Source: Deltaproteobacteria bacterium
Lineage (GTDB): Bacteria > Desulfobacterota > Desulfobacteria > Desulfobacterales > Desulfatirhabdiaceae
Assembly: GCA_016219185.1 (NCBI GenBank)
Contig: JACRBZ010000011.1
Span: 1 to 64,000 of the forward strand
Direction of reading: 5' to 3'
DNA length: 64,000 nucleotides
This document shows positions 1-64,000 of the stretch, piece by piece; within the stretch, counting starts at the first letter, position 1; every line of letters starts with the position of its first letter. Made by a program: the position numbers and the translations under genes. Under the pieces are notes generated by a model, which worked only from the letters and a program-made list of their open reading frames with translations, did no database searches and had not been told where the DNA came from.

Positions 1-512
1 GCCCCGGATGAGGAGCGCGCGGGTTTAGCGCGTCTGCTCGATCCGGATTGATGGGCATGGACGTGCAGACTTCGACTCACTGAATAAATTGGAGCGCGCT
101 ACGCATCCGGGGCGATGGGACGCCGAAGGCGGCCCATCAAGGAATTCTATTGTTTCTGGATATCTTTCCAGCCAGTTAATGATCTCTGGAATATCTGCAA
201 CAACATGCTTTTCATTCTAAATGCATGTTTCATTACAACCTTTCAATATATTATGAAATAATTCTTGACAAGACATTTCAGGCATTTCATTTCTATTTCC
301 GTATATCACTCAAAATAAATGGATATAACAGTTTCTGAGTATTATTCATGGACAGCATCCCGTTACAGTTGCAAATAGATGGGGCGCTTTTGAAAATCAG
401 ATCGGTTCCGACTGGCTTTCATGCGCTGCTTTCATATTATCGTCATGTTCTGAAACAGGAATAAGGAAGCCCGCAGCCCACTTGATTTTTAGCTTTGGCC
501 ATGACACAGCGG

Positions 513-1568
513 CTAACGCATCGTAATATGTTCAGGAGCTTCTGTCACTTCCCCGATGATCGCGGCGTGGGGGATGCCGTTTTCTTTCAGGCCGGCCAGA
601 AGCGCATCTGACTGAGGACCGGGAATGCTGATCAAGAGGCCGCCGGAGGTCTGGGGATCAAAAGAGATATCCTGCAGGACACGGTCAACATGCGGGCCGA
701 AGGTCACCATTTTTTCCCGGAATTCCCGGTTTTTGTAAGTGCCTGCCGGCACCAGGCCCAAGGCGGCATATTCCCTGGCTTCCAGGATAACGGGAAGCTT
801 TGAAGCAAAAATTGTCATGCCGAATCCCGATCCGGCTACCATTTCGGCCAGATGCCCAATCAGGCCGAAACCGGTGATATCGGTGCAGGCGCTGACAGCA
901 AAATCGCTCATGATCTCGGCTGCCCTGCGATTCAGGGTCGCCATCAAGCGGATCGTGGTTTCGATGACTGAGGAAGTCGCCAGTCCGCCTTTAATCGCGG
1001 TATTGATGATGCCGGTCCCCAGGGGCTTGGTCAGAATCAGCCGGTCTCCCGGGCGGATCGTTTTTTGGGTCAAAACTTTGCCGGGATGGATGAATCCGGT
1101 AACCGACAGTCCGTATTTCAATTCACTGTCTTCGATGCTGTGTCCGCCGATCAGCACCACCCCGGCTTCGGTCATTTTGTCCAGGCCGCCCTGAATGATC
1201 TGCCGGAGCACGGAGATATCCATTGTTTTTAAAGGAAAGGCCACCAGATTCATGGCGGTTTTGGGAACGCCGCCCATGGCATATATGTCGCTCAAGGCAT
1301 TGGCCGCGGCAATCTGGCCGAATGCATACGGATCATCCACAATCGGCGTAAAAAAATCGACGGTCTGGATCAGCGCCAGGTCATCGGAAACTTTATAGAC
1401 ACCGGCGTCATCCGCGCGGTCGAGTCCGACCAGCACATTGGCATTAGTCGGAAACACCATGCCGCAAAGCGCCTTCTCCAGGTCCCCCGGAGGCAGTTTG
1501 GACGCTCAGCCGGCGCCTTTTACGGTTTCAGTCAGACGGAGAGGATGCGGGTCTTGTGAGGTTTTCAT
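513..1568 (-). CDS. selD: Selenide, water dikinase SelD, selenoprotein form with in-frame UGA
   Basis: The ORF-track protein (513..1460) is the SelD core. Reading upstream in frame from ATG at 1568 gives MKTSQDPHPLRLTETVKGAG-U-ASKLPPGDLEKALCGMVFPTNANVLVG, with TGA at 1506-1508 at the conserved Sec/Cys position of SelD. 352 codons in one frame. Confidence 0.95.
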
Positions 1569-1766
1569 AGGTGTGTCTTATGTACACCAGCTACACAAAA
1601 ATGCAATCATATTGATTGTCGTTCATTCCCTATTATCGGGTTGCGCCGTTCGAAATTAATACACGATACGAGGCATATTCTGATTGGCAACAATCTGTGC
1701 TTGCACGGGTGGGACACCCTGGCTCTCAGGATAATTTCACAAAAAAGACAAATATATTTGATGCAA

Positions 1767-2147
1767 TCAAACAGCAGTGCAAGTTACAGGGCAGGCGTCC
1801 AGACAGGCGCGGCAACCGGTGCATCGTTCCGAAATGATCGAGTTGGCCTTTTTATTGACCTTCACGGTAAAACGGCCCGGCTCTCCCGTAACAGATTCGA
1901 CCTGTGCATAGGTGATCAGTTTGATGTTCGGGTGGCGACCGGCTGCCACCAGGTAAGGGGATAAAATGCACATGGAACAGTCCGTTGTCGGAAATGTTTT
2001 GTCAAGCTGCCCCATCACACCACCGATCGCCGGTGTTTTTTCCACCAGGTAAACGAGATACCCGGAATCCGCCAGATCAAGAGAAGCCTGGATACCCGCA
2101 ACACCGCCGCCAACCACCATCACCGCGCCAACACAATCTGTATTCAT
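1767..2147 (-). pseudogene. Truncated HdrA-like N-terminal fragment
   Basis: MNTDCVGAVMVVGGGVAGIQASLDLADSGYLVYLVEKTPAIGGVMGQLDKTFPTTDCSMC... matches the first ~120 aa of the two full-length HdrA proteins in the window, then stops after the first ferredoxin motif. Confidence 0.8.
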
Positions 2148-2346
2148 TGAAATCCCTTTGTATGAAAGTGAATCGTAAAATGTTCTTGCCCATTTGAGGA
2201 ATAAGGATCGAGGGGGATTTTTCAGGTGAGTAGCCGTCTGAAATCCCCCCTGGCCCCCCTTTCCAAAGAGGGGAATCATTTTCATGAATTTAAGAGGCTG
2301 AAAAATTTCTTCAAATCATCATCAACAACTCTTCAGCCTTTAAGCT

Positions 2347-2811
2347 TCAGCCTGTTTTTAAAATGGCTTCCTGAAATTCATATCGCGGCTCCATCGCCTT
2401 TTTCACAAATTGCCGAGAAGGGCCCAGACTCCGGACCGTTTCGATAACATTTGTGGCCACATCAACAAATTTTGTGGCTTCGGCGGAGGATATCCAGGAA
2501 AATTGCAGTCTTCCGGGTTCGATGCCCATGTGTTCGATCAGACTCTTGAACAAGGCAAATTTGCGGCGCGCATAGAAATTGCCCTCAATGTAGTGGCAGT
2601 CGCCCGGATGACAGCCGGAAACCCATACACCGTCGGCCCCATGGCGAAAAGCCGACAGGATGAACTTGGGGCTGACCCGCCCGCTGCACGGTAGCTTGAT
2701 AATACGGATGTTGGGGGGATGTTCCAAACGGCTGACTCCAGCCAGATCAGCGGCGCCATAAGTACACCAGTTACACAGAAATGCGGTAATGTTGGGTTCC
2801 CAAGTTGTCAT
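2347..2811 (-). CDS. mvhD: MvhD-type hydrogenase iron-sulfur (delta) subunit
   Basis: FLCNWCTYGAADLAGVSRL...PCSGRVSPKFILSAFRHGADGVWVSGCHPGDCHYIEGN is the MvhD/FrhD signature. Confidence 0.9.
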   Translation of the reverse strand: MTTWEPNITAFLCNWCTYGAADLAGVSRLEHPPNIRIIKLPCSGRVSPKFILSAFRHGADGVWVSGCHPGDCHYIEGNFYARRKFALFKSLIEHMGIEPGRLQFSWISSAEATKFVDVATNVIETVRSLGPSRQFVKKAMEPRYEFQEAILKTG

Positions 2812-2845
2812 GTTTTCTCCATAATCGTTCAGGTTAATATTGGAA

Positions 2846-3781
2846 TCAGGGTATTACGGGCCGCGGCAGAAGCCCGGCCCGCTCCGCGATTTCCGGGACC
2901 CGGTGCTCCCATTCGATGGCCATGAGATGAACGCCGGCAATCCCTTCTATGATCTTGAATTCTTCAATCTGCTCCAGGCAGAACTTGATGCCTTCTTCGG
3001 CCGCCTTTCCTTTTTCAGCGCCTTTAAGCCGCTTGATCAGGGATTCGGGCACTTCCATCCCCGGCACGGACTTGGACATGTAGTTGGCCATACCGACGGT
3101 TTTCATGGGCGTGACGCCGGCCAGGATATGGCATTTTTCGGTCAAACCCATGTCCACGGCCTGTTTCATGAATGTCCGGAACCGGTCCATGTTGTAAATG
3201 CACTGGGTCTGAATGAAATCCGCGCCCGCGGCGATTTTCTTGGCCATCCGGTACACCCGGAAGTCAAAGGGCTCGGCAAAGGGATTGGCCGCAGCGCCGA
3301 TAAAGAGCCGGGGCGAAACGTCAATGGCGTCGCCGTTCATGAATTTGCCTTCATCCCGCATTTTTTTCACCAGGGAAATGAGCTGCATGGAGTCGATGTC
3401 ATAGACATTTTTGGCTGCGGGGTGATTGCCGAATTTCTGGTGGTCGCCGGACAGACACAGCATGTTCCGGACGCCCATCGCATGGACGCCGAGAATGTCC
3501 GACTGAATGGCCAGCCGGTTTCGGTCCCGGCACACCATCTGAAAATTGGGCTCCAGCCCTTCCTGAACCATGATGGCGGAGGCCGCCCAACTGGACAGCC
3601 GGACCACGGCAGTCTGGTTGTCCGTCAGATTCACCGCATCCACCATTCCCTTCAGATGAGCGAATTTTTCCTTGAGATGCGCGATATTCGCGCCCTTGGG
3701 CGGGCCGCATTCGCCGGTCAGGGCGAAATGACCGGCTTTGAGCACTTTTTCAAGATTACTGCCTGATTTGAGATCATCCAT
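2846..3781 (-). CDS. metF: Methylenetetrahydrofolate reductase MetF-like
   Basis: LTGECGPPKGANIAHLKEK...ANPFAEPFDFRVYRMAKKIAAGADFIQTQCIYN; overlaps the upstream MetV-like gene. Confidence 0.88.
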   Translation of the reverse strand: MDDLKSGSNLEKVLKAGHFALTGECGPPKGANIAHLKEKFAHLKGMVDAVNLTDNQTAVVRLSSWAASAIMVQEGLEPNFQMVCRDRNRLAIQSDILGVHAMGVRNMLCLSGDHQKFGNHPAAKNVYDIDSMQLISLVKKMRDEGKFMNGDAIDVSPRLFIGAAANPFAEPFDFRVYRMAKKIAAGADFIQTQCIYNMDRFRTFMKQAVDMGLTEKCHILAGVTPMKTVGMANYMSKSVPGMEVPESLIKRLKGAEKGKAAEEGIKFCLEQIEEFKIIEGIAGVHLMAIEWEHRVPEIAERAGLLPRPVIP

Positions 3782-4448
3782 TTTGGATCAATTCCTCCCT
3801 TCTGCTCTGCCGGGGACCGCCATCTCTGGCTGTTTGCCAGTTTTTGGCAGGGACGATGTTCAGAAGGTCATCCAGCCTTCCCTGTTCCACTTTTTTGCGC
3901 ACGATCATGTCCCAGATACAGTTGACATTTTTGGAAATTTCGCATTTGCCGTGATCCGATCCGCCGCAGGGGCCGTTCAACAAACTTTTGGAGCACCGGG
4001 CCACCGGGCACATCCCGTCAAAATGATGGATGACGCAGGTTCCGCATCCTGCGCAGCGTTCTTCCCAGATTCCGTGGGCCACGGCCCCGCCAAAGAACGT
4101 GGTATTGACCGCCGGGAAAAACCGCTGGCCGGGATAGGCCTCGGCCAGAAACTGGGGCCCCACGCCGCAGGCCATGGACACCACCGCATCAAAATCGTTC
4201 ACCACGGGTTTGAGCATTTCCACGTATTCTGGGTCGCACTGCCTTTCCAGCACCGTTTCCTCCACAATCAGTGGACGATCCGCCATTTTTGCCGCGATCC
4301 TAAGTGTGGCTGCCAGAACCTGCACTTCCTTGAGACCGCCGACATTGCAGACGGTCACGCAGCCTTTGCATCCGACCAGAAGGATTTTCCGGCAGTTTTT
4401 AACCATATCCTGAATCTCGGAAAGAGATTTTCGATCCGCAACAATCAT
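3774..4448 (-). CDS. metV: MetV-like (methylenetetrahydrofolate reductase C-terminal domain, zinc/Fe-S binding)
   Basis: Cys-rich C-terminus CAGCGTCVIHHFDGMCPVARCSKSLLNGPCGGSDHGKCEI; adjacent to metF. Confidence 0.85.
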   Translation of the reverse strand: MIVADRKSLSEIQDMVKNCRKILLVGCKGCVTVCNVGGLKEVQVLAATLRIAAKMADRPLIVEETVLERQCDPEYVEMLKPVVNDFDAVVSMACGVGPQFLAEAYPGQRFFPAVNTTFFGGAVAHGIWEERCAGCGTCVIHHFDGMCPVARCSKSLLNGPCGGSDHGKCEISKNVNCIWDMIVRKKVEQGRLDDLLNIVPAKNWQTARDGGPRQSRREELIQNG

Positions 4449-4462
4449 CGTTCACCTTCCTT

Positions 4463-4903
4463 CTATTCCGTTGCAGCCTCGGCTGCGGGTTGTCGGCGGA
4501 CAGGACTGGGACCCAGTTTCCGGATCCGGTCCGTCATGTCGATCGCGATTTCTGCAAACCGTGGCCCCATGGCCGAGCTGAGATTGTACATTTCCACGCG
4601 TTCGGGTTCTATTCCCAGTTCCGTCAGCGTTTTTTTGACATATTCCACCCGTTTGCGGGCTTTCAGGTTTCCGGAAACAAAATGGCAGTCTCCTTCCATA
4701 CACCCGGCCACATATACTCCGTCCGTACCATCTTCGATGGCCTTCAGCAGATGGACGATGTCCACCCGGCCGGTGCAGGGAACCTGGCTGATCTTGATGC
4801 TGGTGGGATAGGACAGCCGCATGGACCCTGCCAGATCCGCGGCTGCATACGCACAATATTTACAACAAAACGCGATAATCGTCGGCTCAAATGCGTCAGA
4901 CAT
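4463..4903 (-). CDS. mvhD: MvhD-type hydrogenase iron-sulfur subunit
   Basis: AFCCKYCAYAAADLAGSMRLSYP...VPCTGRVDIVHLLKAIEDGTDGVYVAGCMEGDCHF. Confidence 0.9.
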   Translation of the reverse strand: MSDAFEPTIIAFCCKYCAYAAADLAGSMRLSYPTSIKISQVPCTGRVDIVHLLKAIEDGTDGVYVAGCMEGDCHFVSGNLKARKRVEYVKKTLTELGIEPERVEMYNLSSAMGPRFAEIAIDMTDRIRKLGPSPVRRQPAAEAATE

Positions 4904-4954
4904 ATAATTTCTCCCGGTTATTATTGGTAATGGGTGACTCCTGCCCCAGTCCCC

Positions 4955-7900
4955 TTATCCCACATGGAACAGCGCATCGGTTTTGGCATTGATCTGCTCG
5001 TCCGTAAAATGTTTCAGGGTAATGGCTTTACCGGGACATTCGGATGCGCACACGCCGCAGCCATGACATTCCACCGCTTCGATGACGGCATGGCCTTTTG
5101 CCGGATCGATGTGGGGAATGCCGTAAGGACAGGTCCGCACACAGGTCAGGCACACCGCGCAGCGCTCCGGATTAACGACTGCAATGACGCTTCCCACCAT
5201 GATGGCGGTTTTGGACACGATGTTCATGGTTCGGGACACCGCGGCCTTTGCCTGGGCAATGCTTTCATCCAGGGTTTTGGGATAATGGGCCAGCCCTGCC
5301 AGAAACAGCCCTTCGGAGGCGAAATCAACGGGTCTGAGCTTGGCGTGCGCTTCCACCAGGAATCCTTCCGCATTGGTCGGCACCTTGAACGCTTCAAAGA
5401 ATTTCTTGTTCTCATTTGGAAGAATGGCAGAGGCCAGCACCACAAGATCCGGATTCATGGTCATGGGCCGCTGCAGGATGTGATCCGTCACGGTCAACGA
5501 CAATTGGCCCCAGTCCGATACCGGCGGATCGCCAGGCTCCACCGTTACCACCGGCGGATTTTCCGGATCATACCGGACAAACTGGATCCCGACTTCACGG
5601 GCTTTTTGATACAAAGATTCCCGGAATCCATAGGAGCGGATGTCCCGGTAAAGGATAAATATCTGCATGTCCGGCTGGATGGCTTTGAGCCACAGCGCGC
5701 TTTTCAGGCTATGCGTACAGCAGACCCGGCTGCAATAGGGCCGCTCCGGAGACCTGGACCCCACGCACTGAATGAACACGGCCAGTTTGGCGGACAGCAG
5801 TCGGCTGTCCCGATCCGTGGCCGCGACATCAAACTCCAGATGAGTCAAAACCGCCGGATGGACCCCATGCTGAAATTCCGTGGGGATGTATTCATGGCCG
5901 CCGGTGGCCAGAATGGCCGCGCCATGCGTGATGACCGTGGAATGATCCTTTCCGTCGCCGTTTTGGGTAACCAGCGTGGTCGAAAAATTGCCGATGGTTC
6001 CGGTAACGTGCACGACATTGGTTTCCATGAAAATTTTAATGCGTTCATGGTTTTGAACCGATGCCATCAAGTCATTCAAATAAGGCGCGACCGGCTCTCC
6101 CTGCCAGGTGGTTTTCAACTGACGCGCCATGCCGCCCAACTGATTGCTTCGCTCCACAAGCCAGGCCTGATATCCCTGCCGGGCAACGCCCAGGGCCGCT
6201 TCCATGCCGGCAGCGCCGCCGCCGACAATCAGAACGGAATTGGTGACACTCAGCATGACCTGCGGAAGCGGCTCGATGTAGGCTGCCTTGGCAACGGCCA
6301 TGCGCACCAGATCCTTGGCCTTGGCCGTGGCTTTGACCGGGCTTGCCATATGCACCCAGGTGTTCTGATCCCGGATATTGGCCATTTCAAAAAGATATTT
6401 GTTCAGACCCGCTTCCCGGAGGGTTTCCTGAAACAGCGGCTCATGGGTCCGGGGCGAGCAAGACGCCACCACCACCCGGTTGATGCCTTTTTCAACCAGA
6501 ACCTGTTTGATTTTTTCCTGGGTATCCTGAGAGCAGGTAAAGAGATTGTCCTCCACATGGATGACGTAAGGCAGGGTCCTGGCATATTCGCGGATGGCCG
6601 GCACATCCGCCACGCCGCCGATGTTGATGCCGCAGTTGCAGACAAAAACGCCGATGCGGGGCTGCTGACCGGTGAAATCGGTTTCAAGGGGCAAGTCCCT
6701 GACCCGGGTCCGGCTCCATCTGGCCTCGGACAGGGTCTCGGTGGCTTCGGCAGCGGCGGCCGAGGCTTCCATGACAGACTGCGGGATGTCCTTGGGACCT
6801 TGAAACGCGCCGCAAACATAGACCCCTTCCCGGCTGGTGCTGACCGGATGAATATCCGCGGTCCGGGCATAGTTGTAGCTATTTAGATCGATGCCCAACC
6901 TGCCCGCCAGATCGATGGCCGATTGCGGCGGAGACAGCCCCACGGACAGCACCACCATATTGAAGGTTTCTTCCTGAACATCGCCGGATTCCAGGATATA
7001 GCGAACGTTCAGGTCCCCGTTTTTCATCGGTTCGATGGTGTGAATCCGGGACCGGATAAACCGCACGTTTTTCTCGTCTTTGGCACGGGTATAATATTTG
7101 TCAAAGTCCTTGCCGTAGGTTCGCATATCCATGTAGAAAACCGCGGTATCCAGCGGCGTGGATGCGTGTTCCTTGGCGATCATGGTCTGCTTGATGGCGT
7201 ACATGCAGCACACGGAAGAGCAGTAACCGTGACAGGCCCGGTTGATGTCCCGGGAACCCACGCATTGCAGCCAGGCGATTTTCTCCGGGATTTCACGATC
7301 AAAGGGGCGCATCAGATGGCCTTTGTATGGCCCGGATGCACTTAAGATCCGCTCAAACTCCAGGCTGGTGACAACATTTGGATGCCGGCCATATGCCAGG
7401 GTATCCAAAACTGTTGGATCGTACACGGAATTGCCCATGGCCAGGATCACGGCCCCCACGTCCAGGACGGTTCTGCGGGGGCTGTCCCCGTAGGAGATCG
7501 CCTCGGCCAGACAGGCCTTCTCGCAGAGACCGCACCCGATGCAGGCGCCGCGGTCAATGGCATACGCCAGGGGAACCGCCTGGGGATATTTGATGTAGGT
7601 TGCCTTGCGCAGATCCAGGCCGCAATCGAATTCATTGATGGCCGTTACCGGACAGACCTGACGGCACTGGCCGCAGGCCGTGCATTTTTCGATATCGATA
7701 TATCGCGGATCATTGCGGACGGTCGCTCGAAAGGCTCCGGCCCGGCCTTCCAGAGATTCCACCTCGCTGTTGGAAATGATGTTGATGTTCAGATGCCGGC
7801 CGACCTCGACCAGAAATGGAGATATGACGCACATGGCGCAGTCGTTGGTCGGAAAGGTTTTGTCCAGTTGGGCCATCAGTCCGCCGACGCTCGTGGAATT

Positions 7901-8020
7901 ATCCACAAGATGGACAAAATATCCGGCGTTGGCCATATCCAGAGATGCCTGAATGCCGGCGACACCGGCGCCGACGACCATGACGCTGCCGACCTTTTCG
8001 GTTGTTTTTTGAAGGTTCAT
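4955..8020 (-). CDS. hdrA: HdrA-like large flavoprotein (1021 aa, two FAD-binding halves, several 4Fe-4S motifs)
   Basis: GAGVAGIQASLDMANAGYFVHLVDNSTSVGGLMAQLDKTFPTNDCAMC; second Rossmann motif VLIVGGGAAGMEAALG; multiple CxxCxxCxxxC(P) motifs. Confidence 0.92.
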   Translation of the reverse strand: MNLQKTTEKVGSVMVVGAGVAGIQASLDMANAGYFVHLVDNSTSVGGLMAQLDKTFPTNDCAMCVISPFLVEVGRHLNINIISNSEVESLEGRAGAFRATVRNDPRYIDIEKCTACGQCRQVCPVTAINEFDCGLDLRKATYIKYPQAVPLAYAIDRGACIGCGLCEKACLAEAISYGDSPRRTVLDVGAVILAMGNSVYDPTVLDTLAYGRHPNVVTSLEFERILSASGPYKGHLMRPFDREIPEKIAWLQCVGSRDINRACHGYCSSVCCMYAIKQTMIAKEHASTPLDTAVFYMDMRTYGKDFDKYYTRAKDEKNVRFIRSRIHTIEPMKNGDLNVRYILESGDVQEETFNMVVLSVGLSPPQSAIDLAGRLGIDLNSYNYARTADIHPVSTSREGVYVCGAFQGPKDIPQSVMEASAAAAEATETLSEARWSRTRVRDLPLETDFTGQQPRIGVFVCNCGINIGGVADVPAIREYARTLPYVIHVEDNLFTCSQDTQEKIKQVLVEKGINRVVVASCSPRTHEPLFQETLREAGLNKYLFEMANIRDQNTWVHMASPVKATAKAKDLVRMAVAKAAYIEPLPQVMLSVTNSVLIVGGGAAGMEAALGVARQGYQAWLVERSNQLGGMARQLKTTWQGEPVAPYLNDLMASVQNHERIKIFMETNVVHVTGTIGNFSTTLVTQNGDGKDHSTVITHGAAILATGGHEYIPTEFQHGVHPAVLTHLEFDVAATDRDSRLLSAKLAVFIQCVGSRSPERPYCSRVCCTHSLKSALWLKAIQPDMQIFILYRDIRSYGFRESLYQKAREVGIQFVRYDPENPPVVTVEPGDPPVSDWGQLSLTVTDHILQRPMTMNPDLVVLASAILPNENKKFFEAFKVPTNAEGFLVEAHAKLRPVDFASEGLFLAGLAHYPKTLDESIAQAKAAVSRTMNIVSKTAIMVGSVIAVVNPERCAVCLTCVRTCPYGIPHIDPAKGHAVIEAVECHGCGVCASECPGKAITLKHFTDEQINAKTDALFHVG

Positions 8021-8066
8021 GATGGTTCCTCTAATGAGTTGTGTTTATCCTGAAGGCATTCATCCG

Positions 8067-8828
8067 TCAGCATGCAGCGGCGGCGGCAAACAATGGTGTT
8101 CTTCCCTCATGTCCGCTCAGTTCGGCCTGGGAGTTTCGCTCCAGGTCATTGAGCCGCAGCGATACGGTATAAACGGGAAGGCCGGTTTTCTCCGACAGTT
8201 CCCGGACAGAGGCCGGGGCCTGGGAAATGATTTCCTGTATCATGGCCTTGTGATATTCCGTTTCCACAGCCTCCTGAATCACCCGCTGAAAATGGGCCGG
8301 GTCTGTTTTTTCATGATACACATTTTCCCGTTCGGTCACCTGCCGGTCGATGCCGACCAGCCAGCGCAGGCGGGTCGTGGCCAGGGATCTGGCCAGGCTG
8401 GCCAGGGCCAGGGCATGTTGCTGCGGCGCCATCGGCCCCGATCCGGCAATGGATGCCGTAAAATCCGTCACGCTGTCGGCATAGGGCTGGGCTTCCGCCG
8501 CACTGGCCCACACCAGGCGTATCCGGTCCCGACCGATTCCCGAGATATCCAGAAGATTCGCCAGCATGTCCATTCGTCTGAGCGTATAGACATTGCCGTC
8601 CTGATAATGACAGTCCCCGATATGACAGCCGCCGATAAAGACGCCGTCAAATCCTTCTTTAAGGCCACGGATGACAAAGAGCGGATCCACCCGTCCCGAA
8701 CACATGGTTCGAATGACCCGGATATTGGGCGGGTATTGAAGCCGCGACACCCCGGCCAGGTCCGCGCCCGCGTAAGCGCACCAGTTGCATAAAAATGCCA
8801 GTATTTTGGGCTGAAACGATGTTTCCAT
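8067..8828 (-). CDS. mvhD: MvhD-type hydrogenase iron-sulfur subunit with ~110-aa C-terminal extension
   Basis: FLCNWCAYAGADLAGVSRLQYPPNIRVIRTMCSGRVDPLFVIRGLKEGFDGVFIGGCHIGDCHYQDGN. Confidence 0.9.
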   Translation of the reverse strand: METSFQPKILAFLCNWCAYAGADLAGVSRLQYPPNIRVIRTMCSGRVDPLFVIRGLKEGFDGVFIGGCHIGDCHYQDGNVYTLRRMDMLANLLDISGIGRDRIRLVWASAAEAQPYADSVTDFTASIAGSGPMAPQQHALALASLARSLATTRLRWLVGIDRQVTERENVYHEKTDPAHFQRVIQEAVETEYHKAMIQEIISQAPASVRELSEKTGLPVYTVSLRLNDLERNSQAELSGHEGRTPLFAAAAAC

Positions 8829-8847
8829 GTTTTTGTTTTTCTCCTTG

Positions 8848-11800
8848 TCAGGCTGCTGCCCCGGCGCATAAAGCGGCCAGAATCTGTTTCTCCCGGAAAT
8901 GTTTCATGTCGATGGCCTGCTGCGGACAGGCTGCGGCGCAGACTCCGCATCCCTTGCAAAGGGCCGAGACATTTTCCGCGCGATACCCCTTGCCGATTAC
9001 TTTTTTCAGCCGGATCGCGCCAAAGGAGCAGGACGCCTCGCACAGACCGCAGCCGATGCATAAGGCTTCATCCACGACCGAGACAATGGGCGCGATATCG
9101 ATGGCTTCCTTGACCAGAAGCGCGGCCGCGCGGGAGGCGGCGGCCTGGCCCTGGGCCACGGATTCCTCGATCGGCTTGGGATAATGGGCCAGCCCGCAGA
9201 CAAAAACGCCGTCCGTGGAAAAATCAACGGGCCTCAGCTTGACATGGGCTTCCAGATAAAACCCGTCTTCATTGAGCGGCACCTTCAGCATCTGGGCGAT
9301 CTGTTTTTGCCCTTCGGTGGGGACAATGGCGGTGGCCAGATTCAGATAATCCACCGGAATCTGAAGGCGGCGATCCAGCACTGGATCCCGGACCGTGATC
9401 AGAAGCCCGCCGTCCGCATCGGCCGCCACCACGGGCTTATCCTCCACACAGTAGCGGATGAAGAGAACGCCCATCTCCCTTGCCTTTTGATACAGGGCCT
9501 CCCGCTGACCAAAGGTGCGGATGTCCCGGTAGAGAATCACCACTCGCAGATCCGGTTTTTGTTCTTTCAACTGGATGGCGCTTTGAACGGATGCCGTACA
9601 ACAGATTTTGGAGCAATAGGGTCTCTCCGGCTCCCGGGAACCCACGCATTGAATAAAGGCCACGCCATTGGCCAAGTCCAGCTTTTCCGGATGCTGCGCA
9701 AACAAATAATCCAACTCATGCCAGGTGGTAACCCGCTCGTTTTGCCCATAAAGATATTCACTGGTCTGAAGCGGCCGGCCGCCCGTGGCCAAAATCACCG
9801 CACCGTGCGCGATGGTACGCAGCCCCTGAGGGGTCTGAACTGTGGTTGAAAAATTGCCCATAAACCCGTCGATGGCGGTGATTTCCGCACCGGTCAGGGT
9901 ATGGATGGCCCCATGATTTTGAACCTTTTCGATCAGTTGGGTAAGATGCGGCTGAACGAGCTCTCCGTTCCAGGTCTGATGCACCTGCCGGGCATGACCG
10001 CCCAACTGGCCTTCCCGTTCGATCAGCCAGGTTTCAAATCCCTGATCCGCTAGGTTCAGGGCCGCGCTCATGCCAGCCACGCCGGCGCCAATGACCAGAG
10101 CCGCGGGATTTACAGGAATTTTCAGCGGATCGATGGCCTCCAGGAGCCCTGCCTTGGCCACGGCCATGCGAATCAGATCCTTGGCTTTCTGGGTGGCTGC
10201 CTCCGGATTTTTCTGATGGACCCAGGCGTTCTGGTCCCGGATATTGGCGAATTCAAAAAGATACGGATTCAACCCGGCCTCCTGGATGGTTTCCTGAAAC
10301 AGGGGCTCATGGGTACGCGGGGTGCAGGCGGCCACCACCACCCGGTTCAATCCATGCTCCTGTATGGCCTGACGAATGATCTGCTGGGTGTCCTGACTGC
10401 AGGTAAAAAGGTTGTTGGCTGCAAAAACCACATCGGGCAGGGTCTGCGCATAATCGCGAACCGAAGGCACATCCACCACGCCGGCGATATTGGTGCCGCA
10501 ATGACAAACAAAAACGCCGATCCGGGGAGCACTTCCCAGAACCGGCATCTCTTCGGGATAGGTTATTTGTAGGGTCAGGCTGTTTCTGGCCCGGGACAGG
10601 AGAGCCGCGGAAGCAGAGGATGCCGCAGAGGCTTCCATGACCGTTTGGGGGATATCTTTGGGACCGGCGAATGCGCCGCTGGCGAAAATACCGGGGCGGG
10701 AAGTTGCGACCGGGCTGAAACCACCGGTTACGGCAAACCCGTCCAAATCCAGATCCACACCGAGCTTCTCCGCCAGAAGACGGGTTTCTTTCGACATTTC
10801 CATCCCGATGGACAGCACCACCAGGTTGAAAATTTCCTCCCGAAGCTCGCCGGAATCCAGGAAACAGGTGATTTTAAGATCCTGATTGTCCGCAGGTTCG
10901 ATCGAATGCACCCTGGCCCGGACAAACCGGACACCTGCCTCTTCTCGGGCCCGGTTATAGGTCTGTTCAAAGCCCTTGCCATGCGTGCGCATATCCATAT
11001 AGAAAATGGCCGTATCCAGACCAGCGCCCGCATGTTCCTTGGCCACCAGCGCCTCTTTAATGGCGGCCATGCAGCAGATTCCGGAGCAATATCCATGCGC
11101 ATCCTCGCGGATATCCCGGGAACCGATGCACTGAAGCCAGGCGATCTTTTTGGGTTCCTGATGATCCGATGGCCGCACCAGATGGCCTTCAAACGGACCG
11201 GATGCACTCAGAATGCGTTCGAATTCCATGCTGGTGACCACATTGGGCAGCACCCCGTAGCCGTACCGGTCCACCCCGGCAGGGCTGTACGGGGCAAATC
11301 CCGGTGACAGGATGAGCGCTCCCACGTTAATGCGGTGCAGGGTTTCGGTTTGCTTAAAATCCACGGCATCGGCCGGGCAGAATTTTTCACAGGCCCGGCA
11401 TTTGCCTTTCTCAAAGTATATGCAGTGGGCCGCATCGATGGCATATTTCAGCGGCACGGCCTGCGGATAGGGCACATAAGCGGCTTTCCGCTCGCCCAAT
11501 CCCTGGTTGAATTCATTCTTGACCTTTCGAGGGCATTTTTCAGCGCACTTGCCGCAGGCAATGCACTTTTCCACATCGATGTACCGGGGACGTTCCCGCA
11601 CCGTAACCGTAAAATTTCCGGCGCTGCCTTCAATGGATTCCACTTCCGAAAGGGTCAGCAACCGAATGTTCCGATGCCGGCCCACCTCGACCAGCTTGGG
11701 GGAAAGAATGCACATGGAGCAGTCGTTGGTCGGAAAGGTTTTGTCGAGCGCACTCATCACGCCGCCGATGGCCGGCGTTTTTTCCACCAGATAAACGAAA

Positions 11801-11889
11801 AACCCGGCATTGGCCAGATCGATGGCGGACTGGATACCACCGATCCCGCCGCCGACAACCATCGCCGAGCCGATACCATTTTCTGTCAT
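8848..11889 (-). CDS. hdrA: HdrA-like large flavoprotein (1013 aa)
   Basis: GGGIGGIQSAIDLANAGFFVYLVEKTPAIGGVMSALDKTFPTNDCSMC; paralogous along its length to 4955..8020. Confidence 0.92.
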   Translation of the reverse strand: MTENGIGSAMVVGGGIGGIQSAIDLANAGFFVYLVEKTPAIGGVMSALDKTFPTNDCSMCILSPKLVEVGRHRNIRLLTLSEVESIEGSAGNFTVTVRERPRYIDVEKCIACGKCAEKCPRKVKNEFNQGLGERKAAYVPYPQAVPLKYAIDAAHCIYFEKGKCRACEKFCPADAVDFKQTETLHRINVGALILSPGFAPYSPAGVDRYGYGVLPNVVTSMEFERILSASGPFEGHLVRPSDHQEPKKIAWLQCIGSRDIREDAHGYCSGICCMAAIKEALVAKEHAGAGLDTAIFYMDMRTHGKGFEQTYNRAREEAGVRFVRARVHSIEPADNQDLKITCFLDSGELREEIFNLVVLSIGMEMSKETRLLAEKLGVDLDLDGFAVTGGFSPVATSRPGIFASGAFAGPKDIPQTVMEASAASSASAALLSRARNSLTLQITYPEEMPVLGSAPRIGVFVCHCGTNIAGVVDVPSVRDYAQTLPDVVFAANNLFTCSQDTQQIIRQAIQEHGLNRVVVAACTPRTHEPLFQETIQEAGLNPYLFEFANIRDQNAWVHQKNPEAATQKAKDLIRMAVAKAGLLEAIDPLKIPVNPAALVIGAGVAGMSAALNLADQGFETWLIEREGQLGGHARQVHQTWNGELVQPHLTQLIEKVQNHGAIHTLTGAEITAIDGFMGNFSTTVQTPQGLRTIAHGAVILATGGRPLQTSEYLYGQNERVTTWHELDYLFAQHPEKLDLANGVAFIQCVGSREPERPYCSKICCTASVQSAIQLKEQKPDLRVVILYRDIRTFGQREALYQKAREMGVLFIRYCVEDKPVVAADADGGLLITVRDPVLDRRLQIPVDYLNLATAIVPTEGQKQIAQMLKVPLNEDGFYLEAHVKLRPVDFSTDGVFVCGLAHYPKPIEESVAQGQAAASRAAALLVKEAIDIAPIVSVVDEALCIGCGLCEASCSFGAIRLKKVIGKGYRAENVSALCKGCGVCAAACPQQAIDMKHFREKQILAALCAGAAA

Positions 11890-11998
11890 GAGAGATCTCC
11901 TTATTTCACGGTAAACAATTATCTATCCTGGTTCCAAATTCGGTCGGCGCCGCCGAGTCCCAAGCTCCGGCTTGGGACTCGGCTTCAACCCGAGGGAC

Positions 11999-13306
11999 TC
12001 AATTCCCAGGAAGATTGACCTCCACCAGATCCGGCCCCAGATAGGTTCGTTCCGTCTCGGCCAGGATGCCCAGAGACAGGGCAATGATCGTCCAGAGATG
12101 CAGGGTCCGGTATTTCCCTCCGCCGAAATGCTCGCCCAGTTCGTGAATCTGGGCATGGCAGTTATGGCAGGGCGTGATGACATAAGGCGCCCCGGTTTCC
12201 ATGATCTGGGCATGTTTCAACCGTCCATAGTGAAAACGGGCATCTTTGTAGCCGTTCTGGAGAAATCCGCCGCCGCCGCCGCAACAGTAATTATTGGATT
12301 TGTTGGGATAGGTATCGATGAAATTTTCCTTGCCCACGCATGCGGTCGTGACAAATCTCAGATCGTCCGCCAGCGCGTCCCCCCACCCCTTCCGGATCTG
12401 ATTACAGGGATCCTGCACCGTGAATTTGATCTTAAGGTCTTTGTTCCAGTCGGAATTCACCTTAAGCTTGCCCTCGCGGATCCATTGGGCGTAATATTTC
12501 ACCATGGGTGCAATTTCGAGGTCGGTTTCAATTTTATGTTTTTTCTGCCCGGCATAGACCGAATACGTCGAATGGCCGCATTCGGTATTCAGATAGACCT
12601 TGCACCCCAGGCCCATGGCGGTCTGGAGCGTCGTATTGGTGATTTTTTTCCATCCCTCGTCATCGGCCAGAAACATGCAATAATTTTCCCCGCCCCATCC
12701 CGTGGTGCTGTATGTCCAATCCGCCCCGACCAGATGCAGGATTTTCCAGAGCGGCACCATTTCTTCGGGTTCGGTGACCGGCTCCCGGGAATTCTGGCTC
12801 AGGAAGAAATGCGCGCCCTGCTTATCGATCGGGGCCTGAAGGTCTTCCCATCCGGGCTGATCCGCCCGCACTTCTTCCAGCATGTCCTCAACCACAAACC
12901 GGAAATCCTCTTCCGGGGTGCCCATGGCGCTGCCGCTCGTGTTCCGGAGCGCCATGTCGCAGGACCCCAGAATGCCTTTGGGCCGCGTTTCCCTCGGCCA
13001 CAGTTTCCGGGCCTCAAAAACCAGGGCCGCGATATTGATCTTCATGGGGCAGGCGTACGTGCAGCGATAGCACATGGTGCACATCCACACCCAGGGGTGC
13101 CCGGTAATTTCATCGTCCAGACCCATGGCCGCCATCCGGAGAAATTTCCGCGGGTCCATGTTTTCAAGGCCCGTAGCCGGACACCCGGCGGAACAGGCCC
13201 CGCAGGTCAGACAGAGATGGAGATTTCCGTCCGGCACCATTTCGAGGACCTTGTCCAAAAAAATGCTTTTCTTCTCTTTATCGATTTTGATGATTCCCTC
13301 GGTCAT
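11999..13306 (-). CDS. HdrC/HdrB (HdrD-type) heterodisulfide reductase-like Fe-S protein
   Basis: Two N-terminal CxxCxxCxxxC(P) motifs (LTCGACSAGCPATG, CTMCYRCTYACPM) and CCG motif (NNYCCGGGGGF). Confidence 0.85.
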   Translation of the reverse strand: MTEGIIKIDKEKKSIFLDKVLEMVPDGNLHLCLTCGACSAGCPATGLENMDPRKFLRMAAMGLDDEITGHPWVWMCTMCYRCTYACPMKINIAALVFEARKLWPRETRPKGILGSCDMALRNTSGSAMGTPEEDFRFVVEDMLEEVRADQPGWEDLQAPIDKQGAHFFLSQNSREPVTEPEEMVPLWKILHLVGADWTYSTTGWGGENYCMFLADDEGWKKITNTTLQTAMGLGCKVYLNTECGHSTYSVYAGQKKHKIETDLEIAPMVKYYAQWIREGKLKVNSDWNKDLKIKFTVQDPCNQIRKGWGDALADDLRFVTTACVGKENFIDTYPNKSNNYCCGGGGGFLQNGYKDARFHYGRLKHAQIMETGAPYVITPCHNCHAQIHELGEHFGGGKYRTLHLWTIIALSLGILAETERTYLGPDLVEVNLPGN

Positions 13307-13420
13307 GATTGCTCCTTTATTAAAAAGTTATAACTCCTCAGATGCTTTGATCGGCCATAATCCACGCTCTCGCTGGTTCCCAAGCTCCCGCCAGGGAACC
13401 AGAGAAAGGGTCTTCCACCC

Positions 13421-13912
13421 TTATCCGTCAAGCCCCCGGCTAAACAGTCCGCTGAAAATTATCCGAAGATATCTTTCTTCGACCGGTTGAAGACATGTCT
13501 CGTCTTCAGCCTTAGCTTCCTGTCGTTTGCTGGAAGGCTTGTCCGCAGCCGGTTTTTGAACCAAAAATACCTTCCCCCGGGGCTTGTCCGCACGGGGTTG
13601 TAAAAATTTATTTTTCTCCAGCCAGAGATTACAGTCGTCATGAGTTCCGATATACGTCAAAAACAGGCATTCTCCGTCCAGAACGGTAATCAGCCTGTAA
13701 CCGCATCCGAGATCGTATTTGGTGCATTTTTTAATTCGATGTTCACCGCTTTTGGTCATCACCCCGATTTCAGCCGTAGATTCACATCCCTGAATCAACC
13801 GGTTGATGATCTCGTCCGCTTCCTTTGCGGCAATAGCCCCTTTTTTGCCCACCTTGCAAATGATCTCCAGTTGCTTGTCAAATCTGGGATCCCTGAACAC
13901 AGATCGAATCAA
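13421..13912 (-). CDS. RelE/HigB-like toxin-fold protein with Lys-rich C-terminal extension
   Basis: RSVFRDPRFDKQLEII...GEHRIKKCTKYDLGCGYRLITVLDGECLFLTYIGTHDD. No adjacent antitoxin recognised. Confidence 0.55.
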   Translation of the reverse strand: MIRSVFRDPRFDKQLEIICKVGKKGAIAAKEADEIINRLIQGCESTAEIGVMTKSGEHRIKKCTKYDLGCGYRLITVLDGECLFLTYIGTHDDCNLWLEKNKFLQPRADKPRGKVFLVQKPAADKPSSKRQEAKAEDETCLQPVEERYLRIIFSGLFSRGLDG

Positions 13913-14663
13913 TTTTCCTCCTTGTTACCGGACAAGCACTACCAGGAAAGAATGAAAGCCTGACCTTTTCGGCCCAATACGGCGCAGAAGTGCCTCCAGC
14001 CTTTAAAAAGAGATCAACGGAGCCCTGCCGGAACGCAGGAAACACCCGTGGACAGATAGAAAAAATAAATCAGGAAGAAAGACAGGAAAGACGAAAGGAG
14101 GGTAAAAACAACGATTGGCTACGACTAACCAGAAACATAATCTTTCGGTCTTATCCTGCGCCCACCAACCCGGGTGGCGTTCTTCGAACTATCTCAGGTA
14201 AAGCCGAAAAATAGATACATGATAAAACCTTGAAAAATTCATTTTCAGAAGAAATCCGGCAGAGCGCTGTGGGCTTTGCCGTGAATACGACACTGTTTTT
14301 CACATTCCGGATCTCTGACGAAACAAAAAAATGACAGAATCCTCTAATCAAATTGTGAAAATCGGTTCAGAGTCCGAAACGGATGCAAAGTCCAATATAT
14401 CACATCATCCTGTTTGTCAATCCGATATTTAAAGCTATAACTATCATTGATAATTGATGGCATATTATAACTATAATGAATTTGACATATTCTGATTCAT
14501 CATGAGATATAATTTCGGACATACGAAACACCTCTTTTCAACTGCTCAGGCCATTACGGTGTGGGCGAATAACCCGGCTTATGCTGCTATCAAACGACAT
14601 TTCTTGAAAATGCTGTTGCACTGCGGTCGCAAGAGCCGTTCCCAGACAAATTGGAGAAACACG

Positions 14664-15080
14664 ATGAAAAAAATGCTTTTTTTAAGTTTAGGCCTGCTTT
14701 TGTATTCGGTCAGTTCTGCCTCTGCAGAGAATTATGTCAAACCCGATCAATTCAAGCAGTGGATCGAGACTTCAAAACCCGTCCAGATCGTAGATATTCA
14801 GCCTTCCGAAGAATTCGAAAAACACCACTTTAAAAACACTATCCAGACAAATGCCTTTCCTGCCAAATCCGATGCTGAAAAAGAACGGCTCGATCGCATT
14901 CTGCCCGTCCTGCAAGCATCGAAAGATGATATCGTGATCGTGTGCCCCCGCGGCGGCGGCGGAGCCAAGAACACATACGAGCACCTGAAGACCAAGGGAA
15001 TTCCTGAAAGCCGGCTCTTCATTCTGGAAAAAGGCATAGAGGGATGGCCGTATAAAGAAATGTTCATTCAAGGAAAGTGA
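14664..15080 (+). CDS. Exported rhodanese-like domain protein
   Basis: ATG with upstream GGAGAAACACG; signal peptide MKKMLFLSLGLLLYSVSSASA; rhodanese body with loop IVCPRGGGGAKNTYEHLK. Confidence 0.85.
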   Translation: MKKMLFLSLGLLLYSVSSASAENYVKPDQFKQWIETSKPVQIVDIQPSEEFEKHHFKNTIQTNAFPAKSDAEKERLDRILPVLQASKDDIVIVCPRGGGGAKNTYEHLKTKGIPESRLFILEKGIEGWPYKEMFIQGK

Positions 15081-15281
15081 CATCAATGTTTCAAGTGACA
15101 CAGTGAAGCTTTTTGAACCCTTGATATATTTCATAAACAGAAATTGACATCGTGTTCTGCCCGCTCCCAATTTTTTCACGGCAAATTATCACTACAAATC
15201 AATATGATGCTGTCCGGCTTGTGATCGACGATACAGGCCATATGGGGTTCAACAATCATTGCATTCAGAAAGGAGACTGTC

Positions 15282-15491
15282 ATGAAACCAGGAGCCAGAA
15301 ATCAATTAACGGGTAAGGTGACATCCATTAAAAGCGATGAGATCATGTCACTGGTCAAATTCTCTGTCGCGGTTCCAAAGGAAATGGCGTCGGTATTGAC
15401 CACGGAATCGGTCAAGGACATGGATTTAAAGATTGGAGATGAGGTGGAACTGGTAATCAAGGCCATTCACGTATTGCCCTTGAAGCGCTAA
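15282..15491 (+). CDS. Molbindin (Mop/TOBE domain) protein
   Basis: ARNQLTGKVTSIKSDEIMSLVKFSV...LKIGDEVELVIKAIHVLPLKR; AGGAG upstream of ATG. Confidence 0.88.
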   Translation: MKPGARNQLTGKVTSIKSDEIMSLVKFSVAVPKEMASVLTTESVKDMDLKIGDEVELVIKAIHVLPLKR

Positions 15492-15558
15492 CCGCCTGAT
15501 TGAAAACGCGATAGGCAGGTCCGAAAGCGCTTTTCGGGCCTGCCCTTTTCATCGGTGC

Positions 15559-16701
15559 CTAAAGCATGAGTTCAAAAAACGCCTCCAGCCTCACCCGCAA
15601 CTGCTCGGTATCGGATGTCGAATAGTCGGTTTCCAGATGCAAAAAAGGCAGACCGAGCTGATCGTGGACAAAGGCGCCGATGGTATGCGATTCGATGTTG
15701 TAGGTGTGACAGGCATGCCAGGTGAGATCCACCACCCCATCCACGCTGAACTCCCGAATCAGTTCGTCCAGGAGCGCCGTTCTCCCGTCATTTGGCGACA
15801 TCACCGAACATGGTATGGAAAGATAGCGCTTGGCGATCGCCAAAAGGGGATACTGATTCTCTTCCACAGGCTGGACTTTTTTGTATCCGCCGCAGTTTTC
15901 AAAGCACACCACATCTCCTCCGGATTCCTCGATCAGCCGGACGACTTTTTCAGAGCCAAGACCCACGGGAACGCCTGTCAAAAGGATTCTGGGACGGTTC
16001 TCTCCAGTTGGTGACCCTGTCTCCGGAGCGTCTTGGAGGATCTCCGCAACAATCACCTCCAGCACGTCGATACGGGCCTTACGGTCAGCAAAAAAACCGG
16101 TTTTGTGCTTGACGGTCAGCATTTCCATGCCGGAAATGGGAGAGGGCCGTTTTTTGGCCAGATCCATGAGCGCCTTGAATGCCCGGCGTTCCCGGTTCAT
16201 GAGACGAATTGCGGCAGTCAGCTTTTCATCAGTGATCCGGTTTCCGGTTTCTTTTTCGATAACTGTCTTCAGGCGCTTGACCTCGGTGAGCCAGAATGGA
16301 AGCGCCGTTTCAGAATCCTGGTTCTGGGGAAGCTGCATGACATGGACGGGTTTATATTGGCTCAGAAGCTCGAACATCTTCTTTTTACCGTCGCAGGTGG
16401 TATCCGCCACAATGATATCCGACAGCCGGAAAAACGGACAGGTGTCTGTTGCTGCAAACCCGTAGCTGCTTTTGATCAGCGGGCACAAATTTCTGGGGAG
16501 TACTTCTTCGGCTGCGGATATGGGATCATTCCGGGTTCCGCACAAGGGCAGCGTAATGGCGGCGGCGGCTTCCGCCAGTTCAACCGGAGAATACAGGCAG
16601 TAAAAACCGATGACACGGGTTCCTGTTTTCTTCGCCTCCTCAATATCCAGCAGATTCTGCTCGGAAATCTGCTGCAACTTATCCAGCGTTGCTGAATTCA
16701 T
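15559..16701 (-). CDS. 2-hydroxyacyl-CoA dehydratase family / double-cubane cluster-type protein
   Basis: VIGFYCLYSPVELAEAAAAITLPLCGTRNDPISAAEEVLPRNLCPLIKSSYGFA...HACHTYNIES. Confidence 0.8.
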   Translation of the reverse strand: MNSATLDKLQQISEQNLLDIEEAKKTGTRVIGFYCLYSPVELAEAAAAITLPLCGTRNDPISAAEEVLPRNLCPLIKSSYGFAATDTCPFFRLSDIIVADTTCDGKKKMFELLSQYKPVHVMQLPQNQDSETALPFWLTEVKRLKTVIEKETGNRITDEKLTAAIRLMNRERRAFKALMDLAKKRPSPISGMEMLTVKHKTGFFADRKARIDVLEVIVAEILQDAPETGSPTGENRPRILLTGVPVGLGSEKVVRLIEESGGDVVCFENCGGYKKVQPVEENQYPLLAIAKRYLSIPCSVMSPNDGRTALLDELIREFSVDGVVDLTWHACHTYNIESHTIGAFVHDQLGLPFLHLETDYSTSDTEQLRVRLEAFFELML

Positions 16702-16821
16702 ATCACGTTCCTCTCTGATCAAAAAAAATCAAAAGGGATGGCAAAGAAAAAAATTCAAGATCAAGGCGAGCAAATCCTGAGGATGAAGCTCAACGCAGAT
16801 ATTGGGCTTTTTACGAAGCCA

Positions 16822-17574
16822 TCAGTCATGCCGATCGGCGGTAAGGACATCGGTCAACTGGTTTTTGTATTCAAGGTAATACGGGTCCGTGCGAATCCTG
16901 GGCCTTTCCAGATCAATCCTCAGCTCCCGAACAATCTGGCCTTTTTGCGCTGACATCACCAGAACCCTGTCGCTCAAATAAATGGCCTCTTCAATATCAT
17001 GCGTCACCATGATCACCGTGGTCCGATTCTTCATCCAAAGCGCTTCCAGTTCTTCCTGAAGTATTTGCCGCATCTGGTGGTCCACGGCACCCAGGGGTTC
17101 ATCCATGAGCAGCACCTGGGGATCACCGGCAAGCGCCCGGATGACGGCCGTCCGCTGTTTCATGCCGCCGGATATCTGGCTGGGGTAAAGGTGTTCACTG
17201 CCTTCGAGTTGCGCCATTGAAAGGAGTTTTTGAAGGCGTTCGGCCTGGTCCGGACGCGGCATTTTCATCTGTTTCATCGGGAACAGAATGTTTTCCCGCA
17301 CCGTCATCCAGGGAAACAGCGCAAACTCCTGAAACACGAAACCTCGATCCGGGCCGGGCCTTGAAACGATGCTGCCATTCAATCGGATTTCTCCGGCCGT
17401 GGACTCCTGAAATCCGGCGATGAGGGTCAAAAGCGTACTTTTCCCGCACCCGGAAGGACCTACCAGGGATACGAACTGGCCGCTTTCAACCGCAAAAGAG
17501 ACATCCTTGAGAATGGTTTTTGAAGCGCCGTTATTTTGAAACGTCTTTCGAATATGCGTTACGGTTAAATTCAT
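16822..17574 (-). CDS. ABC transporter ATP-binding protein (nitrate/sulfonate/taurine type; candidate SaoA)
   Basis: Walker A GPSGCGKST, signature ISGGMKQR, Walker B VLLMDEPLGAVD. Confidence 0.9.
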   Translation of the reverse strand: MNLTVTHIRKTFQNNGASKTILKDVSFAVESGQFVSLVGPSGCGKSTLLTLIAGFQESTAGEIRLNGSIVSRPGPDRGFVFQEFALFPWMTVRENILFPMKQMKMPRPDQAERLQKLLSMAQLEGSEHLYPSQISGGMKQRTAVIRALAGDPQVLLMDEPLGAVDHQMRQILQEELEALWMKNRTTVIMVTHDIEEAIYLSDRVLVMSAQKGQIVRELRIDLERPRIRTDPYYLEYKNQLTDVLTADRHD

Positions 17575-17581
17575 TTCTCCG

Positions 17582-18406
17582 TCAATTGACAAAACGCCAG
17601 CGGGTAATTCTACTTTCGAGCAGGAGAATCGCGTAATCAATGGCATAACCAACGATTGCGGCAAGAAACATCAATGCGATCAACAGCGGTGTTTCCATCA
17701 TCGTCTGCGCCTGAACCATGGAGTAACCGAACCCGGCACTCGTTGCGATAAATTCCGCTCAGATGACAGACATCCACCCCGCGCTCAGCGCAATCCGCAC
17801 GCCGGTCATGATATCCGGCAAGGACGCCGGAATCGTCACCCGGGTAAAAAGCCCCCATCGACCGGCCCCCATGGAACGCGCCGCGTGATAGTAATGCATG
17901 GGAACCGCCTGAACTCCGGAGATGGTGTTCAGAATGATCGGGAAAACGCCGACCATGGCGATCAGAAAAAGGGTCGGGCCATCGCCGAGGCCAAACCAGA
18001 CAATGGTCAGCGGCACCCAGGCCATTATCGGCACCTGACGCAAGGGGCCGATAACCGGATCGATCAATTTATTGGCAATCTTAAAATATCCCATCAAAAA
18101 ACCCAGACTGAGACCGATAACCATTGCAATTGATAGTCCGATGCCCACGCGTTTGAGGGTAAGCAGCAGATTCAGCAATATTTCTGCATCAAATATCGCA
18201 AACAGAAATGCCTTGGCCGTTGCCAGCGGCGAGGGCAAAACCAGCGTATTGTGATATCGCAGCGCCACAATCTGCCACAGGCCCGTCAACAGACTGAAGG
18301 TGACGAGTCTGTAGAAAGCTTTTCTGAAGTCGACACGTCCCTGAAAAATTGCGTTTACGGGCGGGAGTCGAAAGGATGCACGAACTTTATGTTCAGGGTT
18401 TTCCAT
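17582..18406 (-). CDS. saoP: ABC transporter permease with in-frame UGA (candidate selenoprotein permease SaoP)
   Basis: The ORF track stops at ...RIALSAGWMSVI (TGA 17759-17761). Reading through in the same frame continues -U-AEFIATSAGFGYSMVQAQTMMETPLLIALMFLAAIVGYAIDYAILLLESRITRWRFVN* (stop 17582-17584), restoring the complete conserved permease C-terminus. Confidence 0.8.
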
Positions 18407-19191
18407 TGTTCCACCATTTCATCCGTCAATTCGGTTTTTCGATATTTTTTTAAGGCCTGCTTTAACGGCCCAGGTTGATTGAGCTCATGAACCGCATCCT
18501 GCAAGAGCGCAAAGAAATTTTTAAAATCGGGCGTCTGTTGAAACGCTTTTTTAACGACAAAAACATAAGTCGTCCAGTCCTGGCCGGTTTCACCCGGCTG
18601 GATCATCTTTCCATTCAGATAAAAGCCTTTCAGGACATCCAAGACAGCGCCATCCACAGCACCTTTGGCATAGGCGAAGGCAACGCCCGCATGAAGCATG
18701 GGGACCGGCCGGCTGTCCGGTCCAAACGCGGAATAAACCATTTGTCTCTGGAAATGCCGCCGGTGAGACACGGCGATGCGAAGCCCCGCTTTTGGAGCTG
18801 CAGGCGCCAGCACGATGATATCGGAGTTGATCATACAGGGGCCAAGTATCGCAAACCTGGCATCTTTTTGGATCAATCGAGCGGCTGCATCCGGGCACAT
18901 GATCGCCATGTCCAGCTCTCCTGAACTTAGCGCCCATTCCATGTTTGCCGTGCAGCAGTCCTTGATCGGATAAACCGAAATGGCGCTATCCACAACCGTG
19001 CAGTTTGCACCCTTTTCATGGATCAGATAATCCACGATCAACCCGGCCGATTCGTCGGGAACGCCGATTTTCCATTTGCCGGCATTTTCGGGAGCCGATG
19101 AAGGTGGACCGCAGGCAGACAGAAACAGCACTGTGCAGGCAACGGCACAGATTCCCCATTTTGTCATGAAACGATGTGCTGACGTGATCAA
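18355..19191 (-). CDS. Lipoprotein periplasmic substrate-binding protein (candidate SaoB)
   Basis: Lipobox VLFLSAC; SBP-like body with Cys-rich ligand region KDCCTANMEWALSSGELDMAIMCPDAA. Confidence 0.7.
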   Translation of the reverse strand: MITSAHRFMTKWGICAVACTVLFLSACGPPSSAPENAGKWKIGVPDESAGLIVDYLIHEKGANCTVVDSAISVYPIKDCCTANMEWALSSGELDMAIMCPDAAARLIQKDARFAILGPCMINSDIIVLAPAAPKAGLRIAVSHRRHFQRQMVYSAFGPDSRPVPMLHAGVAFAYAKGAVDGAVLDVLKGFYLNGKMIQPGETGQDWTTYVFVVKKAFQQTPDFKNFFALLQDAVHELNQPGPLKQALKKYRKTELTDEMVEQWKTLNIKFVHPFDSRP

Positions 19192-20303
19192 ACCTTCAGA
19201 TCATATGCTTTTTTCTTCCAGTCTTCGTACTTCATGCCATAGGGGTAGATGGGGTCCACTTTTTCCCGGATAAACGTATCGAAATCCGGAATAAGCTTCT
19301 GGTCCAGAAACTGCGTCTGGATGATGTCTTCATATTTGGGAGCTTCGGTAAATATGCCGATATTCATGTTGTGGGCGATGGTTTCATCATAGGCGTCCTT
19401 TTCCAGATTCCAGCGCAAGGTCCGGGTTTCCCCGACTGTTTTTTTGTAGATCGTCATCAGCGAAACTTCAAGCGGCACGTGATAGTTCTTTGCAAAAATT
19501 TCCGCTGATTTAACCGGCTGGGTATAAATATACTGAAGCGCCTGAATATGCGCCAGAACCATTTTTTCAGCCACCTTGGGCCGCTCTTTCACAAAGTCCT
19601 TGTTCATGACCTGTGCGCAGCATATGCCCCACTTGTTGTTGGGAAAAGTGGAAAAGGTCCGCATGATTTTGCCGGTATCCTCGTATTCGGCCATGGAACC
19701 CCAGGGATCGCAGCACCAGTATGCATCGAGCTGGCCGGTTTTCAATGCCAGATACTTGTCCCGATCCGCCATGGCAAAGGTCTGATAATATTTGCCCTCC
19801 ACCGGAATTCCGTTATCCCGGGCAAAGGTGATCCACCAGCCGTGCTGTTTTTCCGGCGCCGTACCGATTCCCAGTTTCTTGCCGATCAACTCCTCGGGCT
19901 TATTAATGTCTTTTCGCACGACCATATACATGGAGCCGCCCTTATGGTTGTGCGCAACCGCCGCCATGGGGGAGCCCTTCAGGATCGCGCGGACCATGCC
20001 GACAAAGCCGATATACCCGACATCCATCTGACCGGCAGCCATGGCTTCGGGAACCTTCCCATTGCCGGCGACCTGGACATTCAGACCCATGGCTTCAAAA
20101 ATTCCGGCATCCCTGGCAATGGGAGCCGCCGTCATGTGATCGCAGTCATAATAGCCCAGCCGGACAACATCATTGCTTTCTCCCATCGCTTTTTTGATAA
20201 AAACAGACGGAAATCCGATACCCAATGCCGTGCTCGCTCCCAAAATACCCACCCCTTTGAGAAACGTTCGCCTGCTGACATCATTTTGCATGAGTGTATT
20301 CAT
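19188..20303 (-). CDS. ABC transporter substrate-binding protein, NrtA/SsuA/TauA-like, Tat-type signal
   Basis: SRRTFLKGVGILGAS twin-Arg signal; VRLGYYDCDHMTAAPIARDAGIFEAMGLNVQV. Confidence 0.88.
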   Translation of the reverse strand: MNTLMQNDVSRRTFLKGVGILGASTALGIGFPSVFIKKAMGESNDVVRLGYYDCDHMTAAPIARDAGIFEAMGLNVQVAGNGKVPEAMAAGQMDVGYIGFVGMVRAILKGSPMAAVAHNHKGGSMYMVVRKDINKPEELIGKKLGIGTAPEKQHGWWITFARDNGIPVEGKYYQTFAMADRDKYLALKTGQLDAYWCCDPWGSMAEYEDTGKIMRTFSTFPNNKWGICCAQVMNKDFVKERPKVAEKMVLAHIQALQYIYTQPVKSAEIFAKNYHVPLEVSLMTIYKKTVGETRTLRWNLEKDAYDETIAHNMNIGIFTEAPKYEDIIQTQFLDQKLIPDFDTFIREKVDPIYPYGMKYEDWKKKAYDLKV

Positions 20304-20336
20304 CTTGTATCAATCCTTTCTTCAAGAACAGGGTAG

Positions 20337-20990
20337 TCAATCGTTCATCAGCGGTGTAAAAAACGCGGCTCCGAATTCAACGGCTTCCGGTAATGGAAAA
20401 ATCCAGCAGGAGTCTGCGTTATCTCCCTGCCACGTCCTGGCAACGGTTTCGTCCCTTAAAAACACCATTTCCATGCACAGGCTGTGGGCCGCACATCCGC
20501 AGGTGCTCTGCCAGCGGACGCCGACATGAACGTCCTCGGACGGCTTTGCCGCCAGAATCCGTCTGTTTTTCTGATGAATCACGATCGGATCCCCTGTGAT
20601 ACAGCAATGAGAGTTGATGGTAACCTCATGTCCGAACATTGGACTTACAGAGAGCGCATCCAGCGCGCACATGGCATTGACCGTTACCTGACTGACCGTC
20701 AGGCGATGCGCGGTTTTCTCGCTGGTCATGGGATAAGCGCCGATAACATTCTTCCCGTCGCTGTCCAGGACCACCAGATCGTCGCCGGATAACCGTTTCA
20801 GTCCGGTTTCAAAGTCCGTGGCATGCAACAAGGCTAAAATCTCTTCCCGGTTCAGCGGACGTCCAAGAGTGACAAAACCCTTCAGGATGCCGCGGTGAAC
20901 ACTTCGAACATCTTCGGGTAATTTTTCCTGCCGGGACTTCAGTGGCAACAGATGATTCAGCCGTTCGACGGCTTCAGTGACGGTTGGCAT
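20337..20990 (-). CDS. Organomercurial lyase (MerB)-like protein (candidate SaoL)
   Basis: GAYPMTSEKTAHRLTVSQVTVNAMCALDALSVSPMFGHEVTINSHCCITGDPIVI resembles the MerB core around the catalytic Cys. Confidence 0.82.
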   Translation of the reverse strand: MPTVTEAVERLNHLLPLKSRQEKLPEDVRSVHRGILKGFVTLGRPLNREEILALLHATDFETGLKRLSGDDLVVLDSDGKNVIGAYPMTSEKTAHRLTVSQVTVNAMCALDALSVSPMFGHEVTINSHCCITGDPIVIHQKNRRILAAKPSEDVHVGVRWQSTCGCAAHSLCMEMVFLRDETVARTWQGDNADSCWIFPLPEAVEFGAAFFTPLMND

Positions 20991-21015
20991 GATGATTCTC
21001 CTTTATTAATATTAT

Positions 21016-21477
21016 TCAGCAGCAATCTTCCATTCCTTCACCGAAAATATCGATCAGTTGATTGTTTTCGATTCTGAAAATGGCATACCCGATCTTGGCG
21101 CCTTTTCTTCCCTGGACGATAAACTCAAGGGGCGGTTTTTTATCGATATCCCGGAAAACGATGGACTGGTCATAAATTGGCGCCGGCACTTCATTGGTAT
21201 CAGCATATTTATCCCCCACATCCAGAATTACCCGCATGCGGTTGGCATCCTTGGCAATCCGATATATGACGATGACATCCGGACAGCCGTCGTTGTTCAA
21301 ATCCGCCCGGGCATATTTGATCACCGGCCAGTCCGGATGACGCTGTACAAAGTCTGCGATCATGGGATCGCTTTTCAGGACGTTTATATCAAATTCGATT
21401 TGATCTCCTTTGGGATGAGAATCATTTGAGCAGGCCATGACAAAGAGCAGCAGGACAAAGGCAACACGCAGGATCAT
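21016..21477 (-). CDS. Lipoprotein with C-terminal Cys-Cys (candidate SaoC)
   Basis: Lipobox LLLFVMAC; ends ...LIDIFGEGMEDCC*; sits between the merB-like gene and the permease. Confidence 0.65.
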   Translation of the reverse strand: MILRVAFVLLLFVMACSNDSHPKGDQIEFDINVLKSDPMIADFVQRHPDWPVIKYARADLNNDGCPDVIVIYRIAKDANRMRVILDVGDKYADTNEVPAPIYDQSIVFRDIDKKPPLEFIVQGRKGAKIGYAIFRIENNQLIDIFGEGMEDCC

Positions 21478-21478
21478 G

Positions 21479-22573
21479 TTACGCCTCGGCACGGGCAAAG
21501 CGACGCCTGATCGGCTGAAGCCAGGGATAACAGCATAAAAAAACAACGGCAACGGAGCATAAATATTTTACCGGATCAGGAACCGCGATAACGAACCAGT
21601 TGGACATGCCCACAACCCGGCGGCTTTTTTCCAGGTCAAAAAATGGAATGAAATCCGGCATCAATATCGCATTGGTGAATAAACCGATCATCATGGCGGC
21701 ACTGACCATGGTTAACGCATAAATGATCATGGCCCGTTTTCCAATTATCTTGTAAATACTGATCAGCTCCGGCAGATTCGTTGCCGCACCGGTCATCAAA
21801 AAGGTAATGGCCACCCCTGGGGCTGCGCCGCTGGCAACCAGCGCGGCCACAAAAGGAATATGGCCCACGGCGCACACATAAAGAACAGAGCCCAACACGG
21901 CGATTCCGGCAATGGATATCATTCCCGGATCTCCCAGATAGCGCTGAATCATGCTTGGGGGAACGATGGCGATCAGGAAACCCGCCAGGGGGATACCCAG
22001 AACAATGTATTTACTCGACATCACCCCAAGGTCCATGAAACCCCAGTGAAGTCCCGAATAAAGCCGCTGCGCCAGACTTACATCCGAATCCAGATCAAGG
22101 TTCGAAATCTCGGCCTGATGGTCCATTCCCGGCGCGTGAATTTCATCGCCAGCCAGCCGGTTGGCCAGCATCCCGACCAGAATCGGAACACAAAAGCCGC
22201 TGATCAGGTAGATGGTGGCCAGTTGGGGTCCGAGTAATCCATATGCCAAAAGAACTGCCGCTGGATTGATGATCGGGGTCGCCACCATGAACGCCAGGGT
22301 AGGCCCCAGATAGGCGCCGGTATAGTACAGCCCCAACCCCAGGGGGATAACGCCGCAACTGCAAATGGGCAGCAGCATGCCAGAAAGCGTGGCTTTGATG
22401 AGCGTCGACAGACGCCGATTGCCCAGCAGATGCTGGAGCCTTGCCGGGCTCAGGAAATTGTGCAGCCCACCGGCAACAATAAAACTGATGATGAGCCACG
22501 GAGACACGTCATTTAGAATATCAATGGATGTCAGCAGAATTTTTTCAAGAGCTTCAAAGACTACCACCATCAT
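21479..22573 (-). CDS. COG0701-type permease (candidate efflux protein SaoE)
   Basis: SGMLLPICSCGVIPLGLGLYYTGAYLGPTLAFMVATPIINPAAV, the typical PxCSCGxxP motif. Confidence 0.82.
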   Translation of the reverse strand: MMVVVFEALEKILLTSIDILNDVSPWLIISFIVAGGLHNFLSPARLQHLLGNRRLSTLIKATLSGMLLPICSCGVIPLGLGLYYTGAYLGPTLAFMVATPIINPAAVLLAYGLLGPQLATIYLISGFCVPILVGMLANRLAGDEIHAPGMDHQAEISNLDLDSDVSLAQRLYSGLHWGFMDLGVMSSKYIVLGIPLAGFLIAIVPPSMIQRYLGDPGMISIAGIAVLGSVLYVCAVGHIPFVAALVASGAAPGVAITFLMTGAATNLPELISIYKIIGKRAMIIYALTMVSAAMMIGLFTNAILMPDFIPFFDLEKSRRVVGMSNWFVIAVPDPVKYLCSVAVVFLCCYPWLQPIRRRFARAEA

Positions 22574-22824
22574 GCGTTCACCGCATCGGCAATGGCTTTT
22601 GCGATGATATCCGGAGTCAGGTTCTCATATTTCTTTTTTCCGTTGACAATCATGGTCCCCTTGGTGATCATCCCGTATTTCTTAATGTAGTCAAAATCCT
22701 TTCCCGCATAGTAAATAGTTACATCCACGACACCATCATGTTTTTCTGCTATCTTTCGAATCACTTGGCCGTATTCGTCACAGCAGGGACAGGTATTGAT
22801 AAATTCCACATTAACTTTATTCAT
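22570..22824 (-). CDS. Small thioredoxin-like protein with CPCC motif (candidate SaoT)
   Basis: MNKVNVEFINTCPCCDEYGQVIRKIAEKH...ITKGTMIVNGKKKYENLTPDIIAKAIADAVNA. Confidence 0.78.
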   Translation of the reverse strand: MNKVNVEFINTCPCCDEYGQVIRKIAEKHDGVVDVTIYYAGKDFDYIKKYGMITKGTMIVNGKKKYENLTPDIIAKAIADAVNA

Positions 22825-22871
22825 GCGCATTATCCTTTTGATAGACAGTAATATCAATGTATTGATGAGTT

Positions 22872-22920
22872 TTTACATCAATAATAATTATAAGTCAAAT
22901 TCATAAATGTTATAAATTAG
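22872..22920 (-). promoter_or_regulatory. Candidate promoter/operator of the selenoprotein transporter operon
   Basis: TTTACATCAATAATAATTATAAGTCAAATTCATAAATGTTATAAATTAG (+ strand), nearly the same as the element at 32072-32120. On the minus strand it reads ATGAATTTGACTTATAATTATTATTGATGTAAA. Confidence 0.6.
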
Positions 22921-23041
22921 GGGGTTTCATTACCATTCAGATAATTGCCTTTGTCCGTTCCCGATATGGCCGCAGTGCGGACAGGGTGCATTGAGGGCTA
23001 TTTTCGCATCCAGGGCCTTGTTTGATTCAGGCAGACAAAAA

Positions 23042-23689
23042 TCAATTGCACAGCAATTCCTTAGCTTTCTTGACGGCGTGGATCGCGTCGGAAGCATAGC
23101 CGTCCGCTCCGATGGCATCCGCAAACGACTGAGAAATCGGCCCGCCTCCCACCATGACTTTGTATTTATCTCTTAGCCCTGCTGCCTTGAGGATGCGAAC
23201 CACTTCTTCCATACTGCTCATGGCGGTCGTCATGAGGGTGGACAGACAGATCATTTGTGCCCGGACTTTTTCCGCTTCATCCATGAATTTTTGCATGGGC
23301 ACATCGCGGCCGAGATCATGAACCTTGAACCCCGAGGATTCGAGCATGATCTTCACCAGATTTTTACCGATATCGTGAGTGTCCCCTTCCACCACGCCGA
23401 TGACAACGCTGCCCGCGGATTTGGCATCCGTCCCTTTCAGATGGGGTTTCAATACTTCAATCGCTGCATTCATGGCATCGGAACAGACCAGAAGTTGCGG
23501 GATGAAGTACTCACCGCTTTCATATTTTTTCCCAACGGCATCCATCCCCTTGGAGAGTCCCTCCAGGATCGCTTCATGGGCATTGATGCCCTGGCGCAGC
23601 GCTTCATGAGCCAGTGCCACGGCTCCGTCCTCGTCCATTGCCACGACGGCATCCGCCAGTTCCTTTAGAACCTGCTCTTTTATCTTCAT
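23042..23689 (-). CDS. Corrinoid protein (methyltransferase B12-binding component)
   Basis: GVVEGDTHDIGKNLVKIMLESSGFKVHDLGRDVP is the DxHxxG B12-binding signature; helical cap domain at the N-terminus. Confidence 0.92.
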   Translation of the reverse strand: MKIKEQVLKELADAVVAMDEDGAVALAHEALRQGINAHEAILEGLSKGMDAVGKKYESGEYFIPQLLVCSDAMNAAIEVLKPHLKGTDAKSAGSVVIGVVEGDTHDIGKNLVKIMLESSGFKVHDLGRDVPMQKFMDEAEKVRAQMICLSTLMTTAMSSMEEVVRILKAAGLRDKYKVMVGGGPISQSFADAIGADGYASDAIHAVKKAKELLCN

Positions 23690-25299
23690 GCTTTATGCTC
23701 TCCAAATATTGATGGCTTCGGGAATTCCAGTGACCGGATAAAAAGCCGCTCGTAGGTGCTCAGTGAAGATAGCGGAAATGCCTTCACCTGACTTGCAATG
23801 ACTTTGGCATCCTCCAGCAATGCGGGGTTGACGGCGATCCGTCCGGCACCGGTAAGACTGCTGTTGCCGACGAAAGAATAGGTTGCGTTGGGAAGCGCTT
23901 CAATCATGCCCAGGCTGATGAGTTTCTCCGGTTTGAGATGCCTCCCGAACTCGCCGGCGATAACCACCGATTTAATATCCCCGGTCGATACACCGGCCAG
24001 ATCCCGTAGGGCCTTGAGGCCGGAGAAAATGGCACCTTTTGCCAACTGCACCTGGCGGACATCCTTCTGAGTGAAACATACGTCGTCCGTGACGAAAAAT
24101 GCCGTGGATCCTTTGTGCTGCCGCAACCTTTTTCGAATGGCCGGTGATCCTGATCCGTTGACGGTATGCATTCTGCCGCTGGAATCGACCAGTCCGAGCC
24201 GGATCAGCTCCGCCATCAATTCGATGATGCCCGAACCGCACAGACCCAGGGGCCGGGGATGTCCGGGAAGGACGATCAGTTTGACATCGCTGGAGATTTC
24301 AACTCCTGCAATGGCCCCTGGCGAAGCCGTGATTCCAAAGTCGATATTCATGCCTTCCAGGGCTGGCCCGGCAGCGCACGAGGTAGCGATCAGACCTTTG
24401 GGTCCCGCAAGGATGATTTCACTATTCGTCCCGATATCTATCAGAATGGAACTCTGGCGATTCTCGTGGATGCCCGTTGCCAGGAGGCCGGCCACAAGAT
24501 CGCCGCCAAGGTAGGCGGAAATGGCCGGAAGCCCCAGAACCGTGGCATTGCCGAATGCATCCAAACCGTACTGCCCGGCCTCACCGATGATGGCATCAAG
24601 GGACTGCGGCGTGTAAGGGTACTTACCCATGGGGCAAACGTCCATGCCGAAGAAGAAGTGAAGCATCACGGTGTTGCCGGAGATAACGATACGGGTAATA
24701 TTCCGGGGCAACGCGCCGAGCCCGTCAATGGATCGATGAATCATCCCCGTGACGGTTTCCCTGAGAATGAATGTCATTTCGCTTGATTGAGCCGGATTGC
24801 GGGCCGCGTGGATTCGGCTCATCACGTCGTGGCCGAATGCGCGCTGCGGGTTCAGAGTGGAACCGCGCGCCATCACCGCACCTGCGGGAAGACCGATCAC
24901 CTCCACATTGATCGTGGTGGTTCCGATATCGACGGCCACGACCAGCTCCGAAAAGGATATATTGCCATCAGATGGCCCCTCCCCCTGGACGACCTCCTTT
25001 GTGCGGTCGCCGCCGCAGGCCGGAAGCGTGACGTTCACATCCTCGCATAGAGCCACCCGGCACGCCAGGCGGATTCCCATGGATATGTCGGAAGCATCCA
25101 GATGAAGTCGTTCTTTATCATCGGGCAAGGAGGCCCCGCCCTGAATGTGAACCCGGCACTTGCCGCAGGTTCCCTGGCCCCCGCAAGCGGTTTCAAGGGG
25201 CATCCCGGCCCTCAGGAGCACATCGAGAAGTGGCGTCCCCTTGTCCGCAACAAGGCTTTTGCCTTCAGGGTCAACATTTACCTTCACTTTCTCAGACAT
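23686..25299 (-). CDS. Corrinoid activation/regeneration protein (2Fe-2S + ASKHA ATPase, DUF4445 type)
   Basis: N-terminal 2Fe-2S motif ACGGQGTCGKCRVHIQGG; ASKHA elements VVAVDIGTTTINVEVIG and SILIDIGTNSEIIL. Confidence 0.88.
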   Translation of the reverse strand: MSEKVKVNVDPEGKSLVADKGTPLLDVLLRAGMPLETACGGQGTCGKCRVHIQGGASLPDDKERLHLDASDISMGIRLACRVALCEDVNVTLPACGGDRTKEVVQGEGPSDGNISFSELVVAVDIGTTTINVEVIGLPAGAVMARGSTLNPQRAFGHDVMSRIHAARNPAQSSEMTFILRETVTGMIHRSIDGLGALPRNITRIVISGNTVMLHFFFGMDVCPMGKYPYTPQSLDAIIGEAGQYGLDAFGNATVLGLPAISAYLGGDLVAGLLATGIHENRQSSILIDIGTNSEIILAGPKGLIATSCAAGPALEGMNIDFGITASPGAIAGVEISSDVKLIVLPGHPRPLGLCGSGIIELMAELIRLGLVDSSGRMHTVNGSGSPAIRKRLRQHKGSTAFFVTDDVCFTQKDVRQVQLAKGAIFSGLKALRDLAGVSTGDIKSVVIAGEFGRHLKPEKLISLGMIEALPNATYSFVGNSSLTGAGRIAVNPALLEDAKVIASQVKAFPLSSLSTYERLFIRSLEFPKPSIFGEHKA

Positions 25300-26323
25300 C
25301 ACACCTCTTCGGGAGTTTGCGTGCGGCGTCCCTGGCAGCCCTGACCATGCCGCGTATGTTTTCGGGCAGCGTGGTGGTGGGCAGTCCGCATGCAGGGGCC
25401 AGGATGGCGGATATTTCCACGGCCCTTCTGGAAGCCCTGTAAACCTTGTCTTCATTTGAAACAGCCATCATATGCGTGGAAACATTGCCCATGAGTGTTC
25501 TTTGCGGAAAATGGTCTTTAAGCTTGCGAAGGCTCACGATTGAATCGACGGATAGCGCGTCCCAGGGGATTGCGGCCAGTTCCTCCACCAGGGGCAGGAT
25601 ATTCCCGCATATGTGAAGCACCGCCGGTTTGCCGCAGGCCTTGATCGCCCGGATGATCGCGTTAAGGGGCAGAGCCACAAATTTTCTGAAAAGCTCTCCC
25701 CCGATGATTTCCCCGGATGATCCGGGATCGGCCAGGACTATCACATCCGCACCCGCCGCAATCTGTCTTTGGGCAAACCTCACCAGGTGCCCGGTGATGT
25801 GCTCGAATGCTCCGGCGATCTTATCTTTATCTTTTGCCATGGCCCGATACACAACGCTGGGCTCCACCAGAGAGGTGAGTAGCGATGTCGGGCCGATCAG
25901 GTTCCCGATCACCGGCACATCGCCTCCGGCCAGCCTGGAGATTGCATCGAGCGTGACCCGGTGGCGCAGGCAGGGGACGGGATCCATGGCAAGCACCTCA
26001 TCCAGACTGGATGCAGGATACCGTATTACCCGAGGCTCCTTGAGAGGATTGCCGAGATCGACGCCGGCGCCGAAGTCTTCGGCTTCCACGGTCATGCAGA
26101 AGGGAACCCCATAGTTGTCGAGTTCGCACGTCCGCTGAAGATGGATCGCGTATTCGGCCATCGCGGCCGCATCAATATGAAGCGCCGGATACGCAAGGCT
26201 TGCCTGCCGCAGAATCGCGTAAAGACTCCCGGCCATCATCCCGCCCGGGATAACGACCGGTGGTCTGTCCACGGCATCCCCCCGGAGAGCGCTCATCAGT
26301 CTTTGTCGGGATGTCATTTCCAT
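25292..26323 (-). CDS. Uroporphyrinogen decarboxylase-family (MtaA/CmuA-like) methyltransferase
   Basis: MTSRQRLMSALRGDAVDRPPVVIPGG...PAVLHICGNILPLVEELA, with His/Cys zinc-site residues. Confidence 0.85.
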   Translation of the reverse strand: MEMTSRQRLMSALRGDAVDRPPVVIPGGMMAGSLYAILRQASLAYPALHIDAAAMAEYAIHLQRTCELDNYGVPFCMTVEAEDFGAGVDLGNPLKEPRVIRYPASSLDEVLAMDPVPCLRHRVTLDAISRLAGGDVPVIGNLIGPTSLLTSLVEPSVVYRAMAKDKDKIAGAFEHITGHLVRFAQRQIAAGADVIVLADPGSSGEIIGGELFRKFVALPLNAIIRAIKACGKPAVLHICGNILPLVEELAAIPWDALSVDSIVSLRKLKDHFPQRTLMGNVSTHMMAVSNEDKVYRASRRAVEISAILAPACGLPTTTLPENIRGMVRAARDAARKLPKRCDV

Positions 26324-26329
26324 CCGGGT

Positions 26330-27283
26330 TTAGTAGTCCTGATCGATTACGATGGCAAAACGCCCATCCACCAGATCGTCAACCCTGACCTCGCCCTCCA
26401 CAAGTTTGTAATCCTGAAAAATTTGGACCATTTTCTCCAGGCCGTATTTATAAATGGTGATGGGCATGTCAAATTTCGGCAAGGCGTACGCATCCTTGAA
26501 TTTGAATGCGGCCAGATCCATATGCGTTTCCCTGGCCAGTATCTGAATGGCCTCGTCCCTGTGTTCATGAATGAAAAGACGGGCAAGCAGGATGCCGTCT
26601 ACAAATTTTTTGATGGCCGCGGGATGCTGTTTGGCAAAATCCTCCTTGAACCACCACCCGCAAGAATTGAAGAGGTATTTGCTGATGGTGGAGCTGTGCA
26701 CCTTTTTGATCTTGTCTCCATACATGGGGATAAAATATTTCTCACCGGTTGCAACATCCACCTGGCCGCTGAGCAGGGCCGAAAGGGCCAGGTCTTCGGT
26801 TTGAACATCAATGACTTCCGCATTGATCTTGTATTTATCCAGATCATGCCGGAGCGCCAGCCAGGGGCCGGACGGCCGGGGCTTGTTAGCGATTTTTTTG
26901 CCTTCGAAATCCTTGATGGAATTGATCGGCGAGTCCTTTCGTGCGTAGAGATCAAAAGTGGAGTTGCCGTTGCCGGCCACCTGCACCATCCTGACCCCTT
27001 TGGAGTAGGCGGTAAAGGCCCCGGATGAGGCAAGGAAACAGCCGTCCACATCGCCCGCATGAATCAGGGAAATAATGGTTGCCGTGCCCCCCTTGACCGT
27101 GACCGGCTCAAAATCGAGTCCCAGGAGATCAAAATAGCCTTTCAGCTTTGCGATCGTCACATCCATGGTGATATCGTAGGTGCTGGTGACCACGCGCATC
27201 TTATCTTTTTCCAGGGCCATGGCCGGCATAATTGTCACAAGCAGCCCCAGAACAGCAACAAACCCAATAATCCGTTTTTTCAT
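26330..27283 (-). CDS. ABC transporter substrate-binding protein (TauA/SsuA-like)
   Basis: Signal peptide MKKRIIGFVAVLGLLVTIMPAMA; TSTYDITMDVTIAKLKGYFDLLGLDFEPVTVKGG. Confidence 0.85.
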   Translation of the reverse strand: MKKRIIGFVAVLGLLVTIMPAMALEKDKMRVVTSTYDITMDVTIAKLKGYFDLLGLDFEPVTVKGGTATIISLIHAGDVDGCFLASSGAFTAYSKGVRMVQVAGNGNSTFDLYARKDSPINSIKDFEGKKIANKPRPSGPWLALRHDLDKYKINAEVIDVQTEDLALSALLSGQVDVATGEKYFIPMYGDKIKKVHSSTISKYLFNSCGWWFKEDFAKQHPAAIKKFVDGILLARLFIHEHRDEAIQILARETHMDLAAFKFKDAYALPKFDMPITIYKYGLEKMVQIFQDYKLVEGEVRVDDLVDGRFAIVIDQDY

Positions 27284-27317
27284 TTGCAATGATTTCCTCT
27301 TTTTTAATGTTTGGTGT

Positions 27318-28106
27318 TTACCGGGAAAGGGTCTTGCCTTTTTGCCAGGGCATGACCTTTTTCTCGGTGTAGCGGACAAACCAGTCCAGGCTGAAACCGA
27401 GAATGCCAACCACGATGAGTGTCATGAACATGGTGGACGTGTTCAACCTTTCCCTTGCATCTTCAAGAAGATATCCCAGGCCGTCATTGCCCGAGATGAT
27501 CTCGACAAAAAGCAGCACCACGAAAGATGACGTGGAAGCGATGCGAATACCCGCATATATGGAAGGCAACGCCGAGGGCAAGATGACGCCGAACAATATC
27601 TGCCGGTCATTGGCTCCCAGAGACCGTGCGGATTTGACCAGCAGGCTGTCCACATTCTGAACCCCTTCCAGCGTGGGGATGACAGTATAAAAAAACGCGC
27701 CCAGTCCGATCAGTACCACTTTGGGTAAATCCCCGAATCCGAACCACACGATCAGCAGCGGAGCCAGGGCAGTTTTGGGAATGGCACGAACGAAGTTGAT
27801 GACAAAGTCGAAGAAATCCTCCAGGCGTTCAAACCATCCCAGCAGGATGCCGGAGGTGATTCCCAGGGTCGAACCGATCAAGAAGCCGATCGCGCACCTT
27901 CGCAGGCTCACAAAAACATGCCGGAAGATTTCGCCGCTAATGGCATAACTCACAAAGTCGGACCCCACGGCTCCGAGTTTGGGAAGGAGAATGGGGGAAA
28001 CGTTTCCACGGGTGGTGGCAATCATCCAAACAATGAAGACTGCGGCTGGTAGCACGCATTTCAGCAAGAGTTTCCCCGCTGACTTTTTGAGCTCACGACT
28101 ATTCAT
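27318..28106 (-). CDS. ABC transporter permease (SsuC/TauC-like)
   Basis: Transmembrane protein with ARSLGANDRQILFGVILPSALPSIYAGIRIA (EAA loop). Confidence 0.88.
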   Translation of the reverse strand: MNSRELKKSAGKLLLKCVLPAAVFIVWMIATTRGNVSPILLPKLGAVGSDFVSYAISGEIFRHVFVSLRRCAIGFLIGSTLGITSGILLGWFERLEDFFDFVINFVRAIPKTALAPLLIVWFGFGDLPKVVLIGLGAFFYTVIPTLEGVQNVDSLLVKSARSLGANDRQILFGVILPSALPSIYAGIRIASTSSFVVLLFVEIISGNDGLGYLLEDARERLNTSTMFMTLIVVGILGFSLDWFVRYTEKKVMPWQKGKTLSR

Positions 28107-28896
28107 GCCGGCACTCGCTTTCCGGGTCCAAAGTTTTCTTGCCGTTCTCCGAGAGCAGCAGCCGCACGTGAAGTTCCGTCTTTCGAAAACTTTCCCCCAG
28201 GCGGACCTTGAAATCCCTCGGTCTTTCAATTTCGATGGGAATCAAATCCTTGATGGCCCCAGGACATTTGGACATGACAACAACCCGGTCGGACAGGAAT
28301 ATGGCTTCCCCCACATCGTGGGTCACAAAGACAATGGTCACGCCCGTCTGCTTCCACAAATTGAGGAGCTCCCGCTGGCAGATTTCCCGGGTTTGAGCGT
28401 CCAATGCGGCAAACGGCTCATCCAGGAGCAGTATATCCGGACTGTTTGCCAGAGCTCTTGCCAGGGCGACCCGCTGCTGCATGCCTCCCGACAATTCATG
28501 CGGGTAGAACTTTTCAAAGCCGTTCAGGTTCACCATCTCGATATGCTGACGCGATATCTCGTTTCTTGTTTTTCTGGCGATTCCCCGAATCTTGAGTCCG
28601 TATTCGATGTTTTTTTGAACCGTCAGCCAGGGGAAAAGTCCATACTGTTGGAAAACGATGGCCAGATGCGATTGTCTCTTTTCAATGGCAAGGCCGTCGA
28701 TGGAGATCTCACCGCTGCTGCGCGCTTGCAATCCGGCGATGATTTCCAGGAGCGTTGACTTGCCGCAGCCGCTGGGTCCCAGCACCGATACGAATTCTCC
28801 TGCGGCAACTTCGAGATTCAGGCTGTCAAGGGCCACGAAATTCTCCCTTGCGCCGTTGATGTATTCCTTCCGGAGGTCTTTGATGGTCAGCTTCAT
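28099..28896 (-). CDS. ABC transporter ATP-binding protein
   Basis: GPSGCGKST, LSGGMQQR, ILLLDEPFAALD. Confidence 0.9.
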   Translation of the reverse strand: MKLTIKDLRKEYINGARENFVALDSLNLEVAAGEFVSVLGPSGCGKSTLLEIIAGLQARSSGEISIDGLAIEKRQSHLAIVFQQYGLFPWLTVQKNIEYGLKIRGIARKTRNEISRQHIEMVNLNGFEKFYPHELSGGMQQRVALARALANSPDILLLDEPFAALDAQTREICQRELLNLWKQTGVTIVFVTHDVGEAIFLSDRVVVMSKCPGAIKDLIPIEIERPRDFKVRLGESFRKTELHVRLLLSENGKKTLDPESECRHE

Positions 28897-28945
28897 CGGT
28901 GAATGCCCCGCTTCCCGCGAATTATGGAACAAATGGGTCGGTGCA

Positions 28946-30016
28946 TCAGTAATACCCGTGCATAAAAAGAGTGTGAGCCAGGGCTTCCAGATTCTCCAGC
29001 GGTGTATCGGGTGGAAATTCACAGGCGGGCATAAGCATGAAACCCCCGGGGTGTTTCATGCCGGCAGTCAGGCATCGCCCGACCTCCGCGATCACAGCCT
29101 CCCGGGATCCCTTGTGGAGAACGCCGTTGTTCACATTGCCGCCGAGGATATGGGTCTTACCGATGACGACGCCTGTCTTTTCAAGGTCCATTTCATGTCC
29201 GATGGAAAATACCGTGCGGGGGGGAAGCGGGATATCCGCCCAGTGGGCCAGGTTGGCGGTGTGGTCGCCGCATAGATGAACCACCACGTTTGCAATCCCT
29301 GCCGATCGGTAAAAATCAAAGATCTCCCGAATATAGGGTTTTGCGTATGTCACGAACATCTCGACCGGAATCAACTGGTTGGATTCCATGGGTACTCCGG
29401 CAAACACGCTGCAGTTTCGGGCGCCATGCTTTTTGATGGTCTTTTCGGCGGTCCGGATGATGAAACGGGTGACTTTTTGCTGCAGATTATGAACGGCTTC
29501 CGGATAGCGCACCAGCCATTTGAGAAAATTCGCCCGCCCCACAATACCGGCGGAAAACGTGGTGGGCGTGCCTCCCGGAAGCGATGCCGGGAACCCCTGC
29601 CGGCGACTGAGGGTGTTGAATTGATCCACAAGCGGGTTCATGCCCGCTGTTTCAGGGTCCGGTTCCAAAAGCGTGTCCACCTGATGCGGCTCATGTAGCA
29701 GGGGCTCGGAACCGGGGGCGATGAAACGGTTGTTGTCCGGCCAGATGATTTTTCCGCCAAACTCCCATGCGCCCCGGTCCGCCCATCCATAAGTGGGACG
29801 GCCGTTCATCCATGGATAAGCCTGCATGAGATGCATGCCCGCTGCAAAAGCTTTTTCCGGATTGCGGTAGAACTCACCCCTGTCGATGCCGAAGATCCTT
29901 GCGGAAAACCCCATTGAAAATGGATTGAAAGGCACTCTGTCCATGGGCTCCCCGGCAATGAGCGCCATGAGACGCTCTCTGGGGGTCAAGGTGTCTTTTT
30001 CGATAAAACCGCTCAT
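28946..30016 (-). CDS. UroD-family methyltransferase/decarboxylase
   Basis: TPRERLMALIAGEPMDRVPFNPFSMGFSARIF...VVVHLCGDHTANLAHWADIPLPPRTVFSIGHEMD. Confidence 0.82.
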   Translation of the reverse strand: MSGFIEKDTLTPRERLMALIAGEPMDRVPFNPFSMGFSARIFGIDRGEFYRNPEKAFAAGMHLMQAYPWMNGRPTYGWADRGAWEFGGKIIWPDNNRFIAPGSEPLLHEPHQVDTLLEPDPETAGMNPLVDQFNTLSRRQGFPASLPGGTPTTFSAGIVGRANFLKWLVRYPEAVHNLQQKVTRFIIRTAEKTIKKHGARNCSVFAGVPMESNQLIPVEMFVTYAKPYIREIFDFYRSAGIANVVVHLCGDHTANLAHWADIPLPPRTVFSIGHEMDLEKTGVVIGKTHILGGNVNNGVLHKGSREAVIAEVGRCLTAGMKHPGGFMLMPACEFPPDTPLENLEALAHTLFMHGYY

Positions 30017-32022
30017 CGGTCCGTCTTTCTGTCGACTCTGGCGGGAAGAGCCCGCATCCAGGGAAAGCCCGACAGGGGATCGAGGTGTTGGAGACCGGTA
30101 ATTTCGTTGACATTGGCTTCCACCCACCCATGCGTCATTCGCAGGCAGTCCGGACGCACCTCCGGGGTGAGCCTCACGCAAAGCTCGATACTGCCATCCC
30201 GGGTGGAAAGCCGGACCCTGTCTCCGTCTCCGATACCGAGGCGAGACGCCGCATCGGTATGTATATCCAATAAAGGCTCCGGCATTGTCGCTTTGCAGGT
30301 GGGGCTCTGCCTGAACTGGCTGTGCTGGTAGCACGGCACGCGATCTCCGGTGCTCAGCCAGAAAGGAAATTCATCATCAGGACCGTATGGCAGCCTGAAA
30401 GAATCCGGGGTAGGTAATGCGGGATTCCCCGTTGCTTCCACGGACCGGGAATAATAATGCACCTTTCCGTCAGGCGTGTTCCAGGCGCCTTTCCTGGTTT
30501 TTTCAGGTTGATATTCCACCGTCGCGGATGGGCTGTTTAAAAGATCGTCGAGAGTTATGCCGCTAACCGACAGCCTGTGCATCAAGGCATCCCGATTGTC
30601 TTCCCAGGGAAGCAGATTGCCGAGTCCGAGAGCCCCGGCAAGCCGGAAAAGGAACTTCCATGTGGGCCAACCCATGCCCGAGGACGCCACCGGCCGAATC
30701 AATCCCAAATGGGGCTGTCCCATCCGGCCATAGTCAATCAATTCCAGATTTTCCAGGAAGGATGCGGCCGGAAAAACCAGATCCGCCATTTGCGCGGTCG
30801 GGGTCATGAAAAGATCGAAGACCGCCATGAAATCAAGTTTTTCAAAGGCCCTGCGATACGTTTGCGTATTGGGAAAGGTCAGCAGGGGGTTGCCTCCCAC
30901 GACCAGCATGGCGCGAACCGGATAGGGAACATCGTCCAGGATGGCCCGTGGCAGATACATGCCCTGGCCCTGGCCCAGGTTGGCCGTAAAAAGCGGCCTT
31001 TCAATTTTGCCGATCGGGTCCGCCATGACGGGGTATCGGTCCATTCCCGGAAGCGGGGCAAGAAGCGATGCCATGGGCGCCGTGACGGCTTCAGGATCCA
31101 GAATCGTTAAAAGAGACGCAATGGCGCGTACCGTCTGAACACCGTTTGGCTGCAATTCGAGACCCGATCCGGTCTGTATCCAGCCGGGCAAATTATCGAA
31201 AATCAAAGATGCTGCTTCCCAAAACCTGTTTTCTTCGATCCCGGTGGGTTTAAGGAGGTCCGTGAGGGGAATGCCGGAAACCAGTTTCTTCAGATCATCC
31301 CATCCATTGCTGAGTGCCTGCGAGGACGCGATATGTCGATTCTCGATGGCGAACTTGATAAATGCCAGGGCAAGGAACCCGTCCGAGCCGGGTGTGATGG
31401 AAAGGTGATAATCCGCCAGTTTTGCCGTATTCGTGGTTGAAGGGTCAATGACGATGAGCTTTGTTCCCGCTTTCAAGGACTTTTTCAGGGCGCCGGCGGA
31501 CCTGGCAAGCGCCACGGCAGGGTTGGCCCCCCATATGATCGCCGTTTTTATCCTGGCGTAATCCGGTGCGGGCATTCCGCCGCAGGTCAATCTAAAACCC
31601 AAGGTCATGGCGAAGTGACAGAGACTTCCGACCGTAATGTAGTTGGGGGTTCCGAAGCCATGCGCGAGATGACTCATGTACTGAGAGATTTCCTGATGTT
31701 TCAGGGATTCCCCCTTGTAGAATACAACGCTTTGCGGACCGTGATTCTGTCGGCAGCGATCCAACCGGTAAGCCAGGATTGACAAAGCATCCTCATAGGA
31801 AATTTCTGTCCAGCTAGACCTTTTTTTCAACAGCGGTTGACGCAACCGGTGGGGGGAGGCGTATATCTCGCCGTAGTTCTTCCCTCGAAGACATACGAAC
31901 CCCCGGCTGATGGGATGCCGGGGATTTCCGGTTATGTGAATATCACCGCCATGATCCTGTATCAATATACCGCAATTTTCTTTGCAGACATGACATATGG
32001 ATGGGGTATGGTTAGATTTCAA
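30013..32022 (-). CDS. Molybdopterin oxidoreductase (formate dehydrogenase/DMSO reductase superfamily)
   Basis: CHVCKENCGILIQ...GFVCLRGKNYGEIYASPHRLRQPLLKK (4Fe-4S and MGD binding), C-terminal molydopterin-dinucleotide domain. Confidence 0.9.
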   Translation of the reverse strand: MKSNHTPSICHVCKENCGILIQDHGGDIHITGNPRHPISRGFVCLRGKNYGEIYASPHRLRQPLLKKRSSWTEISYEDALSILAYRLDRCRQNHGPQSVVFYKGESLKHQEISQYMSHLAHGFGTPNYITVGSLCHFAMTLGFRLTCGGMPAPDYARIKTAIIWGANPAVALARSAGALKKSLKAGTKLIVIDPSTTNTAKLADYHLSITPGSDGFLALAFIKFAIENRHIASSQALSNGWDDLKKLVSGIPLTDLLKPTGIEENRFWEAASLIFDNLPGWIQTGSGLELQPNGVQTVRAIASLLTILDPEAVTAPMASLLAPLPGMDRYPVMADPIGKIERPLFTANLGQGQGMYLPRAILDDVPYPVRAMLVVGGNPLLTFPNTQTYRRAFEKLDFMAVFDLFMTPTAQMADLVFPAASFLENLELIDYGRMGQPHLGLIRPVASSGMGWPTWKFLFRLAGALGLGNLLPWEDNRDALMHRLSVSGITLDDLLNSPSATVEYQPEKTRKGAWNTPDGKVHYYSRSVEATGNPALPTPDSFRLPYGPDDEFPFWLSTGDRVPCYQHSQFRQSPTCKATMPEPLLDIHTDAASRLGIGDGDRVRLSTRDGSIELCVRLTPEVRPDCLRMTHGWVEANVNEITGLQHLDPLSGFPWMRALPARVDRKTDR

Positions 32023-32071
32023 AATGTTATTTCCTTTTGACGAATCATCACTTCATTGAGTTGACGTGTTA

Positions 32072-32120
32072 TTTACATTATAAATAATTATAAGTCTAAT
32101 TCAAAAAAGCTATATAAAGG
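32072..32120 (-). promoter_or_regulatory. Candidate promoter/operator upstream of the molybdopterin oxidoreductase/methyltransferase operon
   Basis: TTTACATTATAAATAATTATAAGTCTAATTCAAAAAAGCTATATAAAGG (+ strand), about 40 of 49 positions shared with 22872-22920. Confidence 0.6.
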
Positions 32121-32387
32121 TGGGATTTATAGCAATAACTTATTTAAGCATTGCATTCATGTTCGATCGAGAGCGCTGCATTCAATTAATTTACCGGAGG
32201 TATATTTATGAAATTCAACCTTTGCTGAAGACTGACAGCCCCATCAAACCGGAGATTCAGCTCAGCGTTTATGGGCAGATTCTGGAGTCGCAAAAAAAGA
32301 CGCAGTAAGGTGTGGGGGGGCCTTTCCAAGGTTGCCTGATGACAACCGGGCACGGTTCGGGAAGATGCGATAAACTTTATTTTTGTA

Positions 32388-32409
32388 GGGGTTCAATATT
32401 TTGAACCCC
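32388..32409. terminator. Hairpin GGGGTTCAA-TATT-TTGAACCCC, possible (bidirectional) terminator
   Basis: Perfect 9-bp stem with 4-nt loop in an intergenic region; no strong U tract. Confidence 0.4.
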
Positions 32410-32500
32410 TTCCCTGCTTTCCGTGTTTTCCGCGGAGAGTTTTTTGATATGGCCCGGGTTATAATCAACGCCCGGGATTCACTTATCCGTTTATTGTCGA

Positions 32501-32818
32501 TCAATCAGAGCAACAGGACCCGGTTGTTCCGCAACTGGAGCACCCTGAAGAAAATTTAATGGCGCAATCCAGCTTGAAGCCATTTGGCAGGAAATCGACT
32601 TTAATGGGTTTGGCTTTCTCCATGAACTGCTTGTCAACGATATAGGTGAATCCGTCAATTTCAAACACGTCATCCGTGGTTTTTTGCTCATCCAGGGCCA
32701 TTGCCAGGCTTGGCCCGCCGCAGCCGCCTTCATTGATGAAAATACGAATGGGTACAATTTCCTTGCCTTTGAAATATTCAACGATCTGGTTTGTCGCTGA
32801 TGCCGTAACCTCAACCAT
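32501..32818 (-). CDS. IscA/HesB-family Fe-S/redox protein
   Basis: IRIFINEGGCGGPSLAMALDEQKTTDDVFEIDGFTYIVDKQ...CAIKFSSGCSSCGTTGSCCSD. Confidence 0.82.
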   Translation of the reverse strand: MVEVTASATNQIVEYFKGKEIVPIRIFINEGGCGGPSLAMALDEQKTTDDVFEIDGFTYIVDKQFMEKAKPIKVDFLPNGFKLDCAIKFSSGCSSCGTTGSCCSD

Positions 32819-32988
32819 GATATCCTCCAATATAAATAATGAATAATAAATAGAAATATAATGCATAAAATGAATAGCAACTATACGTATTCATTATCTT
32901 AATTAACCTTCAATGTAGAAGTTGTCAATGGCAAATCGGCATGGATGCCTGATGATCGCGGGCAGCGGGCATTTACGGGAGCATATCG

Positions 32989-33189
32989 ATGAAATACTGG
33001 TTGATGAAATCCGAGCCGACAACGTTTGGGATCGATGACCTGATGGCGCGTCCGGACGGGATCGATCACTGGGATGGCGTGCGCAACTACCAGGCGCGAA
33101 ACTTTCTGCGCTTATCGATTCAGCCGGTGACCCAAAGCGAGTTTGATTTTATCGTCGCGCTTGACCGCGCGGACCTTCCCGGAAGTTAA
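32989..33189 (+). pseudogene. EVE-domain protein with internal deletion
   Basis: N-terminus MKYWLMKSEPTTFGIDDLMARPDGIDHWDGVRNYQARNFLR is an intact EVE start. It is joined directly to LSIQPVTQSEFDFIVAL, which looks like an EVE C-terminus; the middle of the domain is missing. Confidence 0.75.
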
Positions 33190-34199
33190 CCACCATTTCC
33201 GGACCGCCCCGTTGCCCGATCCTTCTGCCGGGTGAATTTATTCCGGTATTCCCTGGGCGACAGGCCGGTGTATTCTTTGAATAATTTACGGAAGGTGCTG
33301 CTGTTTTCATAGCCGATGGCCCGGGTGATTTCATCAACCGTGTCCGGCCTTGTTTCCAGGATTCTTTTGGCTGTTTCGATGCGCATCTGCTGCAGGCAAT
33401 TCAACGGAGATTCGCCGGTGGCTTTCTTGAACCGGCGGATAAAATGCCGGGGACTGATCCCCACCTGTCCGGCAAGGGCTTCCATGCTCATGTTTTCCGT
33501 CAGATGGGCTTCCATCCACTGCTGTGCCTTGAGAATTCCGTCATCGCCATGGCCTTTATAAACATTGAATATGGCGTAGGAAGCCTGGCTTACCCGGCTG
33601 GAATCCACCAGAAAGGCTTTGGAACACTGGGACGCCAGTTCGGACGAGCCAAAGGTTTCAATGATATGAAGCCCCAGATTGTAGAATGCGGACACGGCTC
33701 CGGAACAGATCAGGCCTTTATCCCGGGTGAGAATGCGTTCCGGTTTCAAAATGACTTTGGGGTAGCGGCGTCGAAAAAGCCGGGCAAAGACCCAGTTGGT
33801 GGTTGCCAGTCTGCCATCCAGCAAACCGGTTTCCGCCAGAACAAATGTGCCGGTGCACAGAGCTGCGATGGACACGCCCTGCTCGTACCGGTCCGTTATC
33901 CAGTTGAGCATGCCTTTTGCATTTTCGGGAAGAAGTTCCACATTGGGCAGAAAGGGCGGGATGATGATGAGATCGGTTTGTTCAAGATCCGTGAAACCGC
34001 CATCCGGCGTGATCTGAAATCCGCCGCTGACACAAACGGCTTTTCCATCCGGGCTCAGGATCCGTGTTTCAAATAACGGTTCTGTTTTCTTACCGGTATT
34101 TGCTGAATGCCAGAGATTGGCGATGGTAAAGCTGTCAATCAATCCGGAAATCCCTGAAAAACCGCAGCCGTCAGCCGCAATAAAGCTGATTTTTGCCAC
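33186..34199 (-). CDS. GlxA/FtrA-type AraC-family transcriptional regulator (DJ-1/PfpI-like + HTH)
   Basis: N-terminal DJ-1-like domain (VSIAALCTGTFVLAETGLLDG) and AraC HTH (ISPRHFIRRFKKATGESPLNCLQQMRIETAKRIL). Confidence 0.9.
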   Translation of the reverse strand: MAKISFIAADGCGFSGISGLIDSFTIANLWHSANTGKKTEPLFETRILSPDGKAVCVSGGFQITPDGGFTDLEQTDLIIIPPFLPNVELLPENAKGMLNWITDRYEQGVSIAALCTGTFVLAETGLLDGRLATTNWVFARLFRRRYPKVILKPERILTRDKGLICSGAVSAFYNLGLHIIETFGSSELASQCSKAFLVDSSRVSQASYAIFNVYKGHGDDGILKAQQWMEAHLTENMSMEALAGQVGISPRHFIRRFKKATGESPLNCLQQMRIETAKRILETRPDTVDEITRAIGYENSSTFRKLFKEYTGLSPREYRNKFTRQKDRATGRSGNGG

Positions 34200-34341
34200 C
34201 GCTTACTCCTTTCTTCCATCGTGCGTTCCGGTTAAACGCCAAATTATTATGTCTGTTTTGGAACGCTATTTGTCATTTATGCCGCTTTTGAATCGTTCTG
34301 TCAAATGGTATGATTCGACAAAAAAACAGACAGGAGGGAAA

Positions 34342-35380
34342 CATGGAAAACAGTGATCATGACATGCCGGATACCAGCGGATTGGATTTAAACAACCACC
34401 CCAGCGTCATCACATACCGGCAAGCGCCGAAAAAAGTCAAACAGGAAATCGTTTCCAGGAAATGGATCAAGGACATCGTCCGTGAAGCCGGAGCCGATGA
34501 TGCGGGAGTTGTGGAAATCGACCGGTTGGAGCTCGAGGATCAGAAACACACCATACTGACCGCCTTTCCCCGGGCAAAGACCCTGGTCAGTTTTGCCTGC
34601 CGTATGAATGCGCCGCAGATCCAATCCCCGGACCGCACGCTGGCCGATGGGGAGTTTATTGCCCTGGACGCCGAGATGCTGCTCATTTCCCGGAAAGTGG
34701 TCAGGGTGCTCCGGGAAAATGGAATCGCCGCCATCACCCCTTCCGAAGGCTTTCCCCAGGATATGAACAAATGGCCGGGGAAGATGTTCACGGTTTCCCA
34801 TAAACCCGTGGCCGCGGCAGCCGGTCTCGGCCATATCGGCCACCACCGGCTGCTGATCCATCCCGTGTTCGGCAGCCATGTCTGCCTGGGCACCCTGATC
34901 ATGGATACGGCCCTGGACAGCTATGATCAGCCCCTTGATTTCAACCCCTGCATTTCCTGCAAGCTCTGCGTCAGCGTCTGCCCCACCGGCGCCATTGGAA
35001 AGGATGGTTCTTTCGAGTTTTTCTCCTGCCTTGTCCACGCATACCGCGATCGGCTGGGCGGGTTTCTCAACTGGACCGAGGCCCTTGTGACCAGCAAGGA
35101 CATGGAAGAATACCGGCAAAAAAGAAACGACAGCGAAACCATGGCTGTCTGGCAGAGCCTGACTTACGGCGGCGGATACCGCTGCGGATACTGCATGAGC
35201 GTGTGCCCGGCGGGTACGGATATCATCGGATCATACATTGATAGCCGGAAAGCGTATATCCAGACCATCGTAAAACCCCTTCAGGAGAGAAAGGAGAGCG
35301 TATACGTCCTTCCCGGCCCGGAATCCGAAACTTCTCTGAGCAAACGATTCCCCAATAAAACGGCAAGGCCGGTCCTCTGA
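34342..35380 (+). CDS. QueG/reductive-dehalogenase-like 4Fe-4S protein
   Basis: AGGAGGGAAAC-ATG start; two ferredoxin motifs CISCKLCVSVCPTGAI and CGYCMSVCPAG. Confidence 0.8.
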
Positions 35381-35386
35381 CCGGCC
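35367..35386 (+). terminator. Intrinsic-terminator-like hairpin overlapping the stop codon
   Basis: GGCCGGTC-CTCT-GACCGGCC perfect 8-bp stem. Confidence 0.45.
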
Positions 35387-35514
35387 CCGAATTTCCGACT
35401 TTATTGACTGTCGGATCAGTGATCTGCCTTGGCCTTGCACGGAGTCGGGCCTGAATTTACCTGATTGACAGGGCCCGACATGGTCACCATCGGCCCGAAT
35501 GGCTTTAATTGACG

Positions 35515-36438
35515 CTAAAAGCTGAAATGGTCCTCTTTACCATTGGATTGAGAGCGAGTGATCATCAGCCGGCACAGATCATACATGACTCTGAAGGGCT
35601 GAATATCGGTCAGACCGTCCACGAACCGGGCCTTGTCGATGGCGATTCTTTCCGAGGCCTCTCCGGATTTGAGCCGGGCCATCAGTTCGTTATGGTAGGT
35701 TTCAGTGGCTTTCAAGGCCTTTCTTAAATGCTCCCGGACGCCGCCCCGGATGATGCAGTTATGGCTCAGCACGGCCCGTTCGGCCGGAAAGGTGGCCAGT
35801 TTTCGGATGCTGTCGCAGTACGCCTCCAGGGAAACGAAGTAATTAGGCCAGAAAACATCTTTTTCCGGCACATAAAACCCCGTTGCATCCCCGATGGCAA
35901 GGGTGCCTTGCTTTTCCTCGAAATAGGAAACATGGCAGGCGGAGTGTCCGGGGGTTTCGATGACGCGCCAGACAATGCCGGCGCCCAAATCGATGGTGTC
36001 GCCGTCCTTTACGGTTTTATCCACCTCGAATGAATAATTATTGAGAAACGGCGGCAGTTGGTCAATCTCTTCCTTGGCTTTCATGAGCTGGGCGATACTG
36101 GCATCCACCACGATGAATTCGTTGAACAGCTCTTCTTTTTTCAGAATTTTTGCACCGATGGGGCTGGCCAGAAGCTGTACATCGGGCCAGGCTCTTTTAA
36201 AAAGCGGGACCCCGCCGATATGGTCCGCATGGGTGTGGGTCAGGGCAATGTATTTGATTTGGTCCAGACTTATCCCCATGGATTGTATCTGATCGACAAT
36301 GATCTGAAAGGTGGGTCCGGTGCCGCCTTCAATAATCATCCCGATTTCTCCGATGGACAGGTAGGCCGGAAAGGCCGGAGTGCCCAATCGGAAAAAATTA
36401 GGTGTCAGTGCAACCGGATCGTGTAAGCGTGCGTTCAT
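35515..36438 (-). CDS. MBL-fold metallo-hydrolase
   Basis: ALTHTHADHIGGVPLFKRAWP...ETPGHSACHVSYFEEKQGTLAIGDATG. Confidence 0.9.
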   Translation of the reverse strand: MNARLHDPVALTPNFFRLGTPAFPAYLSIGEIGMIIEGGTGPTFQIIVDQIQSMGISLDQIKYIALTHTHADHIGGVPLFKRAWPDVQLLASPIGAKILKKEELFNEFIVVDASIAQLMKAKEEIDQLPPFLNNYSFEVDKTVKDGDTIDLGAGIVWRVIETPGHSACHVSYFEEKQGTLAIGDATGFYVPEKDVFWPNYFVSLEAYCDSIRKLATFPAERAVLSHNCIIRGGVREHLRKALKATETYHNELMARLKSGEASERIAIDKARFVDGLTDIQPFRVMYDLCRLMITRSQSNGKEDHFSF

Positions 36439-36535
36439 TTTAAATTCTCCCTGATGCAATATATGAATACGGTAATTCCGTATCGTCGGTTGATTGTTCT
36501 TGAGCAGACCGCGTATTCAGTGCCCAGCGATTCGC

Positions 36536-37786
36536 CTATGGATTTGGTCCAGCCATGAGTCTGCTGATGTGCAGCACCTGTACCGGCAGATGGTGCCTGC
36601 GGGCGCCCGCTTTCAGGTGAAGCAGACATCCCGGGCAGGCGGTGACCACGGTTTGGGCCCCGCTCCTTCGGATGGCCGTCATTTTTTCATCCAAAAGGCG
36701 CAAGCCGATTTGACGATGGGTTAAGCCGAAAGCGCCTCCCAGGCCGCAGCACGCGTCAGCCCCCTCCATTTCCCGGTATGAAATGCCGCTTATCGATTGA
36801 AGCAGCCTGCGGGGGGACTCGCTGATCCCCTGATGCCACCGCATATGACAGGGATCATGATAGGTAACGCTCCGGCCGATACCTGCGGGCTCCGGCGGCT
36901 TAAAATCCGCGGCATGCAGAAGCTGGGTAAAATCAACGCTCCTTCGGGCCAGATCCGCTGCAAGGCCATGCATGGGATCATTTTTTTCAAACCAGCCGGC
37001 ATAGCCCTTTAACGCGGACCCGCAAGTGGCGCATCCCGTAACCACCCGATCAAAATTCGACAACACACGGATATTGCGTTCGGCCATCAAGCGGGCCGTC
37101 TTAAACTCTCCGTCGCTGTAAACCGCATGACCGCAGCAGCTCAAGCCTTGCGGAAAGTACACCTCGAAACCGGCCCTTGCCAGGGCCGTGATCATATCCC
37201 TGGCGATTTCAGCCATAAAAAATTCGAAAACGCATCCGGGAAAAATAGCGATTCGCCCCTTTACGGCAACGCCGGCGGCAGGCCTGGCATGCCGGGGAAT
37301 CGGCCGGGCAAAAGACCGCAGGGCGCCCGATGGCAGGGATAGATTGCCGGACAATATGGAGGCGGCTTCCGCCAGATGTCTCATCGGCTTACCGTTTTTA
37401 ACCGAAACGCCGGGCAGCACCGATGCCATGCCGATCAGTTGGGCGATAACGGCCCGGTTCCCCACCATGGCCCGATGAACCAGGCGCCGGAGCAGGGATG
37501 GCCGGGATTTTTTTACGACATCATGCCGCGCGTGAATCGTGATTTCGGCAGGCAGGAGTCCGGCCGGGCAAACGCTTTCACATCGCCGGCACAAGAGGCA
37601 ATAGGTCAGGCTGGCACGGTAAGCGTTATCCCGGGGAAGCCGGTTCTCCGCCACCATCTTGATCAGCATGTTCCGCCCGCGGGCCACATGGGTCTCCACC
37701 CGATCATGGATATAGACGGGGCAGACCGACATGCAAAAGCCGCATTTCATACACCGGGCCGGATCAATGGCGCCAATCGGGTTCAT
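36536..37786 (-). CDS. (Fe-S)-binding oxidoreductase subunit, GlcF-like
   Basis: CMKCGFCMSVCPVY, CLLCRRCESVCPAG, two CCG-type regions. Confidence 0.87.
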   Translation of the reverse strand: MNPIGAIDPARCMKCGFCMSVCPVYIHDRVETHVARGRNMLIKMVAENRLPRDNAYRASLTYCLLCRRCESVCPAGLLPAEITIHARHDVVKKSRPSLLRRLVHRAMVGNRAVIAQLIGMASVLPGVSVKNGKPMRHLAEAASILSGNLSLPSGALRSFARPIPRHARPAAGVAVKGRIAIFPGCVFEFFMAEIARDMITALARAGFEVYFPQGLSCCGHAVYSDGEFKTARLMAERNIRVLSNFDRVVTGCATCGSALKGYAGWFEKNDPMHGLAADLARRSVDFTQLLHAADFKPPEPAGIGRSVTYHDPCHMRWHQGISESPRRLLQSISGISYREMEGADACCGLGGAFGLTHRQIGLRLLDEKMTAIRRSGAQTVVTACPGCLLHLKAGARRHHLPVQVLHISRLMAGPNP

Positions 37787-39174
37787 GGCCCCGCCTCCCA
37801 GATCTTGCCGGGATTGAGAAGCCCCTTGGGATCAAACACCTGCTTGATCGATTTAAGAAGTTCAATGGCTCCCGGCTCCATGGCCAGTTTAAGAAATTTT
37901 TTCTTCTCCAGACCGATGCCGTGTTCTCCGGAAATCACACCGCCCAGGGCCAGGGCGGTTGAAAAGATTTCAGACGCAACCTGTTCGGCCCTGTGGAAGT
38001 GTTCGGCATTCTTTTTATCGGTCAGAATGCAGGGATGAAGGTTTCCGTCACCGGCATGTCCGATCATGACGACCGGGACATCGTGGCGACGGCTGATGGT
38101 TTGGATGGTTGAGATCAGCTCGGCCATGCGGTCGGTCGGCACAGTGACATCTTCGGCCAGAACCGTGGGTGAATTGCCCCAAATGGCTGAAAAACCCGCC
38201 CGCCGGGCAGCCCAAAAATTTTCGGCTTCCTCGGCATCTTTTGCCGGCCGAACATCGACGGCATCCGCCTCGCGGCATAATCGAATCACCTCGCGGCTCT
38301 CATTTTCCACGGCAGCCGAGTTGCCGTCCAATTCAAAAAGCAAAATCGCCTCCGCGGCCCTGGGCAGCCCCAGAGGGCTCATTTCCTCGATGCGCCGGAT
38401 GATCCAGTTGTCTATCATTTCGATTTTAGCCGGTATCAATCCGGATTGGCGTATCCGATGCACGGCGCCGCCGGCGGTTGTCACTTCATCAAAAATGGCC
38501 AGAATCGTTTGCCGGGTTTCGGGACGCGGCAGCAGGCGCAGGGTTACCGAAGTGATCACGGCCAGGGTGCCTTCCGAGCCGCAAAGCAGTAAGGTCAGGT
38601 CATAGCCGGTGACGTTCTTTACGGTCTTTCCCCCCAGGTTGAGAATCCGGCCTCCGGGAAGCACGATTTGCATGCCCAATAGATAATGCTTGAAGATTCC
38701 GTATTTTACCGCATAAGGCCCCCCGGAGTTTTCCGCCGCGCAGCCGCCGATGGTGGCGGCCAGAAAGCTTTGGGGGTCCGGTGGGAAAAAAAGATTTTGC
38801 CGCGCAAGCGCCTGGTTGAACTTGTTGAGCACGACACCGACTTCGACCGTGGCCGTAAAATTGGCCGCATCGATGTCAAGGATGCGATCCATGCGGGTCA
38901 TGCACAAAACAATGCCGCCTTCAACCGGAATGGAGCCGCCGCTCAAATTGGTGCCCGCGCCCCTCACGGTGACCGGGATTTCCTGATCATAGGCCAGTTG
39001 CATGACGGCCGCCACCTGTTCGGTGGTGGTGGGAAGGACAACAACATCCGGCGTGGCGTGCCAGTTGCTGGTGCCATCATAGGAATAGGCCACAAGATCC
39101 GTTGATTCGGTCAGGACCCCGCTGGGGCCGACGATTTCCGATAACCCGGCAATGATACTTTTGAAGCGATTCAT
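37783..39174 (-). CDS. FAD-binding oxidase, GlcD-like (glycolate/lactate oxidase type)
   Basis: PDVVVLPTTTEQVAAVMQLAYDQEIPVTVRGAGTNLSGG...SGEHGIGLEKKKFL. Confidence 0.92.
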   Translation of the reverse strand: MNRFKSIIAGLSEIVGPSGVLTESTDLVAYSYDGTSNWHATPDVVVLPTTTEQVAAVMQLAYDQEIPVTVRGAGTNLSGGSIPVEGGIVLCMTRMDRILDIDAANFTATVEVGVVLNKFNQALARQNLFFPPDPQSFLAATIGGCAAENSGGPYAVKYGIFKHYLLGMQIVLPGGRILNLGGKTVKNVTGYDLTLLLCGSEGTLAVITSVTLRLLPRPETRQTILAIFDEVTTAGGAVHRIRQSGLIPAKIEMIDNWIIRRIEEMSPLGLPRAAEAILLFELDGNSAAVENESREVIRLCREADAVDVRPAKDAEEAENFWAARRAGFSAIWGNSPTVLAEDVTVPTDRMAELISTIQTISRRHDVPVVMIGHAGDGNLHPCILTDKKNAEHFHRAEQVASEIFSTALALGGVISGEHGIGLEKKKFLKLAMEPGAIELLKSIKQVFDPKGLLNPGKIWEAGP

Positions 39175-39208
39175 GACATTTTTTTGGTTTCGTGCCCGCG
39201 GGAGCGGG

Positions 39209-40810
39209 CTATGTGATCCATATCGATTCGAAAACCGGTCCGGAATAGTCCATAAACAACCTGGGACGATTGGCTTCCAGATCCCAGGAAATCATCCAGG
39301 AAAACTTCTCAAATACGGTTTTGGCTTCAATACCGACCGACTCCATCAGGACGCTGCCGGCCGCACGCACGGTTGCCAGAAGCAGTTGTTCCAATCTCAT
39401 CTCCCGGTTGAGGCGTTGAAGCTGGGGATCCTGCTGAATCTGTTCCTGTGCTTCGTCCCAGCCAATGGCCGCTATCTTGCGCCGCAACACATAGGCATTG
39501 CCCATATCCTGAATCACGGCCAGCGGTTTGTTGAGCAACAGGTGGGCACCCATCACCTGCCGGGTGCCCATAGCAAGGCTCAGTTGTTCCATTCGTTTTT
39601 GTTTTTCCTTATATTCCGGAAGCATGCGCCTGGAAATTCTGTGCAGGACAAAGGGCTCTCCATCCAGGGTGATCTCTTTTAACCGCGTTGGATCGTAACC
39701 CAGATCCATCAGATCGCCGATCGTGAAATCATGGCCGGCATCCATGTTGCCGGCCTTGAGCCATTTGCGCAGGCGCGGCTGCAGGAGGTTGGGGAGTGCT
39801 TCAATGGCCAGCGCCGGTTGAAGCTCGAGCGCCCGCATCAATGGCATCCACACGGTGCGATCACCGATGAAGGAGATGGTGTCTCCCGTCAAATCCTTGG
39901 GAGCAACGTTTTTTACGAATAAATCGGCTATTTCTTTCGGCAGCTCGATTTGTTCCGTGGATTCTCCGCCGGTGTATCCGATCAGTTCTCCGATCTCGCG
40001 CCGAAACCGGATAAATTCGCTCGCAAAGCGGGTAAACATAAAGCGCATGAAGGGGTTGGCGCTACGCTTCTCGATTTCCGGCTGAAAATAAGCCGACAAT
40101 GCCAGGTTGAGCTCTTTAAATTCGAATAGAGCGCCTTTGACCATGGTTTCATTGTCCCGCATTTCGATTGCGGCACGTTTACGATTCAGATGCATCAGGA
40201 GTTTTCGAACCGGTTCGATCAGATTTTTTTTACGAAGCTGGGGCGGGATGTAGACCATGAAATTTTCTTCACCGGCCTTGACGCTCCGGCCCACCACCTG
40301 CTCGATGGGCTCCCAGGCCTGTTTGAAATAAATGGCATAGGTCGGATCATTGCGCGGAATGACATTGTTCAGGATGCCCACCGCCCCCTTTTCATCCAAA
40401 AATCCTCTGAAATGGCTTAAGATGCGGTGGCCGAGTCCCTTTTTACGGAAAAAAGGCAATACTTCCACATAGACCAGATAATAGCAGGCAATCGGTTTGT
40501 TCAGATAAAGCAAATTCATCCGGCCCAGGTTGGCGCCGGAATCAGATGTAATTTCGATGATATGAAAGCCGCTGGCCCTGGTATCGAGATTGAGGCGGTT
40601 AATTTTGCTGCCGTCAACCGTTGCATCGATCAGGCCGTTCAGCTCGCCGAACAGATCGACTAAAACGGGGGCCCTGGCTGCTTTGGAACGGAGCTGTTCG
40701 TCGATCAGGCCGATCAATGCCAGCCGGCTTTTCAAATCGATGCCGGATTGCGGTCTTCGAGCCGTCAAGGGAGGGGTTGCGGTACCTGTCGATTCAGCGG
40801 TGATCATCAC
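39209..40810 (-). CDS. Large protein with N-terminal GNAT-like domain
   Basis: VLPFFRKKGLGHRILSHFRGFLDEKGAVGILNNVI is acetyl-CoA-binding-like; remaining ~350 aa not recognised. Confidence 0.6.
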   Translation of the reverse strand: MMITAESTGTATPPLTARRPQSGIDLKSRLALIGLIDEQLRSKAARAPVLVDLFGELNGLIDATVDGSKINRLNLDTRASGFHIIEITSDSGANLGRMNLLYLNKPIACYYLVYVEVLPFFRKKGLGHRILSHFRGFLDEKGAVGILNNVIPRNDPTYAIYFKQAWEPIEQVVGRSVKAGEENFMVYIPPQLRKKNLIEPVRKLLMHLNRKRAAIEMRDNETMVKGALFEFKELNLALSAYFQPEIEKRSANPFMRFMFTRFASEFIRFRREIGELIGYTGGESTEQIELPKEIADLFVKNVAPKDLTGDTISFIGDRTVWMPLMRALELQPALAIEALPNLLQPRLRKWLKAGNMDAGHDFTIGDLMDLGYDPTRLKEITLDGEPFVLHRISRRMLPEYKEKQKRMEQLSLAMGTRQVMGAHLLLNKPLAVIQDMGNAYVLRRKIAAIGWDEAQEQIQQDPQLQRLNREMRLEQLLLATVRAAGSVLMESVGIEAKTVFEKFSWMISWDLEANRPRLFMDYSGPVFESIWIT

Positions 40811-41110
40811 TAACCTGGTTAAGCATATCGTGCATGGTTCAACATGAAATAAGGCGAATTAATAGGAAATCAGCTTGCCAAATTTGGATTTAGATCAGAT
40901 AACCCGTTGTTTGTCAACGATTAACGACCCTGAGTTTCCGGATAATGGTTAATAACGCAAAATTTTTCTTCGAAAAGACCCTTCACGGCGCGGCATTTCG
41001 GGATTCGGAAGAGTTCTTCTGAACAACGGCAGGATAGACATTCACGTCGATGAAACATGAAACAAATGACCTGGAAAAGAGATTTGCGGATCACCCGGAT
41101 TCGGCAAATT

Positions 41111-41716
41111 TTAAAAACGCCGGCCCTGCAACGCGACGATGGCCTCAATCGGCTCGCCGATTTCTTCGTTGAGCTGCCGCATGAACGTCTCCGCCCGCTC
41201 CCGCGCGCGATCGAGCCTGCTCAGGAAGAAGTCGTTGTCGGCGTTGCGCTCACGCAGGGACGCGAACCGGCGATCGAGAGTGGTCGGCGTATCGTTTTCG
41301 ATCAGGAAATCGACCAGGGGCACGAGCCGCTCCTCGACCGTGCGTGGGACAAAGTCACGTGCCGGCAGACCGAACCGGGCCGCTTCACAAGCCTCAAGGC
41401 CGAACAGGATGTGAGATGCGCAGACGTGCGCCTCTTGCCCGTATCCCAGCCTCGTCAGCAGATCGTAACCCGCGAGGCCATGCCTGATCGGATCATGCGT
41501 GACATACCTGCCGATGTCATGAAGGAGAGCAGCCGACCAGAGGAATCCCTGATCGATCACACGGCAACATCCCAGGACTGACCCCACGCTTGCCGCCGCA
41601 TCCGCGACGGCAAAGCAGTGCTTCGTCCAGGCGGCCCCTCTGCCATACTCCACCATGAGTCCCGTTGCCTCATTGCGCGAAAGCGTCATCTCGGCTGCAA
41701 TGGCCCGGCACATCAT
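41111..41716 (-). CDS. HD-domain protein
   Basis: TKHCFAVADAAASVG...ALLHDIGRYVTHDPIRHGLAGYDLL. Confidence 0.8.
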   Translation of the reverse strand: MMCRAIAAEMTLSRNEATGLMVEYGRGAAWTKHCFAVADAAASVGSVLGCCRVIDQGFLWSAALLHDIGRYVTHDPIRHGLAGYDLLTRLGYGQEAHVCASHILFGLEACEAARFGLPARDFVPRTVEERLVPLVDFLIENDTPTTLDRRFASLRERNADNDFFLSRLDRARERAETFMRQLNEEIGEPIEAIVALQGRRF

Positions 41717-42960
41717 TCTCCCGAATCCCCTTGCTCCAGATTGAATGTCCCGGCGGCAATTTCCTGATCCATCTCCGACAGGGCCCGACGCACCTGTTTC
41801 AGGGCCTGCCTGATCCTGTTTTCATTTTCAACCAGGGCCAGGCGCAGGTATCCGTCGCCTTCTTCTCCGAAACCGGCGCCCGGGGCAACCGCAACATTGG
41901 CCCGGTTCATCATTTCCACCGAAAAGCGGATGGATCCCATCCGGACGTAGGGTTCCGGAATCCTGACCCAGAGGAACATCCCCGCCTTCGGCACATTCAC
42001 GGTCCACCCCATCCGGACAAGGCCGTCGCAGAGGACATCGCGGCGTTTCTGGTAGACCGCGACCTGCTCCGTGATGCTGTCATCGCAGTCGCGCATGGCA
42101 ACGATTCCCGCCACCTGAATCGCCGAGAAGATTCCGTAGTCATAATATCCCTTGATCTTTGCAAGGCCTCCGACCATTTCTTTGTTGCCCACGCAATAGC
42201 CCAGACGCCAGCCGGCCATGTTATAGGATTTGGAGAAGGATCCGAATTCGACACCCACGTCCATGGCACCGGGAACTTCGAGAAAACTGGGCGCCACATA
42301 ACCATCGTAAGTGATCTTCGCGTAGGCGAAATCATTGATGACCATGAAATTGAATTTCCTGGCAAGCGTGACGATTTCCTGGAAGAACTCCTTTGAGGCA
42401 ATGATCCCGGTCGGATTGTGGGGATAATTCAGCATAACGAGTTTCGGGCCGGGGTAAAGGGCTTTGCACATGCCGGTAAGCTGCCTGATGAACGATTCCT
42501 CCGAGTCAAGGGCAATGCGAAGGACGCTGGCACCAGCGATCACGGCCGCATAGACATGGATCGGGAAGGCGGGCGCCGGGACCAGAACCGTATCACCCGG
42601 GCCGAGCAGCGCAAGGCACAGATGCGAGATCCCTTCCTTGGAACCGATGGTGCAGATCACATCGTCGTTCCCGTTCAGGTTGACATCATAATGACGGCCA
42701 TAGTAGAGCGCTATCTCTCGCTTCAGGTTTTTCATCCCCCCTGCCACCGGATAGCGATGGGTCTTTGGATCCATCGCCACATCGCAGAGTTTGCCCGTTA
42801 CCTGCTCGGGGGTGGGATCAATCGGGTTTCCCATCCCCAGATCAATCACATCATCGCCATTCCAGCGTTTTTCCATCTTGATTTTGTTGATCATCCCAAA
42901 CAGATATGGCGGAAGCTGGTTCATACGATCGGCAAAACGAATTTCAAATTCCTTATTCAT
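41713..42960 (-). CDS. Class I/II aminotransferase, alanine-aminotransferase-like
   Basis: VIDLGMGNPIDPTPEQV...GSKEGISHLCLALLGPGDTVLVPAPAFP...PHNPTGIIASKEF...GSFSKSYNMAGWRLGYCVG. Confidence 0.9.
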   Translation of the reverse strand: MNKEFEIRFADRMNQLPPYLFGMINKIKMEKRWNGDDVIDLGMGNPIDPTPEQVTGKLCDVAMDPKTHRYPVAGGMKNLKREIALYYGRHYDVNLNGNDDVICTIGSKEGISHLCLALLGPGDTVLVPAPAFPIHVYAAVIAGASVLRIALDSEESFIRQLTGMCKALYPGPKLVMLNYPHNPTGIIASKEFFQEIVTLARKFNFMVINDFAYAKITYDGYVAPSFLEVPGAMDVGVEFGSFSKSYNMAGWRLGYCVGNKEMVGGLAKIKGYYDYGIFSAIQVAGIVAMRDCDDSITEQVAVYQKRRDVLCDGLVRMGWTVNVPKAGMFLWVRIPEPYVRMGSIRFSVEMMNRANVAVAPGAGFGEEGDGYLRLALVENENRIRQALKQVRRALSEMDQEIAAGTFNLEQGDSGE

Positions 42961-43064
42961 GGTATTCTCCTTTTGGAATTACCGGCAAGTTCCGGAAAAA
43001 ACCAACGCCCGAAAGAAAACGATAGTGAACACAACATAAACCTCGTACCATCCGGCCAGGCAAT

Positions 43065-43103
43065 AAAAAAACGCCATGGACCGGAGATACAGTCCATGGC
43101 GTT
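43065..43103 (-). terminator. Intrinsic terminator (attenuator) in the leader of the aminotransferase gene
   Basis: Minus strand AACGCCATGGAC-TGTATCTCCG-GTCCATGGCGTT followed by a T run: 12-bp perfect stem, 10-nt loop, seven consecutive T including the end of the stem. Confidence 0.88.
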
Positions 43104-43147
43104 CAGTAACGATTTGGTCGTTGAATTTTAAAAAAGGCGGCTGAACG

Positions 43148-43207
43148 TCAATGGACCCAATCCATGGCGGCGGCCGCTGCATACATCCGATATCTTTTCA
43201 TGTTCAT
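43148..43207 (-). CDS. Alanine-rich leader peptide MNMKRYRMYAAAAAMDWVH (attenuator leader)
   Basis: ATG at 43207, TGA at 43148-43150; five consecutive Ala codons GCA GCG GCC GCC GCC (43166-43180) just before a mutually exclusive hairpin set and terminator upstream of an aminotransferase. Confidence 0.75.
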   Translation of the reverse strand: MNMKRYRMYAAAAAMDWVH

Positions 43208-43312
43208 TTTCCCGGTTATTATGCTTTGCAATTGTAACACGTTGTGACAACAATAGAATATCAAATCGAATATGTCAACATAGGATACGCCGTGAGCCAA
43301 CTTGTCGGCCTT

Positions 43313-43695
43313 CTACTTATTGTAGGCTGGCCTGAGGCCCTTCAACATGGGGAAGTGTTTAATGTTAAGCGTTTTCAACTCTGCATTTTCGGCTTCCGCG
43401 GTAGCAGCCAGGATAGCATCTGCAAGACCGACGCCATGAGACTTGCCATAATCCCGTTTGTAAAGGCCTCCGGCCCTCCCGATCTCGGCGTTTACAGGAA
43501 CAACACGGAACAGGGAGACAAACTCCCGTAGAGCAGCTTGCTCCGCATCTCCTTTCACTCCGGCATATAATTCCGCTACAACAATGGCTGAAAGGATGAT
43601 GCGGACATGGTGTGTGTTAATGAAGGCCACAGCTTTCCCATGACCCCGAAAAAATCAACAAGAACATCCGTGTCTAAAAGGATCGGCCGAACCAT
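43313..43695 (-). pseudogene. VapC-like PIN-domain toxin with -1 frameshift at T6
   Basis: Start MVRPILLDTDVLVDFF in one frame; continuation RGHGKAVAFINTHHVRIILSAIVVAELYAGVKGD... in the -1 frame; junction at GAT TTT TTC GGG. Confidence 0.8.
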
Positions 43696-43697
43696 GA

Positions 43698-43931
43698 TCA
43701 GCTCCTATCCCATTCAGCACGAATTGCATTGAAATCAGGAAGATCCGTTCAATCCTTCCAGATTCCCGCGACCTTGCGCAACACCAATTCTCTGCGACCA
43801 CTACTGGCTCGATCAATGAGCAGATCGATAGCCTCCCGAATGAGTTCACTCTGCTTCTTGCCGACGGTTTTAGCGATAATTGCCAATTTATCACGCTGCT
43901 GTTCCGTCAAATATATTTGCGTTCGTACCAT
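43698..43931 (-). pseudogene. VapB/CopG-like ribbon-helix-helix antitoxin with premature TGA
   Basis: MVRTQIYLTEQQRDKLAIIAKTVGKKQSELIREAID...AGIWKD-(TGA 43749-43751)-TDLPDFNAIRAEWDRS*; the stop overlaps the vapC start region. Confidence 0.75.
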
Positions 43932-44158
43932 ACCACACCTCCGTACTGTATACACCAGCAGTATACAATATATATTAATCTATCCTCCTGTCAAGACCGA
44001 CAAAAAGTTAACCCGGCGCAAGGAAAGGTCCGACTGATCGTTTTATCCGAACATACCCTTCAATTCTATTCGTTTGCCGTCAGGCACAGTTACAGGATAT
44101 ATACGACCATGATTCGGAATCAACTCGTCATAATCATTATCAATAAAAGGAGTTCACA

Positions 44159-44605
44159 ATGGCCATGAGTCTTGAACAGACAGTAGTAAAAAACCTGGAA
44201 TGCGGATATCTATGTTCGGAAAGTGTGATCAAAGGTGCGGCCGAAAACATGGGTATAACCTGGGATCGTCTGCCGGCTATCGCCACCGGACTCGGCGGCG
44301 GCATCGGCGGCATGGCCAGTGTCTGCGGTGCCTTGACAGGAGCGGTCCTGGCCCTGGGGCTCATCAACGGACGCAATACGCCGGATCAGGATCCGTTCGC
44401 CTGCACAGGACTTGCCCAGAAACTCGTGGAGAGCTTTAACGATCGCTTCAAAAGCATTGATTGCGCGGACATCCTGGGGGTAGACATCCGCACTGAAGAA
44501 GGCCGTAACTACGCTATGGCGCAGGGGCTGGTCAATCTGCCCTGCAAGGATTGCTGCGTTTTTGTCGCGCGTTATATTGCCGAAAACATGTCCGAGTCAC
44601 GTTAA
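44159..44605 (+). CDS. C_GCAxxG_C_C family redox protein
   Basis: NLECGYLCSESVIKGAAENMG...ATGLGGGIGGMASVCGALTGAVLALGL...DCCVFVARYIAE. Confidence 0.85.
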   Translation: MAMSLEQTVVKNLECGYLCSESVIKGAAENMGITWDRLPAIATGLGGGIGGMASVCGALTGAVLALGLINGRNTPDQDPFACTGLAQKLVESFNDRFKSIDCADILGVDIRTEEGRNYAMAQGLVNLPCKDCCVFVARYIAENMSESR

Positions 44606-45525
44606 GCGACGACAGGAGGCCGTTTCTGAAACGAAGGGGCCTCCTTCCAGGCATTTCTGAACAGTTCCATGAAAAACGTCAGGGACGGAGACATCCACTT
44701 CTCGCGATGCCAAAGCATGTTAACCGGCAGTTCACTGGTCAACCCTTGAAGGACCAGTTCGTTCAATGTGCCTGATTCCAGCTCCTGCCGGAGGGCCGCT
44801 CGGGGCAATAGCGCACAGGCTCCGAAGGTTGTTTGGAGAGAATTTTTAAGCGCGGTGAGGCTGCTGAAATCGATCCAGACATTCCCCTGTAAACCTCTCT
44901 GGTTGAGGAAGCGTTCCAGAACCACGCGGCCCGATGAATCAGAAGAGGCGCAGAGCATCAGACGCCCAGCCAAGTCAGAGGCTTCAACCCTCACCGAACC
45001 AGTCCCCCAATCGGCGACATTCCCCGCAAGGACAAGTTCCTCACTGCCGATTCTCTCAATGAAACAATTCTCCGCCGGTCTGGTCTCGCCGACCAGAAAG
45101 GCCAGATCGAGCCCCGCCTCCAAATACCTTTGCACATCGTGCGTTGAACTTCCCCTTAACCGGATACCCACTGTCGGGTACTCCTGCCGGAACAGGGGCA
45201 GCAGGGCCGGGAAACGGTAAGCAGCCAGCGTCTCCGGCATACGGATCACCAGCATTCCCTTTCGGGCGTGCTCGCCCGCCACAGCCGAAATGCTTTCCCT
45301 GGCCATTTCCAGCAGCTTCACGGCATAAGGGAGAAAACGCGCGCCTGCCTCGGTGAGACGTATCCCTTTTTCCAGGCGGTCAAACAGCTTGAGCTGAAGT
45401 TCTTCCTCAAGAGTCTGGACCTGAGCGGAAACTGTGGACGGAGCGTAGTTGAGCATCGCCGCGGCCCTGCGAAAGCTCATAAGTCCGGCAACCGAGACAA
45501 ATGTTTTGACGTTTCGCAATTCCAT
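44602..45525 (-). CDS. LysR-family transcriptional regulator
   Basis: MELRNVKTFVSVAGLMSFRRAAAMLNYAPSTVSAQVQTLEEELQLKLFDR. Confidence 0.93.
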   Translation of the reverse strand: MELRNVKTFVSVAGLMSFRRAAAMLNYAPSTVSAQVQTLEEELQLKLFDRLEKGIRLTEAGARFLPYAVKLLEMARESISAVAGEHARKGMLVIRMPETLAAYRFPALLPLFRQEYPTVGIRLRGSSTHDVQRYLEAGLDLAFLVGETRPAENCFIERIGSEELVLAGNVADWGTGSVRVEASDLAGRLMLCASSDSSGRVVLERFLNQRGLQGNVWIDFSSLTALKNSLQTTFGACALLPRAALRQELESGTLNELVLQGLTSELPVNMLWHREKWMSPSLTFFMELFRNAWKEAPSFQKRPPVVA

Positions 45526-45726
45526 ATGTTCAGGCTAAATTCCATAACGATATAAAGAGCCTTCTCCATCTTGAAATCAAAGATGGGCTTGCCCTTTCTG
45601 AAAACAACTTGATCACCGTTTATGGTAGGAATATACTCAAATGTCAAGCAAACGGTTACGGGGTTACGGCGCGACTATGACGGTCGGATATGAGGAATGA
45701 AACCCGGACAGGGAAGGACTCAAGCC

Positions 45727-45864
45727 ATGGGACAATACAATCTGAACCGCCTGTTCAAACCCCGTCATGTGGCGGTTGTGGGCGCAAGCGAAAAACCGGG
45801 CAGCATCGGCTCGATGCTGGATCCGGCGAGGACCCGGTATAAAGAGCTCGTCATCCAGCCTTAA
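45727..45864 (+). pseudogene. Fragment of an NDP-forming acetyl/acyl-CoA synthetase-like gene
   Basis: MGQYNLNRLFKPRHVAVVGASEKPGSIGSMLDPARTRYKELVIQP*: CoA-binding-domain start then abrupt ending; 46 codons. Confidence 0.6.
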
Positions 45865-45880
45865 AACCGGATCATTCCGC

Positions 45881-46531
45881 TCACCCCATGGGCATTATCA
45901 TGATATAGGCTCTATTGATGACATGAATCAGATTGGTAACCGTCCGGCCAATGGCATCCATCCGGGCCAAAAGCGCGATCCGTTCCCGGGAGCGCTGAAA
46001 TTCACGCGGAGAAAGAATCTCCTGAAAAAAACCGCAGGCATCAACCAGGCTGACAAGGACGGTTTCCCTTGGTTCCGGAATCGCATCGCTCAGAATCAGG
46101 TCGCGAAGCCGCTTTTCAATATTCTGCAGTTCCATGCCGTCAATTATCGGATATTGCCGGGTGGGAAAAACCCAGAGAATTTTTTTATCTTCCTGTTTCA
46201 AAATCTTTTTATCAATCAGTTCCGAAAGAACATGATTTTCAATAAATCGGGAATCCGCCCGCAACGTGTTCATCCAAAAAGAAATCAATTGGGATTCCGT
46301 TGACCCGGAAATCAGGGACAGGGCATGATCCAACACCGGATTTCCGACCGGCGTGGCATCCAGAAGATGAATTTTATCGATATCCGTATCAATCCGTTGA
46401 AGAAATGATAGTTCCCCAAGAATCGCACCGACCAGCGCGCTTTGCATTTCAATGTCTCTGGAGCTGATCATGGGTTTGCCTGTTATCTCGTCAAGCGCCA
46501 AAAGATATAATTCTTCCGCAAAGCTAAGCAT
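45881..46531 (-). CDS. GOLPH3/VPS74 (GPP34)-family protein
   Basis: LSFAEELYLLALDEITGKPMISSRDIEMQSALVGAILGELSFLQRI. Confidence 0.65.
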   Translation of the reverse strand: MLSFAEELYLLALDEITGKPMISSRDIEMQSALVGAILGELSFLQRIDTDIDKIHLLDATPVGNPVLDHALSLISGSTESQLISFWMNTLRADSRFIENHVLSELIDKKILKQEDKKILWVFPTRQYPIIDGMELQNIEKRLRDLILSDAIPEPRETVLVSLVDACGFFQEILSPREFQRSRERIALLARMDAIGRTVTNLIHVINRAYIMIMPMG

Positions 46532-46624
46532 AAAAGTCTCCTTTTCCCTGATCAGTTGAAGATGTTGCCTTTCACGGTAACAGCTTTAATTTATTTTATT
46601 TCTGTTTGACAAGAACTTCCTTTT

Positions 46625-47224
46625 TCACGCCAGTGAGTATATGAAAGGGTCTATTGTGTCAAGAGGATTTTGGCCACTATATGTCCCCCGAATCCCCCGC
46701 AGAACCAACGCCACCACCTGGTCAGGCGTCATGCCGGCGGTGGAAACGACGATGTCTGCATATTTTTCGTAGAGAGGGCGCCTTTCTGCATAAAGCATGT
46801 CAATTGTCTGGCCGGGCATCCTCAGCACCCCGCGTTCAGACAGATTGCCCAGCCGGGCTTTCAGCGGTTCCAGCTCGATTTGCAGATAGACCACGGGTCC
46901 CAGTGATTTCAGATGGGCCATGGCTTTTTCGCTGTAGACAGCGCTGCCACCGGTGGCAACCACACCACAGTCCGCCGGTACACCAAGCAGATACGTTTCT
47001 TCGATTTTCCGGAAGCCGCTGATGCCGTGCCTGGAAATGAGCTCCCGAAGATAGTATCCTTTACCGGTTTGTATCAAGATATCCGTGTCCAGAAACGCCG
47101 TGCCCCGTTGTTTGGCCAGCAGTACCCCAACGGTGCTTTTGCCGGCCCCGGGCATCCCGATGAGTATCAGATTCTGTTTTTCCTTCAACGATCGAAACCC
47201 CTTTTCAGCAAGCGTCGCTATCAT
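46625..47224 (-). CDS. aroK: Shikimate kinase-like
   Basis: NLILIGMPGAGKSTVGVLLAKQRGTAFLDTDILIQ...VVATGGSAVYSEKAMAHL...RRPLYEKYADIVV. Confidence 0.88.
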   Translation of the reverse strand: MIATLAEKGFRSLKEKQNLILIGMPGAGKSTVGVLLAKQRGTAFLDTDILIQTGKGYYLRELISRHGISGFRKIEETYLLGVPADCGVVATGGSAVYSEKAMAHLKSLGPVVYLQIELEPLKARLGNLSERGVLRMPGQTIDMLYAERRPLYEKYADIVVSTAGMTPDQVVALVLRGIRGTYSGQNPLDTIDPFIYSLA

Positions 47225-47282
47225 TTGGGCGAACGCCGGAATAAGGATGATAACGGCAGCCGGATCGGCTGCAACAAAAATG

Positions 47283-47555
47283 CTATCCTGTTTTTGAAGT
47301 AAGGTCTCCTTCAATATACCGGTGGATGATGCCGGAAATCAGTGTTTGATAAGGGATACCCATTTCCATTGCCTTCTTTTGAATGCCTTGATAGTCATGG
47401 TCGTAAAGCCGTATGGTAATCCGTTTATCTTTTACAAACGTCTTTCTCGCAGTCGCCTTAATCGCTTCAATCTCCTTTTTTGACGGCTTGGAAAGTACCA
47501 TTATGTCTTTCTCATAGACATCAACAATGCTTTTCTCTTCCTTGTCACACTTCAT
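47283..47555 (-). CDS. CopG/BrnA-like antitoxin-type DNA-binding protein (apparently orphan)
   Basis: KRITIRLYDHDYQGIQKKAMEMGIPYQTLISGIIHRYIEGDL. Confidence 0.6.
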   Translation of the reverse strand: MKCDKEEKSIVDVYEKDIMVLSKPSKKEIEAIKATARKTFVKDKRITIRLYDHDYQGIQKKAMEMGIPYQTLISGIIHRYIEGDLTSKTG

Positions 47556-47680
47556 GTTTCAGCCCTCCTGCGCTTTACCGTATGCTTTGGTTGCCTTTCT
47601 GCCGGGAATAATCGTCTTTAGAAAAATATAGTTTTTAGCCGAGACTTCCGGATTGCTGTTTCCAGGTTTGCACTTCTGCT

Positions 47681-48220
47681 TTAATCAAAATTATCAGCTA
47701 AATCAGATGTTTTTGGAACATCACCGATGTTCTTACCATAATATTTATATGTTATGGTTTTGTCTGATTTTATTATAAACGCTGCTGGTAGCTGTGTTTC
47801 CTTACCCTCAAATTTCTTGTGGACGAATCCCTGGCAAATCGCTTTGATAGAAGCTATAAGACCTGCAGGATGTAAATATTTCATGATGCCACCTGGCTCA
47901 ACGGCATAAAGCTGAAAAATTGTTCCTTTTGGATCACAAACGATGTCAAATGGCCAATCGCCTTCTTTTAACAGAGGTATAAGCGTGGCAGTCGAGCTCT
48001 GCAGAAAAACGAAAACCCTGGCTCCTTTCTGATTGAACAATTCTATGTCACGTTTTAGGTTGGCCATTTCCATCTGACAGACGGGGCAACCATAATACCT
48101 TAGAAATACAAAAATTGCATCTTGGTGTTGTATGGTTTCATAAAAATCCTGTGATGATGTCCAGGGTGTATCAAATTGAAAGTTTGGTGCTTTATCCCCA
48201 ACCTTTAATGACGTACTCAA
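47681..48220 (-). CDS. Redoxin/AhpC-TSA family protein
   Basis: LKVGDKAPNFQFDTPWTSSQDFYE...VFLRYYGCPVCQMEMANLKRDIELF. Confidence 0.87.
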   Translation of the reverse strand: MSTSLKVGDKAPNFQFDTPWTSSQDFYETIQHQDAIFVFLRYYGCPVCQMEMANLKRDIELFNQKGARVFVFLQSSTATLIPLLKEGDWPFDIVCDPKGTIFQLYAVEPGGIMKYLHPAGLIASIKAICQGFVHKKFEGKETQLPAAFIIKSDKTITYKYYGKNIGDVPKTSDLADNFD

Positions 48221-48278
48221 AATACCGCTCTCCTTTTTCCAAAATGATATCTCATAACCCGGATGCCCTTAACGCACT

Positions 48279-49802
48279 CTAATTGACATGAACCTTAACA
48301 GAATCCAGGTACAGTGGTGATTCAGTAGAATCGTTTGGAGTTACATAGACTCCGAAAAAGAATTCATACTCCCCGACAGGCAGTTGACCTTCCATCATTT
48401 TCTGATCGGAAAAATCGTACAGAGGAGTTGATTGATACAATGGAATAGGTATTTGGGTCAATCCGGAAGTCGTCAAAAAATACCAGCCCCAGGGTGAATT
48501 TATGGCAAACCACCAGTCCGCCGGTATTCCGTTTTTATTACCTGATATCAGACTGATTGTAACAGAAACAGGGGTGTCTGACGTGACGGTTATCTCGCCA
48601 CCAATCCCATTGGCTTTTATGTCAGGAGTCGGTGACAGCCCCCCGCGAACAGCGCGGACATAATATTTATTGTTCTTGTTTTGAACATAGTTACTGGAGA
48701 CGTGTTGGAAATCCACGACGTATGAAAAATCGTAAAGGTACTCGTCACTTTGGACAGACGAGACCCCCGAACTTGAGGGAGTAGACGACCAATAATAGGA
48801 CGAAACGGTGTTCGGGAAATAAGTGATATTGATTGCTGGATTACTGGTGCTGTAATCTACCAGACTTCGCAGCTCTTTTTGGTTTGGCAGCCTCCAGTCC
48901 GTATAACCGCCCAGAGCTAAACTTTCACAGTTTGATAGCGCTTGTTCCCATGTCATGGAGCTTTCAGGAGTATTCTGCTGCCACATCAGACCTGTAGAGG
49001 TATCCGTGACCGTGCCGTTGCCGTTGTTCACGTATGCTGACTTGGAAAGTCCCCCTCGCACGGCACGGGCATAGGTGTAGAGGAGGAGACCGCCAGAGTT
49101 CGTCTGTGGGTCCTTAGAGCAAGTAACTGGCTGGCCATACCACCCAAAATCCATACACAACGCGGATTGACTATTGTTGGCGTCGGTATTTGACGACCAA
49201 TAAACACCTTGTATGATGGGAATTCCCAGAGAAAGCCCGCGGGTGTCTGGAAAATATGAGGTATTGATGAACATGGACGTCATCTTAATATAGTCAACAT
49301 AAGCGTCTAAATAAACGATAGAGTCCAGTTCCTTAATGGTTGGAAGTCTCCAGTCGCTGAAGCCGCCATAATGTGCATCATTCAGGGCTTTAATCAAGTC
49401 TTCGGTATCCGTGCCGCCCCCTGGCGTGCCGGCATAGCCGCCATTGGTAGCCGGGTTGCTATCGTACCAGGTGTAAACTTTGTTGGAATATTGAAGATTG
49501 TTGGTTTCCGTCTCCCAGATCAGTCCGGTGACATTGTCTTTTACAGTTACCCAGGATGTTGCCGAATCCGGCAACGCATTGCCGCCGCCATCCAGCTTGG
49601 TGTAAGACATCGGGTTGATGGTGTAGTTGGCGTCCTGACCGTAAAATGGCTGCCCAGGTGAAGGACAGGGGATTTCAACGGTATCATTATAGCATTTTGT
49701 TTGTCCGGTGTCCGGCACCGGTGCGGCCCATACAACAGTTGTAACCATCAGAATAATTAAGCCGAAAACACTTGCCAATGTATTTTTCATGCTGTTATTC
49801 AT
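48279..49802 (-). CDS. Exported DUF1566 (Lcl C-terminal domain) protein with two DUF1566 units
   Basis: Signal peptide; repeated VTGLIWE...[16 protein letters not shown] and [14 protein letters not shown]...[18 protein letters not shown]. Confidence 0.85.
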   Translation of the reverse strand: MNNSMKNTLASVFGLIILMVTTVVWAAPVPDTGQTKCYNDTVEIPCPSPGQPFYGQDANYTINPMSYTKLDGGGNALPDSATSWVTVKDNVTGLIWETETNNLQYSNKVYTWYDSNPATNGGYAGTPGGGTDTEDLIKALNDAHYGGFSDWRLPTIKELDSIVYLDAYVDYIKMTSMFINTSYFPDTRGLSLGIPIIQGVYWSSNTDANNSQSALCMDFGWYGQPVTCSKDPQTNSGGLLLYTYARAVRGGLSKSAYVNNGNGTVTDTSTGLMWQQNTPESSMTWEQALSNCESLALGGYTDWRLPNQKELRSLVDYSTSNPAINITYFPNTVSSYYWSSTPSSSGVSSVQSDEYLYDFSYVVDFQHVSSNYVQNKNNKYYVRAVRGGLSPTPDIKANGIGGEITVTSDTPVSVTISLISGNKNGIPADWWFAINSPWGWYFLTTSGLTQIPIPLYQSTPLYDFSDQKMMEGQLPVGEYEFFFGVYVTPNDSTESPLYLDSVKVHVN

Positions 49803-49920
49803 TTAATTTAAACGCCCCCTGTCTTTGTGGTTTCGCTCAATTCATTGTCGGTAACGCAACGTAAAATATAACGTAGCACTTTTTTTACTGAATTGAGTTT
49901 CAGATTAATGATTCTGTATT

Positions 49921-51762
49921 TTATTTCAGCGGCTCTTGCTTCGGGCAGGCTATTTCATTGGAAACAACCCCATAATTTGTAACAACGAAGTAGGCATTTT
50001 CATCGGTGGAAATAGCCTCACTATATTCCAAATCCACCATTAAATGTGTGCTCCCATCCGGAAGCATAACATCAGGTATATGGACTTTCAAATCCTCGGA
50101 TAGTGTTGATTCGGCGCAGGAAAAAGTAGGATTGGATATAATACCAGTATTGGTTAATTTAAAAAGTATCAACGCCGGATACGTCGGATTGAAATCATAA
50201 ACAAGATCCGCCCAAAGCGTTAGAATACCCGAAATTGGATTGACATAGGAAAGATATGGTATTTGAAGTAATAAATTTTCATTTAAAGTTGCCGTACACC
50301 CTGTTTGTGTTGATGTTACTGCCGCCTGAGCCACCGTCACATCCACCAGGCTGCCCGATGCGCCGCAAGCGGTTATACGGATTGTAGCTGTGCGGCCTGT
50401 TGTTGCGGTGTTGGCGGAATAACTGCATGTGATCGTCCCGGAATTGCTGCCGCTGGCCCCCGATGAGATCGAAAGCCAACTGCCGCCTGATGTCACTGCG
50501 GCTGTCCACGGCATGGTTCCGGTTCCAGTGTTGGAAACGCTGAATATTGTGGTGCCTGCATCTTTAGCCACTGCCCGACTGACTGGGGAAATAACCAAAT
50601 TACCAAATGAGCAAGACTGTCCACCCCGCACAGCGCGGACATAATCGTCGTTGCCCTTAATGTCGGGGCTGCCGTAGCCGTAGTAGAAACCCACGCGCCA
50701 CGCGTAGTCGGTATAGAGTTCGTAGGTAGTACTCGACCAATACCAGGACGCGGTCATATTCGGAAAGTAAGAGGTATTGATTGATGGATTATACCGGCTG
50801 TAATCCACCAAACTTCGTAATTCCTTGATGGTAGGCAGCCGCCAGTCTGTATAACCGCCAAGATTCAACCCCTCGCAATAGGCCAGCGCCTGATCCCAGG
50901 TCATGGCGCCAGATGAACTGGCTTGCTGCCACATCAGGCCTGTGGATGTGTCTGTTACTGTGCCATCACCGTTGTCCGTATAACTTGCAGCAGTCGAAGT
51001 ATCCTCCATGAATCCGCAGTCCAAAGTATCAATTGACCCAATTACCAAATTACCAAATGATCCAGACTGTCCTCCGCGAACGGCGCGAACATAAAGGCTG
51101 CCGTACTTATAGTTGCTGTAGAGGTCGCCGTAGTAGAAATACACGCTCCACGCGTAGCTGGTACTGCCTGCGTTGGTAGTACTCGACCAATACCACGACG
51201 GCTGCGTATTGGGAAAGTATTCCGTATCTATCTTCGCCCCTGGGTAGGGACTGCTGTAATTAACGATGTAGGCCAATTCCTTGATTGTGGGTAGCCGCCA
51301 GTCGTTATAGCCGCCATAATTGGCATCATTCAGGGCTTTAATAAAGTCTTCGGTATCCGTGCCACTTCCTGGTGTTCCGGCATTGCCACCATTGGTAGCC
51401 GGGTTGCTGTCGTACCAGGTATACGTGTTGTCCGCATCATGAGGGTCGTTGTAGTTTTTGACCCCATCCTTGTTGGTTTTCATCTCCCAGATCAAGCCGG
51501 TGACATTGTCCTTCACCATGCTCCAGGCCGTGGCGGAATCCGGCAGCGCATTGCCGCTGCCATCCAGCTTGGTGTAGGACATCGGATTGATGTTATAGTT
51601 GGCATCTTGGCCGTAAAATGGCTGGCCGGGAGAAGGACAAGGGATCGCGTCGGTGATGTTGTAGCATTTCGTCTGTCCGGTATCCGGAACCGGTGCGGCC
51701 CATACCATGGTTGTAACCATCAGAAGAATAAAGCCGAAAACACTTACCAATGCTTTTTTCAT
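49921..51762 (-). CDS. Exported DUF1566 protein with BACON-like domain and C-terminal beta-repeat
   Basis: Two DUF1566 units, then [62 protein letters not shown]; paralogue of the adjacent 48279..49802 protein. Confidence 0.83.
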
Positions 51763-52140
51763 GCTGGTTTCCTTTTTTGATGCCTGCAAGGTTTCCGGAT
51801 ACTCTGCGGAAACCATGGTTCTCCCTGAACTCAGGCCAGATATTAATGTGATTAAGAATTAATCAACATCGTACAGCAATATTTAATATAATTTTATACT
51901 ATCCTGTATTAATTTACGCAATCAAAGTCAATAAATATATGTTCAACCGTGAAGGATATGCTTTCGGCCAAGGTATAGATATTCATGGACAGCAGGGAGA
52001 TCGTTCTTCCTGCATTCCTACATCGCATATACAATGTTGCCTGATCAGGAACATAATAAGCAATCACAAACACTGCAGAGCAATTGGGGGCAGATAAAAG
52101 GGAGAGGGAGCTTCAGCTCCGAAAGAAGCGGGAGAGTTGC

Positions 52141-53385
52141 TCAGGAGGAAGCAAAGCGCTTTGTGATGGCGGCCAGAAACCACTCCAGGCTATACCTATC
52201 CTTGTGTTTTTCCCAGAAGACCAGTAGCGACACCAACAGAATCACCGCAGCAAAACCGCATAGCAGGGATGGAATCGCCCCCAACAGCGCATACTTATAA
52301 TACTTGCCGGTAAGGAGGTAGATCAGGACCAGAGGCCACCCGATCAACAGGTAATGAAAAAAGTAAAACGTTAGAGAAGAACGGCTGATGCGATTGTAGA
52401 TACGGACGATAAAACTCATTTTCTGTTTATCCGGCTTGCGTACATCGTAATAGAAAAAGAGGCCGCTGAAAACGACAAGAGCTGCGCCGAGCTGGTAGCA
52501 AATCATGGTGAAGGAATCGGGATAGAAGCTAAGCGGCACAATGTAATCGATGATGATGGATGACTGAGGTCGACCAATGGCGGCATATGCCCAGCCAAGA
52601 CCCAGCAAAACAAGCAAGCTGCCGATGATTACCAGAAACTGCAAATCCTGCCGCATTCGCTGGCTGGCGATCCGCCGACCCAGAACGAATCCCAACGGCG
52701 GGAAGATGATCCAAGGAATTACAGGAAACTCACCAGTAAATAGGAAGCCCTGAACAATCTCCTTTGCCCCCCAAACCACTTCATATTCCTTGGCCGGGTC
52801 AAGCAGGATACCGGGAAGATAGCGCGAGATTACAGGCACATTGACGAAATTTCCACCCCAGATGGCATTGAAGTCGATCCCCATCCGCAACAGGGGCGTG
52901 CAAACGATCAGAGACACGACAATGGCCAGGATCGACCACGAAGGCAGAAAACGACAAAAGAAGAGCATAACTGTGGCAAATCCCATCAGGGTCAAAATAT
53001 CCCATTGCCAGATTTTGCCGGGCCCCCAGGATAGAGCCAGCATGAATATTCCCACCACGAAGATGAAGACCCCGCGGATCAGGGCACGCCTGAAGATCAG
53101 CCGGTTGTCTTCCTCGACATGTTTCTGTGCCGAGAGCACCTGGCTCATCCCCATCATCATCAAGAAACAGGCCGCCCCCCAATCGCCTAAGACATGATTT
53201 AAAAAAAAATAAGGCCATGTATCCACGGCGGCTGCATCGCCTAAATAGACCATGAAGTGGACCATTACCATACAGACCAGAGCAAATCCGCGCATTACAT
53301 CAACGGAGAGTATTCGCTCCGACTTTTTATCTTCTGTCTCTGTATAGCTCATGGCACCAATCATCGCGGTTATATTAATAGTCAT
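52141..53385 (-). CDS. DUF1624 / heparan-alpha-glucosaminide N-acetyltransferase-like membrane protein
   Basis: RILSVDVMRGFALVCMVMVHFMVYLGD..., multi-TM. Confidence 0.8.
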   Translation of the reverse strand: MTINITAMIGAMSYTETEDKKSERILSVDVMRGFALVCMVMVHFMVYLGDAAAVDTWPYFFLNHVLGDWGAACFLMMMGMSQVLSAQKHVEEDNRLIFRRALIRGVFIFVVGIFMLALSWGPGKIWQWDILTLMGFATVMLFFCRFLPSWSILAIVVSLIVCTPLLRMGIDFNAIWGGNFVNVPVISRYLPGILLDPAKEYEVVWGAKEIVQGFLFTGEFPVIPWIIFPPLGFVLGRRIASQRMRQDLQFLVIIGSLLVLLGLGWAYAAIGRPQSSIIIDYIVPLSFYPDSFTMICYQLGAALVVFSGLFFYYDVRKPDKQKMSFIVRIYNRISRSSLTFYFFHYLLIGWPLVLIYLLTGKYYKYALLGAIPSLLCGFAAVILLVSLLVFWEKHKDRYSLEWFLAAITKRFASS

Positions 53386-53456
53386 TTTTAAACAATATCA
53401 CGGTCAGCAGATGCCATTTTTCCCGCGAACCGTTCCATTTTTGTTGTCTTTCTGAT

Positions 53457-53815
53457 ATGTCTCGTCAGCAGTCACACGTCTTGGCCTCGGACACTCCAAA
53501 TGTACACCAATTACATAAAAACACAATAATATTGAGTTCCCGGGTTGTCATTTGTGCACCATAATCGCGACGTGATGTTATAAATAAACAGCGGCATATC
53601 TCACGCCCAAAGGTTGTGGAATATGCCGCCGTTTCATAGCTTCCGTACTTCTGCTTTTCGCAATTTCAGCAAGTATGCCCGAAAACCTTAAGTCCATTCT
53701 CTCAGTGTCGTTACGATCAGAGGATCACGAGGGACGAGATGGATGTTCGTTGACATATTGATTTACTGACGTCTTTAAGCCTTTCTAATGAAAATTCCAA
53801 TAATCCAATGGACGT
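53457..53815. repeat. Left copy of ~360-bp imperfect direct repeat (contains relic MvhD start and a hairpin)
   Basis: Alignable with 55280-55639 from atgtctcgtcagcagtcacac to aatccaatgga; both copies encode M-T-x-x-E-L-N-I-I-V-F-L-C-N-W-C-T-F-G on the minus strand. Confidence 0.85.
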
Positions 53816-53986
53816 AATATGTCCCAATAATTTCTTTTCCCGTTCCGATAACATACGATCAAGCGGCCGTCTTTGAGTTGGTTGATTGACATTTTTAATG
53901 GCACTTATCAAATTTAATCAATGATTGTTTACAAAATTAATAAAAGAATATATGTATACCGATAAAAAGCACTTAAGGATGTACAA

Positions 53987-54433
53987 ATGAAAATATACAC
54001 AATAGGTTATGAAGGCGTTAATAAAAATTCTTTCATGGCTTGGCTCGTGAATTACAAAATTGACATTGTTGCCGATGTTAGACAGAGACCACTTAGTCGG
54101 AAAAAGGGGTTTTCTAAAAACGGTCTTTGTGAAAGCTTATCTGAAAATGATATTGAGTACCTTGGATTGCCATCTTTAGGTGTTCCGAAGGAAATGCGCG
54201 ATGAATTAAAGAGTACTGGCAATTACAGCTCTTTTTTTAAGAAATACAAAGATTCACTATCTTCCAAAAGCCAAGAAATAAATGAATTATTCATTAAAAT
54301 TAGTTCCGGAAAACGCGTAGCACTATTATGTTTTGAGCATGATGCCAATAAATGCCATAGAATAGTTTTGGCTGAGCAAATCAGCAAATTAAGCAAAAAC
54401 GGTTTTGAAGTCCGCCATTTGGCTCCTTTATGA
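53987..54433 (+). CDS. DUF488 family protein
   Basis: MKIYTIGYEGVNKNSFMAWLVNYKIDIVADVRQRPLSRKKGFSKNGL...VALLCFEHDANKCHRIVLAEQI. Confidence 0.92.
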   Translation: MKIYTIGYEGVNKNSFMAWLVNYKIDIVADVRQRPLSRKKGFSKNGLCESLSENDIEYLGLPSLGVPKEMRDELKSTGNYSSFFKKYKDSLSSKSQEINELFIKISSGKRVALLCFEHDANKCHRIVLAEQISKLSKNGFEVRHLAPL

Positions 54434-55222
54434 TCAAAAAAGGGGCAACTGCCTTCTTTTGGGCGGATAGAATATCCCCAAAATGCAAAATATATTTGGC
54501 CATTTAGCAAGGTTCCCCAATATCAAATAAGGTTCTTTTTTAGAACTGCAAATACGCATAACTTTATCCTTAATTTTTTGTTCCCAATCAATACTTCCCT
54601 TGACGTTTCTGTATAATTGTCCGAACTCCCAATCGAGGATACTCATGTTGTGGGTTTTACAATTTTGGTTATTGCATTTGAATTTTAGTACAAGTCTAAA
54701 GGGCAAAAGTTCTATATCTTTATTTTGCTCAAACAACCCCATTTGAGAAAGAACGCTTTTCTTTTTAATTTCTGCTTCGTTTATTTCATCTAAAGACTTT
54801 TCCTCAATTGTAAAATCTAATATTTCTTTTGGGTTAACAATGCCAAGTGACGTTCCGTTATTTTCCTGTGACTCTTTTAATTCTTCAACAGAGTTAAAAA
54901 GTGTATTCCGATTAATAATCCATTTTTCGCGTTCAGCCCAATCATCACCAGTCCCAATTATATTCCCAAGCTCAATAGTGTCATCAAAAAGATTATAGCT
55001 CTCAGGCCTTGAATCTGAATTGGCTTTTACAATTTTCACTTTTATCCATTGGTATTTCTTAAATTGAGATTCACCTGTTAAATAGCGATATCTAATCGGG
55101 TATAATCTAACCAATTTTTTTGTGGCTTTATCAATACCAGCAGTGCACACAGTCTCAGTATATTTTCTGCTAATTTCCGGATAGGTTTTGGCTAAAACCA
55201 GAATATCGTGATTGTCATTCAT
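54434..55222 (-). CDS. Partner protein of DUF488, possibly the dual-OB (DuOB)-type family
   Basis: ILVLAKTYPEISRKYTETVCTAGIDKATKKLVRLYPIRYRYLTGESQFKKYQWIKVKIVKANSDSRPESYN; tail-to-tail with the DUF488 gene. Confidence 0.6.
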   Translation of the reverse strand: MNDNHDILVLAKTYPEISRKYTETVCTAGIDKATKKLVRLYPIRYRYLTGESQFKKYQWIKVKIVKANSDSRPESYNLFDDTIELGNIIGTGDDWAEREKWIINRNTLFNSVEELKESQENNGTSLGIVNPKEILDFTIEEKSLDEINEAEIKKKSVLSQMGLFEQNKDIELLPFRLVLKFKCNNQNCKTHNMSILDWEFGQLYRNVKGSIDWEQKIKDKVMRICSSKKEPYLILGNLAKWPNIFCILGIFYPPKRRQLPLF

Positions 55223-55279
55223 AAACCGCCCCCCATGATCCTGCCTTAAAAAGCCATCTCCATATCCGTTGTATTTCAC

Positions 55280-55639
55280 ATGTCTCGTCAGCAGTCACAC
55301 ATATTTGCCTCGTGCCTCGGATGCACCAAATGTACACCAATTACACAAAAACACAATAATATTGAGTTCCCAGATTGTCATTTGTGCGCCATAATCGCGA
55401 CGTAATGTTATAAATAAACGGCGGCATATTCCACGCCCAAAGGACGTGGAATATGCCGCCGTTTCATAGCTCTCCTGCTTTTCCCAATTTCGGTAAGTAT
55501 TCCCAAAAACCTTCAGCCCATTCTCTCAGTGTCATTACGATCAGGGGATCACGAGGGACGGTAGGGATGTCCATTGACATATTGATTTACTGACATCTTT
55601 AAGCCTTTCTAATGAATATTCCAATAATCCAATGGATGT
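55280..55639. repeat. Right copy of ~360-bp imperfect direct repeat
   Basis: See 53457-53815; carries a perfect 20-bp inverted repeat at 55416-55464. Confidence 0.85.
55416..55464. terminator. Strong hairpin AAACGGCGGCATATTCCACG-N9-CGTGGAATATGCCGCCGTTT
   Basis: Perfect 20-bp arms, 9-nt loop; degraded counterpart at 53586-53634. Confidence 0.6.
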
Positions 55640-55676
55640 CCCTAATACATCCCTCTCGATTCCGCCATATTCGAAG

Positions 55677-57926
55677 TCAAAATCCCGGCCAGTAGTAAGG
55701 ATTTACACCTTTTTCAGCCAGCAAAAGCCAGGATGTTGCCCCCACGTGCGGGCGCTGATAGTAAAGCCAATCGCTCCCATCCGACAATTGAAACCCAGTC
55801 GTTATTGTGTCTTTGTTTGTGGCCGGCATTGCGCCGGTAGACAGTTGAGATGACTTGAGTATTGACAGAAATTTGTCAGCATTTGCCTGTTGGCCTATGT
55901 ATCGGAAGGCTTCAGTCATTTGGGCGGTCCCTTCATACCACACTCCATCCAGATCATTATTGAAATCGAATCCCAACGGTTCTGTTTTATCGGCGTTAAG
56001 AACAAGCATATTTTGTTCTGCGTACGAAAGCGCTGACCAGTAAGGAATCCCCTCGTCTTTTAGCGATAGAACCGCCCATGCCTGCACATCCAACGGCAAT
56101 TGGTATTGAGTTTTATTGATCGTCACGCCATCATCGCCAGTCCCCGTCCAGAATTTACCCGGTGCCTGAGAATCATCCCACATGGCAACGACAAACTGTT
56201 TGGCTGCTTGCGCGCGGTCGCGCCACTTTGTATCTCCTGTTATAGTAAAAAGACGCTGGAACACGGCAAAGAGATCGATATTATGTTCTGTCGATTTGTA
56301 CTTCTGTTGTTTTTGAACAGGTTGGTTCGGATTTGGCTCCCAACCGTAGAAACCGGCGCTGTAGCCTCCAGCACCGCGGGTGTCGCGGCAATTCACTTCG
56401 ACCCAATCAGCCATTTTGATTACAGAGGAGAGGTATGTATTATCCTCTGTCACATCATAGTAAGCGAGCAGGGAGAGCATAGCCCACGCCATGTTGCCGG
56501 TGTCGGAACCCACCTGATTAGCATCCTCTATCCAATTATTCGTAGACGGATCTGACCACCCGGGCATACGGACTGTTCCAATTTTTCCATTTGGGTACCA
56601 GCCGGGCGGTAAAGAAATGTCTCCACCCTGGTAGGCGTTCCTCAATCGACCGTCGGTAAAGTAGCGATCATTGTTTTGAGCATATACAAAGGCATCCGCG
56701 ATCAGTTTTGCCCGGTTATTTTCGCTGGCACCCAGTAAAGAGATGAGTGCAACCGCATTATCATAGGTATAAGCAACGTTTCGCATGATCAAATCGAAAC
56801 TGTTTGTTCCGGGTTCAGTTTCATAGCTTACCAGAAAACGGGGCTCCGAAGACCTATTCTTGTCGTAGGTGATGTCATCCAGATAGAAAACAATATCATG
56901 TTGACCGTTTTCCGTCGCCGCTGCGACCCAACCGAACCCACCCAGTACATAACCGAGATCCCGGCCAACCAGTGAAATGGTGAATTTCTGCCAATCATTC
57001 GACAGGGTGACTACCCCTGACGAGGCTTTTGGCGAGGAATCAGGGTATGGCTTTTCTGCAAGTCCCGTTGATGAATTTCTTCCGATGCCGAGTGCAAAGA
57101 ATTCAGCTCTCTCCCCACCTTTGTCACCTTTTGCCCAGAATGTTATTTGGGTTGCGCCACTCAGGTCCATCCCTGCATTTGGTGTATCACCCCAGTTTTC
57201 ACTGGGGCTTGAAGCTGTGCCTTGAAGAACGCCATTCATCATATACCATCCACCCCAAGGGCTTGTTGATGACTTGAATTCACATCGAATACACGTACTT
57301 CCGGAGTGTTGTGCAATCGACCAATTCTCCTGCATGACAGGCGCGGAATTCAGCATTCCCCGCGCAGCGAAATGATTCCCGGCAGCGTAAGCATCGCTAT
57401 AAACATTAAAAGTTGTGTGGAATTGATCTTGTACTTTGGACAAATACGTTACCGATGAAGTAGAGCCATTTATCGCATAATTGGTCAGTTTCAACCAGAT
57501 AAGCCCGTCTGCTGTCGGCACATACTCTAAATCCAGCCATAATGATGTACCACCGAGATCCAACGAGGGGATGTGCAAGATATATTTGCCGTCACTCAAA
57601 ATCAATGTGGCCGGATTTCCGCAACCGTTTGGCGCTATCTGTGTAATGCCAGTTAACATGAACCATATCAAACCATCCGAAGAAGGTGAATACTGGAATC
57701 CGGTCTGATAAAAGTTTTGGCCAAAACTCATTATGGGAATATTGAGTGTGAAATCGGAAGACCATGTTGCGTCACATGGGGTCGAAGATGAGTCTGGCTG
57801 GAGGATTGTTCCTATACCATCGGCCGCAACGAGGGTATCATTGCCAAAGCTTACTCCATACCCCATTCCCAATATCAACACCACCAAAAAAACAATTGAG
57901 AACAATGAGCTACAAAATTTTATCAT
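55677..57926 (-). CDS. Large secreted protein with N-terminal beta-repeats, carbohydrate-binding-like region and alpha/alpha-barrel glycosidase-like C-terminus
   Basis: Signal peptide; AYTYDNAVALISLLGASENNRAKLIADAFVYAQNNDRYFTDGRLRNAYQGG...; gene ends next to the right direct repeat. Confidence 0.6.
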   Translation of the reverse strand: MIKFCSSLFSIVFLVVLILGMGYGVSFGNDTLVAADGIGTILQPDSSSTPCDATWSSDFTLNIPIMSFGQNFYQTGFQYSPSSDGLIWFMLTGITQIAPNGCGNPATLILSDGKYILHIPSLDLGGTSLWLDLEYVPTADGLIWLKLTNYAINGSTSSVTYLSKVQDQFHTTFNVYSDAYAAGNHFAARGMLNSAPVMQENWSIAQHSGSTCIRCEFKSSTSPWGGWYMMNGVLQGTASSPSENWGDTPNAGMDLSGATQITFWAKGDKGGERAEFFALGIGRNSSTGLAEKPYPDSSPKASSGVVTLSNDWQKFTISLVGRDLGYVLGGFGWVAAATENGQHDIVFYLDDITYDKNRSSEPRFLVSYETEPGTNSFDLIMRNVAYTYDNAVALISLLGASENNRAKLIADAFVYAQNNDRYFTDGRLRNAYQGGDISLPPGWYPNGKIGTVRMPGWSDPSTNNWIEDANQVGSDTGNMAWAMLSLLAYYDVTEDNTYLSSVIKMADWVEVNCRDTRGAGGYSAGFYGWEPNPNQPVQKQQKYKSTEHNIDLFAVFQRLFTITGDTKWRDRAQAAKQFVVAMWDDSQAPGKFWTGTGDDGVTINKTQYQLPLDVQAWAVLSLKDEGIPYWSALSYAEQNMLVLNADKTEPLGFDFNNDLDGVWYEGTAQMTEAFRYIGQQANADKFLSILKSSQLSTGAMPATNKDTITTGFQLSDGSDWLYYQRPHVGATSWLLLAEKGVNPYYWPGF

Positions 57927-58109
57927 GACTTTTCCCCTCCCACTTTCTTTTATTTCCCCAGCATGAGCAAATAATCCGGATATAGACTGAAAAAATATTA
58001 ATTTTTCACAATTTTAATATGATATCTACAACTTAGCTTGGTCAACACCTTTTGTTCGGTCGTCCTTTGTTCGCGACTTGCGGTCATCTTCTGTAGTCCG
58101 AAACTGCTA

Positions 58110-58611
58110 TCATAGCTGTTCTAACCATTCATTCGCCTGATCGGCGATCTTTTGAGCGCGGTCATGACCATTGATTATCTGTCGCGCATTGAAGAAATCC
58201 TCTTTGTTACCGTTCACAAACTCGTTTAGCCGATGACCGGTGTAGACACCCCGCAACATGCCATCAACAATGACAAAAACAGATAAGGCCGGCCAGTTCA
58301 TCAAAATCCGGTTGTAGATTGACCTTTGCTTCGCCAATAAACCCGACGGGATTCTCCGAAGCCTGAATCAGCAGACCAGCACTTGCCCCCTCAATGGTGT
58401 CAGGATCAGCCTGATTCGTGGCCTCCTTAAAAAATTTCCAGGCTTCCAGCGTACGAGGCCCGATCAAGCCGTCAACATCGTCGTAAAGGTTTAGAAGATG
58501 AAGTTCAGCCAATGCCCTCTGTACGGCTGTGGCTAATTCTTTGTTCCATTTTCCGGAAGGAATCGCACCACTCATTTGGCTGAGAATCTGTTTAGCATCC
58601 ATCAAGTCCAT
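58110..58611 (-). pseudogene. Frameshifted peptidoglycan-binding/lysozyme-like gene
   Basis: 58264..58611 (…GLIGPRTLEAWKFFKEATNQ…PDFDELAGL) and 58110..58337 (…ALSVFVIVDGMLRGVYTGHRLNEFVNGNKEDFFNARQIINGHDRAQKIADQANEWLEQL) look like two halves of one ORF joined in a different frame near 58290. Confidence 0.55.
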
Positions 58612-58727
58612 AAGGTTCCTCCTTTTTATCTAAGGCGTCAAAGTTCGATGCTGAAACCGGCAGCGATTCAGCGGCATGTAGCCGCGAGCCTGTTGTTCGC
58701 CCGTGACACCTCCCGCCACAAAGCACG

Positions 58728-60836
58728 TTACAGATTCAACAGGTCGAGCGGACCTCCCGGCACGACCAACTTCGAAAAGTACCTGACTCCCAGTTGCAAT
58801 CCCAATTCCCGGTATGCCTCAAACTGCTGTTCACCGAAAAACTGGTCCCCGGTTCCCTGATCCGGAAAGGCCGGATTCTGGCGCTGGTATGCGTAGATGT
58901 CCTCCGTGAGCTTCTCCACGAGAGTCGTGTTCACATACACGATGACGCCTTCGAGGCCGCTCTTGTATCGAATCCCACCGACGACACAGGCTTCCCTGGA
59001 GATCTTCCTTACCTTGTTGACGGGCCGTATGGGCCTCGTGTCGATGGTGATCTCGGCACCGAAATCGACCCGAACACGCTCCACAGCCTTCGCCAAGTCG
59101 TCGAAGACGTAGTTGACATCCGCCGTCGCATCACAAACGATGATGTATTTGCACTCCCTTCTGATGAGCTCGTAAAGCCCCAGGTTCTCGAAATGCCCGC
59201 CATCGGAAAGGTGCAAGCTGGAACTATTCTCATTAAGCCCCCTTCCCAACATCTCGCTGAATATCTTGTACCAGGAGGGATTGCGCCACTGGACATTGCC
59301 GAGGGCAGTCGTTTGTGGATTACGTATCCAGTAACCCAGGCGGACGTTCAAAAGCGTCATCAGAAACGTGAGCGGACGCGACCGAGTGGCGTAAGTATTG
59401 GGATCGACGGCCGCACCGGAGATGGCCATGGCGGTTGCCAGGTTCACTTTTCCTTTGATATAGTCCTTTGACCGTGCATAGGATGTGCAATCGGAACCGC
59501 AGAAGAGCGGAGAGAAGATAAAGCTGTGGCCGCCTCTTTCCTTGAGCTTTGGAAGGCGCGATCCCACGGTCTGGATAGTGGCGTTGATGAGATGATAGGG
59601 AGCCGCCGTCTGCGGGATGGCGTGGAGGAGACAGAGATCTGCGTCCCGTTCGCTCGCCGGAACCGGCGGAGTTACGCTCTCATCCATAATGGATATGTTT
59701 TCTTCCCGGCCCCAGTCATCGCGAACCCGCATCGGCAGGTAGGCTTCCATGAGGCGGTTGCGGTAGAACCGGTGCATTGAGACATGATTGATGTCGGCAC
59801 AATAGGCGATGAGCAAGGAACAGCCAAGGGCCGTAAAGTACACGGCAGCGCCCGGATCGAATCGGCGGGTGATGTAGAAGAGCCATAAAAAGATGCCGTA
59901 CATCAGGAGGCTGAGGCCGAAGGAAAGGAGAAAGGAGCGGACGCCCTTTGCCTCGTTGCCGTGTTTTTTACCAGTGATGCCTCCCCAGATCGAAAGGATA
60001 CCGGCGAGGGATATGGACGACATGGCACTGTGAACCCATCCGTGAAGATAAATCTCAAGTATCACCGTCACGATCGGTATCGTGCCGATGATAACTCCGA
60101 TGGCGCCGTACATGAGCCCCCTGCCCATCGCCTTGTTCGTCCACCTCTGGAAGCTGCAATTACGTGCAGCGGCAAAGCGTGTCGTCATGGAAAACAAGAC
60201 GCCTGCAACCAGCGAGACAAGAACGACAACCATCCCCAAGAAAAGCAGGGCAGTGAACCACGTCGGTCCTTCCCTCTGTGCATAGGGCACGCCTCCGACC
60301 AACCGGTCCAGGAAGTACGGCAGCTCCGGAAGGCCCATGCCGAGTATCCAGAGGATGAAGAAAAAGATGGGAATCACAACAATGAGGTTTACGATGATAC
60401 CTGTGAGGATCGCGGCGACGAGCGCCCACCATGTAAGACCATCACCGGGAGTCATGTAATTTCCGCGTGCCCGGAATCGCGCGAGAAGCCTGTTTGCCAG
60501 GGCGTCCGTAACCGGGTTAATGGTATCAAAGGGAAAAACACTGGCCTTGAGACGAGACATGAACCACGTCAGCGACGATCCGATGTATCCGCCTCCGCTC
60601 ACCGTGGACAGATAATCGATGCACCGGAGCAGACCGACGCGGTCGAGCGCCTGGAGGATGCCCAGGTTAAACGTTGCGGAACGGATTCCCCCGCCCGATA
60701 GCGCGAGCCCCATGGCATCACAATCGGGTCTGCCCGGTTTCTTGTAGCCTGCCTTTGTGCGGCGGTTCAGAATCCTTGACCGCTCATCCTTAACAACGTC
60801 GAAAGAAGAAAACAGTTTGGGCGTCTCACTGTCCAT
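58728..60836 (-). CDS. Patatin-like phospholipase with central transmembrane region
   Basis: GLALSGGGIRSATFNLGILQALDRVGLLRCIDYLSTVSGGGYIGSSL (oxyanion G-G-G and GxSxG-like VSGGG); HLSDGGHFENLGLYELIRR. Confidence 0.85.
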   Translation of the reverse strand: MDSETPKLFSSFDVVKDERSRILNRRTKAGYKKPGRPDCDAMGLALSGGGIRSATFNLGILQALDRVGLLRCIDYLSTVSGGGYIGSSLTWFMSRLKASVFPFDTINPVTDALANRLLARFRARGNYMTPGDGLTWWALVAAILTGIIVNLIVVIPIFFFILWILGMGLPELPYFLDRLVGGVPYAQREGPTWFTALLFLGMVVVLVSLVAGVLFSMTTRFAAARNCSFQRWTNKAMGRGLMYGAIGVIIGTIPIVTVILEIYLHGWVHSAMSSISLAGILSIWGGITGKKHGNEAKGVRSFLLSFGLSLLMYGIFLWLFYITRRFDPGAAVYFTALGCSLLIAYCADINHVSMHRFYRNRLMEAYLPMRVRDDWGREENISIMDESVTPPVPASERDADLCLLHAIPQTAAPYHLINATIQTVGSRLPKLKERGGHSFIFSPLFCGSDCTSYARSKDYIKGKVNLATAMAISGAAVDPNTYATRSRPLTFLMTLLNVRLGYWIRNPQTTALGNVQWRNPSWYKIFSEMLGRGLNENSSSLHLSDGGHFENLGLYELIRRECKYIIVCDATADVNYVFDDLAKAVERVRVDFGAEITIDTRPIRPVNKVRKISREACVVGGIRYKSGLEGVIVYVNTTLVEKLTEDIYAYQRQNPAFPDQGTGDQFFGEQQFEAYRELGLQLGVRYFSKLVVPGGPLDLLNL

Positions 60837-61121
60837 CCCCCCCTCCTTGCGGCCCTTCGGCCACGTTCGAGAATTTTCTGAAAAGGCTGCTTGTTTTTTG
60901 CCAACTCCCGGCGGAGTTTCTTGATAGTGCGGATATCGTAGTCTGCAGTTGATCGAATAAAACCATTAATTGCTGATTTTAATTTATTCTGTAATTTTTT
61001 ATGTATTATATTTAAGAAACACTTGTCAATTTTTTTCGGGAATAGCGGAACCCTTGATGCGACAAGTATTCAAATACGACCTGTTCTGAAAGATCCATCC
61101 CTCTTCCCTGAGCTTCCCTTC

Positions 61122-61275
61122 ATGAACATCTGCGGCTTGCCCGCAGGATGTTTGTGAGTATTTATCTCTTAAATGCATCTTTTCGGGGTCAAAAGTGTTG
61201 GTTTAAGACCTTTTCAATCAACGATTTGCACTATTTTTTCTTTATATTCCTCATGGTTGATGTGGTCCGACCCGA
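61122..61275. repeat. Left copy of ~155-bp imperfect direct repeat with REP-like palindrome
   Basis: atgaacatctgcggcttgcccgcaggatg...tttaagaccttttcaatcaacgattt...gtggtccgac, matching 62418-62573. Confidence 0.75.
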
Positions 61276-61394
61276 TCCACGGTATTATCCGCGCAGTGCG
61301 TCGAAGTGCACAATGTGCTCAACGCGGCCTCACCGAAACCGGAATTACTCAAGCCCAAAATGGGAAACACCCATGTTAGAGCGCGCATGGCCGG

Positions 61395-62378
61395 CTATCG
61401 ACTCGCATCTTCGCGCTTGATCCACCAAGATGTGTAGCGCCCGCCATAAAGATGATCAAGGAGGAAGAGCTGCGGATCCGTACCCTCTCGTATTTGCCGG
61501 CCCTGCATCTGAATTTTCCCTCCCTGTACGGTGAAGGAGTAGGTACCGTGGGGCTTGCCGTCGATGCTAACGGACACACGGTAAAGACCGTCCGTGCTCA
61601 ATACTTCTTCAGCCTTGAAAAAGCTGTTTTGATCTCCGCCCATCGGTTTGAACAAGAGATCGGCTTGCTGCCATTGTGGCGTTAAGCGCAATGTGCCCGC
61701 ATCCGTTGCGATGACGCGATTATCTTGCATGCGTACGATTTTTGCTTCGTAGGGCGCGGCTCGTTTACTTTCATGGCCGGCCTTTTCGCGCACCCAAGTC
61801 GTGAAGCGCAGCGCCGATTTCGGATCATTACGCTGATAGAAAACGTTGCCGTAGTCGTTCCACGACCCACCTATGAAGTAACGCGTACCCGCCGACTGGT
61901 AGGGGTCGTCGGCAGGTTGCGTATCGATACTGAACGGAAAGCGATAAAATGGTTTATCCTCAAGCTGAAATTCGATCACGTAGTCGCCCGCAGTGAGCGG
62001 CCGAATCGACGCCTCGCCGCCGAGCACTTTGTAGTGACTCAATTCCCAAAGCCCCGCGATGTTCTCGCCGTACCAAATATAGGTGTTGAGTACCTGCCCA
62101 TCCGCCCGTCTCACGACACTGGCGAATTTGCCGCCCTCGTCCGGGCTGTACACATAGTTCGAATTATCCGCATGAACTGGTTGCGGCAAGCAAACGGCGT
62201 ACAACTTGTTAACGACCAACCGACCGTCAAAGTAATCTACGCTAACCGCGCCCAAGAGACTCCAATAGCTAATACCTGGCGTACACGGCACCTGCGTCTG
62301 CTCCCCCAGCGCGACGCCACTGCCGGCGCAAAACAGCAACGCGCATAAGAGCAATTTAAGTTTACTTGTCTTCATCAT
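61395..62378 (-). CDS. Exported protein of unknown function (327 aa)
   Basis: Signal peptide MMKTSKLKLLLCALLFCAGSGVALG; lies between direct repeats. Confidence 0.6.
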   Translation of the reverse strand: MMKTSKLKLLLCALLFCAGSGVALGEQTQVPCTPGISYWSLLGAVSVDYFDGRLVVNKLYAVCLPQPVHADNSNYVYSPDEGGKFASVVRRADGQVLNTYIWYGENIAGLWELSHYKVLGGEASIRPLTAGDYVIEFQLEDKPFYRFPFSIDTQPADDPYQSAGTRYFIGGSWNDYGNVFYQRNDPKSALRFTTWVREKAGHESKRAAPYEAKIVRMQDNRVIATDAGTLRLTPQWQQADLLFKPMGGDQNSFFKAEEVLSTDGLYRVSVSIDGKPHGTYSFTVQGGKIQMQGRQIREGTDPQLFLLDHLYGGRYTSWWIKREDASR

Positions 62379-62417
62379 TACGCCTCCACTGTTTTCGCAT
62401 CATCTATCATGGCCAAC

Positions 62418-62573
62418 ATGAACATCTGCGGCTTGCCCGCAGGATGCTTTTGTTGGGGCATTATCTTTTTAATGCATATTTTCTGGGTCAAAAGTGCTGA
62501 TTTAAGACCTTTTCAAGCAACGATTTATACTTTTTATCTTTATGTTCTCGATGGCTGTGGCGGTCCGACTCAG
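62418..62573. repeat. Right copy of ~155-bp imperfect direct repeat with REP-like palindrome
   Basis: atgaacatctgcggcttgcccgcaggatg...tttaagaccttttcaagcaacgattt...ggcggtccgac. Confidence 0.75.
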
Positions 62574-62783
62574 ATCCGCCGATCCGAACCCAATGTCACC
62601 GGGTACCAACAGTTTCGTCAATCCGGTACACTGACCTGTTGGACAAAGGTTTCATAATTAATTCTATCTGTTTGAAGGAAATCGTTCGCTCGTGCATCTT
62701 TCCGTCATAATATGATGCCCGTAACGATGCAATTATATCGATACAGGAAGACCGTGCACCTGTCTGATTGGCTGTTACTACAG

Positions 62784-63389
62784 TCAATAGATCAAATTCG
62801 CCCCAAAATCCGGGACCGCCCCTGAATCGATCTCAGATTTCCACTTTTTAATGTCAACAAGATGCGTTTCCCAAAAAATTACGCAGAGGTCCAGATACTG
62901 AATTACAACTTCTTTATACCCTTGCTCTAAAAGGTCCTTTGCCAGAGATAAATTGGGTCCGAAGGAGTCAAGTTGAGGTGAGCCAGGTGTTTTGCCGGCA
63001 GCTAAAAGAAAAGCTTTGGCATCATCGACTTTCCCTTCATGTAGTGCCACTCTGCCAAGAACCATGTTACCGTCATGGATTGCGTTGCCATAGTTCCAGT
63101 TGCTTTTAAACTGGGGCGCCAATGATAGAAGTTCCGACGCATATTTTTTTGCTTTTTCAAATGCTCCCATTTCGAAACTGGCTTTAGCAACTTCGTCAAG
63201 GTTATAAAATCGATCCAGGTCTGACCTGGGACCGACAAGTTGACTCTCTGCTTTCTGTAGTCTTTCCTGAAATGACTTTGCTCCAACGAACGCAGAAAAG
63301 GTGAACATCATCATTAAGAGTAAAAAAATGTTCAAAGCCATCAATTTCATAATGTCCTCTACTACGGCTAACTGGGCTTCGCTTGACAT
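62784..63389 (-). CDS. Small TPR-like/helical exported protein
   Basis: YNLDEVAKASFEMGAFEKAKKYASELLSLAPQFKSNWNYGNAIHDGNMVLGRVALHEGKVDDAKAFLLAAGKTPGSPQ. Confidence 0.6.
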   Translation of the reverse strand: MSSEAQLAVVEDIMKLMALNIFLLLMMMFTFSAFVGAKSFQERLQKAESQLVGPRSDLDRFYNLDEVAKASFEMGAFEKAKKYASELLSLAPQFKSNWNYGNAIHDGNMVLGRVALHEGKVDDAKAFLLAAGKTPGSPQLDSFGPNLSLAKDLLEQGYKEVVIQYLDLCVIFWETHLVDIKKWKSEIDSGAVPDFGANLIY

Positions 63390-63438
63390 GCCAGGCGGGT
63401 TTATGCCCGGTCATGGCCCGAGCGCTGGTTGGCTGTCA

Positions 63439-63849
63439 CTACCGCCAAATATAACGTACAAGCGCCATAGACAAAGCAAAGAGGTAGCCATACATAAAAG
63501 TATCGAGTCTTATTGGTTCATCACTACGTCGTTCCCTAAATCGTCCTATTGAGGCCATCACAAATCCGCATGCTATGGGAGTGATCAGCAGGTTTGCCAA
63601 ACGCAGACTTTTTGGAACAACGATCATTTTCGGTAATAGAAGACTCAATCCACCGGCAATGGCTCCGTAAATGAGGTAGCCTATTGCAGCCATAAACGGA
63701 CTTGCCGGTTTCGGCCGCCTGAATGGTTCAGCGAGACTTCTTACTCCTAACTCTGCCAGCAGCTCGAAAGCTACTTGAGCAAAAATTTCAAAAATGAATT
63801 GAAGTAAATAGCCAAAGAAGCTGAAGATTATTTCGAATAGGATTTCCAC
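63439..63849 (-). CDS. Small membrane protein of unknown function
   Basis: 136 aa with several hydrophobic segments. Confidence 0.55.
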   Translation of the reverse strand: MEILFEIIFSFFGYLLQFIFEIFAQVAFELLAELGVRSLAEPFRRPKPASPFMAAIGYLIYGAIAGGLSLLLPKMIVVPKSLRLANLLITPIACGFVMASIGRFRERRSDEPIRLDTFMYGYLFALSMALVRYIWR

Positions 63850-64000
63850 TTTTGATTGATTCCGCCGGTTTCAGTTTTTTATCACAGATTACTTTGCCCC
63901 ATTTAGATAGTTTTTCGGTGTTCCTCATTTGCAGATACTCGTTCCATTTCGGCTGGAGAAATGGCAAATAAAGCGAGATTCACTACAAGGGCTGATGAGG

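Follow-up and report, generated by a model that had tools for sequence, protein, structure and literature searches.

A putative alanyl-tRNA-sensing attenuator with two successive terminators upstream of a probable alanine aminotransferase gene in Desulfobacterota

What controls transcription of the class I/II aminotransferase gene on the minus strand of the window (the whole 64,000-nucleotide stretch of contig JACRBZ010000011.1 that was analysed)? The original prediction placed a short ORF with five consecutive Ala codons and a set of alternative RNA helices upstream of this gene, and read them as attenuation of the trp/his type. The ORF and its Ala codons are found as placed (table 1), and the 1:2 (ATGGA/TCCAT) and 2:3 (GTCCAT(TGA)CGTTCAG with CTGAACGCCATGGAC) pairings are present as written; the 3:4 terminator is present as well, although its stem had been given too short and is really 15 bp followed by T7. 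Absent from the prediction were the promoter of the leader transcript, segment 5, the alternative helix 4:5 and a second, tandem terminator, 5:6. We conclude that the element very probably attenuates transcription by a ribosome-mediated mechanism, with alanyl-tRNA as the sensed molecule and the gene of a probable alanine aminotransferase as the target. This reading is based on sequence comparison, which covers the frame of the leader, its Ala run, five helices and the linkage in the genomes.

Table 1. Features of the leader element and its neighbourhood in the window
Feature	Position	Strand	Evidence
Promoter of leader transcript, sigma-70-like, TTGACA-17-TATTGT	43250..43278	-	10/12 consensus matches
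Leader peptide ORF MNMKRYRMYAAAAAMDWVH*, 19 codons	43148..43207	-	sequence; frame kept in homologues
Second in-frame ATG of leader ORF	43199..43201	-	sequence
Five Ala control codons, GCA GCG GCC GCC GCC	43166..43180	-	run kept in homologues
Segment 1 (ATGGAT), partner start of segment 2	43160..43165	-	1:2 covariation, swap test
Segment 2 (GTCCATTGACGTTCAG), contains leader stop codon; partner 1 or 3	43141..43156	-	2:3 covariation, swap test
Segment 3 (CTGAACGCCATGGACTG), partner 2 (antiterminator) or 4 (terminator)	43090..43106	-	fold, covariation, swap test
Segment 4 (CGGTCCATGGCGTTT), 3' arm of terminator hairpin 43069..43104; alternative partner segment 5	43069..43083	-	fold, covariation, swap test
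T run of first terminator (T7, ending at 43065)	43065..43071	-	sequence
Segment 5 (TGCCTGGCCGGA), can still pair with segment 4	43051..43062	-	duplex energy
Segment 6 of second terminator, decayed, without T run in window	43038..43050	-	comparison with homologues
Controlled gene, class I/II aminotransferase, probable alanine aminotransferase	41713..42960	-	Pfam PF00155, NCBIfam
Ribosome-binding site AAAAGGAG of aminotransferase gene	42967..42974	-	
HD-domain protein, 4-base overlap with aminotransferase gene	41111..41716	-	ORF positions, Pfam HD
PIN-domain (VapC-like) ORF, just upstream of leader promoter	43313..43630	-	ORF positions, Pfam

In the window the 64-nt segment that holds 3:4 folds at -28.4 kcal/mol (z -7.7 against shuffles, none of 200 being as good), and the 4:5 duplex has -18.4 kcal/mol. 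Helices 2:3 and 3:4 share segment 3 and are thus mutually exclusive, an antiterminator against an intrinsic terminator, and both coevolve (below). With alanyl-tRNA plentiful, the ribosome would pass the Ala codons, reach the stop codon and cover segment 2, upon which segment 3 would pair with 4 and transcription would end in vivo at the terminator. With alanyl-tRNA scarce, it would stall on the Ala run, leaving segment 2 free to pair with 3, so that the terminator would be blocked and the enzyme gene transcribed. In most relatives segment 4, released by 2:3, would moreover pair with segment 5 and disarm the second terminator 5:6 too, and one decision would in this way govern both terminators.

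Orthologues were first gathered by the aminotransferase protein, without use of the leader. Among those whose upstream sequence was long enough, about 20 (Desulfobulbaceae and some Desulfobacterales) have a short ORF with an Ala run about 130-240 nt upstream of the gene, and alternative helices and a terminator come after it; many other orthologues in this sample are without any leader. A covariance model was then used for a search within the Desulfobacterota, and the element was found in further families and orders. Directly downstream of nearly every strong match lies an aminotransferase with 64-92% identity, and there are two exceptions. In one (L171) a MerR-HTH/resolvase (IS607-like) insertion stands between leader and enzyme, as it also does in L203:126-3217, where the Ala leader is intact. 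In the other (L181:1501-1633, minus strand) the gene behind an Ala-leader-like element, whose run is shorter (AMAAAT), codes not for an aminotransferase but for an EamA-family transporter, possibly an amino-acid exporter. A link between such leaders and EamA transporters, considered also for the gene after the aminotransferase at L033, was dropped, as the two transporter proteins are not similar. Most weak matches to the RNA model were likewise rejected as Ala leaders: they are terminators that arose by chance or leaders of another type (Trp, Phe, Phe/Tyr, Leu).

The model-guided alignment A4 contains 60 distinct homologues, all of them from Desulfobacterota. Of these, 57 have a run of four or more Ala codons, a figure that is partly selected because the collecting RNA model includes the Ala-codon positions, a bias of which the protein-driven sample is free. 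The run is codon-periodic over 4-6 codons, its third codon positions vary, and the flanking residues differ widely between clusters. An ATG no more than 11 codons away starts the Ala frame in 53/60; the counts for the other two frames are 7 and 2. A sigma-70-like promoter site precedes the element in 54 homologues (5.6 expected), and the distance from the fifth codon to segment 2 is 7 nt in 57. By this comparison, the short ORF with tandem control codons that characterises the attenuator class appears to be a genuine part of the element. The leader stop codon had been predicted to lie inside segment 2, which is true in the window but is a minority arrangement in the family: the stop is 30-33 nt past the first Ala codon, as in the window, in 7/60, and 42-57 nt past it in most. 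Some leaders are degenerate, one lacking the Ala run (L008) and another having AASA in its place (L071). Others are decaying, with an in-frame TGA ahead of the Ala run (L033:2796-2937) or a stop directly after four Ala codons (L081:2783-2933), and in a genome of the window's genus (L185) the terminator is kept and the leader ORF is gone.

Covariation was assessed by a swap test, in which segments were exchanged among 27 sequence clusters with one representative each (20000 permutations; deeper kinship is still in this design). Own partners are better than swapped ones for 1:2 (z -5.1), 2:3 (z about -4.7 to -5.2), 3:4 (z -5.7), 4:5 (z -7.9, own better in 27/27 clusters) and 5:6 (z -7.9), and for these five adjacent helices none of the 20000 permutations was as good. 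The non-adjacent pairs 1:3, 1:4, 2:5, 3:5 and 4:6 show little or no effect in the same test, and 2:4 (z -3.0) and 3:6 (z -2.4) show a weak one. The test took A4 solely for cutting out the segments, and 2:3 and 4:5 are its less biased parts, since the alignment model held only 1:2, 3:4 and 5:6. Column covariation counts agree with it; these were made on A4 because the MAFFT alignment A1 misplaced five sequences (L034, L035, L044, L061, L071). Alignment of orthologous leaders had been set beforehand as the check on the prediction, and its outcome is that the Ala-run ORF is kept and that 1:2, 2:3 and 3:4 carry compensatory changes.

Hairpin 5:6 is followed by at least five T in seven bases in 51/60 homologues, the T run of the first terminator is present in 45/60, and 36/60 have both terminators; the window and its 96% relative (L032, which is L003 in A4) have lost the T run of 5:6. 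From these alternating helices the family appears to be a six-segment relay with the topology of the his operon leader, 5:6 having decayed in the window itself, and the predicted read-through set is 2:3 plus 4:5, the termination set 1:2 plus 3:4 plus 5:6. Attenuation of the trp/his type is in this sense supported, with a two-terminator family that is closer to his than to trp. We modelled the two states with RNA ending before segment 4, a 13-nt ribosome footprint and everything upstream of the ribosome masked. In 60/60 members 2:3 stays formed while the ribosome is on the third Ala codon and is lost when it stands at the stop codon. In the model without a ribosome, many members, and the window with them, favour 2:3 over 1:2, so that the sequences do not clearly encode termination in the absence of translation.

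Alanine transaminase AlaC (NF006033) is the best of the 67 NCBIfam models listed for the controlled enzyme, at 502.9 bits against an equivalog cut-off of 647, and the best match in a PDB sequence search is 2x5d, a "probable aminotransferase". Alanine is the probable product as judged from the leader codons. Other Desulfobacterota leaders (L102, L103, L105, L112, L186, L191, L195, L197) share the tandem-terminator layout and have codons for Trp, Leu, Phe or Phe/Tyr in place of Ala: Trp codons precede TrpB-like enzymes and TrpD, Leu codons LeuA, Phe/Tyr codons 2-amino-3,7-dideoxy-D-threo-hept-6-ulosonate synthase, and Phe codons a DAHP synthase/prephenate dehydratase fusion. The match of codon to pathway holds in every case and speaks for alanine as what the aminotransferase makes. 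In one of these sister leaders (L103) segment 4, by eye, pairs perfectly with segment 5, so the relay may be general in Desulfobacterota. Three further loci (L153, L154, L155) combine this terminator format with short ORFs that contain Phe codons (GGFFF), and the protein behind the second of these is without a match to any NCBIfam model. The aminotransferase gene and the overlapping HD-domain gene are probably co-transcribed.

The Ala run itself could be read in other ways. The leader peptide might arrest the ribosome by its own sequence, in response to a small molecule or an antibiotic and not to a shortage of alanyl-tRNA, and VHW or AW does follow the run in many members; but the VHW codons belong to segment 2 and are constrained by its pairing with segment 3, the residues around the run vary widely as noted above, and Trp, Leu, Phe and Phe/Tyr runs stand in leaders of like layout before genes of the matching pathways. 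We consider an arrest peptide very unlikely. The GCN repeat might also be kept for RNA structure, at the base of the 1:2 hairpin, the response then being to general translation speed. The run does pair and coevolve with the region after segment 2 (z -4.8), and in the window GCGGC pairs with GCCGC; constraints of coding and of structure can coexist, however, and a purely structural repeat would account neither for the frame bias with respect to ATG, nor for codon periodicity with free third positions, nor for the pathway-matched codons of other amino acids that stand there in the sister leaders. Such a repeat seems to us highly improbable as the whole explanation.

A further alternative, a chance ORF beside a hairpin that merely terminates the upstream PIN-domain (VapC-like) gene, can draw on the presence of that gene on the same strand, but a consensus promoter separates it from the leader, homologues with different upstream genes (a TPP enzyme, a radical SAM protein) retain the whole element, and the alternative helices covary. 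The intergenic promoter, the frame test and the covariation rule this candidate out for practical purposes, and we give it almost no weight. An attenuator that reads alanyl-tRNA thus remains the preferred reading, and we think it likely that there is an Ala-specific attenuator, of which we found no earlier report, in several Desulfobacterota orders and that in it a single choice, timed by the ribosome, switches two consecutive intrinsic terminators on or off.

Leader-bearing genes group strongly on a tree of 87 orthologues, with 8 changes for the leader group against a mean of 28 after shuffling (6 changes if degenerate leaders are scored as present), and no leader was found in the sampled Desulfocapsaceae and several Desulfobacteraceae. 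The window's enzyme clusters with Desulfobulbaceae-type sequences, and a close copy is absent from most congeners of its genome, which together suggests that gene and attenuator were transferred jointly.

The window has no Rfam match at the gathering score, and the Rfam His, Trp, Thr and Leu leaders and the T-box gave none up to E 10 for five members. In line with the suggestion that an Ala leader attenuator was undescribed, no report of one was found in a search that covered the open PMC full texts. The closest known system is the his attenuator of Salmonella and E. coli (PMC4046918; Rfam RF00514), whose six-segment leader forms B:C and D:E when it reads through and has its terminator in E:F (PMC4046918). 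The two share a control-codon run in a short ORF, the six-segment topology and an extra hairpin between control region and terminator; they differ in codons (His against Ala), lineage and gene, and the middle hairpin 3:4 of the Ala element is itself a terminator with a T run, which gives it two. A modelling study suggests a lower basal read-through as the effect of the extra hairpin in the his leader (PMC1183508), and by analogy the second terminator would do likewise. With the trp attenuator (four-segment model, PMC1183508) the Ala element shares the 1:2, 2:3, 3:4 logic and stalling on control codons, and the window's own element stands close to that model because its 5:6 has decayed; the two are not related in sequence, the Ala element having Ala codons and, in its homologues, segments 5 and 6. 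The uORFC-8-2 motif upstream of cysS in Rhodobacterales (PMC8632094) is also a leader-peptide attenuator found by comparison and specific for a non-classic amino acid, but it has Cys codons, precedes a tRNA synthetase gene and belongs to Alphaproteobacteria. The tandem attenuators of Salmonella mgtCBR (PMC3641672), one of which reads Pro codons, similarly place two attenuation steps in one leader; they depend on two ORFs, with two signals independent of each other, and have no recognisable intrinsic terminators, whereas the single ORF of the Ala element would set both terminators through a chained helix.

For Rfam, a 2013 survey names amino-acid leader attenuators of four kinds, His, Leu, Thr and Trp, with Ile/Val and Phe characterised besides (PMC3766115), and other work adds Cys (PMC8632094) and Pro (PMC3641672); Ala would lengthen this list. 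The two-terminator relay would be a compact design that tests how far one folding decision carries along a nascent RNA, and its natural variants, with the second terminator lost, the leader degraded or the leader absent, are available for comparison. The leader also suggests a likely product for an uncharacterised aminotransferase family, and it may show, at the level of regulation, how well sulfate reducers and related anaerobes are supplied with alanine.
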